From Afipia sp. (GTDB lineage: Bacteria; Pseudomonadota; Alphaproteobacteria; Rhizobiales; Xanthobacteraceae): 64,000 nucleotides of DNA. Numbering within the stretch: position 1 is the stretch's first letter; every line of letters begins with the position of its first letter. The position numbers were made by a program, and so were the translations under genes. The notes beneath the pieces were generated by a model. The model was not told the origin of the DNA and did not search any database. It was given only the letters and a program-made list of their open reading frames with translations. The stretch covers positions 372,001 to 436,000 of the forward strand of contig JANQAK010000006.1 of the NCBI GenBank assembly GCA_024707075.1, written 5' to 3'. Below are positions 1 through 64,000 of the stretch, piece by piece.

Positions 1-2272
1 CCATATCCGTCCGGATTCCGATGGCCTCAAGGTCGGCGGCCATCAGGCCTCGTCGGCATCGCTGGCGACGATCATGTCAGCGCTGTATTTCGGCGTGCTG
101 AAGCCCGAGGATCGCGTGGCGGTGAAGCCGCACGCCAGCCCGGTGTTTCACGCGATCCAGTACTTGCTCGGGCAGCAGACCCGCGACAAGCTGGAGAACT
201 TCCGCGGCTTCAAGGGCGCGCAGTCCTATCCCTCGCGCACCAAGGACATCGACGATGTGGATTTCTCCACCGGCTCGGTCGGCCTCGGCGTGGCGCAGAC
301 GTTGTTCTCGTCGTTGGTGCAGGACTACGTCAAAGCACACGGCTGGATGAAGGACCGGCCGGAAGGCCGCATGATCGCGTTGGTCGGCGACGCCGAACTC
401 GACGAAGGCAATATCTTCGAGGCCCTGCTGGAAGGCTGGAAGCAGGGCCTGCGCAACACCTGGTGGGTGATCGACTATAACCGCCAAAGCCTCGACGCCG
501 TGATCCGCGAAGGCTTGTGGGAAAAGCTCGAGACCATGTTCCGCAATTTCGGCTGGGATGTGGTGATCGTGAAGTACGGCAAGCTGATGCAGGCGGCGTT
601 CGCCGAGCCCGGTGGCGAGGCGTTGCGAAAGTGGATCGATAGCTGCCCGAACCAGATGTATGCGGCACTGTGTTTTCAGGGTGGTGCTGCGTTCCGCAGG
701 CATCTGCTCGACGACATCGGCGATCAGGGCGCGGTGACGAAGCTGATCGAAAAGCGCAGCGACGATGAACTGCTGGCGCTGATGTCGAATCTCGGCGGCC
801 ACGACATGGCGAGCATGCTGGAAGCGTTCGAGACGATCGACCACGATCGTCCGGTGTGCTTCATCGCCTACACCATCAAGGGCGTCGGCCTGCCGTTCCA
901 GGGCCACAAGGACAATCATGCCGGCCTGATGACCGTGGCACAGATGGAAACCTTCCGCGCCGCGCAGAACATCCGTCCCGGCCATGAATGGGACCGGCTG
1001 GAAGGATTGCCGCTCGACCATGCGCGCATTGAGGCGTTTTTGAAGAATGTAATCTTCGCGCGCGATGGCGCGCGGCGGCTGGACGCGCCGAAGGTCGAGG
1101 TTCCCGCGCAGCTTGGCGTGACGCTGACACCGCGCATGGCGACGCAACAGGGCTTCGGCCTGATCCTCAATGAACTCGCGCGTGGCGACACCAGGCTTGC
1201 CGAGCGCATCGTCACCACGTCGCCGGATGTGACGGTGTCGACCAATCTCGGTGCGTGGGTCAATCGGCGCGGCCTGTTCGCACTGGCCGAGAACGCAGAT
1301 CTGTATCGCAAGGAGAAGATCCCATCGACTTTCGCGTGGGATTATTCGCCGAAGGGCCAGCACATGGAGCTCGGCATTGCGGAGATGAATCTGTTCATCA
1401 TGCTGTCGGCGCTCGGCCTGTCGCACTCGATCAACGGCGAACGGCTGCTGCCCGTGGGCACGCTGTATGATCCCTTCATCGAGCGTGGGCTCGATGCGTT
1501 GAATTATGCCTGCTATCAGGACGCGCGTTTCATGGTGGCGGCGACGCCGTCGGGCATCACGCTGGCGCCGGAGGGCGGCGCGCACCAGTCGATCGCCACG
1601 CCGCTGATCGGGATGGCGCAGGATGGATTGACGTCGTTCGAGCCCGCATTCGTGGACGAACTCGCGGTCATTATGCGCTGGGGCTTCGAGCACATGCAGC
1701 GCGACGAGGATGGCGGTTCGGTCTATTTGCGTCTGTCGACGCGGACACTCGATCAGCCGCAGCGTGTGATGACGCCCGAGCTTGCGAGCGACATCGCGGC
1801 GGGAGCCTATTGGCTGCGCAAGCCAGGGCCGAATGCGGAACTGGTGATCGCATACACCGGCGTGGTTGCGCCGGAAGCCATCGAGGCGACAGGCCTGCTG
1901 GGTGAAAGCCGCCGTGACATCGGTTTGCTTGCCATTACTTCGGCCGACCGGCTGCTCGCCGGCTGGACTGCGTCACGCAGACTTCGGCGCAACGGCGGTC
2001 CGCGCGAAACGAGTCACATCGAACGGCTTTTATCGCCGCTGCCGCGCGATTGCGGACTCATTACCGTGATCGATGGTCACCCGGCGACGCTGGCGTGGCT
2101 TGGTAGTGTACAGGGCCACCGCGTTGAGGCGCTGGGCGTTGAGAAATTCGGCCAGACCGGCACCGTAGGCGATCTCTATGCCCACTACGGTCTGGACACC
2201 AACACCATCATCGACGCCGCCGCCAGCCTGACTTTCGGTTCGCCGATCCGGCACCGCAAGACGGCGGTCTGA
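1..2272 (+). CDS. Homodimeric 2-oxoacid (pyruvate-type) dehydrogenase E1 component, 5' truncated
   Basis: The reading frame is open from base 2 to the TGA at 2270-2272, so the true start lies upstream; 756 residues are visible. It resembles AceE/MdeB-type thiamine-diphosphate E1 enzymes, which decarboxylate pyruvate or 2-oxobutyrate and pass the acyl group to an E2 lipoyl protein. The TPP-binding stretch appears as GDAELDEGN followed by a WVIDYN segment. The early motif GGHQASSAS and the later segment GQHMELGIAEMNL fit the transketolase-like fold. No E2 or E3 gene is visible downstream, so the partners must lie upstream or elsewhere. Databases often label such proteins 'transketolase'. The family is secure; the substrate is not. 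Confidence 0.85.
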   Translation, partial: HIRPDSDGLKVGGHQASSASLATIMSALYFGVLKPEDRVAVKPHASPVFHAIQYLLGQQTRDKLENFRGFKGAQSYPSRTKDIDDVDFSTGSVGLGVAQTLFSSLVQDYVKAHGWMKDRPEGRMIALVGDAELDEGNIFEALLEGWKQGLRNTWWVIDYNRQSLDAVIREGLWEKLETMFRNFGWDVVIVKYGKLMQAAFAEPGGEALRKWIDSCPNQMYAALCFQGGAAFRRHLLDDIGDQGAVTKLIEKRSDDELLALMSNLGGHDMASMLEAFETIDHDRPVCFIAYTIKGVGLPFQGHKDNHAGLMTVAQMETFRAAQNIRPGHEWDRLEGLPLDHARIEAFLKNVIFARDGARRLDAPKVEVPAQLGVTLTPRMATQQGFGLILNELARGDTRLAERIVTTSPDVTVSTNLGAWVNRRGLFALAENADLYRKEKIPSTFAWDYSPKGQHMELGIAEMNLFIMLSALGLSHSINGERLLPVGTLYDPFIERGLDALNYACYQDARFMVAATPSGITLAPEGGAHQSIATPLIGMAQDGLTSFEPAFVDELAVIMRWGFEHMQRDEDGGSVYLRLSTRTLDQPQRVMTPELASDIAAGAYWLRKPGPNAELVIAYTGVVAPEAIEATGLLGESRRDIGLLAITSADRLLAGWTASRRLRRNGGPRETSHIERLLSPLPRDCGLITVIDGHPATLAWLGSVQGHRVEALGVEKFGQTGTVGDLYAHYGLDTNTIIDAAASLTFGSPIRHRKTAV

Positions 2273-2332
2273 CCAAAAAGGCAGTCCCCAGCGGTGGCCT
2301 TTGGCAACCGAGTTGACCTCACGCCCGAACAC

Positions 2333-2369
2333 CAGCACCATCGGATTCGATAGCTTATTTCTGGTGCTG
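2333..2369 (+). promoter_or_regulatory. Inverted repeat covering the glpD translation start region
   Basis: The arms CAGCACCA (2333-2340) and TGGTGCTG (2362-2369) are perfect 8-base complements with a 21-base loop. The right arm ends one base before the glpD ATG at 2371. No purine-rich ribosome binding site is visible next to that start. As RNA this hairpin would mask the initiation region; as DNA it could be an operator. Function is inferred only. Confidence 0.35.
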
Positions 2370-2370
2370 A

Positions 2371-3915
2371 ATGACCGATTTCTCCACTGACCTGTCCCAT
2401 GGCGATCTGCCGGGCCGGGTCTTCGACCTCGCAATCATTGGTGGCGGGATCAACGGCTGCGGTATCGCCCGAGATGCCGCGGGTCGCGGCAATTCCGTCT
2501 TTCTCTGTGAAATGAACGATCTGGCCAGCGGCACCTCTTCGTGGTCGAGCAAACTCATTCATGGCGGCCTGCGCTATCTGGAATATTACGAGTTCCGGCT
2601 TGTCCGCGAAGCGCTGATGGAGAGGGAAGTGCTGTGGCAGATTGCACCGCACATCATCCAGCCATTGCGGTTTGTGTTGCCGCATCACGCGGGACTGCGT
2701 CCTGCGTGGCTGCTGCGGCTCGGCCTCTTCATGTACGATTATCTCGGTGGGCGGCGTCTGCTGCCCGCCACGCGCACGGTCGATCTTGCGCGTGACCCGG
2801 TCGGTCAGCCGCTTGCGCCGGGCCGCTTCACCAGGGGATTTGAATATTCGGATTGCTTCGTCGACGACGCCCGGCTTGTGGTTCTCAACGCGCGCGATGC
2901 GGCAGATCGCGGCGCGGTGATCCGTACGAAAACCCGCGCTGTCGAGGCGCGGAGGCTGGACGATTGCTGGCAGGTGATGCTCGAAGACACGATCACCGGT
3001 GCGCAGAGCAGCATCAAGGCGCGGGCGCTGGTGAATGCAGGCGGCCCATGGGTCGAGGACGTTCTGACCCGCCGCGCCGGAATCAACGCCAAGGCCAAGG
3101 TGCGCCTGGTGCAGGGCTCGCATATCGTCGTGCCGCGCCTCTACGATCACGACCATGCCTACACCTTCCAGAACGCCGATGGCCGCGTCGTCTTCGTCAT
3201 TCCGTTCCAGAATGACTTCACCCTGATCGGGACGACTGATCGCGACTACGACGGCGATCCTTCCAAGGTGAAAGCCTCGGCGGAGGAGATTGCCTATCTC
3301 TGCCGGTCGGTGAACGACTATCTCGCCAAGCCTGTGAATCCGGAAGACGTCGTGTGGGCCTATGCCGGTGTGCGTCCGCTGTATGATGACGGCGCGAGTG
3401 AAGCGAAGGCAGCGACACGCGATTATGTCTTCGAATTCGATGCGCCGGGCGGGCTGCCACTGCTGTCGATCTTCGGCGGCAAGATTACGACCTATCGCCG
3501 CCTGTCCGAGGAAGCGCTGGAACGATTGGAAAAACATCTGCCGGGCAAGGCGAAGCCTGCGGGTTGGACCGGGAACACGCCATTGCCCGGCGGCGATCTC
3601 GATGTTTCGGCGATCCCGGCGCTGGCGGACGAACTGATCCGCGATCATTCGTTCCTGTCGCGCGTCCTCGCGCTCCGCCTCGCGCACGCCTACGGGACGC
3701 GCGCCCGCAAAGTTCTCGACAACGCAGCATCCGCCACCGATCTCGGACAGTTGTTCGGCGACACGCTGACCGAACGCGAAGTCCGCTATCTCATCGCGCA
3801 CGAGTTTGCGCGCAACGCCGAGGACATTGTCTGGCGGCGGTCCAAGCTCGGTCTGCGCCTGTCGGCCGATGAAGTGAAGGCGCTCGACGACTGGATCGCC
3901 ACGCATCGCGGTTGA
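2371..3915 (+). CDS. glpD: Glycerol-3-phosphate dehydrogenase, FAD-dependent
   Basis: The 514-residue product matches aerobic GlpD in length and motifs. It oxidises sn-glycerol 3-phosphate to dihydroxyacetone phosphate at the inner membrane and reduces quinone. The N-terminal dinucleotide motif GGGINGCG is at residues 24-31. Next come the GlpD-typical SGTSSWSSKLIHGGLRYLE region (around 52-71), a FAD-domain GTTDRDYDG block, and the C-terminal DAO_C helical domain. It stands alone: no glpK, glpF or glpR is adjacent. The gene starts 98 bases after the E1 gene. The ATG at 2371 lacks a clear Shine-Dalgarno and abuts an inverted repeat. Confidence 0.95.
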   Translation: MTDFSTDLSHGDLPGRVFDLAIIGGGINGCGIARDAAGRGNSVFLCEMNDLASGTSSWSSKLIHGGLRYLEYYEFRLVREALMEREVLWQIAPHIIQPLRFVLPHHAGLRPAWLLRLGLFMYDYLGGRRLLPATRTVDLARDPVGQPLAPGRFTRGFEYSDCFVDDARLVVLNARDAADRGAVIRTKTRAVEARRLDDCWQVMLEDTITGAQSSIKARALVNAGGPWVEDVLTRRAGINAKAKVRLVQGSHIVVPRLYDHDHAYTFQNADGRVVFVIPFQNDFTLIGTTDRDYDGDPSKVKASAEEIAYLCRSVNDYLAKPVNPEDVVWAYAGVRPLYDDGASEAKAATRDYVFEFDAPGGLPLLSIFGGKITTYRRLSEEALERLEKHLPGKAKPAGWTGNTPLPGGDLDVSAIPALADELIRDHSFLSRVLALRLAHAYGTRARKVLDNAASATDLGQLFGDTLTEREVRYLIAHEFARNAEDIVWRRSKLGLRLSADEVKALDDWIATHRG

Positions 3916-4113
3916 GGCAAGACCAGCACAACCGCGCGGCAAGACATCGCACTTCTCTGTTCCGTGCGCCGGTAATCCTGAAATGAACCGTTGAACGCCT
4001 CTCGTTGCAGCGCAACCGATTTGCGTGTTGTTGACACGCCGTCATTGTTTGAGGTCTGATTGTCCGGACAAGAACACAAAAACGCATAGCTAATCGACAC
4101 AAGAACTGACCAG

Positions 4114-4169
4114 GGCGATCGATAGGATCGCGACGTGACCTAAGGCGATCGACAGAATCGCGGCACGTG
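4114..4169 (+). repeat. Imperfect direct repeat upstream of the first liv operon
   Basis: Two near-identical copies of about 24-26 bases, GGCGATCGATAGGATCGCGA... at 4114-4137 and GGCGATCGACAGAATCGCGG... at 4144-4169, each ending in ACGTG, lie 17 bases before the livH start. Each copy has internal dyad character (GCGATC...GATCGC). The rest of the gap from 3916 shows no gene. A regulator site or 5' UTR structure for the operon is possible, but the sequence does not decide. Confidence 0.4.
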
Positions 4170-4186
4170 GGGGAGGGATACCCGGA

Positions 4187-5062
4187 ATGCTGGACTTCGT
4201 TCAGCAGTTGGTGAGCGGCATTGCGCTCGGCTGTGTTTATGGCCTGATCGCTCTTGGCTTCGTCCTTGTCTACAAGGCCACCGAGGTCGTCAACTTCGCG
4301 CAGGGCGACTTGATGATGCTCGGCGGTTTCTTCGCCTTCACCTTCATCAGCCTGCTCGGCTTCAACTACTGGCTCGGCTTCATTGCCGCCGTTGGCGCAA
4401 TGGCTCTGTTCGGTATGCTGGCCGAACGCCTCGTGGTGCGGCCGATTCTCGGCTATCCGCAATTCTCCATCATCATGGCCACGATCGGCCTCGGCTTCTT
4501 CCTGCGCTCCGTGGCGGGCATGATCTGGGGCACCGACGATCTCAAGATTGAGACGCCGTTCAGCCAGGGCGTGCTGCGGCTCGGCAGCCTCGTGCTGGCC
4601 TACGATAAGCTGTCGGTGATTGCCGCGACCATCATTCTGTGCGGCGTGCTGTATTTGTTTTTCAACAGGACGAGGCTTGGCACCGCGATGCGCGCCAGCT
4701 CCGAGAACATGCTCGCGGCCTATTACATGGGTATCCCGGTCAAGCGCGTGGTGTCGATCGTCTGGGCGATCAGTGCTGCGGTCGCGACCTGCGCCGGCGT
4801 GCTGCTCGCGCCGATCACGTTCATTCATTCCAATGTCGGCCTCGTGCTCGGGCTGAAAGCGTTCCCGGCCGCCGTGCTGGGTGGATTCGGGTCGATCCCC
4901 GGCGCGGTGGTCGGCGGCGTGCTGATCGGCGTGATCGAAAGCATGGCGGGCTTCTACCTGCCGCAGGGATGGAAGGACGTCGCCCCCTATATCGTGCTGC
5001 TTGCGGTCCTGCTGCTGAAACCTGAGGGAATCTTCGGGCTTCACATGCGGAAGAAAGTCTGA
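4187..5062 (+). CDS. livH: Branched-chain amino acid-type ABC transporter permease (LivH)
   Basis: This 291-residue polytopic membrane protein belongs to the LivH family, one of two inner-membrane subunits of a HAAT importer. The LivH signature region VNFAQGDLMMLGG sits after the first membrane segments (around residues 34-46), and hydrophobic helices span the length. It opens a plus-strand operon livH-livM-livG-livF-acs-livK. The start at 4187 follows a GGGAGGG ribosome binding site at about 4170-4176. The linked acyl-CoA synthetase suggests that the ligand is a carboxylic or aromatic acid rather than leucine, which is an inference from context. Confidence 0.9.
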   Translation: MLDFVQQLVSGIALGCVYGLIALGFVLVYKATEVVNFAQGDLMMLGGFFAFTFISLLGFNYWLGFIAAVGAMALFGMLAERLVVRPILGYPQFSIIMATIGLGFFLRSVAGMIWGTDDLKIETPFSQGVLRLGSLVLAYDKLSVIAATIILCGVLYLFFNRTRLGTAMRASSENMLAAYYMGIPVKRVVSIVWAISAAVATCAGVLLAPITFIHSNVGLVLGLKAFPAAVLGGFGSIPGAVVGGVLIGVIESMAGFYLPQGWKDVAPYIVLLAVLLLKPEGIFGLHMRKKV

Positions 5063-5071
5063 GGGGCGCGG

Positions 5072-6223
5072 ATGCGGTTTCTGTTCAAGACGGACTACAA
5101 CGACGACATCCGCCTGATCCCGCACAGCGGTTACATTTGGTCCTACGGCGCGCTGCTGGCGCTGCTCGTGATCGCGCCGTTCGTGCTGAGCAGCTACATC
5201 ATGAGCCAGCTCGTGTTCGTCTGCATCTACGCCACCGTCGGCGTCGGGCTGATGATCCTGACCGGCTTCACCGGGCAGGCCTCGCTGGGACACGCGGCGT
5301 TTCTCGCCATCGGCGCATACACGACGGCCTATCTGCAACAGCTTGGCGTGCCGTTTCCGGTCTATTTCCTCGCGGCCGGCATCCTGACCGGCATCATCGG
5401 CGCCATGGTTGGATTCCCGGCGCTGCGGTTGCAGGGTATCTATCTGGTCATCGCCACCATCTCGTTCGCGCTGATCGTGGAAGAAATCCTGGCGCGCTGG
5501 GAACACGTCACCAACGGCAACGAGGGCATGCGGGTCCGCGCGATCCAGTTGTTCGGCGACAGCGTGCCGCGCGACAGCCCCGCCTTTTATTTCATCTGTC
5601 TCGGCCTGCTGATCTTGGTCATCCTCGGCACGCTCAATCTGATGCGCTCGCCGACCGGCCGCGCCTTCGTCGCCATCCGCGACAGCGAGACGGCGGCGAA
5701 GAGCATGGGCATCAATGTCTCGCTCTACAAGGTGAAGTCGTTCGCGCTAAGCGCGGCCATCACCGGGCTGGCGGGCTGTCTGTTCGCGCACAAGCTGAGC
5801 TTCATCAGCCCGGAGATGTTCACGCTTCAACTCTCCATCGAGTTCATCATGGTCATTATCATCGGCGGTGTGCTGAGTTTGCACGGCGCGGTGCTGGGCG
5901 CGATTTTCATCGTGATGGTCGATCCGTTCCTGACCTTCCTGAAGGACGATATTCCGGGCGTTGTCGCGAGCCTCGCCGCAGCGTTCGGCGCAGGGGCCGA
6001 GCAGGCGGCCCATATCCAGAAGAATGTCGCTGCGATGGCCTCCGCAAACGGCCTGAAGGGCGCGATCTACGGCCTGCTTATTATGCTGTTCATCCTGTTC
6101 GAGCCTTACGGGATCTACGGCCGCTGGCTGAAGATCAAGCTCTTCTTTCAGATGTTTCCGCTCTACAAGCGCGCGACCTTCAAGCGGCAGAAGATCTACG
6201 TCAAATCGGAGCGGAACCGATGA
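5072..6223 (+). CDS. livM: Branched-chain amino acid-type ABC transporter permease (LivM)
   Basis: The second permease of the importer is 383 residues and hydrophobic. It carries the LivM hallmark LTGFTGQASLGHAAFLAIGA near residues 65-84 and the EAA-like cytoplasmic segment around AIRDSETAAKSMGINV. It begins 9 bases after livH, and its TGA overlaps the livG ATG (ATGA at 6220-6223), so translation is probably coupled. A long region between the last helices (residues about 290-330) is somewhat extended relative to E. coli LivM and includes an Ala-rich stretch. Confidence 0.9.
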   Translation: MRFLFKTDYNDDIRLIPHSGYIWSYGALLALLVIAPFVLSSYIMSQLVFVCIYATVGVGLMILTGFTGQASLGHAAFLAIGAYTTAYLQQLGVPFPVYFLAAGILTGIIGAMVGFPALRLQGIYLVIATISFALIVEEILARWEHVTNGNEGMRVRAIQLFGDSVPRDSPAFYFICLGLLILVILGTLNLMRSPTGRAFVAIRDSETAAKSMGINVSLYKVKSFALSAAITGLAGCLFAHKLSFISPEMFTLQLSIEFIMVIIIGGVLSLHGAVLGAIFIVMVDPFLTFLKDDIPGVVASLAAAFGAGAEQAAHIQKNVAAMASANGLKGAIYGLLIMLFILFEPYGIYGRWLKIKLFFQMFPLYKRATFKRQKIYVKSERNR

Positions 6224-6978
6224 GCTGCTTCCGTGCCGAAAATCTCTCGCTTCATTTCGGCGGCCTGAAGGCGGTGGATTCCGTCAGCTTTGCAGTGGAG
6301 AAGGGCGAAATCCTCTCCATCATCGGTCCGAACGGGGCGGGCAAAAGCTCGATCTTCAACCTGATCTCGCGGCTCTATAATCCGACTTCGGGGCGGCTTT
6401 ACTTCGAGGATCAGGACATCACCGAGGAGCCAGCCTACGGCATCGCCAAGCTCGGTATCGCGCGGACATTCCAGAACATCGAACTGTTCGAGAACGCCAC
6501 GGTTCTGAGCAACCTGCTGGTCGGGCGGCACCGGCACTGCACAACGAGCTTGTGGGAAGACCTGCTGTTCCTGCCCAATGTGCGCCGCGACGAAAAAGCG
6601 CATCGCCGCCGCGTCGAGCAGGTCATCGATTTCCTTGACCTCGCCGCCCATCGGGACAAGCTCATCTCGGGATTGCCCTATGGCGTGCGCAAAGTGATCG
6701 AACTGGCGCGCGCGCTGTGCACCGAGCCGAAGCTGATCCTGCTGGATGAGCCGTCGTCGGGCCTGAATGTGGAGGAGACCGACGACATGTCGTTCTGGAT
6801 CCGCGATATGAAGACCGAGCTGGGCATCACCGTGTTGATGGTCGAGCACGACATGACGCTGGTCAATCGTGTCTCGGATCGGGTGATCGCGCTGAACTAC
6901 GGCCGCGTGCTGGCGATGGGCGCGCCCGCCGAGGTGCAGGCCCATCCCGATGTCGTCGCCGCCTATATCGGCGCATGA
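6220..6978 (+). CDS. livG: ABC transporter ATP-binding protein (LivG)
   Basis: The 252-residue nucleotide-binding subunit has Walker [10 protein letters not shown] at 36-44, a Walker [13 protein letters not shown], and the D/H-loop segment VLMVEHDM. The signature is the LivG-type [15 protein letters not shown] rather than LSGGQ. The ATG at 6220 was chosen because it overlaps the livM stop by four bases and begins the conserved N-terminus; an open frame continues upstream inside livM but is a shadow. It hydrolyses ATP together with LivF for import. Confidence 0.9.
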
Positions 6979-6988
6979 GGACGATGTC

Positions 6989-7768
6989 ATGAGCAGCGCC
7001 GACATCATTCTCAGGCTCAGCAACATCGAAAGCTATTATGGGCCGATCATGGCCATTCGCGGCATCAGTCTCGAAGTGCCGCGCGGCAAGATCGTCACCC
7101 TGCTCGGAGCCAATGGCGCGGGCAAGACGACGGTGCTCAAGACCATCTCCGGCATTCTCGATCCGCAGAAAGGCTCCATCGAATTTCAGGGCCAGCCGAT
7201 CCAGCGCATGGAGGCGGACAGGATCGTGCGCCTCGGCCTCAGCCATGTGCCCGAAGGCCGCGAGGTGTTTCCGTTCCTCAGCGTGCGCGAGAACCTGATG
7301 ATGGGCGCTTACCCGCGCAAGGATCGCGACGCGGTCGCCGGCGATCTGGAACGGGTCTACGGCTATTTCCCGCGGCTGCGCGAGCGCGTCGATCAGCCGG
7401 CCGGTCAACTGTCCGGCGGCGAGCAGCAGATGCTGGCTATTGGCCGCGCGCTGATGAATCGTCCGGCGCTGTTGCTGCTCGACGAGCCGTCGCTCGGCCT
7501 GTCGCCCATTCTGGTGAAGGAGATCTTCACCATCATCAAGCGCGTCAACGAGGAGCAGGGCATGTCGATCCTGCTGGTCGAGCAGAACGCCAAGGTCGCG
7601 CTGGAGACCGCACATTATGGCTATGTGCTGGAGATCGGGCGCGTGGTGATGAACGACACCTGTGAGCGGTTGATGATGTCGCAGGACATTCAGGAGTTCT
7701 ACCTCGGCGCCAAGGAAGACGGCGCGCGGGGCGAACGGCGCTGGAAGAAGAAAAAGACGTGGAGATAG
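6989..7768 (+). CDS. livF: ABC transporter ATP-binding protein (LivF)
   Basis: This is a second ATPase subunit of 259 residues. Walker A GANGAGKTT is at 40-48, the signature is LSGGEQQMLAIGRAL, Walker B is LLLLDEPSLGLSP, and the H-loop region is ILLVEQNA, all typical of LivF. The ATG at 6989 follows a GAGG at 6977-6980; an upstream in-frame ATG at 6950 lies inside livG and is less likely. The C-terminus is basic (RRWKKKKTWR). Ten bases separate it from livG. Confidence 0.88.
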   Translation: MSSADIILRLSNIESYYGPIMAIRGISLEVPRGKIVTLLGANGAGKTTVLKTISGILDPQKGSIEFQGQPIQRMEADRIVRLGLSHVPEGREVFPFLSVRENLMMGAYPRKDRDAVAGDLERVYGYFPRLRERVDQPAGQLSGGEQQMLAIGRALMNRPALLLLDEPSLGLSPILVKEIFTIIKRVNEEQGMSILLVEQNAKVALETAHYGYVLEIGRVVMNDTCERLMMSQDIQEFYLGAKEDGARGERRWKKKKTWR

Positions 7769-7867
7769 AGGCGCGGCGAAAAAAGCCCGGCGACAAGATC
7801 GGGCGGCAAACGCAGGAGAAATCGGCGCTGCATCGACTTGTATGCGGCAGAAGACAGGGAGCGAGCC

Positions 7868-9706
7868 ATGGCGAGACCCGCAGTGATGACCGTCGCGGAC
7901 ACGATCGCGAAGAGCTTTCTGCTCGCAGTGGAAACGCGTGGCGACAGGCCGGCGATTCGCGAAAAGCATCTCGGCGTCTGGCAGTCGACAAGCTGGCGCG
8001 AGTGGCAGCAAAAGGCGAAGGAGATCGCTTATGCACTCGATGCCGTCGGCTTCCGGCCCGGCGATGTTGCCTCCATCGTCGCCAATGCGACACCCGAATG
8101 GGTCTATGCCGACATGGGCGTGCTGTGCGCGGGCGGCGTGTCGTCCGGCATCTACCCGACCGACTCCCCGAACCAGGTCGAGTATCTGGTCAACGATTCC
8201 CGATCCAAAGTGATCTTCGTCGAGGATGACGAACAGCTCGACAAGGTTCTGTCCTGCCGTGCGAAGTGTCCGGTGATCGAGAAGATCGTCGTATTCGACA
8301 TGGAAGGCCTGAGCGGCTTCAGCGACCCGATGGTGATGTCGCTCGACGAGTTCATGGCGCTCGGCCGCAATCACATGCAGGGTCGTGACGCGCTCTGGAA
8401 CGCGATGATCGAAAGCCGCGGGCCGAACGATCTCGCCATTCTGGTCTATACCTCGGGAACAACCGGACCGCCGAAGGGCGCGATGCATTCCAACCGCAGC
8501 GTCACCTACCAGATGCGCTATGCCGATTATCTATTGGCGCCGACGGATCATGAGGAGCGGCTGGTGTTCCTGCCGCTGTGTCACGTCGCAGAACGGATCG
8601 GCGGCTATTATCTTTCCGTCGCCGTGGGCTCGGTGATGAATTTCGCCGAAAGTCCGGAAACCGTGCCGGACAATCTGCGCGAGGTGCAGCCGACGGCGTT
8701 TCTCGCCGTGCCGCGCATCTGGGAGAAATTCTATTCCGCCATCACCATTGCGCTGAAGGATGCGACGCCGTTCCAGCAATGGATGTATCGCCAAGCGATC
8801 AACATAGGTCAGCGCCTGACCGACTACAGGCTGGAGGGGCGGCCCGCGCCGCTGTCGCTGCGGCTCGCGGGCAGGGCGGCCTACTGGCTGGTGTTTCGCA
8901 ATATCCGCCGCATGCTGGGGCTGGATCGCGTGCGGATCGCATTCACCGGTGCCGCGCCGATCTCGCCGGACCTGATCCGCTGGTATCTCGCACTCGGTCT
9001 CGACATGCGCGAGGTCTATGGCCAGACCGAGAATTGCGGCGTGGCGACGCTGATGCCGAACGATCGCATCAAGCTCGGCTCGGTCGGCAAGGCCGCGCCG
9101 TGGGGCGAGGTTAAGATCTGTCCGCGAGGCGAGATTCTGGTGAAGGGCGATTATCTTTTCATGGGCTACCTGAACCAACCGGAGAAAACCGCGGAGACCA
9201 TCGACCAGCACGGCTGGCTGCACACCGGCGACGTCGGCACCATCGACAACGAGGGCTTCGTCAAGATCACCGACCGGATGAAGGACATCATCATTACCTC
9301 CGGCGGCAAGAATATCACGCCATCGGAAATCGAGAACCAGCTCAAGTTCTCGCCTTACATCTCGGACGCGGTGGTGATCGGCGACAAGCGGCCTTATCTG
9401 ACGTGCCTCGTGATGATCGATCATGAGAACGTCGAGAAGTTCGCGCAGGACTACGACATTCCGTTCACCAACTATGCCAGCCTGTGCCGTGCGCCGGAAA
9501 TTCAGGATCTGATCCGGCGCGAGATCGAGACGGTGAATGCGAATTTCGCCCGCGTCGAAACGATCAAGAAGTTCCACCTGATCGAGCGGCAACTGACACC
9601 GGAAGACGAGGAACTGACCCCGACCATGAAACTGAAGCGCAGTTTCGTGAACAAGTCCTACGCAGCCGAAATCGATGCAATGTACCGGGCGGGCGCCATG
9701 GCGTAA
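7868..9706 (+). CDS. Long-chain-type acyl-CoA synthetase (AMP-forming)
   Basis: The 612-residue product belongs to the ANL superfamily, FadD15/long-chain ligase type. It activates a carboxylic acid to its CoA thioester through an acyl-adenylate. The P-loop YTSGTTGPPKGAMHSN is at about 194-209. The A5 motif appears as VYGQTENCGVAT, the A7 motif as WLHTGDVG, and the hinge as ITDRMKDIIITSGGKNI. The ATG at 7868 is preceded by AGGGA at 7856-7860; an earlier in-frame ATG at 7838 lacks a site. It lies between livF and livK of the same operon, so it most likely activates the imported acid. Confidence 0.88.
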   Translation: MARPAVMTVADTIAKSFLLAVETRGDRPAIREKHLGVWQSTSWREWQQKAKEIAYALDAVGFRPGDVASIVANATPEWVYADMGVLCAGGVSSGIYPTDSPNQVEYLVNDSRSKVIFVEDDEQLDKVLSCRAKCPVIEKIVVFDMEGLSGFSDPMVMSLDEFMALGRNHMQGRDALWNAMIESRGPNDLAILVYTSGTTGPPKGAMHSNRSVTYQMRYADYLLAPTDHEERLVFLPLCHVAERIGGYYLSVAVGSVMNFAESPETVPDNLREVQPTAFLAVPRIWEKFYSAITIALKDATPFQQWMYRQAINIGQRLTDYRLEGRPAPLSLRLAGRAAYWLVFRNIRRMLGLDRVRIAFTGAAPISPDLIRWYLALGLDMREVYGQTENCGVATLMPNDRIKLGSVGKAAPWGEVKICPRGEILVKGDYLFMGYLNQPEKTAETIDQHGWLHTGDVGTIDNEGFVKITDRMKDIIITSGGKNITPSEIENQLKFSPYISDAVVIGDKRPYLTCLVMIDHENVEKFAQDYDIPFTNYASLCRAPEIQDLIRREIETVNANFARVETIKKFHLIERQLTPEDEELTPTMKLKRSFVNKSYAAEIDAMYRAGAMA

Positions 9707-9825
9707 GCTCGCGACCCTATTGCGTCACAAGAAGCGCATTCCGCGGTCCGCAAGGGCCGCTCAGCGGCGAAAGGATACAAGGCCCCGGCCTTCGCTGAAA
9801 ATGGGCCAACAGAGAGGAGACCGCT

Positions 9826-11025
9826 ATGTCGAAATCGTTCAAGGCGTTGGGCCTTGCGGTGGGGGCGTTCGCGCTGACCCAGTCGCCGGCCTTCGCGCAG
9901 ACCAAGGTGACCAATCAGGGAATTTCCCCGACGGAAATCGTCGTCGGATCGCATCAGGATCTGTCCGGCCCGATCAAGGGCTGGGGCGTGCCGGTCGCCA
10001 ACGGCATGAAGATGGCGGCCGACGAGATCAATGCGGCCGGCGGCATCAACGGCCGCAAGATCAAGCTGATTGTCGAGGACAGCGGCTACGATCCGAAGCG
10101 CGCGGTGCTGGCCTCGCAGAAGCTGATCGAGAAGGACAAGATCTTCGCCATGGTCGGCCCGATGGGTTCGCCCACCGTGCTGGCGGCGCAGGACATCCTG
10201 TTCGACGCGGGCGTGTTGCAACTCTTTCCGCTGACATCGGCTGAGTTCACGTTCAAGTTCGATCCGGCGAAGCCGCAGGAGCGGTTGAAGTTCAACAACA
10301 TCCTGCCCTATGTTGAAAGCACGCGGGCTGCGGTCAAGCACATGATCGAGTGGAAGAAATTTTCCAAGCCCTGCATCATGCACCAGGATGATGAATACGG
10401 CAAAAATATCCTCGACGGCTTCACGCAGCAGGTTGCCGCCATGAAGCTGACGCCTGCATCGGTCACCAGCTACAAGCGCGGCGCGTCCGATTTCAGCGCG
10501 CAGGTCGCCAAGATGAAATCCGACGGCTGCGATCTCGTGGTGCTTGGCACGGTGATCCGCGAAACCATCGGTGGCATGGCCGAAGCGAAGAAGCTCGGTT
10601 GGGACGTGACGTTCCTCGGGGCATTGCCGACCAACGTGCTGGAAGTGCCCGCGCTCGGCAAGGATGCCGTCGAGGGACTCTACGCGGCGGGCGGGTTTGA
10701 AATCCCTTATGAGGACACTGCCAAGGGCAAGGTGAAGGACTGGCTGGTGAACTACAAGAAGGCATTCGGTACCGACGCCAACACGCAGGCCATCGTCGGC
10801 TATAACGCCATCATGACCTTCGCTCACTATGCAAAGAAGGCGGGCAAGGATCTCACCGGCACAAAGATGCTGGATGCAATGGAGTCCGGCGACGTGTTCC
10901 AGGACATCTTCAACTCGCCGCCGACCAAGTTCTCCAAGACGAACCATCTCGCCAGCACGGTGACGCAGGTCCAGCAGGTCAAGGGCGGTCGCTGGGTGCT
11001 GGTGAAGGACGGCTTGATGTTCTGA
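9826..11025 (+). CDS. ABC transporter periplasmic substrate-binding protein (LivK-like)
   Basis: The 399-residue secreted protein has a signal peptide cleaved near AFA|Q (24|25). It is followed by a type I periplasmic-binding fold with the sequence GINGRKIKLIVEDSGYDP, typical of HAAT receptors. It supplies ligand to the LivHMGF complex encoded upstream. A good ribosome binding site (AGAGGAG at about 9811-9817) precedes the ATG. It is the last gene of the operon and is followed by a strong hairpin terminator. The ligand cannot be read from sequence; an acid handled by the adjacent ligase is the likely choice. Confidence 0.88.
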   Translation: MSKSFKALGLAVGAFALTQSPAFAQTKVTNQGISPTEIVVGSHQDLSGPIKGWGVPVANGMKMAADEINAAGGINGRKIKLIVEDSGYDPKRAVLASQKLIEKDKIFAMVGPMGSPTVLAAQDILFDAGVLQLFPLTSAEFTFKFDPAKPQERLKFNNILPYVESTRAAVKHMIEWKKFSKPCIMHQDDEYGKNILDGFTQQVAAMKLTPASVTSYKRGASDFSAQVAKMKSDGCDLVVLGTVIRETIGGMAEAKKLGWDVTFLGALPTNVLEVPALGKDAVEGLYAAGGFEIPYEDTAKGKVKDWLVNYKKAFGTDANTQAIVGYNAIMTFAHYAKKAGKDLTGTKMLDAMESGDVFQDIFNSPPTKFSKTNHLASTVTQVQQVKGGRWVLVKDGLMF

Positions 11026-11041
11026 TCGAAGTGTGACGGTT

Positions 11042-11080
11042 GCGGGCGCGGGGGCCAGTCTTGATCTGTCCCGCGCCTGC
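11042..11080. terminator. Intrinsic terminator between convergent livK and enoyl-CoA hydratase
   Basis: The arms GCGGGCGCGGG (11042-11052) and CCCGCGCCTGC (11070-11080) form an 11-pair stem with one G-U pair and a 17-base loop. They are followed on the plus strand by GTTCTTTAT. The position between two convergent stop codons fits a shared terminator. Confidence 0.7.
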
Positions 11081-11085
11081 GTTCT

Positions 11086-11865
11086 TTATCGCCCCTTCCA
11101 TTGCGGCGCGCGCTTTTCCGCAAAAGCCTTCGGGCCCTCGATGTAATCCTCGGACGCGGCGAGCGCCTTGACGGCGGGATAGTCGAACTGCTCGGCGAGA
11201 GCCTGTTCCAGCGACACGCCGAGGCCGCGATGCATGGCCTGCTTCGAGGCGCGGATCGACATCGGGCCGTTTTGCAGGATGAGATTGGCCCAGCGCTCCG
11301 CGCCCGCCAGCGCTTCGCCCTTCGGAACCACTTCGTTGACGAAGCCGAGTTCAAGTCCCTCCCGCGCCGGGACGTGGCGGCCGGTCAGGATCATGCCCAT
11401 CGCCCGCTTGAGGCCGATCAGGCGCGGCAGGCGGTGCAACCCGCCGGCGAGTGCGGCGAGGCCGACGCGCGGCTCGGGCAGGGCGAAGGTCGCATTTTCC
11501 GACGCGATGATGAGATCGCAGGCCAGCGCGATCTCGAAACCGCCGCCCATCGCTACGCCGTTGACAGCGGCGATGATCGGCTTGTCGCAATCGAAGCGGT
11601 GGGTCAGTCCGGCAAAGCCGCTGGTGTCCCAGCCGCGCTGCCCGCCCTGGGCCTGCCATTTCAGGTCGTTGCCCGCGGAGAACGCCCTGTCGCCTGCACC
11701 CGTAACGATGGCGATCCATTGCTCCGGATCGTTGCTGAATTCGTTGAACAGGCGATGCAGCTCAAAGTGCATCGGCGAATGCACCGCATTCATCACCTCC
11801 GGGCGATTGAGCGTGACGATGGTAAGCGGACCTTTGCGTTCGACCTTGGCGAATTCGTAAGCCAT
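11086..11865 (-). CDS. Enoyl-CoA hydratase/isomerase family protein
   Basis: This crotonase-fold protein of 259 residues is expected to hydrate a 2-enoyl-CoA or catalyse a related CoA-thioester reaction. The first oxyanion-hole segment is AFSAGNDLKW and the second is GVAMGGGFEIALACDL. A Glu-rich segment, LPEPRVGLAALAGGLHRLPR, covers the active-site helix. The ATG at 11865 is chosen over an upstream in-frame ATG at 11940 because AAGGAA lies 7 bases before it and MAYEF begins the homologous region. It is divergent from the AraC-type regulator gene, which may control it. Confidence 0.88.
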   Translation of the reverse strand: MAYEFAKVERKGPLTIVTLNRPEVMNAVHSPMHFELHRLFNEFSNDPEQWIAIVTGAGDRAFSAGNDLKWQAQGGQRGWDTSGFAGLTHRFDCDKPIIAAVNGVAMGGGFEIALACDLIIASENATFALPEPRVGLAALAGGLHRLPRLIGLKRAMGMILTGRHVPAREGLELGFVNEVVPKGEALAGAERWANLILQNGPMSIRASKQAMHRGLGVSLEQALAEQFDYPAVKALAASEDYIEGPKAFAEKRAPQWKGR

Positions 11866-12063
11866 GCGCGTTTCCTTCGCTGCGTTGCAGCACCTGCATT
11901 TTTTTATGGCTGCACTTAGCCAGCAAACATGACGCTTCACAAATTAATTAAGCGCTTGACTAAGCTGCCGCGTCTTATCTTAATTTCGCCGGCGCGCCGC
12001 CAAGGTGTACCGCTCACAAGAAGCGAACCAATCGCTCGTGAAATAAGTTTCTGGGAGCAAACG
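11866..12063. promoter_or_regulatory. AT-rich divergent intergenic region (hydratase / AraC regulator)
   Basis: This 198-base interval separates two divergent genes and is noticeably richer in A+T than its surroundings. It contains the palindromes TTAATTAA and AAGCGCTT close together near 11943-11956. Promoters for both genes, and probably the AraC-type regulator's site, must lie here. No single operator can be fixed from one copy. Confidence 0.4.
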
Positions 12064-12879
12064 ATGCGTGCGCTGAACTCCGGCCGGCCCGACCGGTTCA
12101 TGCTGATCAGTTCGGAGCGGGTGTTCTATGCAGGCCTGCATGGAAAACCCTCGGTGAGGGCGCTGGGCGCGCTCGCGGTCTGCGTGCCTTTGCACGGCAC
12201 CGCGCGGCTTGAGATCGCAGGTCAGCCGCCGCGCGTCGGCGAAATTCTCGCCGTGCCCGCTTATGTGCCGCACAAGATCACATCGGAATCGCGGGAGGTC
12301 TTGGGGCTTCTGATCGAGCCGGAATCTGTCTGCGACGAGGACCTCGCCGAGATCATCCGCCAGTGCGATGATCCGGTTGCGGCCAGCCGACTCGCCGCGC
12401 GGTTTCGCGAGATCTATGCGACGATGGCATTGAGCGGCACCAACGGTTTCACGTCCGCCGATTTCGACCAGATATTCTTGCAGCGCCGCCTGCGGCCGCG
12501 TGATCTGGATGCGCGCATCTCCGCTATCGTCTCGCGGTTTCAGGCGAAGCCGTCCAGCAGCATTTCCGGGGAGGATTGCGCCAATGATGTTAGGCTGTCG
12601 CTGTCGCGCTTCCTGCATCTGTTCAAGGACGAGACCAGCATGAACTTCAAGACCTTCCGGGCCTGGAAGCGCGGACGGAACATTCTGCATCACGTCAATG
12701 TCGAGCGGAATCTGGCACACTTCGCGCTCGACGCAGGCTATCCGGACTCGACTCACTTCAGCCATTCGCTGCGGCGGATTTACGGATTGCAGCCGAGCGC
12801 GATCTTCTCCGGCTCGCGGCGCTTGCAGATCATCAACGGCCGGGATGTCGCGCCTGAAGTGATCGGAATGCGAGCTTAG
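12064..12879 (+). CDS. AraC-family transcriptional regulator
   Basis: The 271-residue protein has an N-terminal cupin-like sensor portion (AVCVPLHGTARLEIAGQPPR, then GEILAVPAYVPHK) and a C-terminal double helix-turn-helix. The second HTH reads LAHFALDAGYPDSTHFSHSL with the RRIYGLQPSA tail typical of AraC proteins. The ATG at 12064 follows GGGAG at 12052-12056; an open frame reaches back to 11929 but lacks homology. It probably regulates the divergent enoyl-CoA hydratase or nearby catabolic genes. The stop overlaps the end of the convergent GST gene by four bases. Confidence 0.88.
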   Translation: MRALNSGRPDRFMLISSERVFYAGLHGKPSVRALGALAVCVPLHGTARLEIAGQPPRVGEILAVPAYVPHKITSESREVLGLLIEPESVCDEDLAEIIRQCDDPVAASRLAARFREIYATMALSGTNGFTSADFDQIFLQRRLRPRDLDARISAIVSRFQAKPSSSISGEDCANDVRLSLSRFLHLFKDETSMNFKTFRAWKRGRNILHHVNVERNLAHFALDAGYPDSTHFSHSLRRIYGLQPSAIFSGSRRLQIINGRDVAPEVIGMRA

Positions 12880-13540
12880 GTTGCCGCCGGCACCCTTGCG
12901 GCGACGCCTTGCTCTGCGCCGGCACGGTCCTGCGCGGCGATGGCCTTGCGGAAACCTTCGCGATTCTTGAGCCGCTCCCAGTATGCAGCGACGGCCGGCA
13001 AGAACTGCGCGGACAGTCCGTTGGACTGCGCAAACATCAGAGCGTATCCGACCGAGATGTCCGCTGCGGTGAAGCGTCCGGCGCAAACCCAGTCCGATTG
13101 AGAGACTGCTGTTTCGAGCGCCCGCAGCCGTGCCAGAAACCAGCGAGCGTAATCAGCCGCGGCCTGCGGGTTCTTCTTCTCGTCCGGCTCCAGATGCGCA
13201 TAGCGGAAGTAGATGGTCTGCGGGAATGTCAATGTCGCTTCGCCGAAGAACAGCCAGTTTAGATAAGCGCCGTAAGCCGGTTCATCGACGGCGACATTCA
13301 GCGGCGTGGGGCCGTACTTCGTCACGAGATAAAGACAGATCGCCGAGGACTCGGTCATTCGTGTATCGCCGTCGAGCAGCAGCGGAATGGTGCCCAGCGG
13401 ATTGAGTTCAAGATATTCGCGCTTCAGGACGCGCGGCGGGAACGGCAGCATCTTGAGGTCGTAGGGAATGCCGAGTTCTTCCAGCGCCCAGAGCGGTCGA
13501 AAGGAGCGCGCGCGCTGGCGCAATGGAAAAGTGTCAGCAT
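12876..13540 (-). pseudogene. Glutathione S-transferase with N-terminal frameshift
   Basis: From the ATG at 13540 (AGGGA seven bases upstream) the frame reads MLTLFHCASAR, the expected beta-1 start of a GST, then goes out of frame. The other frame continues SFRPLWALEELGIPYDLK, then LNPLGTIPLL and the glutathione-site TESSAICLYL. The switch coincides with a (GC)5 run at 13506-13515, and removing one GC unit restores a continuous 220-residue protein. The gene is either inactivated by dinucleotide slippage or a sequence error. Apart from the shift the GST looks complete, with a C-terminal alpha-helical domain. It lies downstream of the acyl-CoA dehydrogenase genes on the same strand. Confidence 0.75.
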
Positions 13541-13600
13541 CGGTTGATCCCTGTTGCCCGTATCCGTCGGGACTGAATGACGTGATTTCGCCGGCATTGT

Positions 13601-14752
13601 CTACTGCTCCGGCAGCGTGCCCATGTATTTGCACAGCACGCTCAGCATCACCTCGTCTGCGCCGCCGCCGATCGAGGTCAGCCGCCGGTCGCGATAGGCG
13701 CGGCTGACGCGGGTTTCGTTCATAAAGCCCATGCCGCCCCAGTATTGCAGGCAGGCATCGGGAATTTCTCGTCCCAGCCGTCCAGCCTTGAGTTTCCCCA
13801 TCGTCGCCAGCGGGGTCACATCGTTACCGGCGATGTATTCCTCGCAGGCGCGATAGAGCAGGGAGCGCAGCAGTTCGACTTCGGTTTTCAGTTCGGCGAG
13901 GCGGAAGTGGATCACCTGATTGTCCAGCAGTGGCTTGCCGAACGCCTTGCGGGCGCGGGTATATTCGATGGTTTCGTCGATGGTCTTCTCATGGGACTTC
14001 AGGCACGCCGCCACCGCCCACAGCCGCTCCTCCTGGAATTGCAGCATCTGGTAGGTGAAGCCCTTGCCCTCGTCGCCGATCCGGTTGCGCTTGGGGATGC
14101 GCACATCGGTGAAGCGGATTTCCGCCGTGTCCGAGCAATGCATGCCGAGCTTGTCGAGTTTGCGCAGGACTTCGACGCCCTTGGTCTTCATCGGAAGGCA
14201 AATCAGCGATTTGTTGCGATGGACCGGGCCTTCGCCGGTGTTGGCGAGCAGGCACATCCAGTCGGCCTGCGTGCCGTTGGTGATCCACATCTTGCCGCCG
14301 TTGATGATGTAGTCGTCGCCATCGGAACGCGCAGTGGTTTTGATCGAGGCGACGTCCGACCCCGCGCCCGGCTCCGACACGCCGATGCAGGCCACGTAAT
14401 CGCCCGCGATGGAGGGCGCGAGAAACTCGCGCCTCATCTCGTCTGAGCCGAAGCGCGCCAGCGCCGGCGTCGCCATGTCGGTCTGCACGCCGATCGACAT
14501 GCCGACGCCGCCGGCATTGATGGCGCCGAGTTCTTCCGCCATCACCATGCCGTAGCTGTAGTCGAGGCCTGCGCCGCCGTATTCGACCGGCTTGCACAGG
14601 CCAAGCAGGCCGAGATCGCCCATCTTCTTGAACACCTCATGCGCGGGATAGATCCCGTCGCGTTCCCATGCATCGACGTAGGGATTGATCTCGTTCTTGA
14701 TGAACTGCTGCATGGTGCGGCGGATGGCGTCGTGTTCCTGCGTGAACTGCAT
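13601..14752 (-). CDS. Acyl-CoA dehydrogenase
   Basis: This flavoenzyme of 383 residues oxidises an acyl-CoA to the 2-enoyl-CoA and passes electrons to ETF. It has the FAD-contact segments CIGVSEPGAGSDVASIKTTA and MWITNGTQADW, the RKAFGKPLLDNQ helix, and the C-terminal QYWGGMGFMNETRVSRAYRD block. The position that carries the catalytic Glu in short/medium-chain enzymes (YEGT) reads GGGA here. The base may lie on another helix, as in isovaleryl- and long-chain-type enzymes. It is encoded 27 bases downstream of a second acyl-CoA dehydrogenase in the same direction. Confidence 0.9.
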   Translation of the reverse strand: MQFTQEHDAIRRTMQQFIKNEINPYVDAWERDGIYPAHEVFKKMGDLGLLGLCKPVEYGGAGLDYSYGMVMAEELGAINAGGVGMSIGVQTDMATPALARFGSDEMRREFLAPSIAGDYVACIGVSEPGAGSDVASIKTTARSDGDDYIINGGKMWITNGTQADWMCLLANTGEGPVHRNKSLICLPMKTKGVEVLRKLDKLGMHCSDTAEIRFTDVRIPKRNRIGDEGKGFTYQMLQFQEERLWAVAACLKSHEKTIDETIEYTRARKAFGKPLLDNQVIHFRLAELKTEVELLRSLLYRACEEYIAGNDVTPLATMGKLKAGRLGREIPDACLQYWGGMGFMNETRVSRAYRDRRLTSIGGGADEVMLSVLCKYMGTLPEQ

Positions 14753-14779
14753 GGTGCTTCCTGATTCTTCTTGTATCTC

Positions 14780-15946
14780 TCAAAGACCCATCTGGCGGCT
14801 CGCCAGATCCTTCATGATTTCCTCGGTGCCGCCGCCGATGGCGTTGACCTTTACCTCGCGGTAGATGCGCTCGACCTTGGGGCCGCGCATATAGCCCGCG
14901 CCGCCGAATATCTGCACGGCCTCGGATGCGCAGAACGCCAGCGTCTGCGTCGCCTGGTTCTTGCACATGCAGACTTCCGCCACCGGATTGTCGCCGCGCT
15001 CCAGCCGCCAGATCAGCATTTCCAGCATGGCCTGCGTCGCCGCCACGCGCTGCGCCATATCGACGATCTTGTGGCGGATCACCTGATGTTCGGTCAGCCG
15101 CTTGCCGAAGGTGCGCCGCTCGCGCGCATAGGCAATGGCGTCCTCGACACAAACACGCGCCGCCGACGCGCAGCCCGCGGCCATGGAGAGCCGCTCGCTG
15201 TTGAAATTTTTCATAATGAGTTTGAAACCGGCGTTCTCCTGGCCGATCAGGTTTCCGGCGGGCACGCGGCACTCGTCGAAATAGAGCGTCGCGGTGTCGG
15301 ACGCCCACCAGCCCATCTTTTTCAGCGGCGTGCGTGAGAAGCCAGGCGTGTCGCGCTCGATCAGCAAGAGGCTGACGCCGCCAGCGCCTTCGCCGCCGGT
15401 GCGCACCGCGACGGTGTAGTAGTCCGCGCGCATACCGGAGGTGATGAAGGTCTTCTCGCCCTTGACGACATAATGATCGCCGTCGCGCCGCGCGGTGGTG
15501 CGAAGGTTCGCGACATCGGAGCCGCCGCCGGGTTCGGTGATCGCCAGCGCGGAAATTTTCCGGCCCGCCAGAATTTCTGGCAGCACGCGCGCCTTCAATT
15601 CCTCCGAGCCGCCATAGACGATGGGCGGCGCGCCGATGGTGTGGCTTTTCAGGCTGGCGCTGACGCCGCCAGAACCGGCGCGGGCCAGTTCCTGTGCCGC
15701 GATCATGGCAATAAAGCGGTCGCAGGGAACGCCGCCATATTGCTCCGGAAAGCCAAGCTGAAGCAGGCCGATGGAGGCCGCTTTCAGATAAAGTTCGCGG
15801 GGGAATTCGCCGGCCTCGTCCCATTGCGCTGCAAAAGGCTCGATCTCGGTCGCCACGAAGCGCCGCAGCATGTCGCGGAACGCCAGATGTTCCGCCGTCA
15901 GAAAGGGACCGGCCGGTGCGTCCGCAAATTGTTCCGGGGCGTTCAT
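14780..15946 (-). CDS. Acyl-CoA dehydrogenase
   Basis: This is a second acyl-CoA dehydrogenase, 388 residues, first gene of the minus-strand pair. It shows ALAITEPGGGSDVANLRTTA, KTFITSGMRADY, ARERRTFGKRL and IFGGAGYMRGPKVERIYRE, in the normal order for the family. The C-terminal site reads IGGGTEEI, again without the SCAD-type Glu. The two enzymes are only moderately similar, so they probably act on different acyl groups rather than being a recent duplication. The gene is divergent, across 163 bases without recognisable sites, from the DUF849 enzyme and ligase genes. Confidence 0.9.
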   Translation of the reverse strand: MNAPEQFADAPAGPFLTAEHLAFRDMLRRFVATEIEPFAAQWDEAGEFPRELYLKAASIGLLQLGFPEQYGGVPCDRFIAMIAAQELARAGSGGVSASLKSHTIGAPPIVYGGSEELKARVLPEILAGRKISALAITEPGGGSDVANLRTTARRDGDHYVVKGEKTFITSGMRADYYTVAVRTGGEGAGGVSLLLIERDTPGFSRTPLKKMGWWASDTATLYFDECRVPAGNLIGQENAGFKLIMKNFNSERLSMAAGCASAARVCVEDAIAYARERRTFGKRLTEHQVIRHKIVDMAQRVAATQAMLEMLIWRLERGDNPVAEVCMCKNQATQTLAFCASEAVQIFGGAGYMRGPKVERIYREVKVNAIGGGTEEIMKDLASRQMGL

Positions 15947-16109
15947 TGCGATTCTCCTGAATGGATTTATCGCCTGTCCGGGCGTCCGCGACTTGCGTTA
16001 AGCCGTCACGCTGCGGGAAATTCTGGCAAGGCCAGCTAGTTTCCACAAGACGCCGCCGGTTCCGGACCCTTACCATCACGGCCAATTCCTGATCGAACTG
16101 AGGGCCACC

Positions 16110-16973
16110 ATGGATAAAGCCGTCGTCACCTGTGCGCTCAACGGCGTCCTGACCAATCCGAAGCAGCACCATGTGCCGGTGACGCCGGAGGAAATGGCGC
16201 GGGAGGCGAAGGCCGCGTTCGACGCAGGTGCGTCGGTGATGCACATGCATCTGCGCCAGCAGGAGCCGGACAAGGGCCACATGCCGTCGTGGGACGTGAA
16301 CCTGTCGAAGGAAGTCCAGCAGGCGATTCGCGAGGCGTGCCCCGGCGTCATCATCAACCACACCACCGGCGTGGTCGGCCCGAACTATCAGGGCGCGCTG
16401 GATTGCGTGAGCGAAACAAAGCCGGAGATCGCGGCCTGCAACGCCGGTTCGCTGAATTATCTCAAGGTCAAGGCCGACGGCACCTGGGCGTGGCCGCCGC
16501 ATCTGTTCGACAACCCGCCGGACAAGATCCAGAAATATCTCGACGTGATGAAGGTGACGAAGACGCTGCCGGAGTTCGAATGCTTCGATGTCGGTATCGT
16601 GCGCAGCGTGGCGATGTACCGGCAGACCGGGATGTATGCCGGGCCGGTGGAATACAACTTCGTCATGGGCGTCGCCTCCGGCATGCCGGCCGATCCCGAT
16701 TTGCTGCCGATCCTGCTCAAGTTGAAACTGCCGGATGCCAACTGGAGTGTCACCGCCATCGGTCGCGAGGAAATCTGGCCGCTGCATCAGCGCTGCGCCG
16801 AACTCGGCGGACACCTGCGCACCGGGCTTGAGGACACGTTCTATCTCGGCGACGGCACCAAGGTGACCTCGAACGGCCAGCTTATCGAAGGCATCGTCGC
16901 CTGCGCGCGCAAGGCGGGGCGCGAGATTGCGTCGCCCGCCGAGGCGCGGAAAATTCTCAAGCTGATGCAATAA
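16110..16973 (+). CDS. Beta-keto acid cleavage enzyme family protein (DUF849/BKACE)
   Basis: The 287-residue TIM-barrel protein belongs to the DUF849 family. Its founding member, Kce, condenses a beta-keto acid with acetyl-CoA to give a new CoA ester plus acetoacetate. The zinc ligands of the family are visible as HMH (H45, H47) after GASVM, with the C-terminal block GGHLRTGLEDTFY carrying the conserved Glu. The family acts on many beta-keto acids, so the substrate is open. It opens the plus-strand run of ligase, carboxylase beta, carboxylase alpha and enoyl-CoA hydratase. Confidence 0.85.
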   Translation: MDKAVVTCALNGVLTNPKQHHVPVTPEEMAREAKAAFDAGASVMHMHLRQQEPDKGHMPSWDVNLSKEVQQAIREACPGVIINHTTGVVGPNYQGALDCVSETKPEIAACNAGSLNYLKVKADGTWAWPPHLFDNPPDKIQKYLDVMKVTKTLPEFECFDVGIVRSVAMYRQTGMYAGPVEYNFVMGVASGMPADPDLLPILLKLKLPDANWSVTAIGREEIWPLHQRCAELGGHLRTGLEDTFYLGDGTKVTSNGQLIEGIVACARKAGREIASPAEARKILKLMQ

Positions 16974-17022
16974 CGACAGTCAAAACGGACATCAGAGCCG
17001 TGGCTGGAACAGGGAGGACATC

Positions 17023-18627
17023 ATGAGTGATTTAACCGCAACGGGCGGCGTGCCCGGACCCGGACGTATCGGGCGCGTGGCTGTCGGCGACATCCTGCGC
17101 CGCGCGGCGAAGCGATTTCCTGACCGTATCGCGCTGACCGACGGCGCGCGGCAGGTTACCTTCACCGAGATCGAGCACGACGCCAATCGCTTCGCCAACT
17201 ATCTTCTGGCGCGTGGCCTCAAGCCCGGCGACAAGATTTCGACGATCTGCAACAACTCCGTCGAATTCGTCAAAGCACTGTTCGGCATCCACCGCGCTGG
17301 CCTCGTCTGGGTTCCGATCAACACCATGCTCGGACCGGGGGACATGGACTACATCCTCGATCATGCCGGGGTGCGCTTTGCGCTGATCGACGACAATTTG
17401 CACGCCCAGCCGGAGCGGCGCGCGGCGCTGGAAAAGCGCGGCGTCGGCCTGATCGCCGTCAATCTTGCAGGCAAGGCAAAAGAGCAGGGCCTGGATAGTT
17501 TCAACGACCTGATCGCGGGGCATTCCGATATCGAACCCGAGGTCGAATTCGACGACCGCGATCTGGCCATGATTATCTATACCTCCGGCACCACATCCCG
17601 CCCGAAAGGCGCGATGCACGGCCATCTCGCGGTGGTGATGGCGGCGATGAGCAACGCCATCGAGATGCATCTCGATCGCAACGACGGCATCAGCGGCCAG
17701 TTTCCGCTGTTCCATTGCGCCGCCCACGTGCTGCTGCTGACGTATCTCTCGGTCGGCGGCAAGCTCGCGCTGATGCGCGGATTCGATCCGTTGGCCTGTA
17801 TGGAGGCGATCCAGCGCGACAAGCTGACGGTGTTCATCGGCTTGCCAGCGATGTATCAGGCGATCCTCGACCATCCGCGCCGCAAGGAGTTCGATCTTTC
17901 GTCCTTGCGCACCTGCGTCTACACCATGGCGCCGATGCCGCGACCGTTGCTGGAGCGGTGCATTGCCGAACTGTGTCCGACCTTCGTGCAGCCAAGCGGG
18001 CAAACGGAAATGTATCCGGCGACGACCATGTCGCAGCCCGACCGGCAGTTGGCGCGCTTCGGCAACTACTGGGGCGAATCGATGATCGTCAACGAGACCG
18101 CGATCATGGATGACGCGGGCAACCTGCTGCCGCCGGGACAGATCGGCGAACTGGTTCATCGCGGGCCAAACGTCATGCTGGGCTATTATAAGGACCCGGA
18201 AGCGACCGCTGCCGCGCGCAAATTCGGCTGGCATCACACCGGCGATCTCGCGCTGATCGACGAGCACGGCGAAGTGCTGTTCGTCGACCGCAAGAAGGAC
18301 ATGATCAAGTCCGGCGGCGAGAACGTCGCCTCGGTCAAGATCGAGGAAGCGCTGCTAGCGCATCCGGCCGTATTACAGGCGGCAGTGGTCGGCCTGCCGC
18401 ATCCGGAATGGGGCGAAGCGGTGTCCGCCTTCGTCAAGCTGAAGCCGGGCGTGCAGACTGGCGAGGCAGACATCATCGCCCATTGCCGCAAGTCCCTCGG
18501 CGGATTCCAGGTGCCGAAGCTGGTGCAAATTCTCGACGAGATGCCGATGACGGCGACCGGCAAGCTGCGCAAGGTCGAATTGCGCCAAAAGTTCGTCGAT
18601 CATTTCAACGCGACATCGGCGGCGTGA
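17023..18627 (+). CDS. Acyl-CoA synthetase (AMP-forming), class I adenylate-forming
   Basis: The 534-residue ANL ligase has its P-loop YTSGTTSRPKGAMHG at 186-200. Other conserved blocks are QPSGQTEMYPATTM, WHHTGDLALIDEHG, VDRKKDMIKSGGENV and the C-terminal catalytic-lysine segment PMTATGKLRKVELR. A medium-chain, aromatic or branched acid substrate would be typical. It follows the BKACE gene by 49 bases and precedes the carboxyltransferase gene by 15 bases, so the three are probably co-transcribed. It likely activates the acid whose CoA ester feeds the downstream carboxylase and hydratase. Confidence 0.88.
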   Translation: MSDLTATGGVPGPGRIGRVAVGDILRRAAKRFPDRIALTDGARQVTFTEIEHDANRFANYLLARGLKPGDKISTICNNSVEFVKALFGIHRAGLVWVPINTMLGPGDMDYILDHAGVRFALIDDNLHAQPERRAALEKRGVGLIAVNLAGKAKEQGLDSFNDLIAGHSDIEPEVEFDDRDLAMIIYTSGTTSRPKGAMHGHLAVVMAAMSNAIEMHLDRNDGISGQFPLFHCAAHVLLLTYLSVGGKLALMRGFDPLACMEAIQRDKLTVFIGLPAMYQAILDHPRRKEFDLSSLRTCVYTMAPMPRPLLERCIAELCPTFVQPSGQTEMYPATTMSQPDRQLARFGNYWGESMIVNETAIMDDAGNLLPPGQIGELVHRGPNVMLGYYKDPEATAAARKFGWHHTGDLALIDEHGEVLFVDRKKDMIKSGGENVASVKIEEALLAHPAVLQAAVVGLPHPEWGEAVSAFVKLKPGVQTGEADIIAHCRKSLGGFQVPKLVQILDEMPMTATGKLRKVELRQKFVDHFNATSAA

Positions 18628-18642
18628 GAGTAAATCAGATCC

Positions 18643-20262
18643 ATGACGGTGATTGAGAATTCGATTTCCCGCGCGAGCGACATCTATCTGGCCAATCGCG
18701 CGGGAATGCTGGCGCAGATCGAGCGGGTCAATGCCGTAGTGGGACGCACCAGCGCGGCCTCGGAACTGTCGAAGAAGCGGTTTCACGAGCGCGGGCAGTT
18801 GTTGCCGCGCGAGCGCATCGCGCTGCTGCTCGATCCCGGCGCGCCGTTTCTCGAACTCTCCGCACTCGCTGGATATTGTCTCGATACACCCGACCCCGAG
18901 AAGAGCATTCCGGGCGGCGGCACCATTGCGGGCATCGGGTTTGTTTCTGGCGTGCGCTGTATGGTGACGGCGAGCGATTCCGGCATCGAGGCCGGATCGT
19001 TGCAGCCGATGGGCCTCGACAAGCGGCTGCGCTCGCAGGAGATCGCGCTGGAGAACAAGCTGCCGTCGGTGCAGCTTGTGGAAAGCGCGGGCGCCAATCT
19101 GATGCGCTACCGTGTCGAGGATTTCATTCGCGGTGGCACCACGTTCCGCAATCTCGCATTGCTGTCCGCGGCGGGACTGCCGGTGATCACCGTAACGCAC
19201 GGTTCGTCCACGGCGGGCGGCGCGTATCAGACCGGCCTCTCCGACTACATCGTGATGGTGCGCGGGCGGACGCGCGCGTTTCTGGCCGGGCCGCCGCTGC
19301 TGAAGGCGGCGACGGGTGAGATCGCCACCGAAGAAGAACTCGGCGGCGCGGAGATGCACACCAGCATTTCCGGCCTCGGCGATTATCTCGCCGAGGACGA
19401 CCGCGAGGCGCTCGGCATTGCGCGGCAGATCGTGGCGGACTTGAACTGGGATCGCGCGCGGGCTGACGGCGACGCCGCGGTCCGCGAGCCGTTGTATGAT
19501 TCCGAGGAACTGCTCGGCATCATGCCGATGGACCACAAGCGGCCTGTCGATATGAAGCAGGTGATCGCACGCATTCTCGACGGTTCGGATTTTCTTGAAT
19601 TCGGCGCGAATTACGGTCCCGCAACGGTCTGCGGTCACGGCCGCATCGGCGGCCACGCCATCGGTATCGTCACCAACAATGGCCCGCTGGACCCGAACGG
19701 CGCGAACAAGGCGACGCATTTCATCCAGGCGTGCTGCCAGTCGCGTACGCCGATCCTCTATCTCAACAACACCACGGGCTACATGGTCGGCAAGGCCTAT
19801 GAGGAGGCCGGCATGATCAAGCACGGCTCGAAGATGATCCAGGCCGTGACCAACGCCACCGTGCCGCAGATCACCATCTACTGTGGCGCATCGTTCGGCG
19901 CCGGCAACTACGGCATGTGCGGACGCGGCTTCCATCCGCGTTTCTGCTTCTCCTGGCCCAATGCGAAAACCGCTGTGATGGGCGGCGAGCAGGCCGCCGA
20001 AACCATGGCCATCGTTGCCGAGGCCGCCGCCGCGCGGCGCGGCAAGCCGATCGAACCCGACAAGCTGAACGCCATGAAGTCGCAGATCGTCGATGTGTTC
20101 GACAAGCAGATGGACGTGTTCGCCACCAGCGGGCGGCTGCTCGATGACGGCGTGATCGATCCGCGCGACACCCGCGCCGTGCTTATGAATGTGCTGGCGA
20201 TTTGCCGCGAGGCCGAACAGCGCAATCCGCAGAAGGTGCAGTTCTCGGTGGCGCGGCCATGA
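18643..20262 (+). CDS. Acyl-CoA carboxylase, carboxyltransferase (beta) subunit
   Basis: The 539-residue product has the two crotonase-like carboxyltransferase domains of the methylcrotonyl/geranyl-CoA carboxylase group. The N-half includes LRSQEIALENKLPSVQLVES and the oxyanion segment GSSTAGGAYQTGLSDYIVMV. The C-half has TPILYLNNTTGYMVGKAYE and CGASFGAGNYGMCGR. It transfers CO2 from carboxybiotin on the alpha subunit to the acyl-CoA. The alpha-subunit gene follows with its ATG overlapping this stop (ATGA at 20259-20262). Substrate class (methylcrotonyl, geranyl or similar) is inferred from family resemblance. Confidence 0.88.
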   Translation: MTVIENSISRASDIYLANRAGMLAQIERVNAVVGRTSAASELSKKRFHERGQLLPRERIALLLDPGAPFLELSALAGYCLDTPDPEKSIPGGGTIAGIGFVSGVRCMVTASDSGIEAGSLQPMGLDKRLRSQEIALENKLPSVQLVESAGANLMRYRVEDFIRGGTTFRNLALLSAAGLPVITVTHGSSTAGGAYQTGLSDYIVMVRGRTRAFLAGPPLLKAATGEIATEEELGGAEMHTSISGLGDYLAEDDREALGIARQIVADLNWDRARADGDAAVREPLYDSEELLGIMPMDHKRPVDMKQVIARILDGSDFLEFGANYGPATVCGHGRIGGHAIGIVTNNGPLDPNGANKATHFIQACCQSRTPILYLNNTTGYMVGKAYEEAGMIKHGSKMIQAVTNATVPQITIYCGASFGAGNYGMCGRGFHPRFCFSWPNAKTAVMGGEQAAETMAIVAEAAAARRGKPIEPDKLNAMKSQIVDVFDKQMDVFATSGRLLDDGVIDPRDTRAVLMNVLAICREAEQRNPQKVQFSVARP

Positions 20263-22251
20263 ATTCTGTCATGAGTGACGCGAAGCTCACGCCGTTCCGC
20301 AAGATCCTGATCGCCAATCGCGGCGAAATCGCGCTACGCGTGATGCGCACGGCGAAGCGCCTCGGTTACGAGACCGTGGCGGTTTATTCCACCGCGGACG
20401 TCGATGCGCGCCATGTGCGCGAGGCGGATCAGGCGGTGCGGATCGGCGAATCGCAGCCGTCGCAATCCTACCTGCGGATCGACGCTATTATTGAAGCCGC
20501 GAAGGTGAGCGGCGCGGACGCCGTGCATCCGGGTTACGGCTTTCTCGCCGAGAATGCAGAGTTCGCGAAAGCGTGCCGCGCGGCGGGGCTGGTGTTCATC
20601 GGCCCGTCGCCCGAAGCGATCCACGCCATGGGTAACAAGGCCGGTGCCAAGGACATCATGCAGAAGGCGGGTGTGCCCTGCGTGCCCGGTTATCAGGGCG
20701 AGGACCAGAGCGACGCCGCGATGCTCGGTGCCGCGAAGAGCATCGGCTTTCCGGTGATGATCAAGGCGGTGGCCGGCGGCGGTGGGCGCGGCATGCGGCT
20801 GGTGGTGGACGAGGCGGCGTTCCCCGACGCGCTGCGTGCGGCGCGCTCGGAGGCGCAGAATGCCTTTGGCGATCCGAACGTCATTCTCGAACGCGCCATC
20901 GTTCAGCCCCGCCACATCGAGATCCAGGTGTTCGGCGATCGTTACGGCAACGCCATCCATCTCGGCGAGCGCGATTGCTCGGTGCAGCGGCGGCACCAGA
21001 AGTTGATCGAGGAAGCGCCGTCGCCTGCGGTGACGCCTGAACTGCGCGCGCGGATGGGTGCGACCGCTGTCGCGGCGGTGAAGGCGATCAACTACGAAGG
21101 CGCGGGGACGCTAGAATTCCTGCTCGATGCGTCCGGCAATTACTACTTCATGGAAATGAACACGCGGCTGCAAGTCGAGCATCCGGTGACGGAGGCGATC
21201 ACCGGTCTCGATTTGGTCGAACTTCAGTTGCGCGTCGCGGCCGGCGAACCGCTGCCGCTGACTCAGGATGATGTGAAATTCTCCGGTCACGCCATTGAAG
21301 TCCGGCTCTGCGCGGAGGACGCTGCGCATGGCTTCATGCCGCAGTCAGGCCGCATGCTGCGCTGGGAAAGGCCGCAGAGCCTGCGTGTCGAGGACGCGCT
21401 GGAGTCTGGCAGCGAGATTCCGCCATTCTACGATTCTGATGATCGCCAAGATCATTAGCCATGGCGCGACTAGGGACGAAGCCCGCCGCAGGCTGGCAAC
21501 GGGCCTTGCGCAGATGACGGCGCTCGGCGTCACCACCAACCAGGCGTTTCTGGCGCGCTGCCTCGATCATCCCGTCTTCGCGGCGGGGCAGGCGACCACG
21601 GCCTTCATCGATGTGCATTCCGCCGATCTGCTTGCGGCGAAAGCCGATGGTCTGCACGCGGCGGTGGCGGCGCTACTGATTCATGTTTCAGCGATCGGCG
21701 CGGCACACGTCCGGGAAGGCGGATCACTGGCACATGGCTATGCCATTCCGCTGCGGCTCGATCTCGACGGTCACATCATCGAGCCGGCGGTGCGGCGCGA
21801 GCGCGGCGATGTGTTCCGGATTGGGATTGAGGATCGCACCCACGCGCTGACGTTAAGATCGATCGCGGACGGCGCGGTTCATTTCATGCACGACGGTGTT
21901 CTCGCATCGGCCGATGCCGTCCGCGACGGAACGAACCTGTTCTTTAAATTCGATGGCGTCACCTCGCATGTGCGCGACCTCTCCCATGCTGCCGTCCTGA
22001 AAGCGGGCGATGCGGGATCGGACGGCAAGCTGCGCGCATCCATGAACGGCCGCGTGGTATCGGTGCTGGCCAAAGCGGGCGATACGGTCGCGGCCGGCGC
22101 GCCGATCATTGTGCTGGAGGCCATGAAGATGCAGCATGTTCACGCTGCGCCGGTCTCGGGCAGGCTCGCGGCACTGAACGCGGCCGAGGGCGATCAGGTG
22201 ACGACAGGATTCATCGTCGCTGAAATTGAAGCGTCGAAGGACGCCGCTTGA
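20259..22251 (+). pseudogene. Acyl-CoA carboxylase biotin carboxylase/BCCP (alpha) subunit, frameshifted
   Basis: The first frame (20259-21458) encodes an intact biotin carboxylase domain: KILIANRGEIALRVM, AVAGGGGRGMRLV with the ATP-grasp glycine loop at about 173-179, and FMEMNTRLQVEHPVTE. It then stops just after EIPPFYDS. The conserved continuation MIAKIISHGATRDEARRR lies in the +1 frame from 21439 and runs to 22251. It includes a C-terminal BCCP domain with the biotinylation motif EAMKMQH. One extra base within 21435-21438 explains the break; without it the protein would be about 663 residues. It is either an inactivating mutation, which would cripple the complex, or a sequence error. Confidence 0.82.
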
Positions 22252-22261
22252 GGAGACAAAG

Positions 22262-23038
22262 ATGTCTGACGCCACGGTTCTGCACGACAAGCGCGGGCAC
22301 GCATTCTGGATCACCATCAATCGCCCCGACAAGCGTAACGCGTTGAACGCCTCGGTGATCGCTGGAATCGTGGATGGCTACCGCCGCGCTCACGAAGACA
22401 GTGATGTGCGCGTGATCGTGCTGACCGGCGCGGGCGACAAGGCGTTCTGCGCCGGCGCGGATTTGCAGCCGGGTGCGGGCTTTGCGTTCGACCTGTCGCG
22501 GCCCAATCTGGATTACGCCGACATGCTGCGCATGGCGCAGAACGCGACCAAGCCGAGCATCGCCCGCGTCAACGGCGTTTGCATGGCGGGCGGTATCGGA
22601 TTGCTCTGCATGACCGACATGGCGGTGGCCGCGGACGATGTGATTTTGGGCCTGCCGGAAGTGAAGGTCGGCGTGTTTCCGATGCAGGTGCTGAGCCTGC
22701 TGCAAGCTATCGCGCCGCCGCGGCTGGTGCGCGAATGGTGCTTCACCGGCGAGCCGTTCAGCGCGGCGGAGGCCAAGGAGGCGGGCCTGCTGAATCATGT
22801 TGCGCCGCGCGCAGACCTTGACGCCAAGGTGGAATGGCTCGTGTCGCGCCTGACGGACAAATCGCCCACCGCGATCCGGCGCGGTAAATACGCCATGCGC
22901 GCGCTGGCGTCGATGTCGTTCGATCAGGGGATCGCCTATACCGAGTCGCAGATCGCGGTGCTGGCGATGACGCAGGACGCCAAGGAAGGCCTCGCGGCCT
23001 TTGCCGAGAAGCGCAAGCCGGTCTGGACTGGGAAGTAA
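22262..23038 (+). CDS. Enoyl-CoA hydratase family protein
   Basis: The crotonase-fold protein of 258 residues is translated from the ATG at 22262, which has GAGGAG eight bases upstream. Oxyanion-hole segments are AFCAGADLQ and GVCMAGGIGLLCMTDMAV. The tail FAEKRKPVWTGK is the common C-terminal motif of the family. It follows the carboxylase genes, as methylglutaconyl-CoA-type hydratases do in leucine or isoprenoid degradation clusters, and probably hydrates the carboxylated enoyl-CoA. The exact reaction cannot be read from sequence. Confidence 0.85.
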   Translation: MSDATVLHDKRGHAFWITINRPDKRNALNASVIAGIVDGYRRAHEDSDVRVIVLTGAGDKAFCAGADLQPGAGFAFDLSRPNLDYADMLRMAQNATKPSIARVNGVCMAGGIGLLCMTDMAVAADDVILGLPEVKVGVFPMQVLSLLQAIAPPRLVREWCFTGEPFSAAEAKEAGLLNHVAPRADLDAKVEWLVSRLTDKSPTAIRRGKYAMRALASMSFDQGIAYTESQIAVLAMTQDAKEGLAAFAEKRKPVWTGK

Positions 23039-23076
23039 GACTGGCGATGCGGAGATTCTGATCGAGGGGCGAATGT

Positions 23077-23120
23077 CCCGGGCGCGGCGCAATGCGAGAG
23101 CATTGCGGCGCAGAACCGGG
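23077..23120. terminator. GC-rich hairpin between convergent enoyl-CoA hydratase genes
   Basis: Arms GCGGCGCAATGC (23084-23095) and GCATTGCGGCGC (23100-23111) pair with one mismatch around a GAGA tetraloop. An outer CCCGG/CCGGG pair (23077-23081 with 23116-23120) extends it. There is no T-run, so this is a structured 3' end or bidirectional terminator candidate. The rest of 23039-23220 shows nothing recognisable. Confidence 0.5.
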
Positions 23121-23220
23121 CCCGTGACGTACACGGATCTTGACGGCCCCGGATCAGCGGCGCGGCATTCCATGCCGCACCGCGTCCGGGCAGGCATCAG
23201 CAATACGATGGCGCGTTGTC

Positions 23221-24012
23221 TCAGCGGCCCTTGAACACAGGCTTGCGCTTTTCCATGAAGGCCGTGCGCCCCTCTTCGTAATCCGCGCTCTTAAAGCACG
23301 CATCGACGAGGTCTTCGCAACGCTTCATGTCGCGTTTGAGCTCGTCCTTGCAGGCTTCGCCGACGATGAACTTGATCGAATCCACCGTCAGCGGCGCGTT
23401 GCCCGCGATGGTAGCGGCATAGTTCTTCACATAGAACTCGAGTTCGTGGTTCTCGACGATGCGGTTCACCAGCCCCATCTCGACCGCTTCCATCGCCTCG
23501 AAAATCCGCGCCGTGAAGAAAATCTCCTTGGTGAAGGACGGCCCGACGATGTCCATCAGCCGCTTCACGCCGGGATAGCCATAGCCGAGGCCGAGCTTGG
23601 CGGCGGGAACGGCGAACTTCGCGTCCTCCGAGCAGATACGCAGGTCGCAGCAGCTCGCCAGCCCCATGCCGCCGCCGACGCAGAAGCCGCGGATCTGCGC
23701 GATGGTGGGCTTGGGAAATTCATGCACGCTGGCATAGGCCGCTTCGACCGCCTCGTTGTATTTCCTGACGCCTTCCTCCGACGCGCGCTCGTCAGCGAAC
23801 TTTGAGATGTCCGCGCCCGCGACGAAGGCCTTGTCGCCCGCGCCGGTCAGCACCACGACGCGGATGCTAGCATCCCTGGCGTAGTCCGCCATCGCCGCCG
23901 TGCAGGCTTCCCACATGTCCAGCGACATGGCGTTGCGCCGCTCGGGATTGTTGAAGATCACATAGCCGACGTTGCCGTCCTTGCGTGCGATTACCTTGTC
24001 GGTCGAAGCCAT
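23221..24012 (-). CDS. Enoyl-CoA hydratase/isomerase family protein
   Basis: This third crotonase homologue of the window, 263 residues, has AFVAGADISKF and GFCVGGGMGLASCCDLRI as oxyanion-hole segments and ends FMEKRKPVFKGR. It is last in a minus-strand group with the CoA-transferase (17 bases upstream), the GlcG-like protein and the flavin/Fe-S dehydrogenase. It could hydrate or hydrolyse the CoA ester made by the neighbouring CoA-transferase. Sequence alone cannot separate hydratase from isomerase or hydrolase activity. Confidence 0.85.
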   Translation of the reverse strand: MASTDKVIARKDGNVGYVIFNNPERRNAMSLDMWEACTAAMADYARDASIRVVVLTGAGDKAFVAGADISKFADERASEEGVRKYNEAVEAAYASVHEFPKPTIAQIRGFCVGGGMGLASCCDLRICSEDAKFAVPAAKLGLGYGYPGVKRLMDIVGPSFTKEIFFTARIFEAMEAVEMGLVNRIVENHELEFYVKNYAATIAGNAPLTVDSIKFIVGEACKDELKRDMKRCEDLVDACFKSADYEEGRTAFMEKRKPVFKGR

Positions 24013-24029
24013 ACGCGTATCCTTTTGAT

Positions 24030-25214
24030 TCAGACGACCTTGCTCTGCTGGAGCGAGGCGATCTCCTGTTCCGTGAATCCGAATTCGGCGAGGACGTCAT
24101 GCGTCTGCTCGCCGGCGAGCGGCGGCCTCGCGGCAAAGCGGCTCGGCGTGCGCGAGAGCGTGAACGGCTGGCCAACGAGATGGTTGCCGCCGTCGGGCAA
24201 CTGCTGCGCGATGCCGAGATGCTTGACCTGCGGATCGTCGAACACCTCGTTGATGGCGTAGATCGGGCCGCAGGGCACGCCGGCTTCGTTGAGAATGGTC
24301 ACCCATTCGGTGGTCGGGCGCTTCATCATGTGTTGTTCGATTGCGGCGTTCAGCGCATTGCGGTTCGCCGAGCGCAGCGCGATCGTCGCATAGTCTGGAT
24401 GCGACAACAGCTCCGGCGCATCGATCGCCTGCGCGAAGCGCTCCCAGATGCGCCCGCCGGTGGTGGCGATGTTGATGTGGTTGTCCTTGGTCCTGAACAC
24501 GCCAGTCGGAATGCTGGTCGGGTGATTGTTGCCGGCTTGCCGCGGCACGTCGCCATCCATCAGCCAGCGCGCGGCCTGGAAGTCGAGCATGAAAATCTGC
24601 GCCTGCAACAGCGAGGTCTGCACCCACTGGCCTTCGCCGGAGACATCGCGCTCCAGCAGTGCGGTGAGAATGCCGAGCGCGCAAAACAGTCCAGCGGTGA
24701 GATCGGCAATGGGAATCCCAGCACGCATCGGCCCCTGACCGGGCTGCCCGGTGATCGACATCAGCCCGCCCATGCCCTGTGCTATCTGGTCAAAGCCGGG
24801 GCGCTTTGCATAAGGTCCGTCCTGTCCGAAGCCGGAAATGCTGGCATAGACGATGCGCGGATTGATCGCGCGGATGGTGGCGTAATCGATGCCGAGCTTG
24901 TCCTTCACGTCGGGACGGAAGTTCTCGACGATCACGTCGGCCTTCGCGGCGAGGCGCTTGAACACCTCAAGACCCTTCGGGTCTTTCAGGTTCAGCGTCA
25001 TCGCACGCTTGTTGCGATGAAGGTTCTGGAAGTCAGGACCTTCGCGCGGGCCGCCGGGCTGCTCGCTGTCGGCGAGGTCGGTCGGCGCGTCGATCTTGAT
25101 GACGTTGGCGCCCCAGTCCGCCAGTTGCCGCACGCAGGTTGGCCCGGAGCAGATCCGGGTCAGATCCAGCACCGTGAAACGGGAGAGGGCCGCCGAGGCG
25201 CGGGGAAACGTCAT
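24030..25214 (-). CDS. Family III (CaiB/BaiF) CoA-transferase
   Basis: The 394-residue protein of the formyl-CoA transferase fold moves CoA between carboxylic acids. The N-terminal segment VLDLTRICSGPTCVRQLADWGANVIKI is typical. The catalytic Asp is D171 in GIPIADLTAGLFCALGI, followed by GEGQWVQTSLLQ. It lies between the enoyl-CoA hydratase and GlcG-like genes on the minus strand with short gaps (17 bases each side). Its acid pair is unknown; a hydroxy or dicarboxylic acid would match the adjoining dehydrogenase and tricarboxylate-type transporter. Confidence 0.88.
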   Translation of the reverse strand: MTFPRASAALSRFTVLDLTRICSGPTCVRQLADWGANVIKIDAPTDLADSEQPGGPREGPDFQNLHRNKRAMTLNLKDPKGLEVFKRLAAKADVIVENFRPDVKDKLGIDYATIRAINPRIVYASISGFGQDGPYAKRPGFDQIAQGMGGLMSITGQPGQGPMRAGIPIADLTAGLFCALGILTALLERDVSGEGQWVQTSLLQAQIFMLDFQAARWLMDGDVPRQAGNNHPTSIPTGVFRTKDNHINIATTGGRIWERFAQAIDAPELLSHPDYATIALRSANRNALNAAIEQHMMKRPTTEWVTILNEAGVPCGPIYAINEVFDDPQVKHLGIAQQLPDGGNHLVGQPFTLSRTPSRFAARPPLAGEQTHDVLAEFGFTEQEIASLQQSKVV

Positions 25215-25231
25215 CGCATTCTCCGCGCGGA

Positions 25232-25666
25232 TTATCCGGCGTTCCCGACCAGACCGGCGGCGGCGATGCCGGCCAGTGCGGCGGTCTCGTCGTTGTCGGA
25301 AGTGTCGCCGCTGATGCCGACGGCGCCGAGCAGCGCGCCGTTCTTGTCATTGATGAGGACGCCGCCCGGCACCGGGATCAGCGCGCCGCGCGCCATGGTG
25401 TTGACGGCATCGATGAAATACGGCTGCTCGTTGGCGCGCTTGAAGATGGCGCGCGACCCGAGGCCCAGCGCCAGCGCGCCGTAGGCCTTGCCGTGGGCGA
25501 CTTCGCCGCGCATCAGGCTGGTGCCATCTTCCGCGACGAAGGTTTTCAGCGTGCCGCGCGCGTCGAGCACGGCGACGGCCATCGGCTTCAGCTTCAGTTC
25601 GCGGCACTTGGCCAGCGCGGCGTCGGAGATCTTGCGGGCGACGTCGAGGGTCAGGTCGGTCATCAT
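25232..25666 (-). CDS. GlcG/HbpS-like heme-binding family protein
   Basis: The 144-residue protein of the GlcG/HbpS (DUF336) family has VAVLDARGTLKTFVAEDG, the glycine-rich PVPGGVLINDKNGALLGAVG and a closing GIAAAGL segment. Such proteins often sit beside glycolate or lactate oxidase genes. HbpS itself binds heme, but the role of GlcG is not established. There is no signal peptide. It starts 18 bases after the large flavin dehydrogenase, whose product is GlcD/GlcF-like; that is the usual company for this family. Confidence 0.82.
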   Translation of the reverse strand: MMTDLTLDVARKISDAALAKCRELKLKPMAVAVLDARGTLKTFVAEDGTSLMRGEVAHGKAYGALALGLGSRAIFKRANEQPYFIDAVNTMARGALIPVPGGVLINDKNGALLGAVGISGDTSDNDETAALAGIAAAGLVGNAG

Positions 25667-25684
25667 GTCATCCTTGTGAGAAAC

Positions 25685-28666
25685 TTATTGTGCAGGGGCT
25701 TTCGCCGCGCCGTTGTCCAGACTTATGGCAAGGACGCGCGCGACGTGCAATGCGCCGCGGCCCGAACCGTCCTTGATTTGATGGCGGCAGGAGGTGCCGT
25801 CGGCCACGATCAGCGCATCGTCGCTTGCCTTGCGTACAGCGGGGAGCAGGGATGCTTCCGCCATCTCGATCGACACATCATAAGTGTCCGCGCCATAGCC
25901 GAACGCGCCGGCCATGCCGCAGCAGCTTGACTCGATCTTTTCGACCTTGAGGCCAGGTACCAGTCGCAGGATTTTCTCCACCGGCGCGAAGGCTCCGAAC
26001 GATTTCTGGTGGCAATGACCGTGCACATGCGCGCTCTTGTCGATGGTGCCGAGCGGCAGTTGCAGGCGGCCGGCCTCCGCCTCGCGCACCAGAAATTCCT
26101 CGAACAGCAGCGCGTGGGCGCTGATTGTCTTGGCTTCGTCATCGGAGCGCAGCGACAGCAGTTCGTCGCGCAGCGTGAGCAGGCAGCTTGGCTCCAGCCC
26201 GACGATGGGCACGCCGCGCAGCGCGAACGGGATCAGCGTTTCGACCACGCGCTTGAGTTCAGCCTTGGCGTTCTCGACCAGTCCCGCCGACAGGAAGGTG
26301 CGTCCGCAGCATAGCGGCCTGCCGCCATCCTTGGCGCGGGGCAGGTGAACGCGGTAGCCGCCATCGACCAGCACGCGCAACGCGGCGTCGAGATTCTCGC
26401 GCTCATAGGCGCGGTTGAAGGTATCGGCGAACAGCACCACTTCGCGGCCGGTTTCGGAGCCATAGGCTTCATCTGACGGAGCAAAAACATCGCGACGGAA
26501 TTCCGGCAGGTCGCGCTTCGCGCTGATGCTCGCCACTTTCTCCAGCAGCATGCGCAGGATGCCGACCCTGTTGCGCAGGTTGGCGAGCCAGGCGAAGCGC
26601 GAAGCCAGTGCCGCATAGTGCGGCAGATAGCCCACCAGCCGGTCGCGTATTGTGAGGCCATGTTTTGCGACGCGCGCCGCGAGGACTTCGATCTTCATCT
26701 TGGCCATGTCGACGCCGGTGGGGCATTCGTGGCGGCAGGCCTTGCAGGAGACGCAGAGTTTCATCGTCTCCATCATGGCATCCGACGACAATGCGTCGGG
26801 GCCGAGCTGCCCGGAGATGGCGAGGCGCAGCGTGTTGGCGCGGCCGCGCGTGACATCCTTCTCGTTGCGCGTCGCGCGATAGGACGGGCACATCACGCCG
26901 CCCTCGAGCTTGCGGCAGGCGCCGTTGTTGTTGCACATCTCGACCGCGCCCTGGAAACCGCCGGCGGCGCCGGGATAGGCTGACCAGTCCATCACCGTGT
27001 TGATGTTCTCGATCTTGTAGCCGGGCGCGTAGCGGAACAGCGAGCGGTCATCCATCTTTGGCGCGTGGACGATCTTGCCGGGATTGAGCGTGCTGTCCGG
27101 ATCGAAACGTTCTTTGACTTCCTCGAAGGCGTGGACGATCTGTGGTCCAAACATCTGCTCGTGGAATTCCGAGCGGACGATGCCGTCGCCGTGTTCGCCG
27201 GAGTGTGAGCCTTTATACTCGCGCACCATGGCGAAGGTTTCTTCGGCGATGGCGCGCATCGCCTTGACATCCTTGTCGAGCTTGAGGTTGAGCACCGGGC
27301 GCACATGCAGGCAGCCCTCGGAGGCGTGGGCATACATGGTGCCGCGGGTGCCGTGCTTCTCGAAGATTTTGTTCAGGCGTGCGGTGTAGTCCGCCAGATG
27401 TGGCAGCGGCACCGCGCAGTCCTCGACGAAGGAGACCGGCTTGCCTTCCTGCTTCATCGACATCATGACGTTGAGGCCCGACGTGCGGAAATCCGTGATC
27501 GCGGCCTGCATCGCCGGCTCGATCACATCGACCACGCCGCCCCATTTCCGTTTTGGCTGGTCCCAGCCGAAATCGAGATCGCCCATCAAATCACCGAGCT
27601 GTTTCAGCTTGGTGAGATTGGCGGCCTGATCCGCTTCGGCGAATTCGACGATGAGCAGCGCTTCCGGCTCGCCCTTGACCACGGCCTCGATGGTCGGCCG
27701 GAACATCGCGATATCGCGGCCGAGCGCAACCATGGTGCTGTCGACCAGCTCCACGGCGATGGGGTTCAGCGTCACGAGATGCTGCGCGGCGTCCATCGCC
27801 TCGTAGAAGCTGCCGAAGTGGCAGACGCCGAACACCTTCGCGCCGATCAGCGGCCACAGCTTGAGTTCGACGCGGGTGGTGAAGGCGAGGGTGCCTTCCG
27901 ATCCCACCAGCAGGTGCGCCATGTTGTTGACCGGCTGCGGCGTCAGCGCGTCGAGATTGTAGCCGCCGACGCGGCGCTGCACGTGCGGAAAGCGCGCGGC
28001 GATCTCGTTTGCTTCGCGTTCGCCGAGCGCCAGCATGTCGCGGAACAGGTCGCGGCCCGGCATTTCGGTGTTCTGCCACGCCATGTCGCGCGGCACCTCG
28101 CCGAAATGCAGCAGCGTGCCGTCGGCCAGCGCGGCATCCATCGAAATGGTGTTGTCGCGCATGGTGCCATAGCGCAGCGAACGCCCGCCGCAGGAATTGT
28201 TGCCGGCCATGCCGCCGATGGTGGCGCGCGACGCGGTCGAGACGTCGACCGGAAACCACAGGCCATGCTTCTTGAGTTGCCGGTTGAGGTCATCGAGCAC
28301 GATGCCGGGCTCGACCACGCAGGTGCGCTTCTCGACATCCAGCGAGATGATCTTGTTCAGGTGCTTCGAGACATCGACCACGATGCCCTCGTTGACGGTC
28401 TGGCCACATTGCGAGGTGCCGCCGCCGCGCGGCGTGACGATGCGCCCGTCGTCGCGGGCAATGGCCATCGCGCGCAAGGCGTCGTCGATGGTGCGGGGCA
28501 CGACCACGCCGAGCGGCTTGATCTGGTAGAACGACGCATCGGTGGCGTAGCGCCCGGTGCTGAACGGATCGAACAGCACGTCGCCCTTGATCTCGCGCGA
28601 CAGGCGCGCGGCCAGCGCGCTGTCCTGCGCCGTGGTCTTTCCGGTTGCGGCTTTCTGCGGAGCCAT
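25685..28666 (-). CDS. FAD/Fe-S D-2-hydroxyacid dehydrogenase (GlcD-GlcF-type fusion)
   Basis: This protein of 993 residues fuses an FAD-binding (VAO-fold) dehydrogenase with an iron-sulfur/CCG module. The FAD site is PRGGGTSQCGQTVNEG (79-94), with NNSCGGRSLRYGTMRDN near 156-172 and SEGTLAF near 256. HSGEHGDG (488-495) is the metal/substrate region. The Fe-S segments are C578/C584/C593 and CVSCKACRHECP (638-649). C-terminal CCG motifs appear in PLCCGRTF and SSCCGMAGAFGYG. Homologues oxidise D-lactate, glycolate or D-2-hydroxyglutarate and feed electrons to the quinone pool or ETF. The substrate is unresolved. Confidence 0.88.
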   Translation of the reverse strand: MAPQKAATGKTTAQDSALAARLSREIKGDVLFDPFSTGRYATDASFYQIKPLGVVVPRTIDDALRAMAIARDDGRIVTPRGGGTSQCGQTVNEGIVVDVSKHLNKIISLDVEKRTCVVEPGIVLDDLNRQLKKHGLWFPVDVSTASRATIGGMAGNNSCGGRSLRYGTMRDNTISMDAALADGTLLHFGEVPRDMAWQNTEMPGRDLFRDMLALGEREANEIAARFPHVQRRVGGYNLDALTPQPVNNMAHLLVGSEGTLAFTTRVELKLWPLIGAKVFGVCHFGSFYEAMDAAQHLVTLNPIAVELVDSTMVALGRDIAMFRPTIEAVVKGEPEALLIVEFAEADQAANLTKLKQLGDLMGDLDFGWDQPKRKWGGVVDVIEPAMQAAITDFRTSGLNVMMSMKQEGKPVSFVEDCAVPLPHLADYTARLNKIFEKHGTRGTMYAHASEGCLHVRPVLNLKLDKDVKAMRAIAEETFAMVREYKGSHSGEHGDGIVRSEFHEQMFGPQIVHAFEEVKERFDPDSTLNPGKIVHAPKMDDRSLFRYAPGYKIENINTVMDWSAYPGAAGGFQGAVEMCNNNGACRKLEGGVMCPSYRATRNEKDVTRGRANTLRLAISGQLGPDALSSDAMMETMKLCVSCKACRHECPTGVDMAKMKIEVLAARVAKHGLTIRDRLVGYLPHYAALASRFAWLANLRNRVGILRMLLEKVASISAKRDLPEFRRDVFAPSDEAYGSETGREVVLFADTFNRAYERENLDAALRVLVDGGYRVHLPRAKDGGRPLCCGRTFLSAGLVENAKAELKRVVETLIPFALRGVPIVGLEPSCLLTLRDELLSLRSDDEAKTISAHALLFEEFLVREAEAGRLQLPLGTIDKSAHVHGHCHQKSFGAFAPVEKILRLVPGLKVEKIESSCCGMAGAFGYGADTYDVSIEMAEASLLPAVRKASDDALIVADGTSCRHQIKDGSGRGALHVARVLAISLDNGAAKAPAQ

Positions 28667-28716
28667 ATTTTGGTTCTCGGATATGCTTAGGGGCTTGTCA
28701 GAAATGCATTATGCAC

Positions 28717-28798
28717 CGTCATTGCGAGCGAAGCGAAGCAATCCAGAGCAATGAAAAAGAACTGGATTGCGTCGTCGCAAGTGTTCCTCGCAATGACG
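28717..28798. repeat. Interspersed palindrome, family E (CGTCATTGCGAG...)
   Basis: The element begins CGTCATTGCGAGCGAAGCGA and ends CCTCGCAATGACG, with internal arms CAATCCAG and CTGGATTG, giving an 82-base imperfect palindrome. It occupies the gap between the dehydrogenase start and the GntR stop. Elements of this type are common in Bradyrhizobium-group intergenic regions. It is the only copy in the window. Confidence 0.7.
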
Positions 28799-28808
28799 TG
28801 TCGAGATT

Positions 28809-29552
28809 TCAGGTCGCTTCGTTGCGCAGGGCAGAAACTTCGGCCGGTGCATTCCCGGTCGGCTGGCGCTCGCGCAGATATTCGCAGACCGCGTCGCACT
28901 TCTTGCGCATGTGGTCGAACATCAGCCGGCTCATCTGGTCGCCGTCGCGGCGGCGCAGTGCATCGACGATGGCTTCGTGCTCGCGCATGGCGTCGCTGAG
29001 GCGGTCGCGGCGGACCAGATTGGCCGAATAGCGCAGCCGCTTCACGATGGCGTTGGCGGTGGCGTAGCTCGACGACAGGAACGGGTTCTCGGCGGCGTCG
29101 ACGATGGCCTGATGGATCTTCTGGTTGAGGCGGAAGTAGTCTGCCACTTCCTGCCGCAGGTAGTGCGTGTACATCTCAAGGTGCATCTGTTCGATGGTGG
29201 CGATGTCCGCATCGGAGATTTTCTCGCACGCGGCCTTGCCTGCGACGAAATCGAGGCCCGCCAGCAGCTCGAACAGGTTGCGGATATCGGCTTCCGAGAA
29301 CTGCCGCACGCGCGCGCCGCGGTTCGGCAGCAGTTCGATCAATCCTTCGGAGGCCAGAACTTTCAACGCCTCGCGCAGCGGCGTGCGCGACACGTCGAAC
29401 CGTTCGCACAACTCGCGCTCGGGAATGCGGCTGCCGGGTTCGAGATGTCCCTCGACGATGAAATCGCGAATCTGGCCGAGAAGATCGCTGTGCAGCGAGG
29501 CGGGCGCTGCTTCCACGATCTCCAGCGATTTGGCTCTCAAAAGATTATTCAA
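28809..29552 (-). CDS. GntR-family (FadR/FCD subfamily) transcriptional regulator
   Basis: The protein has an N-terminal winged HTH (RELCERFDVSRTPLREALKV, then GLIELLPNRGARV) and an all-helical FCD ligand-binding domain. The FCD helix reads RLNQKIHQAIVDAAENPFL, and a later DAMREHEAIVDALRRRD segment carries metal-ligand histidines. The start is uncertain: I chose TTG at 29552 because GGGAGG lies nine bases upstream. The frame also opens at a TTG at 29618. It is divergent from the aminotransferase and next to the hydroxyacid dehydrogenase, so it probably controls both directions in response to an organic acid. Confidence 0.85.
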   Translation of the reverse strand: MNNLLRAKSLEIVEAAPASLHSDLLGQIRDFIVEGHLEPGSRIPERELCERFDVSRTPLREALKVLASEGLIELLPNRGARVRQFSEADIRNLFELLAGLDFVAGKAACEKISDADIATIEQMHLEMYTHYLRQEVADYFRLNQKIHQAIVDAAENPFLSSSYATANAIVKRLRYSANLVRRDRLSDAMREHEAIVDALRRRDGDQMSRLMFDHMRKKCDAVCEYLRERQPTGNAPAEVSALRNEAT

Positions 29553-29735
29553 AATCCAAGGCCTCCCGACCGTGCCGGATGATGCAGCTTCGCGCGAGCG
29601 CGTTGAGAAATCGAGCAAATTGCACCAAACTCAGCGCGTTCTTCTTAACAACGGCCAAAGTATCGGATTTTTGCCTTGTGAAAAAGGAAATTCTGAATAC
29701 AATCCCAGCCAACACAATGCCGCAATGCACAAAAG

Positions 29736-29745
29736 TTGCATGCAA
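29736..29745. promoter_or_regulatory. Candidate GntR operator TTGCATGCAA
   Basis: A perfect 10-base palindrome, TTGCATGCAA, lies in the divergent GntR/aminotransferase interval, 23 bases before the aminotransferase ATG. FadR-subfamily regulators usually bind short AT-flanked palindromes, so this is a reasonable operator candidate. Only one copy is visible, which limits confidence. Confidence 0.4.
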
Positions 29746-29768
29746 AAATAGTTCGGGGAGTGCCGACC

Positions 29769-30968
29769 ATGTCCAATGCCTCAGTCCATACCGGACGGCA
29801 CTTTCTCCAGATTCCAGGACCGACCAATGTCCCCGATCGCGTGCTGCGCGCGATGGACATGCCGACCATCGATCATCGCGGGCCTGAATTCGCGCAACTC
29901 GGCCTTGAGGTGCTCGAAGGCTCGAAGAAGGTTTTCAAGACCAAGAATCCCGTCATCATCTATCCCTCGTCCGGCACCGGCGCGTGGGAAGCCGCCATCG
30001 TCAACACGCTGTCGCCTGGCGACAAGGTGCTGATGGTGGAGACCGGCCACTTCGCGACGCTGTGGCGCGCGATGGCCGAAAAGCTCAAGCTCGATGTGGA
30101 ATTCGTGCCGGGCGATTGGCGTCATGGCGCCTCGCCGGACGACATCGCGGCGCGCCTCGCCAAGGACAAGACCCACAGCTTCAAGGCCGTGATGGTGGTC
30201 CATAACGAGACCTCCACCGGCGTCACCAGCCGCATTCATGACATCCGCAAGGCGATCGACAGCGCGAAGCACCCGGCGCTGCTGATGGTCGATACCATTT
30301 CGTCGCTCGGCTCGATCGACTTCGAGCACGACAAGTGGGGCGTGGACGTCACCGTGTCCTGCTCGCAGAAGGGCCTGATGCTGCCGCCGGGCCTCGGCTT
30401 CAACGCGGTGTCTGACAAGGCGCTGGAGGCCTCGAAGAAGAACACCTCGCTGCGGTCCTACTGGGACTGGCACGAGATCATCAATGCCAACAAGGGCGGC
30501 TCGTGGTCCTACACGCCCGCCACCAACATGCTCTACGGCCTGAAGGAAGCCATCGCGATGCTGATGGAGGAGGGGCTGGATAACGTGTTCGCCCGCCACA
30601 AGCGCTATTCGGCGGCGACGCGCGCGGCGGCGGAGACCTGGGGCCTCGAAAACCTCTGTCTCGATGCGCGCGAGTATTCGCCGATCCTTACGGCCATCGT
30701 GATGCCCGAAGGGCACGACGCCGACCAGTTCCGCAAGGTGACGCTCGACAATTTCGATATGTCGCTTGGCGCCGGCCTCAGCAAGATCAAGGGCAAGGTG
30801 TTCCGCATCGGCCACCTCGGCCATTTCAACGATCTGATGCTGATGGGCACATTGTCCGGCGTCGAGATGGCGCTCGAACTCGCCAAGGTGCCGCACCGCA
30901 AGGGCGGCGTCCTGTCGGCGATGGAGGTCTTGACGGGACGCAGCGGCGCGGCGAAATCGGTGGCGTGA
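29769..30968 (+). CDS. Class V aminotransferase (serine/alanine-glyoxylate aminotransferase family)
   Basis: The 399-residue PLP enzyme has QIPGPTNVPDRVLRAMDMPT at its N-terminus. YPSSGTGAWEAAI forms the cofactor phosphate site, VDTISSLGSIDF carries the PLP-nitrogen Asp (D175), and SQKGLMLPPGL has the Schiff-base lysine K201. Members transaminate glyoxylate with serine, alanine or aspartate. The ATG at 29769 follows GGGGAG at 29755-29760. Together with a GlcD/GlcF-like dehydrogenase it suggests an oxidation-then-amination route from a 2-hydroxyacid (for example glycolate to glyoxylate to glycine). That pathway is an inference. Confidence 0.87.
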   Translation: MSNASVHTGRHFLQIPGPTNVPDRVLRAMDMPTIDHRGPEFAQLGLEVLEGSKKVFKTKNPVIIYPSSGTGAWEAAIVNTLSPGDKVLMVETGHFATLWRAMAEKLKLDVEFVPGDWRHGASPDDIAARLAKDKTHSFKAVMVVHNETSTGVTSRIHDIRKAIDSAKHPALLMVDTISSLGSIDFEHDKWGVDVTVSCSQKGLMLPPGLGFNAVSDKALEASKKNTSLRSYWDWHEIINANKGGSWSYTPATNMLYGLKEAIAMLMEEGLDNVFARHKRYSAATRAAAETWGLENLCLDAREYSPILTAIVMPEGHDADQFRKVTLDNFDMSLGAGLSKIKGKVFRIGHLGHFNDLMLMGTLSGVEMALELAKVPHRKGGVLSAMEVLTGRSGAAKSVA

Positions 30969-31075
30969 CGTCATCCGGCCGACGCCGGCGATTGAATTCA
31001 AAATCCGCAGCATAGCGGAAGCACAAACAAGGTCCGGCAAGCACGGACCAGGACAAGATACAGGGAGAAGACTGC

Positions 31076-32059
31076 ATGAAGACTCTCATCAAGGCCACGA
31101 GCGTGCTTGCACTGATGGCGGCCAGCGCGCCGGCGCTCGCCTGGGAGCCGGCCAAGCCGGTTGAAATCGTCGTCGCCGCCGGCGCCGGCGGAGCGTCGGA
31201 CCAGATGGCGCGCATGATGCAAGCCGCGATTCAGAAGAACAACCTGATGAAGCAGCCCGTCATCGTGTCGCTGAAGGGCGGCGCGTCCGGCGCGGAAGCG
31301 CTGATGTACATGAAGGCCAGCGACGGCGATCCCAACAAGCTGCTGATCGCGTATTCGCTGATCTACATGCTGCCATTGTCGGCGAAGATTCCGTTCAACT
31401 GGCGCGATCTCTCGCCGGTCTCGGTGATCGCGATGGACCAGTTCGTGCTGTGGGACAACGCCGCTGGCCCGAAGACCGTGAAGGACTTCATCGCCGCTGC
31501 CAAGGCGTCGAGTTCGCCGTTCAAGATGGGCGGCACCGGCTCCAAGCGTGAAGATCATGTGCTGACGGTGTTCATGGAAAAGAAGACCGGCGCGAAGTTT
31601 TCCTATCTGCCCTACAAGTCGGGCGGCGAAGCGGCGACACAGCTCGTCGGCAACCACATCGAATCCAACGTCAACAACCCGTCGGAGAATCTCGAAGTGT
31701 GGCGCGCCGGACAGGTCCGCGCGCTATGCCTGTTCGACAAGGAACGCATTTCCTACAAGACCAAGGTCACCGAGACGCAGTCGTGGAACGACATCCCGAC
31801 CTGCAAGGAAGAGGGCCTCGACATGCAGTATCTGATGCTGCGCGCTCTGTTCCTGCCCGGCAAGGCCACGCCGGATCAGGTCGCGTTCTACGTCGATCTG
31901 TCGAAGAAGATCACCGAGACGCCGGAATACAAGGACTACATGGAGAAGCAGGCTCTGAAACCGGTCTTCATAACCGGAAAAGACATGCTCAAGTTCCTTG
32001 AAGAGGACGATGCCCTCAACAAGTCACTCATGACTGAAGCGGGCTTCGTCGCAAACTGA
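31076..32059 (+). CDS. tctC: Tripartite tricarboxylate transporter substrate-binding protein (TctC/Bug)
   Basis: The 327-residue periplasmic receptor has a signal peptide cleaved near ALA|W (22|23). It then shows the Bug-family opening KPVEIVVAAGAGGASDQMAR and the ligand-loop segment GGEAATQLVGNHIE. It delivers a carboxylate to the TctB-TctA membrane pair encoded next. It follows the aminotransferase by 107 bases on the same strand, so the amination enzyme and the transporter are likely one functional group. The gap to tctB is unusually long (250 bases) and filled with palindromes. Confidence 0.88.
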   Translation: MKTLIKATSVLALMAASAPALAWEPAKPVEIVVAAGAGGASDQMARMMQAAIQKNNLMKQPVIVSLKGGASGAEALMYMKASDGDPNKLLIAYSLIYMLPLSAKIPFNWRDLSPVSVIAMDQFVLWDNAAGPKTVKDFIAAAKASSSPFKMGGTGSKREDHVLTVFMEKKTGAKFSYLPYKSGGEAATQLVGNHIESNVNNPSENLEVWRAGQVRALCLFDKERISYKTKVTETQSWNDIPTCKEEGLDMQYLMLRALFLPGKATPDQVAFYVDLSKKITETPEYKDYMEKQALKPVFITGKDMLKFLEEDDALNKSLMTEAGFVAN

Positions 32060-32064
32060 CCTGG

Positions 32065-32133
32065 TGGAATGGATTTGACATTCGCCCCTTGCTGACCGCG
32101 AGCCGCAAAGCGAATGTCAAATCCAGAATTCCA
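32065..32133. repeat. Palindrome 1 of three between tctC and tctB
   Basis: TGGATTTGACATTCGC (32070-32085) pairs perfectly over 16 bases with 32110-32125. Flanking TGGAA/TTCCA arms (32065-32069 with 32129-32133) extend it beyond a three-base bulge. It starts six bases after the tctC stop. It could act as a transcript-stability hairpin or attenuator. Confidence 0.75.
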
Positions 32134-32151
32134 TCAGCAATATTCCACTTG

Positions 32152-32226
32152 CTAGTGGTCCATCAATTCTAACATTCGGGAAATACCCGCTGAGACGGGA
32201 GGCGAATGTTAGAATTGGACCACTAG
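32152..32226. repeat. Palindrome 2 of three between tctC and tctB
   Basis: CTAGTGGTCC (32152-32161) pairs with 32217-32226, and AATTCTAACATTCG (32165-32178) pairs with 32203-32216. That gives 24 paired bases interrupted by a three-base bulge. The core AACATTCG echoes GACATTCGC of palindrome 1, so the two look related. Confidence 0.75.
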
Positions 32227-32237
32227 CCCATCGGGGG

Positions 32238-32271
32238 ATCTGACGCTGTCGTCCAAGAGGCGGCGTCAGAT
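32238..32271. repeat. Palindrome 3 of three between tctC and tctB
   Basis: ATCTGACGC (32238-32246) pairs with GCGTCAGAT (32263-32271) around a 16-base loop. It is the shortest of the three consecutive inverted repeats and ends 38 bases before the tctB start. Confidence 0.65.
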
Positions 32272-32309
32272 TTCGCTTCCTTCCTTCAACATCGCCGGCG
32301 GATTCCGAC

Positions 32310-32849
32310 ATGGCCCAGGATATTGAAATCATCGTTGAGGATCCGACCGCACCGGATGAGAACTCGCCCGCCATCACCAACAATCGCACCGTCGAGATGG
32401 TGGTCATGGCGCTGCTGCTCCTCCTCGCGGTGTTGCTCGGCTGGGACAACTGGCGCACCGGCGCCTCGTGGGATTCCACAGGCCCGCAGGCCGGCTACTT
32501 TCCGTTCTACCTCTCGGTGATCCTCGGTGGTGCTGCGCTCTACGGGCTTGTCAGCGTCGCGATGAAGCGCACCGAGGGACTGGAGACCTTCGTCACCCGC
32601 GCGCAATTGCGCCGCGTGTTGCAGGTGTTCGTGCCGACGCTGCTGTTTTGCCTCGCGATGCAATGGCTCGGTCTCTATGTCGCGAGCTTCCTGCTGATCG
32701 CGGGCTTCATGGGAATTATCGGCAAGATCGCGTGGTGGAAGTCGCTGCTCACCGCCTTCATCTTCGTCGCGATCATGTTCGGGACGTTCGACATCGCCTT
32801 CGATGTCATCATGCCGAAAGGGCCGCTTGAAGCGGCCTTCGGACGCTAG
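32310..32849 (+). CDS. tctB: Tripartite tricarboxylate transporter small membrane subunit (TctB)
   Basis: The 179-residue membrane protein has four predicted hydrophobic segments: MVVMALLLLLAVLLGW, AGYFPFYLSVILGGAALYG, VFVPTLLFCLAMQWLGLYVA and a C-terminal LLTAFIFVAIMFGTFDIAF. The GPQAGYFPF motif before the second helix is characteristic of TctB. It pairs with TctA and is separated from it by 21 bases. It is the weakly conserved subunit of the secondary carboxylate importer. Confidence 0.88.
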   Translation: MAQDIEIIVEDPTAPDENSPAITNNRTVEMVVMALLLLLAVLLGWDNWRTGASWDSTGPQAGYFPFYLSVILGGAALYGLVSVAMKRTEGLETFVTRAQLRRVLQVFVPTLLFCLAMQWLGLYVASFLLIAGFMGIIGKIAWWKSLLTAFIFVAIMFGTFDIAFDVIMPKGPLEAAFGR

Positions 32850-32870
32850 GTCAGGACCGGGGATACGATC

Positions 32871-34382
32871 ATGGAAGCACTCGGTCTGTTGTTTCACGGC
32901 TTCGCGGTTCTCTTCACCTGGAAGATCATGGCGCTGATGATGGTCGGGCTGGTGCTCGGCATCTTCGTCGGCGTGCTGCCGGGCCTCGGCGGTCCCAACG
33001 GTGTGGCGATCCTGCTGCCGCTGACCTTCACCATGGACCCGACGTCGGCCATCGTGATGCTGTCGTGCATCTACTGGGGCGCGCTGTTCGGCGGCGCGAT
33101 CACCTCGATCCTGTTCAATATTCCCGGCGAGGCGTGGTCGGTGGCGACCACCTTCGACGGCTATCCGATGGCGCAGCAGGGCCAGGCGGCAGAGGCGCTC
33201 ACCGCCGCGTTCACCTCGTCCTTCATCGGCTCGCTGGTCGCGGTGATGCTGATCACGTTTCTCGCGCCGAGCATCGCCGGTTTCGCGCTGAAATTCGGGC
33301 CGCCTGAATTCTTCGCGGTCTATCTTCTGACCTTCTGTTCCTTCGTCGGCCTCGGCCGCGAGGCCAAGCACAAGACCGTCATCTCGATGGCGCTCGGCCT
33401 GCTGCTGGCGGGCGTCGGCCTCGACACCGTGTCGGGCCAGTTGCGCATGACGTTCGAGTCGAACGACCTGATGCGCGGCATCAACTTCCTGGTCGCGGTG
33501 ATCGGCCTGTTCGGCATCAGCGAAATCCTGCTGACCATGGAAGAGCGGCTGGCGCTGCGCGGCCATGCGGCGCGCATCAGTCTGCGGACCGTCTGGAACG
33601 TCTGGAAGGATTTGCCGAAATACTGGGCGACGCTGGTGCGCTCATCGATCATCGGCTGCTGGCTCGGCATCACGCCGGGCGGCGCGATTGCCGCGTCGTT
33701 CATGGGCTATAATCTCGCCAAGCGCTTCTCCAAGGACAAGGACTCGTTCGGCAAGGGCCGCATCGAAGGCGTGTTCGCGCCGGAGACCGCAGCCCATGCC
33801 TCAGGCACCGCGGCGCTGCTGCCGATGCTGGCGCTCGGCATTCCGGGCTCCGGCACCGCCGCGATCCTGCTCGGCGGCCTGATGGTGTGGGGCCTCAATC
33901 CCGGCCCGCTGCTGTTTGTGGAGCACAAGGATTTCGTCTGGGGTCTGATCGCGTCGATGTATCTCGGCAACGTCGTCGGCCTTGTGCTGGTGCTGACGAC
34001 TGTGCCGATCTTCGCCTCGATCCTGCGCGTGCCGTTCGCGGCCATCGCGCCGATGATCGTGGTGTCCTGCGCGATCGGCGCCTACGCGATCCAGAACGCG
34101 ATGTTCGACATCTGGCTGATGCTGCTGTTCGGCGTGGTCGGCTACGTCTTCAAGAAGATCGGCATTCCGCTGGCGCCGTTCACGCTGGCGCTGGTGCTCG
34201 GCAGCCGCGCCGAGGATGCGTTCCGTCTCGCCATGATCGGATCGGGCGGCACCGTGAAGGTGTTTTGGTCGAACGGCCTCGTCGGCTCGATCACCACGCT
34301 CGCGATCGTGCTGCTGTTCTGGCCGCTGATTGACAGGGTGTTCGAAATGTTCGGACGCAAGCAGAGCCCGGCGCGGGCGTAA
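32871..34382 (+). CDS. tctA: Tripartite tricarboxylate transporter large membrane subunit (TctA)
   Basis: The 503-residue, about twelve-helix protein has the two TctA signatures: GVLPGLGGPNGVAILLPLTF near residues 34-53 and the internal-repeat counterpart GITPGGAIAASFMGYNLAKR near 266-285. ALGIPGSGTAAILLGGL follows. It forms the ion-coupled channel for the carboxylate bound by TctC. It is the last gene of the tctCBA run and is followed 21 bases later by the REP-bracketed GIY-YIG cassette, which could affect the 3' end of the transcript. Confidence 0.92.
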   Translation: MEALGLLFHGFAVLFTWKIMALMMVGLVLGIFVGVLPGLGGPNGVAILLPLTFTMDPTSAIVMLSCIYWGALFGGAITSILFNIPGEAWSVATTFDGYPMAQQGQAAEALTAAFTSSFIGSLVAVMLITFLAPSIAGFALKFGPPEFFAVYLLTFCSFVGLGREAKHKTVISMALGLLLAGVGLDTVSGQLRMTFESNDLMRGINFLVAVIGLFGISEILLTMEERLALRGHAARISLRTVWNVWKDLPKYWATLVRSSIIGCWLGITPGGAIAASFMGYNLAKRFSKDKDSFGKGRIEGVFAPETAAHASGTAALLPMLALGIPGSGTAAILLGGLMVWGLNPGPLLFVEHKDFVWGLIASMYLGNVVGLVLVLTTVPIFASILRVPFAAIAPMIVVSCAIGAYAIQNAMFDIWLMLLFGVVGYVFKKIGIPLAPFTLALVLGSRAEDAFRLAMIGSGGTVKVFWSNGLVGSITTLAIVLLFWPLIDRVFEMFGRKQSPARA

Positions 34383-34403
34383 GATGGAAGCCAAATTTTT
34401 GTC

Positions 34404-34449
34404 GTCATCCTGAGGTGCGAGCCGTCTTCGGCGAGCCTCGAAGGATGAC
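34404..34449. repeat. Family-A palindrome, copy A1
   Basis: The sequence runs from GTCATCCTGAGGTGCGAGCC to GCGAGCCTCGAAGGATGAC, a 46-base imperfect palindrome with bulges and a short GTCTTCG loop. It lies between tctA and the stop of the GIY-YIG gene. Confidence 0.75.
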
Positions 34450-34461
34450 AGGAAGAAAGCA

Positions 34462-34767
34462 CTAAACCTTCTTGGATTTCCCTCCGCGCCGTCGCGCTAA
34501 ATTCTGAACCGTTTCCCAATCGGATTGAATGAGAGCCTGCTTCTTCGCGCGGCTCCATCCCTTGATCTGACTTTCCGCCGTGATGGCATCAGTAATCCGG
34601 TCGAAATATTGAGACCAGGCCAGTTCAACCGGTCTTCGCGAATGCGTGTAACCTGGAAAATGGCCCTGATTGTGCTGATTGATTCTGATTGTCAAATCCT
34701 CTCCGGTTGCGCAACCGACGTAGAACGATTTGTCGGCGCATAAAAGAATGTAGACGTACGCGCCCAT
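34462..34767 (-). CDS. GIY-YIG nuclease family protein
   Basis: The 101-residue protein is close to the minimal GIY-YIG fold (YhbQ/COG2827-like). The two motif halves are YVY (4-6) and YVG (16-18). R28 in TIRINQHNQG is the catalytic Arg, H32 follows, and E65 lies in AITAESQIKGWSRAKK as the metal-binding Glu. The C-terminus is basic. Members are predicted single-domain DNA endonucleases of mostly unknown role. Its initiation region lies inside the flanking palindrome A2, and its stop is 12 bases from A1. The gene is opposite in direction to the tct genes. A role in moving the surrounding repeats is a hypothesis. Confidence 0.85.
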   Translation of the reverse strand: MGAYVYILLCADKSFYVGCATGEDLTIRINQHNQGHFPGYTHSRRPVELAWSQYFDRITDAITAESQIKGWSRAKKQALIQSDWETVQNLARRRGGKSKKV

Positions 34768-34775
34768 CAGGTGCC

Positions 34776-34817
34776 GTCATCCTTCGAGGCTCGCAAGGGC
34801 TCGCACCTCAGGATGAC
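34776..34817. repeat. Family-A palindrome, copy A2 (inverted relative to A1)
   Basis: The plus strand reads GTCATCCTTCGAGGCTCGCA and ends CACCTCAGGATGAC, the reverse complement of A1 except in the loop (AGGG). It contains the upstream region of the GIY-YIG gene, including AAGGA as a possible weak ribosome binding site. Confidence 0.75.
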
Positions 34818-34834
34818 GAACCCTGCCTTTGTCG

Positions 34835-35197
34835 CTAACTCTGCGTCGCGCCGGTGACCTTGCACGATCCTTCGGCGGTCTCCTGGTCGATGAACGGAAA
34901 CCTGGTCTTCTTGAACAGCTTGGTGGTCTTCGCCTTGACCGTCAGAGCCAGCCGCTGGTCGGTCTCGATCTTGCGTCCGCCGGTCCTGGACATGTAATCG
35001 CACTTCACCCGGATGTCCTTCACCGCGAAATCATTGTCGTTGGTGACGGTGATGTCGGCGGTGCCGATGTTGTTGGTGCCGGGCTTGCGCCACTTCTCGA
35101 TCGAGATCTTGACCTTGTCGCCGGGCTCGGCGGCGAAGGCCGCGCCGGTGGCACCCAGAAAAATCGCCGCGATGGCGGAAACGATAATCGTCTTCAT
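34835..35197 (-). CDS. Small exported protein of unknown function
   Basis: The 120-residue product has a clear signal peptide (MKTIIVSAIAAIFLGATGAA, cleavage near AFA). The mature domain is about 97 residues, beta-rich and basic. ITVTNDNDFAVKDIRVKCDY suggests an immunoglobulin-like or FxLYD-type fold, which is an impression rather than a match. Two cysteines in the mature part could pair. It stands alone, 158 bases from the divergent amidase gene. I do not recognise the function. Confidence 0.65.
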   Translation of the reverse strand: MKTIIVSAIAAIFLGATGAAFAAEPGDKVKISIEKWRKPGTNNIGTADITVTNDNDFAVKDIRVKCDYMSRTGGRKIETDQRLALTVKAKTTKLFKKTRFPFIDQETAEGSCKVTGATQS

Positions 35198-35353
35198 GGT
35201 TGAAATCCTGACGGTTCGAATAAAATCTGGATCGTTGGCGCGGAATGCGCCCGGACTCCGGAAATAGAGATGCAGCCATTGAGCGGGGGCGTTTCGCCGT
35301 TACTATAACGGCAGCGGCGAAGAAGCGGCAACGGCATTGGGACAGGACTTGCA

Positions 35354-36757
35354 ATGAACGACATCTGGCGTCTTTCGGCTACTGAACTTGCGTCGCACAT
35401 CCGGTCCCGGAAACTGTCCGCGCGTGAAGCCGCGTCCGCCGCGCTCGACCGGCTGAACGCGGTGAACCCTGCGATCAACGCGGTGGTCGATCACCGGCCC
35501 GAGGAAACGCTGGCGCAGGCCGATGCGGTCGATGCCGCGCTTGCGAAGGGCGAGAACCCCGGCGTGCTCGGCGGCGTGCCGATCACCGTCAAGGTCAACG
35601 TCGATCAGGCGGGGTTCGCTACCACGAACGGCGTGCGGCTACAGCGTGACCTTGTGGCGCAGTCGAACAGCCCGGTGGTGGACAATCTCCGCAAGGCCGG
35701 CGCCGTCATCGTCGGGCGCACCAACACGCCGGCGTTTTCCTACCGCTGGTTCACGACGAATTTGTTGCATGGCGATACGAAAAATCCGCGCGATCCGTCG
35801 ATTACGCCCGGCGGCTCGTCGGGCGGCGCGGCGGCGGCGGTGACGTCCGGCATCGGTCACATCGGCCACGGCACCGACATCGCCGGTTCGATCCGTTATC
35901 CGGCCTATGCCTGCGGTGTTCACGGCCTGCGACCGACGATCGGGCGTATTCCGGCATTCAATGCATCGTCGCCCGAACGGCCGATCGGCCCGCAGATCAC
36001 GGCGGTGTCCGGTCCGCTGGCCCGCACCGTCGCCGATGTGCGGCTGGCGCTGCATGCGATGGCGCAGCGCGACGTGCGCGATCCGTGGTGGGTGCCCGCG
36101 CCGCTGGAAGGGCCGGCCCGGCAAAAGCGCGCGGCGATCTGCCTGCGTCCGGGCGGCCTCGAGACCGTCAGGGAGGTCAGCGAAGCCGTAGTCGATGCCG
36201 GCAAGCGGCTGGAGCGGGCGGGGTGGACCGTTGAGGAGGTCACCGAGATTCCGCCGTTCGAGGAAGCGGCGGATTTGCAGGTCAAGTTCTGGCTGGCGGA
36301 CGGCTACGACGCGATGCGCGACGCCGCCGAGCGGGAGGGCGATCCCGGCGCGCTGGCCGTGCTGCGCGGCCATGAGGCAACCGCGCGCTCGCTCGACTTT
36401 GCCGCGTTTTCAAAAATGCTCACCCGGCGCGCGACGCTGGTTCGCGCGTGGGAGACGTTCTTCGACACCTATGCGGTGATCGTGATGCCGCCGTGCGGCG
36501 AACTGCCGTTTTCATGGCAACTGGACCTGAAGGACGACGCGTCCTTCCGCCGGGTGTGGCGGGCGCAGATGCCGCAGATCGCGCTGCCGTTCATTGGCAT
36601 GCCCGGGCTGACAGTCTCGACCGGAATGGTGGGACGTTCGCCGGTGGGCGTGCAGATCGTCGCAGGACGTTACAGGGAAGATCTTTGTCTCGCTGCCGGC
36701 GAAGCGATCGAGGCTGGCGGGGTGCCGCCCAGTCCGATCGATCCGGCGCTGGCCTGA
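35354..36757 (+). CDS. Amidase (amidase signature family)
   Basis: The 467-residue protein carries the full Ser-cisSer-Lys triad: K80 in GVPITVKVN, S155 in the glycine/serine motif PGGSSGGAAAAV, and nucleophile S179 in GTDIAGSIRYPA. It hydrolyses an amide or carbamoyl bond; substrates in the family range from aliphatic amides to aryl-amides. There is no signal peptide, so it acts in the cytoplasm. It is a single gene, and its 3' end overlaps a small convergent gene on the other strand. The substrate is not predictable here. Confidence 0.9.
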   Translation: MNDIWRLSATELASHIRSRKLSAREAASAALDRLNAVNPAINAVVDHRPEETLAQADAVDAALAKGENPGVLGGVPITVKVNVDQAGFATTNGVRLQRDLVAQSNSPVVDNLRKAGAVIVGRTNTPAFSYRWFTTNLLHGDTKNPRDPSITPGGSSGGAAAAVTSGIGHIGHGTDIAGSIRYPAYACGVHGLRPTIGRIPAFNASSPERPIGPQITAVSGPLARTVADVRLALHAMAQRDVRDPWWVPAPLEGPARQKRAAICLRPGGLETVREVSEAVVDAGKRLERAGWTVEEVTEIPPFEEAADLQVKFWLADGYDAMRDAAEREGDPGALAVLRGHEATARSLDFAAFSKMLTRRATLVRAWETFFDTYAVIVMPPCGELPFSWQLDLKDDASFRRVWRAQMPQIALPFIGMPGLTVSTGMVGRSPVGVQIVAGRYREDLCLAAGEAIEAGGVPPSPIDPALA

Positions 36758-36951
36758 AGGCGGCGCTTGGCGCGAAAGACGCTTTCGGTATCCGAGAGCA
36801 GTTTCTGGGTGCGCCGCACCACGTTTCGTCCGGCCTTGAGATCGCGATTGGCGACATGAAGCAGGCGATGCCCTTCGACCACGAGTTCGCGGGCATGTTT
36901 CAATTGCTCGTCAAACGAGGCAATCGGGCTCGCTGCTTTGGCCGTCGTCAT
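36670..36951 (-). CDS. Small hypothetical protein
   Basis: The 93-residue basic, helical protein has a possible GGGAG ribosome binding site eight bases before its ATG. Its central part, DEQLKHARELVVEGHRLLHV followed by KAGRNVVRRTQKLLSDTE, looks like an amphipathic helix pair. The C-terminal 25 residues overlap the amidase gene antisense and look less protein-like. It could be genuine, as the N-terminal part lies outside the amidase. No known family was recognised. Confidence 0.4.
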   Translation of the reverse strand: MTTAKAASPIASFDEQLKHARELVVEGHRLLHVANRDLKAGRNVVRRTQKLLSDTESVFRAKRRLQASAGSIGLGGTPPASIASPAARQRSSL

Positions 36952-36965
36952 GATCCGGCTCCCGT

Positions 36966-37025
36966 GTCTGCCTTGATCAAGTCTGCCTTGATCAAGTCTG
37001 CCCTGGTCAAGTCTGGCTTGGTCAG
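36966..37025. repeat. Four 15-base tandem repeats with TTGATCAA cores
   Basis: The unit GTCTGCCTTGATCAA is exact at 36966-36980 and 36981-36995. Two diverged copies follow (36996-37010, 37011-37025), then a remnant. The exact units contain the palindrome TTGATCAA. The array lies 14 bases upstream of the small minus-strand gene. The rest of the gap to 37261 contains only a GC-rich dyad near 37130-37152 (GCGGG...CCCGC) and no gene. Confidence 0.7.
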
Positions 37026-37261
37026 GTTGTCCTTGCAGTCACCAACGCCAATGTTAGCGGATCGTTCACAGGGACGCTGCTCGTCGCGAAACTTTTCCAC
37101 CGGAGACTGATTCGCGGCTCAAAACTCTGGCGGGTCGGGGAAATCCCCCGCTGAACCCGATCCGCTGTCGCGCTGTCTAAACAATACGAGGCCGCGCCGC
37201 TGCGGTTTGCGGAGGCAGGGTCGTGGGCTATTCTTCAAGGCAACGCAGGGCTGAGGTGGAC

Positions 37262-38548
37262 ATGAGCGGGACAAAGGCGGCGGAGCGGGCCAAACCCGAG
37301 GACGTGCCCGTCGCGGAGGCTTCGGCGTCCACCGGTAAGGTCGGCGTCTATCTTGCGCTGCTGCAACTGTTCTTCACGCTGGGCTGGACGGTCTATGTGG
37401 TCTACCTGCCGCAGCTCGCCGCCAAGGTCGGCCTTCCGGCCACCGCCGTCATCATCATCCTGCTGATCGATCAGGCGGTCTTCACCATCACCGATACGCT
37501 GATGGGCATCGCCGCCGACCGTATGACGCCGATTGTCGGCCGGCTCAGCCGCGTCGTCATCTGGCTGACGGTGGTGTCGTGCGCTGCGTTCGTCGCGTTG
37601 CCGTTCGTCGCGGACCTCGGCCCGAACGCGAAGATCGCGCTGATTGCGCTCACTCTGGTGTGGGTCGTGACATCGTCGGCGCTGCGTGCGCCGCCGCTGG
37701 CGTTGCTGGGGAAATTCGCGGCGCGGCCGTCGATTCCGATGCTGTCGTGTCTCGTGATGCTCGGCTACGGCGTTGCCGGCGCGGTCTCGCCCTATCTCGG
37801 CGTTGTGCTGCGCAATCACGATCCGCGGATTCCCTTCGTGGTGTCGACGGTGGTGCTGCTGCTCACCGCGCTGTCGATGTCATGGATCGAGCGCCGGTTG
37901 CGCGAGGGCAGGCTGAGTGCGCCGGAGCGCGCGCCGATCAAGATGCCGAAATCCTACGGCACGCTGGCGCTGATCTTCATCGTGGCGATGCTCGTGCTTG
38001 CGCTCGGCTATCAGCTGCATTTCAGCATCAACAGCGCGCCGCTGTTCCTGCGCTTTGCCAAACAGCCAGACCTGCAATGGCTGATGCCGGTGTACTGGAT
38101 CGGCTTCAACATTGCGATGTTCCCGGCGAGCTTTGTCACGCGCCGGCTCGGCGGATTGCTGGTGATCGGCTGCGCGGGATTACTGGGCGCTGGCGCGGTG
38201 TTCGGCATGGAGAATGCGGGCGGCCTGAACGCCATGATCGCCATGCAGTTCATGGCCGGCGCAGCGTGGGGCTGTATCCTGATGAGTGCGGTCGCGGCGG
38301 CCATCGCTGTCAGCGGCGGCGCGGAAGGCAAGGTGCTCGGCCTGATGTTCTCGGCCATTGCGCTGGCGACGTTCACGCGCATCGCTGCGGTGGCGGGCGG
38401 GCTGTCCCGCAATTCGGCCTATGAAGCCTTGCTGCAATGGGCGCCGATACTGTGCTGGGCGCTGGCCGGTGCTGCGCTGCTGTTCATCGCGGTGGCGCGC
38501 TTGCGCAAATGGCGGCAGAACGACAATCTTGCCGATGCACCGGTTTGA
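37262..38548 (+). CDS. Major facilitator superfamily transporter
   Basis: The 428-residue membrane protein has about twelve hydrophobic segments. The sequence between helices 2 and 3 reads MGIAADRMTPIVGRLSR, matching the MFS A-motif position in a glycoside-pentoside-hexuronide/PUCC-like style. After helix 6 lies a basic cytoplasmic loop (IERRLREGRLSAPER). The ATG at 37262 with GAGG at 37251-37254 is preferred to a GTG at 37223. The substrate is unknown. No regulator is adjacent; a c-type heme-motif exported protein gene follows 113 bases later. Confidence 0.85.
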   Translation: MSGTKAAERAKPEDVPVAEASASTGKVGVYLALLQLFFTLGWTVYVVYLPQLAAKVGLPATAVIIILLIDQAVFTITDTLMGIAADRMTPIVGRLSRVVIWLTVVSCAAFVALPFVADLGPNAKIALIALTLVWVVTSSALRAPPLALLGKFAARPSIPMLSCLVMLGYGVAGAVSPYLGVVLRNHDPRIPFVVSTVVLLLTALSMSWIERRLREGRLSAPERAPIKMPKSYGTLALIFIVAMLVLALGYQLHFSINSAPLFLRFAKQPDLQWLMPVYWIGFNIAMFPASFVTRRLGGLLVIGCAGLLGAGAVFGMENAGGLNAMIAMQFMAGAAWGCILMSAVAAAIAVSGGAEGKVLGLMFSAIALATFTRIAAVAGGLSRNSAYEALLQWAPILCWALAGAALLFIAVARLRKWRQNDNLADAPV

Positions 38549-38661
38549 AGAGCGCGTCCCGGCTTTATTCCGGAAGCTGGCGTTTATTTTCAGGCATCGC
38601 GTTTCACGGCTCTCCATCCTTTGACTTGGCAAACGGCGTGAGGCATCGGACAACGTTTGTC

Positions 38662-40131
38662 ATGAGAGTGCGTCCGGCTCTGCAAAAGCTGTTGTGCCTG
38701 TTGCCGCTGCTGCTGGTCCCGGCGTCGGCAAGTCATGGCGCTGCGATGGAGCGCGGCGCTGCCATCACCGATCCGGAGATTCTCAGCGCGCTCAATACGT
38801 CAGGACTGAGCCTCGGGCGCATGCTCGGCGCGGCCGCGAACGGTTCAGGCGCGGACCTGTTTGCGCTGCCGTCAATGGCCATCGTGCGCGATGCGACCGA
38901 CCGCGATTTCAACCGCTATGTCGTGGACCGCAAGGATGCGCCCGAGAAGATCACCCTGTTCGACCGCGATGCGCTCAATGCGCCCGGAACACAGTTCGAT
39001 CTGGCGGGTATCGTCAACCGGATGGATCGCGCTTTTGTTTCGCCCGATACATGCGGCGAGATAAGGCTGATCTACCGTCCGATCGCCAATCATGACTCCA
39101 CGAACAGGGACGTGCCACCGTCGCGACTGCCGATGACGCTCAACCTCGTCATGAAGGCGAAGCCCGCGCATGCCGGCATGATCTGCGCCGAACTCGCGAA
39201 GCGATGGCTGGCTTTGGGCGACGCCAGTCCCGCGGGTGCGGAGCATGCGGCCGCGCTGACAGGCAAGGGCGGCGCACTCGAATGGATCACGCCCGAAGCC
39301 ATCGACCGTATCGAACTCAACATTCAGGTCGCGCGCGAAGCCACCGACGCCAACGATCTCGATGGCCGGGCGGATTATCTGATGAAGGTGTTCCGGCTCG
39401 ATCCACAACGGAAACTGTTTGAAGAATCGCCGCTGGAAAACCAGATCGACGTCGAACGGATTCGCACCGACGCCAAGCTCGCCGCGGATTTCAGGCAATG
39501 GTTGCTGGAGCCTGCGAATTTTTCCAATCTCGATCGCGGTACCGTCGTGCTGCCGGACCGCTTTCTGGCGCTAAGCGCGATCAACGCAACGCCCGCGCTC
39601 GCGGATGCGGAACGCCGGGCGCGCGATCTGTTCTCTGATGATGATATCGTGACGGCGCTGGCAAAAGCATCGGCCAGTGCCTCGCTGGAAAATATCCGGT
39701 CATTCGCGGGCTTCGCGCGTCGTCTCGACGACATCACATGCAGCGGGTGTCACCAGACCCGCGCGATTGGAGGATTCCATTTTCCGGGCCGGGAGCAGCC
39801 GGGAATGGCTCCGGGCGCCGTCGTCGCGGCGGCCTCGCCGCATTTCTTTGGCGATCAGCAACGCCGCCGCGATATTCTGGCGGCGTTCCGGGACGGCGCG
39901 CCGCCGGATTTCTCCCGTGGATTTTCCGCAAGACCGCAACCGCGCCGCGCAAGCGAGTTGGCCGGCACGACCTATGTCAACGGCTGGGGTGCGATGTGCT
40001 ATGCGCCGAACGCAAACGCCGCGCCCGATAGGAGTTTCGCGTCATGGACCTGCGCGGAAGGACTTTCGTGTCAAACCGCCCTCGGTGCGAAGGACGCGCG
40101 CGCGGGGCTTTGCTTTTTGAAAAGCCAATAG
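38662..40131 (+). CDS. Exported protein with one CXXCH heme-binding motif
   Basis: The 489-residue protein is exported by an N-terminal signal (ALQKLLCLLPLLLVPASASH). A long middle region has no recognised domain. A single c-type heme motif, CSGCHQT, is at C360-H364 and is followed by a fragment rich in Arg and Ser. Two late cysteine pairs (WGAMCYAPN, WTCAEGLSCQ) may form disulfides. The ATG at 38662 begins the signal peptide; the ribosome binding site is weak. It resembles large periplasmic mono-heme proteins of unknown role. No cytochrome maturation or oxidase genes are nearby. Confidence 0.65.
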   Translation: MRVRPALQKLLCLLPLLLVPASASHGAAMERGAAITDPEILSALNTSGLSLGRMLGAAANGSGADLFALPSMAIVRDATDRDFNRYVVDRKDAPEKITLFDRDALNAPGTQFDLAGIVNRMDRAFVSPDTCGEIRLIYRPIANHDSTNRDVPPSRLPMTLNLVMKAKPAHAGMICAELAKRWLALGDASPAGAEHAAALTGKGGALEWITPEAIDRIELNIQVAREATDANDLDGRADYLMKVFRLDPQRKLFEESPLENQIDVERIRTDAKLAADFRQWLLEPANFSNLDRGTVVLPDRFLALSAINATPALADAERRARDLFSDDDIVTALAKASASASLENIRSFAGFARRLDDITCSGCHQTRAIGGFHFPGREQPGMAPGAVVAAASPHFFGDQQRRRDILAAFRDGAPPDFSRGFSARPQPRRASELAGTTYVNGWGAMCYAPNANAAPDRSFASWTCAEGLSCQTALGAKDARAGLCFLKSQ

Positions 40132-40159
40132 GATAGAGGTTTCTCGCAGGCTTCGGTGC

Positions 40160-40306
40160 CTCTTCCCTCTCCCTTGTGGGAGAGGGTGCCCGAGCGTAGT
40201 GAGGGCGGGTGAGGGGTATGGATTTTCGTAAGGTGATGACCCCTCACCCGGCTCGATCTCGCTTCGCTCGATTCTCGCCACCCTCTCCCACAAGGGAAGA
40301 GGGAAG
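40160..40306. repeat. Family-B palindrome pair, divergent subtype (B1)
   Basis: Two facing copies, at 40160-40216 and 40239-40306, have the outer stem CCTCTCCC-TTGTG-GGAGAGGGTG and the terminal GGGTGAGGGG. The inner arms differ from copy to copy. The pair fills the gap between the heme-motif protein gene and the convergent CoA-transferase gene and may work as a bidirectional terminator. Confidence 0.75.
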
Positions 40307-40315
40307 AAGAAACGC

Positions 40316-41521
40316 TCAGGCCACGATCCCCGCGGCGCGCATCTTGGCGATTTCCGCAGCGGTGAAGCCCGCAGCGGCCAGCACCTCGTCGCTGTGCTGG
40401 CCGACATTCGGGGCCATGCGCGGCTGTACCTTCTTCGCGCCCTCGATGAAGATCGGCGTGTTGATGGTGCGCAGGTCGCTATCGGCGAACGGGATGACGG
40501 CCTCGGTCTCGCGCATCTGCGGATCGTCCGGAATGTCGGTCGGAATGCCGACCACGCCGAAGATCAGCCCGTTGCCGTCGAGCGTCTTGCGCCAGTGGGC
40601 CAGCGGCTTGGTCGCGAACACCTTGTCGAGAATCGCGATCAGTTCCGGCGCATGGCGGTGGCGCGCAGTCTTTGTCTCGAAGCGCGGATCGGCCAGAAGC
40701 TCTTCGCGTTCGATCACTTTCGCGAAGACGGGGAACTGCTTCTCCTCGTTGAGCAGGGACAGAATGATCCAGCGCCCGTCGCTGCACTTGTAGTGACAGG
40801 TCAGGCCATTCAGCGCGCGGTCGCGCGGCGGACGCTTCTGGAACGTCGCGCCGCAGAGCGCGGCCTGTGCATAGATGCCGTTGGACCAGATGCCGTTGGC
40901 CATCAGGTTCGACATCACCTGCGTGCCCTTGCCGGTGCGCTCGCGCTGGTAGAGCGCGGTGACGATGCCGGCGAACAGCGACATCGCGCAGGGATGATCG
41001 CCCATGCCGGGCATCGAGCGCGCGGGCACGGTGTCGTCGGTCTCGCGCACGAGATCCATCAGGCCGGAGCGCGCCCACCAGGCGTTGCTGTCGAAGCCGG
41101 GCTTGTCGGCTTCCGCGCCGGTCTCGCCGTAGCCGGTGAACGACGCATAGATCAGCCGGTCATTGAGCGGCGCGAGATCCTTATACGTCACGCCGAGTTT
41201 CTTGCGCACCGGCGGCGGGAAGTTGGAGATGAATACGTCGGCCTCGGCGGCGAGCTTGCGCAGCACGGCCTGGCCCTCGGGCTTGGAGAGGTCGAGCGCG
41301 AGGCTCTTCTTGTTGCGGCCTTCCAGCATCCACGCATAGTTGTGGTTGCTGATCGGGTATCCCGGCAGGTTGGGCAGGTTGCGCACCGGATCGCCCGCGC
41401 CGGGCGGCTCGATCTTGATGACGTCGGCCCCGAAATCGGACAGCGCGGTGGCGGATGATGGTGCCGCGATGAAGCTCGCGCAGTCGATGACCTTGAGACC
41501 CTGGAAAATTCCCTGACCCAT
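40316..41521 (-). CDS. Family III (CaiB/BaiF) CoA-transferase
   Basis: The 401-residue product has N-terminal LKVIDCASFIAAPSSATALS, GADVIKIEPPGAGDP, and the catalytic Asp as D175 in MPGMGDHPCAMSLFAGI, followed by GKGTQVMSNLM. The ATG at 41521 has GGGAAA upstream; the frame extends far beyond it inside the ligase gene only as a shadow. It is the last gene of the minus-strand liv operon, 53 bases after the PaaK-like ligase. Both would make CoA esters, so together they may activate the imported acid and exchange CoA with a pathway product. Confidence 0.9.
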   Translation of the reverse strand: MGQGIFQGLKVIDCASFIAAPSSATALSDFGADVIKIEPPGAGDPVRNLPNLPGYPISNHNYAWMLEGRNKKSLALDLSKPEGQAVLRKLAAEADVFISNFPPPVRKKLGVTYKDLAPLNDRLIYASFTGYGETGAEADKPGFDSNAWWARSGLMDLVRETDDTVPARSMPGMGDHPCAMSLFAGIVTALYQRERTGKGTQVMSNLMANGIWSNGIYAQAALCGATFQKRPPRDRALNGLTCHYKCSDGRWIILSLLNEEKQFPVFAKVIEREELLADPRFETKTARHRHAPELIAILDKVFATKPLAHWRKTLDGNGLIFGVVGIPTDIPDDPQMRETEAVIPFADSDLRTINTPIFIEGAKKVQPRMAPNVGQHSDEVLAAAGFTAAEIAKMRAAGIVA

Positions 41522-41574
41522 TTCGGCAGTTTCCCTTTTCTTGTTCTGGGGCTGCCGGTGGGGTCGGAAGCCCG

Positions 41575-42807
41575 TTAGTCGTGCTTGCGTTCGTCCGAGA
41601 TCGCCTTGCCGTCGTTCGGCAGCGACCCTGGAGCCACCAGAGTGACATTGCCCTGTAGCTTTGTCACGGTACGCAGGGTCGATGCAACCGTGTCCCGCAA
41701 TGCATCGGCAGGGGTTGCGGTTTCCGCCGAAAGCGTCATCACGTCGAGCTCCTTGTCGCGGGTCACGACAAGGCGCAGCCGCCCCAGTTCGGGGTGCCGC
41801 TTGGCGATTTCGGCGATCTGCTCGGGGCGCACGAACATGCCCTTGATCTTGGTGGTCTGATCGGCCCGGCCCATCCAGCCCTTGATCCGCATGTTGGTGC
41901 GGCCGCAGGGACTTGGCGCGGCCAGCACGGCGCTGAGGTCGCCGAGCGCCAGACGGACCCACGGAATCTGGCGGTTGAGCGAGGTCACCACGATCTCGCC
42001 GACATCGCCGTCGGGGACAGGATCGTCCGTGCCTGGGCGGACGATTTCCATGATCAGGTCTTCGTTGACGATCAGGCCCTCGCGGCTCGCGGTCTCGTAG
42101 GCGATGAAGCCGAACTCGGCGGCGGCGTAGGTCTGGTAGGCGTCGATACCGCGCGACTTCATTTCTTCCTGCAACGATTTCGGAAACGCCGCGCCTGACA
42201 CCAGCGCGCGCTTGATCGAGGAGACGTCGCGCCCGGCGGCGTTCCCGGCGTCGAGCAGGATTTTCAGGAAGTCCGGCGTGCCGGTATAGGCCACCGGGCG
42301 ATAGGCCTCGATCAGTTCGAACTGCTGCTGAGTGTTGCCGGGGCCGGCGGGAATCACGGCGCAGCCGAGCGCGCGCGCCGCCGAGTCGAAGATGAATCCG
42401 CCCGGCGTCAGGTGATAACTGAAGGTGTTGAGCACCACGTCGCCGGGGCGGAATCCGGCGGCGAACAGGGCGCGCGCGCCACGCCACGGATCCGCGATGG
42501 CGGTCTCGGGCTCGAAGATCGGGCCGGGCGAGGTGAACAGATGCGAGAACGATCCCATCGCCGCCGGAATGAAGCCGCCGAACGGCGGATCATCTTTTTG
42601 CAGCGCCGGCAGATCGGATTTTCGCAGCACCGGCAGCTTCGCCAGCGCCGCGCGGCTATTGATCGTGGCGGGATCGAGGCCCTTGAAGCGCGCGGCATGA
42701 CCCGGTGCCGCCATCGCAGCCTGCACCACATCGGGCAGCCGCGCGAACAGGTCGGCATTGCGGTCGGCCGGGGGCCGCGTTTCGAGGGCGTCGTAGTGGT
42801 TGGTCAT
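41575..42807 (-). CDS. Phenylacetate-CoA ligase-like adenylate-forming enzyme (PaaK family)
   Basis: The 410-residue protein resembles PaaK-type aryl-CoA ligases. Recognisable parts are the N-terminal DLFARLPDVVQAAMAAPGHA and the phosphate-loop replacement SHLFTSPGPIFEPETA, which departs from the usual SSGTTG. The central GAAFPKSLQEEM and QTYAAAEFGFIAYE stretches follow, and the C-terminal half has WMGRADQTTKIKGMFVRPEQ. It presumably makes an aryl- or arylacetyl-CoA. The unusual P-loop makes catalytic competence worth checking. It follows livF, separated by a B-family repeat pair. Confidence 0.8.
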   Translation of the reverse strand: MTNHYDALETRPPADRNADLFARLPDVVQAAMAAPGHAARFKGLDPATINSRAALAKLPVLRKSDLPALQKDDPPFGGFIPAAMGSFSHLFTSPGPIFEPETAIADPWRGARALFAAGFRPGDVVLNTFSYHLTPGGFIFDSAARALGCAVIPAGPGNTQQQFELIEAYRPVAYTGTPDFLKILLDAGNAAGRDVSSIKRALVSGAAFPKSLQEEMKSRGIDAYQTYAAAEFGFIAYETASREGLIVNEDLIMEIVRPGTDDPVPDGDVGEIVVTSLNRQIPWVRLALGDLSAVLAAPSPCGRTNMRIKGWMGRADQTTKIKGMFVRPEQIAEIAKRHPELGRLRLVVTRDKELDVMTLSAETATPADALRDTVASTLRTVTKLQGNVTLVAPGSLPNDGKAISDERKHD

Positions 42808-42832
42808 GGGTCGTCCTGTCGTGCCTTGATCA

Positions 42833-43005
42833 CCTCGCCCCGCTTGCGGGGAGAGGTCGGATTGCCATAAGCGCGTTTACGCGCGTCTGCGACGCGCTAT
42901 GGCAATCCGGGTGAGGGGGTACTTGGCTTTCAATCAAGACGTGAACATCCGCGTTGGCCATTGCCCCTCACCCCGACCCTTTCCCCGCGAGCGGGAGAGG
43001 GAGAA
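42833..43005. repeat. Family-B palindrome pair (B2)
   Basis: A long-type copy (42833-42917) begins CCTCGCCCCGCTTGCGGGGA and ends CCGGGTGAGGGG. Its enlarged inner arm has ends ATTGCCATA and TATGGCAAT that still pair. An inverted short-type copy (42963-43005) faces it. The pair lies between livF and the ligase gene, inside the operon. Confidence 0.8.
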
Positions 43006-43006
43006 A

Positions 43007-43846
43007 TCACAGCCAGCGCTTGCGGCGCTTGAAGCTCTTGAGGTTCTTGAAGCTCTTGCGCTGGTCGCCCGCGCCGCCGAGATAGAATTCCTTGACATCC
43101 TCGTTGTCGCGCAACTCGTCCGCGGTGCCATCGAGCACGACCTTGCCCTGCTCCATGATGTAGCCGTGGCTTGCCACCGACAGCGCGGCGCGCGCGTTCT
43201 GCTCGACGAGCAGGATGGTGACGCTGAGATCGCGGTTGATCTGCTTGATGATGCCGAACACTTCCTTCACTAGCAGCGGCGACAGCCCCATCGACGGCTC
43301 GTCCATCAGGATCATCTTCGGGCGCGCCATCAGCGCGCGGCCGATCGCCAGCATCTGCTGCTCGCCGCCGGACAGATAGCCGGCGAGGCCAGTGCGCTCC
43401 TTGAGACGCGGGAAATAATTGAACACCATGTCGATGTCGTCATCGACCTTCTTGTCGCTGCGCGTGTAGGCGCCGAGCCGCAGGTTTTCCAGCGTGGTCA
43501 TGTCGGAGATGATGCGGCGGCCTTCCATCACCTGGAAGATGCCGCGCCGCACGATCTTGTCCGGATCGATGCCGTCGATGCGCTCGCCGTCGAACACGAT
43601 CTCGCCGCGGGTGACTTCGCCGTCCTCGGTCTTGAGCAGGCCGGAGATCGCCTTCAGCGTGGTTGACTTGCCGGCGCCATTGGCGCCCAGCAGCGCCACG
43701 ATCGCGCCCTTCGGCACGTCCATGCTCAGGCCGCGCAGCACGAGGATGACGTTGTCGTAGACCACCTCGATGTTCTTCACGGCCAGCAGCGGCGCGACGG
43801 TTGCGGCGGCAGCAGGTCGGGCGGTTTGTTCAGCGGCTGTTTGCAC
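43007..43846 (-). CDS. livF: ABC transporter ATP-binding protein (LivF)
   Basis: The 279-residue ATPase has Walker A GANGAGKST at 54-62, signature LSGGEQQMLAIGRAL, Walker B MILMDEPSMGLSP and H-loop ILLVEQNA. An N-terminal Ala-rich extension of about 17 residues precedes the domain. The C-terminus has a basic tail ending FKRRKRWL, longer than in most LivF proteins and adjoining the repeat pair. It belongs to the second HAAT importer, after the substrate-binding protein gene and before the PaaK-like ligase. Confidence 0.9.
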   Translation of the reverse strand: MQTAAEQTARPAAAATVAPLLAVKNIEVVYDNVILVLRGLSMDVPKGAIVALLGANGAGKSTTLKAISGLLKTEDGEVTRGEIVFDGERIDGIDPDKIVRRGIFQVMEGRRIISDMTTLENLRLGAYTRSDKKVDDDIDMVFNYFPRLKERTGLAGYLSGGEQQMLAIGRALMARPKMILMDEPSMGLSPLLVKEVFGIIKQINRDLSVTILLVEQNARAALSVASHGYIMEQGKVVLDGTADELRDNEDVKEFYLGGAGDQRKSFKNLKSFKRRKRWL

Positions 43847-43870
43847 GGCGGTCGTCCTGAGTTTTCCAAA

Positions 43871-44000
43871 CCTCTCCCCGTTTACGGGGAGAGGTCGAAG
43901 CCTGAGCGTAGCGAAGGGTTCGGGTGAGGGGCGAAGCGCCGAACGATGACGAGATGCCCCTCACCCCAACCCTCTCCCCGCAAAAGCGGGGAGAGGGAGA
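43871..44000. repeat. Family-B palindrome pair (B3) immediately after livK
   Basis: A long-type copy (43871-43932, outer stem CCTCTCCCCGTTTACGGGGA) faces an inverted short-type copy (43955-44000). The pair begins five bases beyond the livK stop and separates livK from livF. Placement directly after a binding-protein gene recalls the REP element after E. coli malE. Confidence 0.8.
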
Positions 44001-44004
44001 AGTA

Positions 44005-45285
44005 TTACCAGCCGAGCCATTCCGGCTTGCGCGGCAGGTCGACGGTCTTCACCTTCTCGAGCTTGATGGTGCCGGCCTTGACCAGATCAGCGACCGGAGC
44101 GTCGGTCGCGCCGGAAACCTTCATGCGATAGATGTCGACCTTCAGCGTCGGACGATGGTCCTTCTCGGTCCAGGTCGAGGGATTGCAGACGCCGTCCATG
44201 CCGGCCGGCACCCAATCCTTCTTCTGGTAGAAGCCCTTCTTGACGTTCTCGCCGGTCGCGCCGCCGTTCTTGGCAGCCCATTCGACGGCTTCCTTCATGT
44301 AGAGAGCCGTGCAGACGCCCGCGACGTAATGTACCGGACGGTAGGCTGTTCCGGCCGCGTCGGACATCTTGGAAATGTCCTGCATGGTCTTCATGCCGGG
44401 TGCGTTGCCGCCCCACGCCACAGCCGTGCGCAGCGGGAACACCACGCCGTCGGCGGCAGCGCCTGCCGCCTTCGCGGCGTTCTCGTCCATGCCCCAGACG
44501 TTGCCCATGAACTGCACGTCGGTGCCGGCGGCCTTGCAGGCGTTCAGCACGGAGATGTTGGAGCCTGCGGTATTGCCGAGATAGGCGTAGTTCGCGCCCG
44601 AACTTTTCAGCGTCAGGCACTGCGCGCTGTAGTCGCCCGGCGTCAGCGCGAACACGATGGCCGGCAGCACGTCGAAGCCGAGTTCGGTGGCAATGGCTTC
44701 ACCTGCGGCTTTCGGCGCGTTCGGATACGGATGGTTCGCACCCATGTGGACGTACTTCGGCTTGCCGGGCTTGCCCTTGGACTTCCAGTCCTCGGCGGCC
44801 CAGGTCAGCATGCCGCGCAGCGCGTCGGAGTAGCTCGGGCCGTAGAAGAAATTGTACGGAGCGGCCTTGCCCTTGCCGCCGGCGCCGGTCGGATCGGACA
44901 GCGCCGCCGAGTACGAGCCGGAGATGTCGGGGATCTTGTCTTCGGACAGGAAGCCGGTGAGGGCTTCGGTGTCGGCGGTGCCCCATCCGAGAATGGCGGC
45001 GACTTTGTCGCTGCCCGACCACTTCTTGTACTGCGCGATCGCGCGCGGCACCTGATAGCCGTAGTCGACGGTATCGACATTCACCGGCTTGCCGTTGATG
45101 CCGCCGTTCTTGTTCACATAGGCGAACGCGTCGGCGACGCCCTGTCCGAATGGCGTTCCGACGTCGGACGTCGCGCCGGAATAATCGGCGAGATGGCCGA
45201 GCGAGACCTGCGCCTGAGCCACGCCGGCGGTGCCGCCGAGCAGCAGGGCGAGTGACGCTGTACTCAATAACTTCGTCATGGTCAT
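44005..45285 (-). CDS. ABC transporter periplasmic substrate-binding protein (LivK-like)
   Basis: The 426-residue receptor has a signal peptide (KLLSTASLALLLGGTAGVAQ, cleavage near AQA|Q, 25|26) followed by a type I binding fold starting VSLGHLADYSGATSDVG. Segments NKNGGINGKPVNVDTVDYGY and ILGWGTADTEAL are typical of HAAT receptors for aromatic or other carboxylic acids. It lies after livM and before livF in the minus-strand operon. The real ligand is unknown; aromatic acids are suggested by the PaaK-like ligase. Confidence 0.88.
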   Translation of the reverse strand: MTMTKLLSTASLALLLGGTAGVAQAQVSLGHLADYSGATSDVGTPFGQGVADAFAYVNKNGGINGKPVNVDTVDYGYQVPRAIAQYKKWSGSDKVAAILGWGTADTEALTGFLSEDKIPDISGSYSAALSDPTGAGGKGKAAPYNFFYGPSYSDALRGMLTWAAEDWKSKGKPGKPKYVHMGANHPYPNAPKAAGEAIATELGFDVLPAIVFALTPGDYSAQCLTLKSSGANYAYLGNTAGSNISVLNACKAAGTDVQFMGNVWGMDENAAKAAGAAADGVVFPLRTAVAWGGNAPGMKTMQDISKMSDAAGTAYRPVHYVAGVCTALYMKEAVEWAAKNGGATGENVKKGFYQKKDWVPAGMDGVCNPSTWTEKDHRPTLKVDIYRMKVSGATDAPVADLVKAGTIKLEKVKTVDLPRKPEWLGW

Positions 45286-45342
45286 AAGCGTAATCCTCCG
45301 GTTTCCTCTCGAGGTCTTCTTATTGTCAGTCCCGTTCCGACC

Positions 45343-46416
45343 TCAATGCGAGAACGGGTAGAGTTTCCAGTAAGCCTTGATCTGTCGCCAGCGATGGGCA
45401 AGCCCGTCCGGCTCGAAGATCAGAAAGACGATGATGATGACGCCGATGGCCATCTCGCGCAAGAACGCGATGTTGTTCTTGAGGCCGAGGGCGTGATCGA
45501 TCGCGCTGCCGCTGAGCGCTGCGCTGATCCATTCCATCGATTCCGGCAGCAGCACCATAAAGGCGGTGCCGAGCAAGGTGCCCATGATCGAGCCGATGCC
45601 GCCGATGATGATCATGGCGAGGAAGATGATGGAGCGGTCGATGCCGAAGCCCTCGTTGGAGACAACCTGATTGTAGTGTGCGTAGAGCGCGCCGCCGACG
45701 CCGGCGAAGAAGGCCGCAAGACCGAACGACAGCGTGCGGTATTTGGTGAGGTTGATGCCCATGATCTCGGCGGAGAGATAATGATCGCGCACCGCCACCA
45801 GCGCGCGGCCGTCGCGGGTCCGCATCAGGTTCGTGACCAGCAGATAACAGACGATCACGTAGGCCAGCACGACGTAGAAATACTGGCGGTCGCCCCGCAG
45901 CGTCTTGCCGAAGATCGAGAACGCATCCGCGTGGGCGGGAACGCTGCCGCCGGTGAACCATTCGGCGCGTGAGAAGAAGTCGAGCAGGATGAACTGCGCG
46001 GCCAGCGTCGCGATGGCGAGATAGAGGCCTTTCAGCCGCGCGGCGGGCAGGCCGAAGATCAGCCCGACAAGTGCTGTGACGACACCCGCCAGCGGAATGG
46101 CGAAGAACACCGGGACGTGGAGCTTGCTCGACACATAGGCCGAGGTGAACGCGCCGAAGCCGAAGAACGCAGCGTGGCCGATCGAGATCTGGCCGGTGAA
46201 GCCGACCACGATGTTGAGGCCGAGCGCGGCGATGCCGAAGATGCCGATCTGGATCAGCAGGCTGAGGCTGTACTCGTTCAGCACATAGGGCGCAAAGCAG
46301 ATCAGCACGATGCCGAGGATCATCATGTTCCGGCTGGTCGTGGTCGGAAACACGGTGGTGTCCGCCGCATAGGTGGTGCGGTAGTCGCCTGCGGGAAGAA
46401 GGGTCTGGCCTGCCAT
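45343..46416 (-). CDS. livM: Branched-chain amino acid-type ABC transporter permease (LivM)
   Basis: The 357-residue membrane protein has the LivM hallmark VVGFTGQISIGHAAFFGFGA and an EAA-like loop AVRDHYLSAEIMGINLTKYR. The ATG at 46416 lies two bases after the livH stop; the frame continues upstream only as a livH shadow. The C-terminus ends in the usual YWKLYPFSH after EPDGLAHRWRQIKAY. It forms the membrane channel with LivH. The order livH-livM-livK-livF differs from the first operon (livH-M-G-F-acs-livK). Confidence 0.9.
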   Translation of the reverse strand: MAGQTLLPAGDYRTTYAADTTVFPTTTSRNMMILGIVLICFAPYVLNEYSLSLLIQIGIFGIAALGLNIVVGFTGQISIGHAAFFGFGAFTSAYVSSKLHVPVFFAIPLAGVVTALVGLIFGLPAARLKGLYLAIATLAAQFILLDFFSRAEWFTGGSVPAHADAFSIFGKTLRGDRQYFYVVLAYVIVCYLLVTNLMRTRDGRALVAVRDHYLSAEIMGINLTKYRTLSFGLAAFFAGVGGALYAHYNQVVSNEGFGIDRSIIFLAMIIIGGIGSIMGTLLGTAFMVLLPESMEWISAALSGSAIDHALGLKNNIAFLREMAIGVIIIVFLIFEPDGLAHRWRQIKAYWKLYPFSH

Positions 46417-46418
46417 GT

Positions 46419-47312
46419 TCAGATCCGCTCGATGTCTCTGGTGCCGAACAGGCCGTAAGGCTTGATCATGAGGATGATGATGAGGGCATAGAACGGCGCG
46501 ATCTCGAACAGGTTGCCCCAGTGCAGATACTCGCTGTCGACGAAGTGCGCGAGGTTCTCGAGCAGGCCGATGATGATGCCGCCGAGCACCGCGCCGCCGA
46601 CGCTGTCGAGGCCGCCGAGGATCGCGGCGGGAAACACCTTGATGCCATAGGCGGCGAGACCGGCCGACACGCCGTTGACCACGGCGACGACGACACCGGC
46701 CACCGCCGACACGGTGGCAGAAATCGCCCAGGCCATCGCAAAGACGCTCTTCACGGAGATGCCGAGCGACTGCGCCACCTGCTGGTTGAACGCGGTGGCG
46801 CGCATGGCGAGGCCGTACTTCGAGACTTTGAAGAACCACGCCATGCCACCCATCATTGCCACCGAGACCGCGAGGTTGAGGATATAGACGGTCTGCACCT
46901 GCAAACCAAAGATGTTGATGAGCTTGGTGTGGAAGATCTGCGGGAACGGCTGAAGGTTGACGCCGAACATCCATTTCATCAGCGCCGAGAACACCGTGGA
47001 CAGCGCGATCGTCACCATGATGACGGAAATGATCGGCTCGCCGATCATCGGGCGCAGGATCACGAGCTGAATTGCGATGCCGAAGACGAACATGAAGACC
47101 AGCGTGATCGGCATACCGATCCAGAACGGCACCTGATACTTGGTCAGCAGGAACCAGCACACCCACGCGCCGATCAGCAGCAGCTCGCCCTGCGCGAAGT
47201 TGACCACCTGCGTGGCCTTGTAGATCAGCACGAACGACATCGCGACAACGCCATAGAGCGTGCCGACGACGAGGCCGTTGATGAGGAGTTGGATGAGGAG
47301 TTGGGTGTTCAT
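46419..47312 (-). CDS. livH: Branched-chain amino acid-type ABC transporter permease (LivH)
   Basis: The 297-residue hydrophobic permease has the LivH signature VVNFAQGELLLIGAWVCWFL near residues 37-56 and GGLDSVGGAVLGGIIIGLLE near the C-terminus. It is cotranscribed with livM (2-base gap). Upstream it is separated from the acs gene of the same operon by a 463-base DUF559/repeat cassette, which begins 21 bases from this start codon. The upstream region therefore lies within the repeat, and readthrough from acs must cross it. Confidence 0.9.
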   Translation of the reverse strand: MNTQLLIQLLINGLVVGTLYGVVAMSFVLIYKATQVVNFAQGELLLIGAWVCWFLLTKYQVPFWIGMPITLVFMFVFGIAIQLVILRPMIGEPIISVIMVTIALSTVFSALMKWMFGVNLQPFPQIFHTKLINIFGLQVQTVYILNLAVSVAMMGGMAWFFKVSKYGLAMRATAFNQQVAQSLGISVKSVFAMAWAISATVSAVAGVVVAVVNGVSAGLAAYGIKVFPAAILGGLDSVGGAVLGGIIIGLLENLAHFVDSEYLHWGNLFEIAPFYALIIILMIKPYGLFGTRDIERI

Positions 47313-47332
47313 GTTTCCGCGCGAGGTGTTAA

Positions 47333-47386
47333 CCTCTCCCCGCCTGCGGGGAGAGGTCGGCGCGCGGAGCGCGCCGGGTGAGGGGC
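47333..47386. repeat. Family-B palindrome, long type, left copy (B4)
   Basis: The sequence is the outer stem CCTCTCCCCGCCTGCGGGGA-GAGG, then TCGG, the inner arm CGCGC-GGA-GCGCG, then CCGGGTGAGGGGC. The GTG start of the DUF559 gene (47378) lies in the last part. Confidence 0.85.
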
Positions 47387-47761
47387 ATACTTTCGGTGCG
47401 TGGTCCGGATGCCAGAACTGGTCGTGCGCGGCGGCTTCGCAAGGATGCGACGGGCGCAGAATTGCGCCTGTGGAACAGCATCCGCCGACGTAGTTTGCTC
47501 GGGTTCAAATTCGTCCGGCAAGAACCGATCGGCACTTACATCGTCGACGTTGTATGTCGCGAGCGACGTCTTGTTGTTGAAGTCGATGGCGGGCAGCACG
47601 AGGCGAATGTTCGGGATGCAGTCAGAGATCGATGGCTCGTGGGGGAGGGCTATCGGGTTCTTCGGTTCTGGAACAATGATGTTCTCGGCAATCTTCCCGG
47701 AGTGCTTGAAACGCTTGCTGCCGCGTTGAATGGCAGCCAAGCCCCTCACCCGGATCGCTGA
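47378..47761 (+). CDS. DUF559 (Vsr-like PD-(D/E)XK) endonuclease domain protein
   Basis: The 127-residue protein has the whole DUF559 domain. The N-terminal RARRLRKDATGAELRLWNSI is followed by FKFVRQEPIGTYIVDVVC with D57. The VVEVDGGQH core carries E68 and D70, and the LRFWNNDVL end follows. The family is related to very-short-patch-repair endonucleases, and most members are uncharacterised. The GTG start at 47378 and the last six codons (APHPDR and stop) are supplied by the bracketing palindromes. It is transcribed against the operon in which it sits. A role in spreading the palindromes is the main hypothesis; a restriction or repair role remains possible. Confidence 0.85.
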   Translation: MRGILSVRGPDARTGRARRLRKDATGAELRLWNSIRRRSLLGFKFVRQEPIGTYIVDVVCRERRLVVEVDGGQHEANVRDAVRDRWLVGEGYRVLRFWNNDVLGNLPGVLETLAAALNGSQAPHPDR

Positions 47762-47795
47762 CGCGATCCGACCTCTCCCCACAGGCGGGGAGAGG
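47741..47795. repeat. Family-B palindrome, long type, right copy (B5, inverted)
   Basis: Read on the minus strand it is CCTCTCCCCGCCTGTGGGGA-GAGG, TCGG, inner arm ATCGC-GTCA-GCGAT, then CCGGGTGAGGGGC. Outer parts match B4 almost exactly; the inner arm is different but equally palindromic. Confidence 0.85.
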
Positions 47796-47832
47796 TGAAG
47801 ACCACGATCGCCGATCGCTGCTGGGACCGTTC

Positions 47833-49764
47833 TCACTCCGCTGCCTCCGCCGTCCGGTTGCGAATTCCGAGGTCGACCACCGGCAGGGTGCCGCGGATGC
47901 GCTGGGTGGTGCCGTCCTGGAAGCGGATCACGGTGTCGATGTCGATGTCGGGTCTGCCGCCGTAGATTGCATTGATAATGTCGGCGTACTTCTCGTTGAT
48001 GACGGTGCGGCGGACTTTTCGCGTGCGCGTCAGTTCGCCGTCGTCGGCATCGAGCTCCTTGTAGAGCAGCAGAAATTTCGAGATACGCTGCGCCGGCGGC
48101 AGCGTGGCGTTGACGGCTTCGACTTCCTTGCGCAGCAGTTCGTAGGTTTCGGCCCGCGAAGACAGGTCGGTGTAGGTGGTGAAGGACAGCCGGTTCTTTT
48201 CCGCCCATTTTGAGACGATCGAGAAGCGGATGCAGAGCATGGCCGCGAGATAATCGCGGCCGTCGCCAAGCACGACGGCTTCGGCGACGTAGGGCGAGAA
48301 CTTCAGCTTGTTCTCGATATATTGCGGCGAGAAGCGGTCGCCGCGCGCGGTTTGCGCGAGGTCCTTGATGCGGTCGATCACCACAAGCTGCTTCGCCTTG
48401 TTGAAGTAGCCGGCGTCGCCGGAATGCATCCAGCCGTCACGGATGTCGGCGGCGGTGGCGGCCTCGTTCTTGTAGTAGCCGGAGAACATGTTGGGGTGGC
48501 GCACCACGATCTCACCGACGCCGTTGACGTCGGGATCGCGGATCTCGATCTCGATATTCTCCGCCATCGACACGCCGGTGGTGTCGGGATCGACCTCGTC
48601 CGGCTTGTGCAGGGTGAAGGCCCCCAGCGTTTCGGTCTGGCCGTACAGCGTGCGCAGCGGCACGCCCATGGCGCGGAAGAACTTGAAGGTGTCAGGGCCG
48701 AGCGCCGCGCCTCCGGTCGCCGCCGAGCGCAGGCGGGTGAAGCCGAGGCGGTCGCGCAATGCGCGGAACAGGATCGCGTCCGCCACCGCCGAATGCTCGC
48801 CCTTGTCGAGCGCGGCAAGGCCGGCCTTCATGCCGACATCGTAAAGCCGCTGCTTCAGCGGCGAAGCGTCCATCACGCGGGCGCGGACATCGGCCGCGAT
48901 GGCTTCCCAGATGCGCGGCGCGAACAGCACGAAGGTCGGCGCGATTTCGCGGAAGTCGTTCATCATGGTGTCCGGCTCTTCGACGAAGTTGACCTTCATC
49001 CGCGAGAGCAGACCTTTTCCGAGCGCGTAGACCTGTTCCATGATCCAGGGCAGCGGCAGCACGGACACGTATTCGTCCTCCGGTCCCTTGGGATCGAAGG
49101 CGAGATAGCTCGCGCAATGGCGCAGCATCAGGCCCGGCTTGAGCATGGCGAGCTTGGGATTCGACGTGGTGCCCGACGTGGTGCAGAGGATGGCGACGTC
49201 GTCGCCCTTGGTGGCGTCCACCATCCGATCGTAAAGCTCCGGTTCGCGCACGGCGCGGGCGCGTCCCTTTTCCGCCAGCGTCGCCGCGTCGATCAGGCGC
49301 GGATCGTCGTATTTGCGCATGCCGCGCGGATCGGAATAGACGATGTGCTTGAGATGCGGCGCGCGGTCGCCGAGTTCGAGCAGCTTGTCGACCTGCTCTT
49401 CGTCCTCGGCGAAGACGATTTTGGTCTCGCCGTAGGTCAGGAGATACAGAACTTCCTCGGGCAGCGACTCGCGATACATGCCGAGCGACAGCCCGCCGAT
49501 GGCGTGCGCCGCGATTTCGGCCGCGACCCAGTCCGGCCGGTTGTCGCCGATGATGCCGACCACGTCGCCGCGCGTGATGCCGAGTTCGACCATGCCCAGC
49601 GTGAAATCGCGCACGCGGGTCTGGTAGTCGTTCCAGGTGAAGACGCGCCAGAGCCCGAGATCCTTCTCGCGCAGCGCGATCTCGCTGCCGTGCTCTTTGG
49701 CATTCAGACGCAGCATCTTCGGATAGGTGTCGGCCTGCGCAACGCGCCCTGCGTAATCCATCAT
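47833..49764 (-). CDS. Long-chain-type acyl-CoA synthetase (AMP-forming)
   Basis: The 643-residue ANL ligase has its P-loop as TTSGTTSNPK (195-204), then YGQTETLGAFTLHKP, DGWMHSGDAGYFNKA and the hinge VIDRIKDLAQTARGDRFSPQ. The substitution of the usual YTSGTTG tyrosine and the PK-L continuation are seen in this subgroup, which is often found beside liv genes. It starts in the four-base overlap ATGA with the livG stop, so translation is coupled. It likely activates the acid imported by the second transporter. Downstream, the operon is interrupted by the DUF559 cassette. Confidence 0.9.
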   Translation of the reverse strand: MMDYAGRVAQADTYPKMLRLNAKEHGSEIALREKDLGLWRVFTWNDYQTRVRDFTLGMVELGITRGDVVGIIGDNRPDWVAAEIAAHAIGGLSLGMYRESLPEEVLYLLTYGETKIVFAEDEEQVDKLLELGDRAPHLKHIVYSDPRGMRKYDDPRLIDAATLAEKGRARAVREPELYDRMVDATKGDDVAILCTTSGTTSNPKLAMLKPGLMLRHCASYLAFDPKGPEDEYVSVLPLPWIMEQVYALGKGLLSRMKVNFVEEPDTMMNDFREIAPTFVLFAPRIWEAIAADVRARVMDASPLKQRLYDVGMKAGLAALDKGEHSAVADAILFRALRDRLGFTRLRSAATGGAALGPDTFKFFRAMGVPLRTLYGQTETLGAFTLHKPDEVDPDTTGVSMAENIEIEIRDPDVNGVGEIVVRHPNMFSGYYKNEAATAADIRDGWMHSGDAGYFNKAKQLVVIDRIKDLAQTARGDRFSPQYIENKLKFSPYVAEAVVLGDGRDYLAAMLCIRFSIVSKWAEKNRLSFTTYTDLSSRAETYELLRKEVEAVNATLPPAQRISKFLLLYKELDADDGELTRTRKVRRTVINEKYADIINAIYGGRPDIDIDTVIRFQDGTTQRIRGTLPVVDLGIRNRTAEAAE

Positions 49765-50582
49765 GCGGCGGTCTCCGCGGCGGGATTGGTGTCGTCGAGG
49801 GCATTCAGCACCTCGTCTTCCTCACCGAGATAGGCCTTGCGCACATGCGGATCGTCCAGCACGTCGGCAGGCAGGCCTTCCGCGATCTTGCGGCCGAAAT
49901 CCAGCACGGTGACGCGGTGGGAAATATCCATCACCACGCCCATGTCGTGCTCGATCATCATCACCGTCATCCCGTACTCTTCGTTAAGATCGACGATGTA
50001 GCGGGCCATGTCTTCCTTCTCCTCGAAGTTCATGCCGGCCATCGGCTCGTCGAGAAGAATCAGTTTCGGCTCCAGCGCCATCGCGCGCGCGAGTTCGACG
50101 CGCTTGCGCAGGCCGTAGGAGAGGGTGCCGGCGGTCGCCTTGCGCACCGACTGGAGATCGAGGAAGTCGATGATCTCTTCCACCTTGCGGCGGTGTTCGA
50201 GTTCCTCGCGCCGCGCGCCGGTCAGCCAGTACAGCGAGCCGGTGATGAAATTATTTTTCAGCAGGTGATGCCGCCCGACCATGATGTTGTCGAGCACGGT
50301 CATGTGGTGGAACAGCGCGAGATTCTGGAAGGTACGGCCGATGCCGAGCGCCGCGCGGGCATTCGGCTTGAGGCCGGTGATGTCGCGGCCCTGATAGAAA
50401 AGCTGTCCCTCGGTCGGGGTGTAGCGGCCGGAGACGCAGTTCACGATCGAGGTCTTGCCGGCGCCGTTCGGGCCGATGATCGAAAACAGTTCGCCTTCGT
50501 TGACGCCGAAGCTCACGTCGGTCAGGGCGCGCACGCCGCCGAACCGCAATGAGACCCCCCGCACCTCCAATGCGTAAGCCAC
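49761..50582 (-). CDS. livG: ABC transporter ATP-binding protein (LivG)
   Basis: First gene of the minus-strand operon: 273 residues with Walker A GPNGAGKTS (37-45), LivG-type signature LSYGLRKRVELARAM, Walker B LILLDEPMAGMN and VMMIEHDM. The N-terminus MAYALEVRGVSLRFGGVRAL is standard, and a C-terminal acidic tail extends past the usual end. It is divergent from a Crp/Fnr-type regulator over a 271-base interval containing two palindromes. It partners the LivF encoded further down the operon. Confidence 0.92.
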   Translation of the reverse strand: MAYALEVRGVSLRFGGVRALTDVSFGVNEGELFSIIGPNGAGKTSIVNCVSGRYTPTEGQLFYQGRDITGLKPNARAALGIGRTFQNLALFHHMTVLDNIMVGRHHLLKNNFITGSLYWLTGARREELEHRRKVEEIIDFLDLQSVRKATAGTLSYGLRKRVELARAMALEPKLILLDEPMAGMNFEEKEDMARYIVDLNEEYGMTVMMIEHDMGVVMDISHRVTVLDFGRKIAEGLPADVLDDPHVRKAYLGEEDEVLNALDDTNPAAETAA

Positions 50583-50681
50583 TCAATTCCTCCCAGATAC
50601 GGCGCTTGGCGCGCTCTTTATCCATGGTTCGATATCAGACCCGATCCTACACCGGCCGGGTTTGGTAAGCCATTCTACTAA

Positions 50682-50696
50682 TGACGTTTTGCGTCA
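50682..50696. promoter_or_regulatory. Candidate operator TGACG-N5-CGTCA
   Basis: A 15-base inverted repeat with five-base arms lies in the divergent livG/Crp-family regulator interval, 100 bases upstream of livG. It is a plausible regulator site for the liv operon but occurs once. Confidence 0.35.
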
Positions 50697-50735
50697 CTGG
50701 ACGTATGTGTCGCATCCGTCATTACGGCAAAGCGC

Positions 50736-50749
50736 GACATTGAAATGTC
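50736..50749. promoter_or_regulatory. Candidate operator GACATT-GA-AATGTC
   Basis: A perfect palindrome with six-base arms and a two-base spacer lies 104 bases upstream of the Crp/Fnr-type gene. Its size matches Crp/Fnr-family half-site spacing only loosely. Autoregulation or control of the divergent operon is an inference. Confidence 0.4.
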
Positions 50750-50853
50750 TTGCGCCTGACAATTCGTTGGGCAATTTCGATCTGCGCGCGGTATACCAAA
50801 GCCTGCTTTGCCGCGCCGCAACATCAAGCGACATGAGTGCCGGTTAGAGACGC

Positions 50854-51528
50854 ATGATTACGACGGATTACCTGAGACGCATCGCAGTCTGGTCGCGCGA
50901 TCTGACCGAGCGGGAGGCCGAAGTCGCCCGCGCAGGAATTGTCGAACGGTCCTTCAAGGCCAACGAATTCATCTGCATGCGCGGCGATCACTTCGAATAC
51001 TGGATGGGCGTCGTCACTGGCCTGGTCCGGATCGGAACCGTGTCGCGCGACGGCAAGGCTGTCAGCTTCACAGGTTTGACCAACGGCGCGTGGTTCGGCG
51101 AGGGAACCGTGCTGAAGAACGAAGCCCGGCGCTACGATGCGGTGGCCTTGCGCGACACGCGCCTCGCGCTGATGGATCGCGCGACGTTCTTTTGGCTGTT
51201 CGAGAACAGCGTCGCGTTCAATCGTTTTCTGGTGGGGCTGCTGAACGAGCGTCTCGGCCAGTTCATGGGCCTGCTCGAATACGGACGCATGCTGGATGCC
51301 AAGGCGCGGCTCGCGCGCTGCATCGCGTCGCTGTTCAACCCTGCGCTTTATCCTGATGTCACGCGCCATCTGGAAATCACCCAGGAAGAACTCGGCGCCA
51401 TTTCCGGCATCTCGCGCCAGAACGCCAATCAGTGTCTCAAGACGCTGGAGAAGGAAGGCCTGCTGCGCGTCGAATATGGCGGCGTGACCATCGTCGATCT
51501 CGACAAGTTGCGGGGGTATGGGGAGTAA
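50854..51528 (+). CDS. Crp/Fnr-family transcriptional regulator
   Basis: The 224-residue protein has a cyclic-nucleotide-binding-type beta-barrel: RSFKANEFICMRGDHFEYWM, then GLTNGAWFGEGTVL and ALMDRATFFWLF. A long dimer helix and a winged HTH follow (LEITQEELGAISGISRQNAN, then KEGLLRVEYGGVTI). The PGE/phosphate-binding motif of true CRP is not obvious and there is no FNR-type cysteine cluster, so the signal is unknown. It is divergent from the livG-led operon and is the best candidate for its regulator. Confidence 0.87.
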   Translation: MITTDYLRRIAVWSRDLTEREAEVARAGIVERSFKANEFICMRGDHFEYWMGVVTGLVRIGTVSRDGKAVSFTGLTNGAWFGEGTVLKNEARRYDAVALRDTRLALMDRATFFWLFENSVAFNRFLVGLLNERLGQFMGLLEYGRMLDAKARLARCIASLFNPALYPDVTRHLEITQEELGAISGISRQNANQCLKTLEKEGLLRVEYGGVTIVDLDKLRGYGE

Positions 51529-51530
51529 CT

Positions 51531-51572
51531 CCCTCGCCCCGCTCTTGCGGGGAGAGGGTTGGGGTGAGGGGC
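51531..51572. repeat. Family-B palindrome, short type, solo copy (B6)
   Basis: The sequence CCCTCGCCCCGCTCTTGCGGG-GAGAGGG-TTGGGGTGAGGGGC (42 bases) has no variable inner arm. It begins three bases after the Crp-family regulator stop and could act as its terminator. Confidence 0.75.
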
Positions 51573-51605
51573 GGGGCCACGATGTCACCCGTGATCTTTC
51601 CACAC

Positions 51606-51744
51606 GTCGTCCCGGCGAAGGCCGGGACCCATACTCCCTGTCGTTGTTTTGGTGAGGGATCAAGCAACAAGAGTATGTGGATTTGAGTTTAAGTTGAGGG
51701 CTTAGGGGTTATGGGTTATGGGTCCCGGCCTTCGCCGGGACGAC
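51606..51744. repeat. Family-C inverted repeat pair (C1)
   Basis: GTCGTCCCGGCGAAGGCCGGGACCCAT (from 51606) and its reverse complement (ending 51744) bracket about 85 bases. Each arm is itself palindromic (CCCGGCGAAGGCCGGG). The interior shows no gene. A second pair with similar arms and a related interior start (ACTCCCTGTCGTT) is at 60238. Confidence 0.8.
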
Positions 51745-51757
51745 CCCTGAGCATCAA

Positions 51758-52596
51758 TTACCGGCGCGCCTTAGGCTTTGATTTAAGCAGCGAGCGAATC
51801 TTGTCGGCATCCGCCGGCGTCGCCGGATTGTAGATCACCATGCCGAGATCGGGCCGGCCATCGACGGCGAAGGCCGAATACTCCATCGTGAGCGGACCGG
51901 CGACGGGATGGTGCAGGGTCTTTGCGCCGTCACCGTAGGTGCGAACGTCGTTGTCGCGCCACATCGTTTCGAACTCCGGGCTGAGCCTGCAAAGATCCTC
52001 GACGAGCGATTGAATTTCGTGCGTGGCCCCGGCGCGCGCAGCGTCCGCACGAAACGCCGCCACCACATAGCGCGCGACATGCTCCCAGTTGGATTGTGCG
52101 GCGCGGACGCGCGAGTCGCGGAAGATGAGGCGCAGGATATTCCGCTGCTCCGGCGCGAGGGTGCTGTAGTCGGTCAGTACCGCCGTCGCGGCGCGATTCC
52201 AGGCGACGACATCCCATGTCGGGGTTTTTACAAAGGCCGGGCTGACCTCCAGCGAGTCGAGCACGCGCTGCAATCGTGGCGTGACGCCTTCCGGTGCCTG
52301 ATAGCGGACCTCCGGCGGGCGTCCCAGGCCGAGCAGGAAAATGTGCTCCCGCTCCACATCGGTCAGCATCATCGCGCGCGCGATGCGGTCGAGTACATCG
52401 GCGGACGGCGCGCCGCCGCGTCCCTGTTCGAGCCATGTGTACCAGGTCGCGCTGACATTGGCGCGCTGTGCCACTTCCTCGCGCCGCAGGCCGGAGTTCG
52501 GCGGCGTTTCAACGGAAAGCCGAAAGCGGCAGGATCGAGCTTGGCGCGTCGATCCTTCAGGTAGACGCCCAGCAGGTTGTCCTGAGTGGCAGGCAT
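51758..52596 (-). pseudogene. HTH (XRE/MmyB-like) transcriptional regulator, frameshifted near its N-terminus
   Basis: From the ATG at 52596 (AGGAG upstream) the frame reads DNLLGVYLKDRRAKLDPAAF and KRRRTP, then diverges. The other frame continues GLRREEVAQRANVSATWYTW through the HTH and on through the MmyB-like ligand-binding domain to 51758. The family consensus RRRTPGLRREEVA spans the break. One missing base in a C-run at about 52490-52492 (plus strand) explains it; the repaired protein would be 279 residues. It is either decay or a sequence error. It is divergent from the SDR-like gene, the usual arrangement for such regulators and their target. Confidence 0.78.
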
Positions 52597-52614
52597 CCGC
52601 GCTCCTGTTAGTCA

Positions 52615-52628
52615 TTATACCCGTATAA
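52615..52628. promoter_or_regulatory. Palindrome TTATAC-CC-GTATAA in the regulator/SDR divergent promoter
   Basis: A perfect 14-base palindrome lies in the 98-base interval between two divergent genes. It overlaps possible -10 elements in both directions (TATAAT on the minus strand, TATAAC on the plus). That position suits an operator of the HTH regulator. Confidence 0.5.
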
Positions 52629-52694
52629 CGTTACTACTTTACCAGCATATCAAATGCGCTGACTGTTGTCCTCGCTCATTCTGGAGGATTTCTG

Positions 52695-53579
52695 ATGCGT
52701 GTTTTTGTGACCGGTGCGACCGGATTTGTCGGGTCTGCTGTAGTTGGCGAGTTGGCCGCGGCCGGACATCAAGTGTTGGGGCTGGCGCGCTCCGATCAGG
52801 GGGCCAAGGCGCTCGCCGAGATGGGAGCGCAGGTGCATCGCGGCGATATGCAGGATCTCGATAGTCTCCGCAGTGGCGCAGCCGAAGCCGACGGCGTGAT
52901 CCATCTGGCGTTCAACCATGACTTCTCGAAGTTCCTGGAGAATTGCGAAGCGGACAGGCGTGCGATCGAGGCAATCGGCGAAGTCCTTGAAGGATCGGAG
53001 CGGCCGCTACTGGTCACGTCCGGGCTGGCGCTGGTTGCGCCCGGCCGTCTTGCGACAGAGGCCGACAGCCCCGCACTCGGTTTCCCGCGCTTATCGGAAG
53101 TGGCGGCGGAAACCGTTGCCGCGCGCGGCGTGCGGGCTGCGGTGGTGCGGCTTGCGCCATCGACCCATGGCGCGGGCGATCACGGTTTCGTTCCGCACCT
53201 GATCAACCTCGCGCGGGAGAAAGGTGTGTCGGCTTATATCGGCGATGGATCAAATCGCTGGCCGGGTGTGCATCGCTTCGATGCGGCGCGTCTTTACCGG
53301 CTGGCATTGGAGCGCGGAGCGGTTGACGGTCCTTATCACGCCGTCGCCGAAGAGGGCGTGCCGTTCAAGGAGATCGCCGGCGTCATCGGCCGGGGGCTGG
53401 GCGTGCCGGTGGTCTCCAAGTCTGAAGACGAAGCCGCAGATCATTTCGGCTGGTTCAAGGGCTTCGCAGGCATGGACATTCCTGCATCCAGCGAACGGAC
53501 GCGCCAGCGGTTGAACTGGCAGCCGACTCATCCGGACCTGCTGACGGATATCGATCAGAAGGCGTATTTTGAAGGATGA
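52695..53579 (+). CDS. Atypical SDR-family NAD(P)-binding oxidoreductase/epimerase
   Basis: The 294-residue Rossmann protein has the nucleotide motif GATGFVGSA at residues 7-15 and the sequence [12 protein letters not shown]. The usual YxxxK catalytic pair is replaced by [13 protein letters not shown], as in atypical extended SDRs. Late conserved parts include [15 protein letters not shown] and [16 protein letters not shown]. The substrate is unknown. GGAGG lies eight bases before the ATG. It is likely controlled by the divergent HTH regulator, whose gene is frameshifted here. Confidence 0.85.
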
Positions 53580-53611
53580 ACTGCAAGCCCGTCATTGCAA
53601 GGTGCATCTGC

Positions 53612-53731
53612 TCCCTCGCCCCGCTCTTGCGGGGAGAGGGTTAGGGTGAGGGGCTTCTTTACCGAAGTTGCCCCTCACCCGGAGACTTCGCCTCGCTCAG
53701 TCTCCGACCTCTCCCCGTAAACGGGGAGAGG
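53612..53731. repeat. Family-B palindrome pair (B7)
   Basis: A short-type copy (53612-53654) faces an inverted long-type copy (53670-53731) with inner arms AGACT/AGTCT. The pair lies between the SDR gene and the stop of the convergent livF. Confidence 0.8.
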
Positions 53732-53752
53732 TGAAAGACGAATTGCGGGCGC

Positions 53753-54448
53753 CTACACCTCCAGCCATTCCTTGCGGATGGCCTGGTTGGCCTTGAGGTC
53801 GGCCGGCGTGCCCTCGAACACGATGCGGCCGTGGCCCATCACGTAGACGCGATGCGAGATGCGCATCGCGATCGAGAGTTTTTGTTCGACGAGCAGGATC
53901 GCGACGCCGCGCCGCGCGATCTCGGCGATGAGATCGCCGACCTGCTGCACGATCAGCGGCGCGAGGCCCTCGGTCGGCTCGTCGATCATGACGAGTTCGG
54001 GGTCGCCCATCAGCGTGCGACAGATCGTGAGCATCTGCTTCTCGCCGCCGGAGAGCACGCCCGCGGCGGTGTCGGCGCGCGCCTTCAGGTTCGGAAACAT
54101 CTCCAGCATGTCGTCGAGCTTCCACTTGCCCGGATGCCGAGTGTCCTTGACGCCGAGCAGCAGGTTCTGCCGCACGGTGAGGCCGGGGAAGATGTCGCGA
54201 TGCTCCGGCACATAGCCGAGGCCGAGGTGCGCGATCTTGTAGCTCGGCAGCCCGGCTATGCTCTTGCCCTTGAAGGTGATGGTGCCGTGCGGCGGCACTT
54301 CGCCCATGATCGCCTTGACCGTGGTCGAGCGCCCGACGCCGTTGCGGCCGAGCAGGCTGACGACCTCGCCCGCGCCGATATGCATATCGACGCCCTGAAG
54401 GATGTGGCTCTTGCCGTAATAGGCGTGCAGGTCCTGAACTTCCAGCAT
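53753..54448 (-). CDS. livF: ABC transporter ATP-binding protein (LivF) with Arg in Walker A
   Basis: The 231-residue LivF is last in the third liv operon. Its P-loop reads GRNGVGRST (34-42), so the invariant Walker A lysine is Arg40 (codon CGC at about 54330-54332 on the plus strand). Other motifs are normal: LSGGEKQMLTICRTL, Walker B LVMIDEPTEGLAP, and ILLVEQKL. If real, this subunit may bind ATP poorly and rely on LivG; a subgroup-specific substitution is possible. The ATG at 54448 shares one base with the livG stop. Confidence 0.88.
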   Translation of the reverse strand: MLEVQDLHAYYGKSHILQGVDMHIGAGEVVSLLGRNGVGRSTTVKAIMGEVPPHGTITFKGKSIAGLPSYKIAHLGLGYVPEHRDIFPGLTVRQNLLLGVKDTRHPGKWKLDDMLEMFPNLKARADTAAGVLSGGEKQMLTICRTLMGDPELVMIDEPTEGLAPLIVQQVGDLIAEIARRGVAILLVEQKLSIAMRISHRVYVMGHGRIVFEGTPADLKANQAIRKEWLEV

Positions 54449-55206
54449 CACGCCGCTTCCTCGCCGAGATAGGCTTCCTTGACCTTCGGATTGTTGCGGA
54501 TGTCCTCGGGCGTTCCGGATGCGATGATATTGCCATACACGAGCACCGAGATGCGGTCGGCGAGGCCGAACACCACGCTCATGTCGTGCTCGACGATCAG
54601 CAGCGTGCGGCCCTCGGTGAGGCGGCGGATCAGCGCCACCGCGCGCTCGGTCTCGGCATGGCTCATGCCCGCCGTCGGCTCGTCGAGCAGGATCACGTTC
54701 GCGCCGCCCGCAATCGTAATGCCGATTTCGAGCGCGCGCTGTTCGGCGTAGGTCAGGAGGCCGGCGGGAACATCGCGGCGCGAGGTGAGGCTGATGTCTT
54801 CCAGAATCTGCGCGGTGCGCTCGCGGACTTCCGGCAGCTTGTCGATGCTCTTCCAGAAGGCGTAGCGCTGTCCGGTCGCCCACAGCACGGCGCAGCGCAG
54901 ATTCTCCCACACCGTCATGTTGGCGAATACGTTAGTCACCTGAAACGAGCGCGACAGGCCGCGCCGGTTGATCTGGTACGGCGGCAGGCCGACGATGGAC
55001 TCGCCGCGCAGCAGAACCTCGCCGCTGGTCGGCATCATGTAGCCGCTGATGAGATTGAACGTGGTCGATTTGCCGGCGCCGTTCGGCCCGATCAGCGCAT
55101 GGCGTTCGCCCTGCGCGACACTCAGGTTGAGGTCGCGGATCACCTTGGTGACGCCGAAGCTCTTCTGGACGTCGCGGATTTCGATGGCATTCACATCTGT
55201 CGTCAT
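54448..55206 (-). CDS. livG: ABC transporter ATP-binding protein (LivG)
   Basis: The 252-residue ATPase has an intact Walker [10 protein letters not shown] (40-48), a LivG-subgroup signature LLTYAEQRALEIGITIAGG, Walker B VILLDEPTAGMS and LLIVEHDMSVVFGLADR. The ATG at 55206 overlaps the livM stop at 55203-55205. The frame extends into livM only as a shadow. It works with the adjacent Arg-P-loop LivF, so one consensus ATPase remains in this pair. Confidence 0.9.
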   Translation of the reverse strand: MTTDVNAIEIRDVQKSFGVTKVIRDLNLSVAQGERHALIGPNGAGKSTTFNLISGYMMPTSGEVLLRGESIVGLPPYQINRRGLSRSFQVTNVFANMTVWENLRCAVLWATGQRYAFWKSIDKLPEVRERTAQILEDISLTSRRDVPAGLLTYAEQRALEIGITIAGGANVILLDEPTAGMSHAETERAVALIRRLTEGRTLLIVEHDMSVVFGLADRISVLVYGNIIASGTPEDIRNNPKVKEAYLGEEAA

Positions 55207-56504
55207 GCGGCCAGTTCCTTCGCGCGCGCGGCGGTCAGCGCCTCGTCCCAGGCCTGCGCCACGCGTTTCCATGTCATGCGCGCGATGAGGAAGCCGCCGA
55301 CGACCAGCACCAGCGAGATCGCCCACGTCACCGGACTCGCGGCATTGAACGGAATGCCGAACGCCTTGATGTTGGGATCGTCCATCGAATTCATCGTGTA
55401 GTGGACGACGGACTCGATGCCGAGCATCAGGCCGATCACCAGCGCCAGCGTCGGAACGAACGCCACCAGATACGATGGCAGGACCCTGCCGAGCGTGCCG
55501 CCGCGGATCAGCGGACGGTGCATCATCAGGAGGCCGGTGATGCCACCGGGAGCGTACATCACGATGGCGATGAAAAGCAGGCCGAAATAGAGCTGCCAGA
55601 CGGTGGTGAGGTCGCTGAGGCCGAGTGACAGCAGCGTCACGAAGATTGCGCCGACGATCGGGCCAATGAAAAAGCCGACGCCGCCGATATAGGCCGCGAA
55701 CAGCACCGTGCCGGACTGCACCGCGCCGAGATAGGCGGAGTTGGCGATCTCGAAGTTGATCGCGGCGAGAGAGCCCGCGATGCCGGCGAAGAAGCCCGAG
55801 AAGCAGAACGCGATGTAGCGCACCACATGCGGGTCGTAGCCGACGAACTGTACGCGTTCGGGATTGTCGCGCACGGCGTTGCACATCCGGCCGAGCGGCG
55901 TGCGGGTCAGCGCATACATGGCGATCATGCAGACCAGCGTCCATGCCGCCACCAGATAGTAGATCTGGATTTGCGGTCCGAAATTCCAGCCGAAGAATTT
56001 CAGCAGCTTGGTGCGGTTTGCGGAGATGCCGGCTTCACCGCCGAAGAAGGTGCGCAGGATCAGCGCCGACGAGGCCACCAGTTCGGCGACGCCGAGCGAG
56101 ATCATGGCGAAGGCCGTGCCGGAGCGTTGTGTCGACACCCATCCGAGCAGGGCTGCGAACACCAGCCCCGTGATGCCGCCGATCAGCGGCACCAGCGGCA
56201 GCGGGATCGGCCATTTGTTGCCGCCGATGATGTTGATGGCGTGGATGACGAGGAAGCCGCCGAGGCCGTAATAGACGGCGTGGCCGAACGACAGCATGCC
56301 GGTCTGGCCGAGCAGGATGTTGTAGGACAGCGCGAAGATGATCGAGATGCCGATCAGGCTGAACGTGGTCAGCGAGCCGCCGGAGGAAAACACCTTCGGC
56401 AGCAGCAGCAACAGGATCGCGCCGGCGATCCACAACCCGTAGAACTTGAGTTTCTCGGTGGTGGTCGGGGGCGGAGGCGCCACGCGTGCGGTGATGTCGC
56501 TCAT
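55203..56504 (-). CDS. livM: Branched-chain amino acid-type ABC transporter permease (LivM)
   Basis: The 433-residue permease has LLGQTGMLSFGHAVYYGLGG as the LivM hallmark and the cytoplasmic loop AVRDNPERVQFVGYDPHVVR. It is longer than the other two LivM proteins of the window. The extra length is mainly in the C-terminus, where helices near LVAFVPTLALVIGLMLGIE and TWAISLVLVVGGFLIARMTW are added. It overlaps livG and livH by four bases each, so translation of the three is coupled. Confidence 0.9.
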   Translation of the reverse strand: MSDITARVAPPPPTTTEKLKFYGLWIAGAILLLLLPKVFSSGGSLTTFSLIGISIIFALSYNILLGQTGMLSFGHAVYYGLGGFLVIHAINIIGGNKWPIPLPLVPLIGGITGLVFAALLGWVSTQRSGTAFAMISLGVAELVASSALILRTFFGGEAGISANRTKLLKFFGWNFGPQIQIYYLVAAWTLVCMIAMYALTRTPLGRMCNAVRDNPERVQFVGYDPHVVRYIAFCFSGFFAGIAGSLAAINFEIANSAYLGAVQSGTVLFAAYIGGVGFFIGPIVGAIFVTLLSLGLSDLTTVWQLYFGLLFIAIVMYAPGGITGLLMMHRPLIRGGTLGRVLPSYLVAFVPTLALVIGLMLGIESVVHYTMNSMDDPNIKAFGIPFNAASPVTWAISLVLVVGGFLIARMTWKRVAQAWDEALTAARAKELAA

Positions 56505-57448
56505 GTTTCACGCGTCCCCAAAAGACCCATCGGGCGGAACGCGAGGATCAGCACGAGCAGCACATACGGCAGGACCGGCGCGATCTGCGCGACGGTGACG
56601 TTCCAGATGTCCGACAGCCAGGTGCTTGCGTAGGCCGGGCTGAGCGGACCGAACACTTCCGAGAGCGAGCCGTTCATCGAGACCGCGAAGGTCTGCACGA
56701 AACCGATCAGAAGCGAGGCGATGAAAGCGCCCGGCAGCGAGCCGAGGCCGCCGACCACCACGACCACGAACAGGATGGGGCCGAGAAGGCCGGCCATGTT
56801 CGACTGTGTCACCAGCGCGGGGCCGGCGATCACGCCCGCCACGGCGGCGAGCGCGGTGCCGACGCCGAACACCAGCATGAAGATCTGCCCGACGTTATGT
56901 CCGAGATGGCCGACCATGTGCGGGTGGGTCAGCGCCGCCTGGACGATCATGCCGATCCGCGTGCGCTTCAGCACGACCAATAGCGCGATGAAGATGGCGA
57001 TGGAGGCCAGCAGCATGAACATCTTGTAGGCGGGATAGTTGGTCGAGAAGATCGTGAAGGCCGGGAAATCCAGCGCGGGCGGCACGCGGAAATCCACCGG
57101 GCTCTTGCCCCAGATGATCTGCACGACTTCCTCGATCGCGAAGGCGAGACCGAAGGTGAACAGCAACTCGGCGACATGGCCGTTGCGATGAACCTGGCGC
57201 AGGCCGTAGCGCTCGACGCCGGCGCCGATAATGCCCGCAAGCAGCGGCGCGATCAGCAGCGCGGGCCAGAACCCGAACCACCGGCTGATCTGGAATCCAA
57301 AAAATGCGCCGAGCATGTAGAAGCTCGCATGCGCGAAGTTCAGCACGCCGAGCATGCTGAAGATCACCGTCAGGCCGCTGGCCATCAGGAACAACAGCAT
57401 GCCGAACAGAATGCTGTTCAGCGTGGATATGACAATAAGTTCAAGCAC
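56501..57448 (-). CDS. livH: Branched-chain amino acid-type ABC transporter permease (LivH)
   Basis: The 315-residue membrane protein has the LivH segment VLNFAHASFYMLGAFFGFQI and the C-terminal VVVVGGLGSLPGAFIASLLI. It is the second gene of the minus-strand operon livK-livH-livM-livG-livF. Its upstream side is separated from livK by a family-B palindrome pair (57491-57611), with the start codon about 40 bases beyond the repeat. Confidence 0.9.
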   Translation of the reverse strand: MLELIVISTLNSILFGMLLFLMASGLTVIFSMLGVLNFAHASFYMLGAFFGFQISRWFGFWPALLIAPLLAGIIGAGVERYGLRQVHRNGHVAELLFTFGLAFAIEEVVQIIWGKSPVDFRVPPALDFPAFTIFSTNYPAYKMFMLLASIAIFIALLVVLKRTRIGMIVQAALTHPHMVGHLGHNVGQIFMLVFGVGTALAAVAGVIAGPALVTQSNMAGLLGPILFVVVVVGGLGSLPGAFIASLLIGFVQTFAVSMNGSLSEVFGPLSPAYASTWLSDIWNVTVAQIAPVLPYVLLVLILAFRPMGLLGTRET

Positions 57449-57490
57449 GGCGCAGCACCTTGCCTCAAGCGAGGGACGACTTTTGCTTCA

Positions 57491-57611
57491 CCTCTCCCCG
57501 CGTGCGGGGAGAGGTCGGATTGCGAAGCAATCCGGGTGAGGGGCGTTATATCAAGTCAGATAAAGTGGCCCCTCATCCCGACCCTCTCCCCGCAAGAGCG
57601 GGGCGAGGGGG
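57491..57611. repeat. Family-B palindrome pair (B8) immediately after livK
   Basis: A long-type copy (57491-57544, inner arm ATTGC-GAA-GCAAT) faces an inverted short-type copy (57568-57611). It starts 19 bases past the livK stop, matching the placement of B3 after the other livK. Confidence 0.8.
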
Positions 57612-57630
57612 AATTGCTCCGAGGGTGCCG

Positions 57631-58863
57631 TTACGGCCGGGTCATCTTGCAGGTGGTCGGCAGGACGGTCTTGTCGGTGTCGATCTTGGCGACACTCTTC
57701 CAGCCCCAGCCGGTCTTTTCCTCGTCGAACGGCTCCTTGTTCTTCAACTCGCCGAACTGCGCGATGTACATCGGCTGGAAGAACTGGTGATCGTCCTTGC
57801 GCATGAAGCCCTTGCCGCCGTTGAAAACCTCAAACTCCATGCCTTCGAGCGCCGCGGCGACCTTCACGGGCTCAAGGGATTTGGCCTTTTCGGCTGCCAG
57901 CGCGAACATGCGGATTTCGTTGGCTGCGCGCGGGTACCAGAAGGTCTGACCGTTGTACTTCGCCCGGAAGGCCTTCTCGAACTCCGCCGACTGCTTGTGG
58001 TCGATGTTGGCGACGCCCTCGACGATCGTATACACCTGATCATTGAGGTTGCCCTGCTTGATGGCGGTGGGGCCGCCCGCTCCGCCCGCGTAATAGGTGT
58101 ACCAGCCCACCTTGAGGCCGGCGTCGGCGGCGGCCTTCAGCAGCAGCGCGAAGTCCTGACCCCAGTTGCCGGTGATCACGGTGTCGGCGCCCGACGCCTT
58201 GATCTTCGCAATGTAAGGCGCGAAGTCGGTGATCTTCAGCAGCGGGTGCTTTTCATCGCCGACGATCTCGATGTCGGGACGCTTCTCCTTCAGCATCGCG
58301 CGCGCGGTGGTGCGCACGGACTCGCCGAACGAGTAGTCCTGATTGATCAGGTACACTTTCTTGATGGCCGGAACGCCCTTCATGTAGTTGGTGAGGGCTT
58401 CCATCTTGATGTCGGAGCTCGCGTCCCAGCGGAAGTGCGCGAAGCTGCACTTGTCGTTGGTGAGGATCGGGTCCACCGCGGCGTAGTTGAAGTACAGCAC
58501 TTCTTTGCCCGGGTTGCGCTCGTTGTACTTGGTGACGAAGTCGCTCAGCGCGCCGGCCACGGCCGAGCCGTTGCCTTGCGTCAGATAGCGCACGCCGGCG
58601 TCGATCGCCTTCTGCGCCTGGATCAGGCTTTCCTGCGGATTGGTCTTGTTGTCGAGCGGTACGATTTCGACTTTCTTGCCCAGAATGCCGCCCTTGGCAT
58701 TCAATTCCTCGGCCATGTACTGAAAGGTCTTGAGGCCGATTTCGCCGACGCTGGCGCCGCCGCCGGACAGCGGATCGATGTAACCGATTTTCACGGTGTC
58801 CTGCGCGAGCACGGTTCCGCACAGCGGAAACGCAAAAGCCGCAGCCAACAATAATTTTCGCAT
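57631..58863 (-). CDS. ABC transporter periplasmic substrate-binding protein (LivK-like)
   Basis: The 410-residue receptor begins at the ATG at 58863, with GGGAGAAG just upstream; an in-frame ATG at 58911 lacks a signal sequence context. The signal peptide RKLLLAAAFAFPLCGTVLAQ is cleaved near VLA|Q (20|21). The fold shows IGYIDPLSGGGASVGEIGLK and PLDNKTNPQESLIQAQKAID, typical of HAAT receptors. It is first in the third liv operon. No acyl-CoA ligase is linked to this operon, in contrast to the other two. Confidence 0.9.
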   Translation of the reverse strand: MRKLLLAAAFAFPLCGTVLAQDTVKIGYIDPLSGGGASVGEIGLKTFQYMAEELNAKGGILGKKVEIVPLDNKTNPQESLIQAQKAIDAGVRYLTQGNGSAVAGALSDFVTKYNERNPGKEVLYFNYAAVDPILTNDKCSFAHFRWDASSDIKMEALTNYMKGVPAIKKVYLINQDYSFGESVRTTARAMLKEKRPDIEIVGDEKHPLLKITDFAPYIAKIKASGADTVITGNWGQDFALLLKAAADAGLKVGWYTYYAGGAGGPTAIKQGNLNDQVYTIVEGVANIDHKQSAEFEKAFRAKYNGQTFWYPRAANEIRMFALAAEKAKSLEPVKVAAALEGMEFEVFNGGKGFMRKDDHQFFQPMYIAQFGELKNKEPFDEEKTGWGWKSVAKIDTDKTVLPTTCKMTRP

Positions 58864-59219
58864 GATCTTCTCCCTGAATTTATCAACGGCTTTTTGTGAG
58901 CGCTCGAGCATGACCTCAACGCACCCCAGCCATTCGTTCGCGGATTGTGGGCCAAGGCCACGGGACTCGCAAGCCCGGTCTTGAGCCCGCGCCGGGAATG
59001 CTTAATGTGCGCCCCGTAAAAAAGGGCCGGGGACCTCCCATCGTTTAACTTGCATTGCCACCGCATACCCAGCATATGCCGGTGCGGGATGGTGACTGTT
59101 TTTTAGTCGGCACGACGAGAGTGATGACGGAAGTGTGTACGGCGGGAAGCGGCACGTTTTTATGCAGGATTGCAAAGGTGCCGCTTTGGGCCGGGGACGC
59201 GTAATGGCCAGTGACCGTC
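58864..59219. other. Intergenic region between divergent livK and GDP-L-fucose synthase genes
   Basis: The 356-base interval shows no convincing gene. It must hold both divergent promoters. Its only clear structure is an inverted repeat AAGCGGCAC (59147-59155) / GTGCCGCTT (59178-59186) with a 22-base loop, 33 bases before the GDP-L-fucose synthase start. A CATATG-centred dyad near 59070-59080 is weaker. Confidence 0.5.
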
Positions 59220-60152
59220 ATGCCGTTTGAACTGAAGGGCAAACGTGTTTTCGTCGCGGGCCATCGGGGCATGGTCGGCAGCGCCCTGGTGCGCCGGCTC
59301 GGTAGCGAAGGCGTCGACATTCTCACGGTGCAGCGAAGCGAGGTCGACCTGCTCGATCAGGCCGCGACCAACCGCTGGTTCGCCGCCATGCGCCCGCAGG
59401 TTGTGTTTCACGCCGCCGCCAAGGTCGGCGGTATCGTCGCCAACAACGAACTGCGCGCCGAATTCATCTACGAGAACCTGCTGATCGCCACCAACGTCAT
59501 TCATGCGGCCCATGTGCACGGTGTCGAGAAGCTGCTGTTCCTCGGCTCCTCCTGCATCTATCCGAAGCTCGCCCCGCAGCCGCTGCGCGAGGATCTGCTG
59601 CTGACCGGCACGCTGGAGCCGACCAACGAGCCTTACGCCATCGCCAAGATCGCCGGCGTCAAGATGGCGGAGGCCTACCGCAGCCAGTACGGCAGCGACT
59701 TCATCAGCATCATGCCGACTAATCTCTACGGCCCCGGCGACAACTATCATCCGCAATACAGCCACGTCGTGGCCGCGCTGATCCGCCGCTTCCACGAAGC
59801 GAAGGAGAGCGGCGCGCGCGAGGTGGTGGTGTGGGGCACCGGCACGCCGCGGCGCGAGTTCCTGTATGTCGATGACATGGCCGACGCGTCGATCCATCTC
59901 ATGAGAAATTATTCCGACGGCAGCCTGATCAATGTCGGCACCGGAGAGGATATTTCCATCGCCGACTTCGCCCGCGTGGTGGCGAAGACCGTGGGTTACA
60001 CTGGCGAAATCGCGTTCGATCCGACCAAGCCGGACGGCACGCCGCGCAAGCTGCTCGATGTCGAGAAGCTCGCGAAAACCGGATGGCGCGCCTCGACGTC
60101 GCTCGAGGACGGCATGAAGCTCGCGTATGCGGCGTTCTTGCGGGAACGCTGA
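59220..60152 (+). CDS. fcl: GDP-L-fucose synthase
   Basis: The 310-residue SDR enzyme converts GDP-4-keto-6-deoxymannose to GDP-L-fucose for surface polysaccharide. The nucleotide motif [10 protein letters not shown] is at about 14-23, the catalytic serine region is LGSSCIYP, and the YxxxK pair is Y139 and K143 in [11 protein letters not shown]. Conserved [13 protein letters not shown] and [14 protein letters not shown] blocks follow. ATG at 59220 is preferred to a GTG at 59211. No gmd gene (the preceding step) is adjacent, so the pathway partner lies elsewhere. Confidence 0.93.
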
Positions 60153-60168
60153 AGTAGGAGACGTGGCT

Positions 60169-60215
60169 GCCTCATGTGAGGAGCGAGGCGTAGCCTCGCG
60201 TCTCACCGTGGGCGT
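60169..60215. repeat. Short palindromic intergenic element
   Basis: CCTCATGTGAGGAGCGAGGC...GCCTCGCGTCTCACCGTGGG forms an imperfect palindrome just after the GDP-L-fucose synthase stop. It has the look of the group's interspersed repeats and may serve as a terminator. Confidence 0.5.
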
Positions 60216-60237
60216 GGCGATAAGAATTTCATGCATC

Positions 60238-60357
60238 GTCGTCCCGGCGCAGGCCGGGACCCATACTCCCTGTCGTTATGGCTGATACGACTGGGCCAGC
60301 AACTCGTATTCAGCAAATCCTTCGGTGGTGATGGGTCCCCGCCTGCGCCGGGACGAC
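60238..60357. repeat. Family-C inverted repeat pair (C2)
   Basis: The arms GTCGTCCCGGCGCAGGCCGG and its complement (ending GCGCCGGGACGAC) bracket about 65 bases without a gene. The interior begins ACTCCCTGTCGTTATGGCTG, matching the start of the C1 interior. Confidence 0.8.
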
Positions 60358-60389
60358 CGAGGTGACTTGAATTTATCAAAGAAGACGTG

Positions 60390-60417
60390 GATGGCCGGGA
60401 TGAGCCCGGCCATGACG
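60390..60417. repeat. Family-D half element
   Basis: ATGGCCGGGATGAGCCCGGCCATGACG is a 27-28-base palindrome related to the arms of the family-D pair at 63222-63309. It lies before the stop of the convergent CoA-transferase gene. Confidence 0.65.
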
Positions 60418-60443
60418 CGGAGAGATTGGGCGAGAACGAAATC

Positions 60444-62908
60444 TCACCCCGCCGCGCCGGCGGTCCGGCCGTCGGTCTTCTTCTTTTTTGGTTTCGGCAA
60501 TGTCGCGGACGTGCCGATGACCTCGTTGCGCTCCAGCTCCGCGATCTCGGCGTTGCTTAACCCGAGAACATCGCGCAGCACCTCGTGATTGTGCTGGCCG
60601 AGCGTCGGCGCGAGGTTTGTAATCGCATAGGGCCATTCGTTGTCGCCCTCGCGATAGGCCACCGACGGCAACAGGTGCGGACCCATGAACGGCCGGTCGC
60701 TCGGCTGCCAGTGGCCGGTTTTCAGCAGATGCGGATCGGAGGCGAGATCCTGCGGCAGCTTGGCGATGCCGGCGGGAATGCCGGCCTGCTGCAATGTCAC
60801 CATCGCGATGTCGGGACGCACGTCGGCGAGCCATTGCCGGATCGCGACCTCGATGCGGTCTTCGTGCGCGCGGCGGCCATCGACGGACGCCAGTGCAGCG
60901 TCGTCCGCAAGGTCAGACCGCCGCATCACGCCGCACAGCGCGCGCCACTCGTCGTCGGTGCGCACGGCCAGCGTGATCCATTGATCGATGCCCAGTGTCG
61001 GGAAGCAGCCGTTCGGCACATAACGCGGATGCCGGTTGCCGATGCGAGGGCTGGTCTTGCCGGTGGCCGACTGTTCGAGGATCGACGGCGCCACCATCGG
61101 CAACATGCACTCGACCTGGCTGAGATCGATGTGCTGGCCCTCGCCGGTATGTCTCTGGTGCATGAAGCCGAGCAGCAGCGCCGCCGCCGCATTCAACCCG
61201 CCGACCGGATCGCCGAGCGCGGCATGCAGCATGACCGGCGGATCGTCCGGGCCGCCCGTCACCGATGGCAATCCTGACGCCTGCTCGAGCGTCGAGCCAT
61301 AGGCACGCACGCCGCTCCATTTGCCCGTCATGCCGAACGCCGGCATCGTCACCACCACGAGGCGCGGATTGATCTTCAGAATCTCGTCGACGCCGAGGCC
61401 GAGCCGCGGCATCACGTCGGCGGCGTAGTTGTCGATCACCGCGTCGGCGTCCTTCATCAGCCGCTTGAGCAGCGCGAGACCGGCTGCGGATGTGAGGTCC
61501 AGCGTGATGCCGCGCTTGTTGCGGTTGTTCATCTGGAACCAGTAGGTTTTCTCGTAGGTCCGCTCCTCGTGATAGGGCGGGCGGGTGTCGGTGCCGCGAA
61601 ACCAGTCGGGATACTGGCAGGACTCCACTTTAATGACGTCGGCGCCGAGATCGCCCATCTGCCGCGTCGCGGTCGGACCCGCCCAGCCCATGGTGAGATC
61701 GATAATGCGCAGCCCCTTCAGCGGCAGCGCGTCCTGCGGCGTTGCCGCGCGTGTCGCGGCTCGTTTGCGCGCGGGCAGGGCGGCGTTGTCGTCGGCACCT
61801 GCGAGCGGCGCGCGTCCGTTCGGCTTTGGTTTCGCGCGGGTGAGATGTTGCGGCAGCACCGGGCCTTCGAAACTCGCATCGCCGATGGTCACCGGCCCGA
61901 ACGCGCCGCGGCTGCGATGCACCTCCTGTTCGAGCAATTCCTGCATGTCGGGCACGATGGCGAGCGGCAGCCGCAGTTCGATGCCCTTCTCGAACCAGTG
62001 TTGCGCGGTCCGCGTCAGCAGCGCTGGCGTGATGATCGCCTTCAGTTCGTCGGCATGATGGAAGCGGGCGATGGTGGTGTTGTACTTCGGATCGTCGGCA
62101 AGTTCCGGCATGTCGAGCAAAGTGCAGAAGGCGGTCCATTGCGCCGGCGTCACCACGGTAACGCCGAGCCAGCCGTGCCTGGTCTGGAACGCGCCGCTTG
62201 GATAGCCGCGCCCGAAGCGGTTGATGCCTGCGCGCGGGCGGGTGAATCCGGCTTCCAGCGCCAGCCCGGTATCGAACTCGCTGATATGCAGCATCGCTTC
62301 GAGATTGTTGACGGCGAAGCGCCGCGCGCCGTGCGCGTATCCATAAAGTCCGGCGAGGCTCGGAATGAACGCGGTCAGCCCGCCCATCACGCCGATCTGG
62401 CCGTCGCGCGGCAGCACCGGCGGACCTTCGACCGGGCCGACCAGTTTCACCAGCCCGGCGAGGCTGCGGCAGACCGAGTCTGTGGCCTGATAGTTGCGAT
62501 AAGGGCCGTATTCGCCGAACCACGAGACCGCGGTGATGGCGAGGCCGGGATCGGCCTTGCGCAGGCGGTCATGAGAAATCAGCGACGCCTTCACCGCGTC
62601 GGGATGCCGCGCATCGAGCAGCAGGTCGGCCCCGGCGAGCAGCGCGAGAATCTTGTCCGCGCCTGCCGTCGTTTCGGCATCGGCGGTGACACTTTTCTTG
62701 TTGGTGTTGAGCCAGGCGAAAGTGAGGCTCTCCTGTTGTCCGCGGCCGGCGTCGATCAGCGGCGCAATGCGCCGTGCCGGATCGCCGCCTTGCGGTTCGA
62801 TCTTGATGACCTCCGCGCCGAAATCCGCGAACAGCTTGCCGCAATAGCCGAGCGCGTCGCCCGATCCGAGTTCGACAACGCGCAGGTGGGAAAGGGGAGA
62901 GACGGCAT
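60444..62908 (-). pseudogene. Tandem-domain family III CoA-transferase, probable frameshift near its start
   Basis: One frame runs from about 62890 to 60444 and encodes two successive CaiB-like domains. The first starts RVVELGSGDALGYCGKLFAD and the second starts LKGLRIIDLTMGWAGPTATR. This frame has no ATG, GTG or TTG before the homology begins. An ATG at 62908 with AGGG upstream (MPSLPF) is out of frame by one base. A single missing base in the C-runs at about 62888-62897 would join them into 821 residues. The second domain has the catalytic Asp (ALGDPVGGLN); the first has IGVMGGL there, without Asp. A Lys-rich tail ends the protein. Confidence 0.75.
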
Positions 62909-62970
62909 TTCGACCCTGTGTGTTTTTTCACAAGGTGCACGATCCGGTTCAATCGTGCAATCATCACCGC

Positions 62971-63190
62971 GTCGTCCCCGCGAAAGCGGGGACCCACCGG
63001 CTTTCGAACCGGATTGACGTCGCGTCATCCTGAGGTGCGAGCCGCGTTTTTGCGGCGAGCCTCGAAGAATGCGCGGAGCAAATGAGGACCACGCCGCCCC
63101 CTTCGAGGCTCGCAAGTGCTCGCACCTCAGGATGACGGCGGTCTGCTCCCAAGTTCGGAGACTATGGGTCCCCGCTTTCGCAGGGACGAC
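62971..63190. repeat. Family-C inverted repeat pair (C3) enclosing a family-A pair
   Basis: The C-type arms GTCGTCCCCGCGAAAGCGGG (from 62971) and GGGTCCCCGCTTTCGCAGGG (ending about 63190) face each other. Between them lies an inverted pair of family-A palindromes (63024-63136). The layout looks like insertion of one repeat type into another. Confidence 0.75.
63024..63136. repeat. Family-A palindrome pair without a nuclease gene (A3, A4)
   Basis: A3 (63024 to about 63072) starts GTCATCCTGAGGTGCGAGCC and has a decayed end (GAAGAATGCG instead of GAAGGATGAC). A4 (about 63099-63136) is inverted and ends CACCTCAGGATGAC. Only about 26 bases separate them, compared with 326 bases holding the GIY-YIG gene at 34404-34817. 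Confidence 0.75.
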
Positions 63191-63221
63191 ATCGCGTGGA
63201 AAGCGCAAACAAATTCGAGTC

Positions 63222-63309
63222 GTCATGGCCGGGCTTGACCCGGCCATCCATCTTCTAGAGATGCATTTTTTGAAGAGGATGGATCACCGGGTCAAGCCCG
63301 GTGATGACG
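63222..63309. repeat. Family-D inverted repeat pair
   Basis: GTCATGGCCGGGCTTGACCC-GGCCATCCATC at 63222 and a complementary copy ending GGTCAAGCCCGGTGATGACG bracket about 30 bases. It ends one base before the stop codon of the convergent HemD-like gene, so it may also terminate transcription. Confidence 0.75.
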
Positions 63310-63310
63310 A

Positions 63311-64000
63311 CTAAATTTGTCGCGCCATCCGCGGCGGTGTCTTGTTGAGCGCCGCCGCCATCGCGCTGATCAGCGGCTTCATGAAAAAGGAGTCGTTGGC
63401 GGGATAGATGTCGGTGTGCAAGCCGTTGGCTTTGAGTTCGTCGGAGACCACCGGGCCGACCGAGGCAATCGGCGTCTGCGCCAGCCCCGCGCGCAGCTTG
63501 TCCTCGCAGCCGTGGGCGCGCGCCACCTCGATCAGCCGCCGCACCTGTCCCGAGCTTGTCAGCGCGATGGCATCGACGCGGCCCTGCGCCATCTCATCAA
63601 TGGCGGCGACAATGTTGGTCTCCGCCGCCTCACCGTCATAGATGTAGGGCAGTACGGTCTCGACGCTCGCGCCGAGTGACGTGATCGCGGCGATCAGCTT
63701 GCCGTGATCCTTGTCGGGATAAAGTTGCAATCCGACGCGGTGGCCGTTGAGGTTTTCCTTCGCCAGCATGGCGGCGACGCCCTCCGAGGTCGGCGTCTCG
63801 GTCTGCACCTGCGCGTCGAGGCCGATCTCGCGCAGCGCGCGCACCGGCTTCGGACCGCGCGCGAACCGTTTGGCCTTGCCGATGGCGGCAATGAAATCCT
63901 GATCGACGCCGATGCGTTGCGCGACTTTCATCATCCGGCGCAGGCCTTCGCCGGTCATCAGCACCAGATCGTCGAAGGGTTTTGCGATGAACAGCCTGAT
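63311..64000 (-). CDS. Uroporphyrinogen-III synthase family protein, 5' end outside the window
   Basis: The frame is open to the window edge (IRLFIAKPFDDLVLMTGEGL at the edge), so the N-terminal part is missing; 229 residues are visible. It resembles HemD-type synthases: KAKRFARGPKPVRALREIGL, VGLQLYPDKDHGKLIAAI, AIALTSSGQVRRLIEVA, and PIASVGPVVSDELKANGL. HemD closes hydroxymethylbilane to uroporphyrinogen III in tetrapyrrole synthesis. Lineage-specific HemD-like paralogues occur in this group, and no other hem gene is visible, so it may be a paralogue rather than the housekeeping enzyme. Confidence 0.75.
   Translation of the reverse strand: MRLFIAKPFDDLVLMTGEGLRRMMKVAQRIGVDQDFIAAIGKAKRFARGPKPVRALREIGLDAQVQTETPTSEGVAAMLAKENLNGHRVGLQLYPDKDHGKLIAAITSLGASVETVLPYIYDGEAAETNIVAAIDEMAQGRVDAIALTSSGQVRRLIEVARAHGCEDKLRAGLAQTPIASVGPVVSDELKANGLHTDIYPANDSFFMKPLISAMAAALNKTPPRMARQI

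Follow-up and report, generated by a model that had tools for sequence, protein, structure and literature searches.

The stretch of DNA analysed here, referred to hereafter as the window, comprises 64 kb of an Afipia sp. genome. Between livH and an AMP-binding ligase gene ('acs'), it carries a DUF559 nuclease gene enclosed by two convergent G/C-rich ends. The gene is on the forward strand and both neighbours are on the reverse strand, as an initial annotation made from the letters alone had stated. The features of the junction are as follows.

46419-47312, reverse strand: livH
47322-47806, gene on the forward strand: whole unit, DUF559 gene and two convergent G/C-rich ends
47322..47386, forward strand: left end of the unit, an inverted repeat of the right end; the inverted likeness runs about 10 nt beyond the palindrome, outward
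47332..47357: left palindrome (arm1 47332-47343, loop CT, arm2 47346-47357)
47358..47376: second hairpin of the left end, CGGCGCGC-GGA-GCGCGCCG
47376..47385, forward strand: left arm3, GGGTGAGGGG, mirror of arm2 save one A to T; third strand in a triplex reading
47396..47761, forward strand: DUF559 nuclease gene; homology puts the start at GTG 47396 (the longest ORF begins at GTG 47378)
47741..47806, reverse strand: right end of the unit
47742..47751, reverse strand: right arm3 (CCCCTCACCC on the forward strand)
47751..47770: second hairpin of the right end, CGGATCGC-TGAC-GCGATCCG, with the stop codon in its loop
47771..47796: right palindrome
47833-49764, reverse strand: AMP-binding ligase gene 'acs'

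The two palindrome cores (ACCTCTCCCC..GGGGAGAGGT), at 47333-47356 and 47772-47795, face each other. Going inwards, each end is made up of arm1, loop, arm2, a second hairpin whose sequence differs between the ends, and arm3 (GGGTGAGGGG). The inverted repeats of the unit extend over 45 nt at 87% identity and 19 nt at 89%, in agreement with the earlier reading that the palindromes match over their outer 40 or so bases. The enclosed ORF is a member of DUF559 (PF04480; E 4.6e-37, 126.7 bits against a cut-off of 20.6), a family that we take to be the one named COG2852, confirming that a nuclease gene is bracketed by inverted palindromes. The gene had also been said to start and to end inside them. 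Its stop codon (TGA 47759-47761) does fall inside the right end, where it occupies the loop of the second hairpin, whereas translation probably starts outside the left end, about 10 nt beyond it, at GTG 47396, because this codon lines up by eye with the ATG of the genes at the same junction in three other genera (G097, G041 and G024). No Rfam family matched at gathering threshold in the 64-kb window.

The core pattern CCTCTCCCC..GGGGAGAGG occurs six times in the window and was absent from 100 shuffles; genome-wide there are 53 sites, as compared with none for the reversed control. The claim that the palindrome also occurs in the window without a nuclease was borne out by three convergent pairs and one single copy.

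43871..43996: gene-less convergent palindrome doublet (43871/43971)
51531..51557: single related palindrome, CCCTCGCCCC...GGGGAGAGG
53613..53731: gene-less convergent palindrome doublet (53613/53708), with T changed to G in one arm
57491..57608: gene-less convergent palindrome doublet (57491/57582)

Six DUF559 matches were found in the same genome, five of which lie between inverted G/C-rich palindromes that differ in sequence from one pair to the next. The sixth (L006) is low-scoring, lies in a frame of 502 aa and is not bracketed. The DUF559 match there (L006:307-1815) forms the C-terminal part of the frame, the N-terminal part of which presumably belongs to a SPOUT-type RNA methyltransferase. 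One DUF559 copy of this genome (L182:6001-6312) has an in-frame stop and retains both ends.

Bracketing was scored by local alignment of the 250 bp upstream of a gene with the reverse complement of the 250 bp downstream, using a fixed threshold of 40. The family set consisted of the genome of the window and 12 relatives picked for their many DUF559 matches (5 to 10 each), a biased sampling. After removal of six rows near contig ends or in fragments, and merging of three row pairs, the 86 matches in the relatives gave 77 loci; with the six of the own genome this made 83, of which 82 could be scored (L133 lies at a contig edge). Bracketing was seen in 57 of the 63 matches of at least 100 bits, in three of the four of 74-100 bits and in none of the 15 below 74 bits, most of which lie in frames of about 380-510 aa. 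Controls in the same loci scored in 3/4689 sliding windows and in 3/563 other ORFs (3/184 for small ORFs).

A named set was obtained by scanning one genome per species and keeping the 80 best matches to a profile; because bracketed members made up most of the 16 DUF559 proteins behind this profile, the set leans towards the bracketed subfamily. Two loci at contig edges (L289 and L314) and one with a false score due to a run of N (L244) were left out. Of the remaining 77 among these best matches, 61 were bracketed, as compared with 0/699 control windows. The bracketed loci came from records titled Alpha-, Gamma- and Deltaproteobacteria, Gallionella, Desulfobacterales, Chloroflexi, Dehalococcoidia, Binatia and Gastranaerophilales, with an Aminicenantes-titled record exactly at the threshold of 40; records titled Nitrospirae (30), Omnitrophota (31) and Dadabacteria (21) fell below it. 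Many of these records are metagenome assemblies, so that their taxon labels carry some risk. The initial annotation had proposed comparing bracketing of DUF559 genes with chance: it was far above chance in the gene-rich genomes of the family and in the named set, and in a phylum-wide draw it was again above control (12 of 29 scored top hits, control 1/59), although weaker than in the family. The link between DUF559 and the repeats is not universal, as 6/63 family genes, 16/77 named loci and 17/29 top phylum hits were unbracketed by our criterion.

YcjD-like proteins were present in 43 of 72,556 plasmid records. Among the eight of these 43 that were examined, bracketing was found on plasmids of Deinococcus proteolyticus (97), Deinococcus NW-56 (41), Pseudanabaena (126) and Azospirillum lipoferum (51); those of Synechocystis B12 (15), S. 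parapaucimobilis (19) and two Picosynechococcus (29 and 34) were under the threshold. The ends on the Pseudanabaena plasmid (L366) consist of pure C and G runs (CCCCCCAGAATTGGGGGGCTAGGGGGG), following the three-arm plan in other letters. A tblastn search with the protein of the window gave no match in 50,697 phage records.

A palindrome was obtained under the rule used for 239 of 290 ends (145 loci). In these, a mirror gave the better fit of arm3 to arm2 in 115 ends and a direct repeat in 16, the two fitting equally well in 108; the idea that arm3 is a simple direct repeat of arm2 was rejected on this count. The full purine-motif triplex code was followed by 132 of the 239 ends as mirror and by 61 as direct repeat, as compared with 23 of 4780 shuffles. 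Where its orientation was clear, arm3 pointed inwards in 104 family ends and outwards in four; the corresponding figures for the named set were 87 and 18. Arm2 and arm3 were separated by at least 11 nt in 95 of the 162 ends with a clear arm3, and 55 of these 95 inserts contained a stem of at least five pairs (39 different stems; 5.7% in chimeric and 4.3% in shuffled controls). Across elements the pairing of this second hairpin is often preserved while its sequence changes.

The arm1-loop-arm2-spacer-arm3 plan is that of the BoxC/PIT/TM-ECO triplex motif. The available text of Holder et al. 2015 (PMC4666352) describes 23 E. coli copies of it, such as CCCTCTCCC-loop-GGGAGAGGG-TTA-GGGTGAGGGG, and states that sequences of this motif form a stable triplex in vitro; H. 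influenzae and Synechocystis are named there as the species from which PIT elements were first reported. The DUF559 unit ends often obey the same code, arm3 mirroring arm2 as in a putative triplex. They differ in that many carry a hairpin between arms 2 and 3, and in that they are tied to DUF559, whereas the E. coli motif was described without a nearby mobility gene, transposase or integrase remnants never having been found around the repeats according to the same text.

In E. coli K-12, the fabI-ycjD gap contains Holder copy no. 9, just downstream of ycjD, which is annotated as DUF559. The K-12 ycjD gene terminates in CACCCTCTCCCTGA, within a degenerate further copy of the motif, and in strain GN25 the motif at the end of ycjD is retained with its arm3. 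Downstream of E. coli ycjD (L229:5000-5900) the last codons of the gene recur in degenerate form, with a further triplex motif behind them. No matching left end was found upstream of ycjD (score 18), which is therefore not bracketed. The gene is present in 3365 of 5426 E. coli genomes. A clean empty site was sought in three ycjD-less strains and discounted, other genes following sapF in each. The numbers of motif places were similar in strains with and without ycjD in the 30 rows listed, a comparison not designed as a test.

Nuclease and ends go together. In genomes with at least three units, the best match of a left end was the right end of its own unit in 49 of 65 cases (two ties; 12.0 expected). 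Similarity between nucleases rose with similarity between their ends (Spearman 0.279 for 59 units and 1671 pairs with non-homologous flanks), a value reached in none of 1000 permutations, the highest of which gave 0.22. For 20 of the 59 units the closest nuclease at a different site had the same arm2 core (4.0 expected). A kind of repeat with a TGGAG loop was found in all eight genomes that have a nuclease with such ends and in none of five without; in two of the eight (G069 and G113) there were no copies beyond those expected from the unit's own ends. The palindrome family of the window (family B) is present in 104 of 119 family genomes. Its median number was 17 in the 93 genomes with a short-class DUF559 and 1.5 in the 26 without (P = 6.8e-6 without a correction for phylogeny), the short class being defined by a best E below 1e-25, a cut set after the distribution of matches was known. 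Nine of the 26 nevertheless held at least five palindromes.

A RAYT was considered as the driver of these repeats and rejected. In the genome of the window the Y1 transposase domain of RAYTs matched only in broken frames (C5:178906-179265, possibly a decayed RAYT-like gene). Among the 119 family genomes, 29 had a Y1 match over the cut-off and 85 had none at E 0.001.

In an alignment of 64 proteins 13 columns are invariant; they include E21, D50, E61, D63 and H67 (numbering starts at 47399). An AlphaFold2 model of the window's protein (mean pLDDT 85) was used for a fold search, which returned 3hrl, a relative by sequence (E 1.6e-7 by fold, 1.8e-36 by sequence), and, as second entry, the catalytic domain of the Vsr-like homing endonuclease I-Bth0305I (3r3p, E 2.1e-4). 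The latter was also matched by sequence (E 0.017), its PDB title being mobile intron protein; the gene of the window differs in being free-standing and repeat-bracketed. Further sequence matches in the PDB, at E 0.2 or worse, were ignored. The Vsr mismatch endonuclease is alike in fold (1vsr, E 0.012; TM-score 0.55 by query length), yet the protein scores 13.8 bits against a curated cut-off of 97.85 for TIGR00632, and its gene lies in a repeat unit. Pfam assigned to the gene DUF559 and a sub-threshold REase_MTES_1575, and nothing else. Membership of a defence system was not supported, the PADLOC match being weak (DpdF, E 0.0015, 14.3 bits).

The clearest case of movement is a pair of units in a single genome (G066), where a unit is present at two unrelated places. 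The two are 93.6% identical over 455 bp, and no other alignment above 150 bits was found in the 1.5 kb on either side. Of 20 stretches chosen in this genome, 17 held 23 copies of the repeat by the pattern used and three were without the motif; 19 of the 23 copies resembled the unit end on the 3' side of the nuclease gene more than the one on its 5' side, and all six repeat pairs were convergent. Convergence was also seen, by eye, in the pairs under 250 bp of three further genomes (7/7 in G022, 5/5 in G043 and 1/1 in G048). On plasmids of two Deinococcus species (L364 and L365), a bracketed DUF559 gene occupies two different hpa operon junctions; where NW-56 has the insertion, the D. proteolyticus genes are annotated as overlapping by 4 bp. 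No general target-site duplication was detected among the 74 elements whose ends could be compared. At offset 2 and again at offset 3, 11 of the 74 showed a direct likeness of dinucleotides (5.1 and 3.6 expected; above all 200 shuffles), far too few for a general duplication. In five loci (L187, L192, L198, L131 and L139) a further copy of the left end lies behind the right end, giving short arrays.

An empty acs-livH junction in related strains, which the initial annotation had proposed looking for, was found. Of 28 genomes of the same genus that were searched, 18 have an orthologous livH (87-96% identity), and none of the 18 carries the gene at acs-livH; in nine, acs and livH overlap by ATGA, and the rest have no gap, a short gap or other palindromes. 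One such palindrome family (GTCATTGCCGGGCTTGACCCGGCAATCC and variants), often paired, occurs in the acs-livH gap of L052, L054, L057, L062, L070, L183, L185, L186 and L188. By eye it resembles the CGTC REPs of Di Nocera 2013 (PMC3733652), which, in the part of that paper available, are apparently without a dedicated transposase.

Related units nonetheless occupy the same junction in three other genera (G097, G041 and G024), which speaks against a simple recent insertion; the unit may have come to acs-livH by descent with losses, by transfer of the region or by repeated insertion at a hotspot. In congeners of G097 and G024, the junction as read held gene-less doublets or nothing. The alignment of the window with G097 spans the unit and both neighbours. 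The second hairpin of the right end is identical in the window, G097 and G041, but this does not prove descent at acs-livH because it is also found in units at other sites (L110, L126 and L163). These routes were not told apart by a nuclease tree (64 rows, 108 columns; proteins with an in-frame stop left out), in which the four acs-livH nucleases form no supported set of their own. The support of 99/97 for the acs-livH group reflects only its separation from the group at a second shared junction, which we take to be pheS-pheT, and the nearest row by path to the nuclease of the window is at another site (L113). The six units at this second junction form, with L181, a set supported at 99/97. The presence of some units at a single site across genera fits residence as well as it fits movement.

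The initial annotation had likened this layout to that of REP sequences and their RAYT, with a Vsr-like nuclease in its place, and the likeness holds for the matching of ends, the convergent doublets and the co-variation. Like the RAYT/REPIN systems, as set out in the available parts of PMC3116915 and PMC3733652, DUF559 units have a resident gene beside inverted palindromes, dispersed inverted doublets and several kinds of repeat per genome, each tied to its own enzyme. Unlike them, they encode a Vsr-like PD-(D/E)XK nuclease rather than a Y1/HUH transposase, carry a third G-rich arm on their ends and reach up to 10 DUF559 matches per genome. A GTAG tag at the foot of the hairpin was not seen in base counts at 14 positions outside arm1 in 74 elements. 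By layout the unit is therefore a known arrangement, an enzyme and its REPs; in enzyme class and in its three-armed ends it differs from RAYT. No report of a link between DUF559 and palindromes of this kind was found in the literature searched, most subscription journals and preprints lying outside it. In the part of PMC12308824 available, Legionella recombination hotspots are described as repeated segments with a transposase and DUF559.

We think it probable, with some reserve, that the unit belongs to a widespread mobile-repeat system in which the DUF559 nuclease and the bracketing palindrome/triplex repeats belong together as RAYT does with REP or REPIN. From the association, the matching of ends, the co-variation and the one intragenomic move, we infer that the nuclease mobilises the palindromes. 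It would recognise the folded end of its own kind, as a hairpin or intrastrand triplex, in single-stranded DNA such as that of a replication fork, and would nick there. An end or a doublet, and in rare cases the entire unit, might then be copied by repair or template switching into a different intergenic gap. Gene-less doublets would be the non-autonomous forms.

The main rival is homing, in which a free-standing DUF559 endonuclease cuts gene-less repeats, either single palindromes or doublets, and recombination between matching palindromes then introduces its gene; the spread of the repeats would be due to something else. The rank of I-Bth0305I in the fold search is in keeping with such an activity, and homing explains the shared sites well: some genera have a DUF559 unit at acs-livH, and others have gene-less doublets there, of various kinds and with the same convergent layout, as though the gene had gone into a doublet. 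It leaves unexplained, however, the spread of the repeats and their co-variation with the nuclease; several relatives lack any repeat at acs-livH, and the stretch shared by the G066 pair is the entire 455 bp, including both ends. We regard homing as unlikely to be the explanation, while noting that it and a RAYT/REPIN-like module could both operate.

It is also conceivable that repeat-rich intergenic gaps are merely tolerant and that the nuclease is a host repair gene which landed there. The acs-livH gap does collect several unrelated repeat families across relatives, and a Caulobacter DUF559 protein is proposed to be a mismatch-repair endonuclease in the available part of PMC12907096. Tolerance of the gaps does not account for the rarity of bracketing among other ORFs of the same loci and its absence among low-scoring DUF559 matches, nor for the two ends of a unit being mostly each other's best match, and we consider such hitch-hiking quite improbable. 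Hardly credible, in our opinion, is the proposal that the ends are regulatory hairpins of the nuclease gene, serving as terminator or in autoregulation rather than as mobile ends. The stop codon in a hairpin loop of the window's unit would suit it, as would the frequent retention of pairing in the inserts between arm2 and arm3; against it, similar ends occur in gene-less doublets, and the E. coli motif had shown no promoter or terminator activity in earlier work, according to the available text of PMC4666352.

Returning to the reading in which nuclease and repeats form one mobile system, we put forward a broader and more tentative proposal, which we hold with less assurance: DUF559/YcjD proteins may be the missing propagation enzymes of BoxC/PIT triplex repeats across bacteria. 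They would define a class of mobile DNA with a PD-(D/E)XK nuclease as its only protein and with ends recognised in a folded, three-stranded form, a class that would have arisen independently of RAYT/REPIN. Triplex repeats were described decades ago and the means of their spread was not found; DUF559 would supply a candidate enzyme. The link gives the DUF559 family a testable function, and it would be an independent case, beside RAYT/REPIN, of an enzyme that lives with short palindromes and spreads them.
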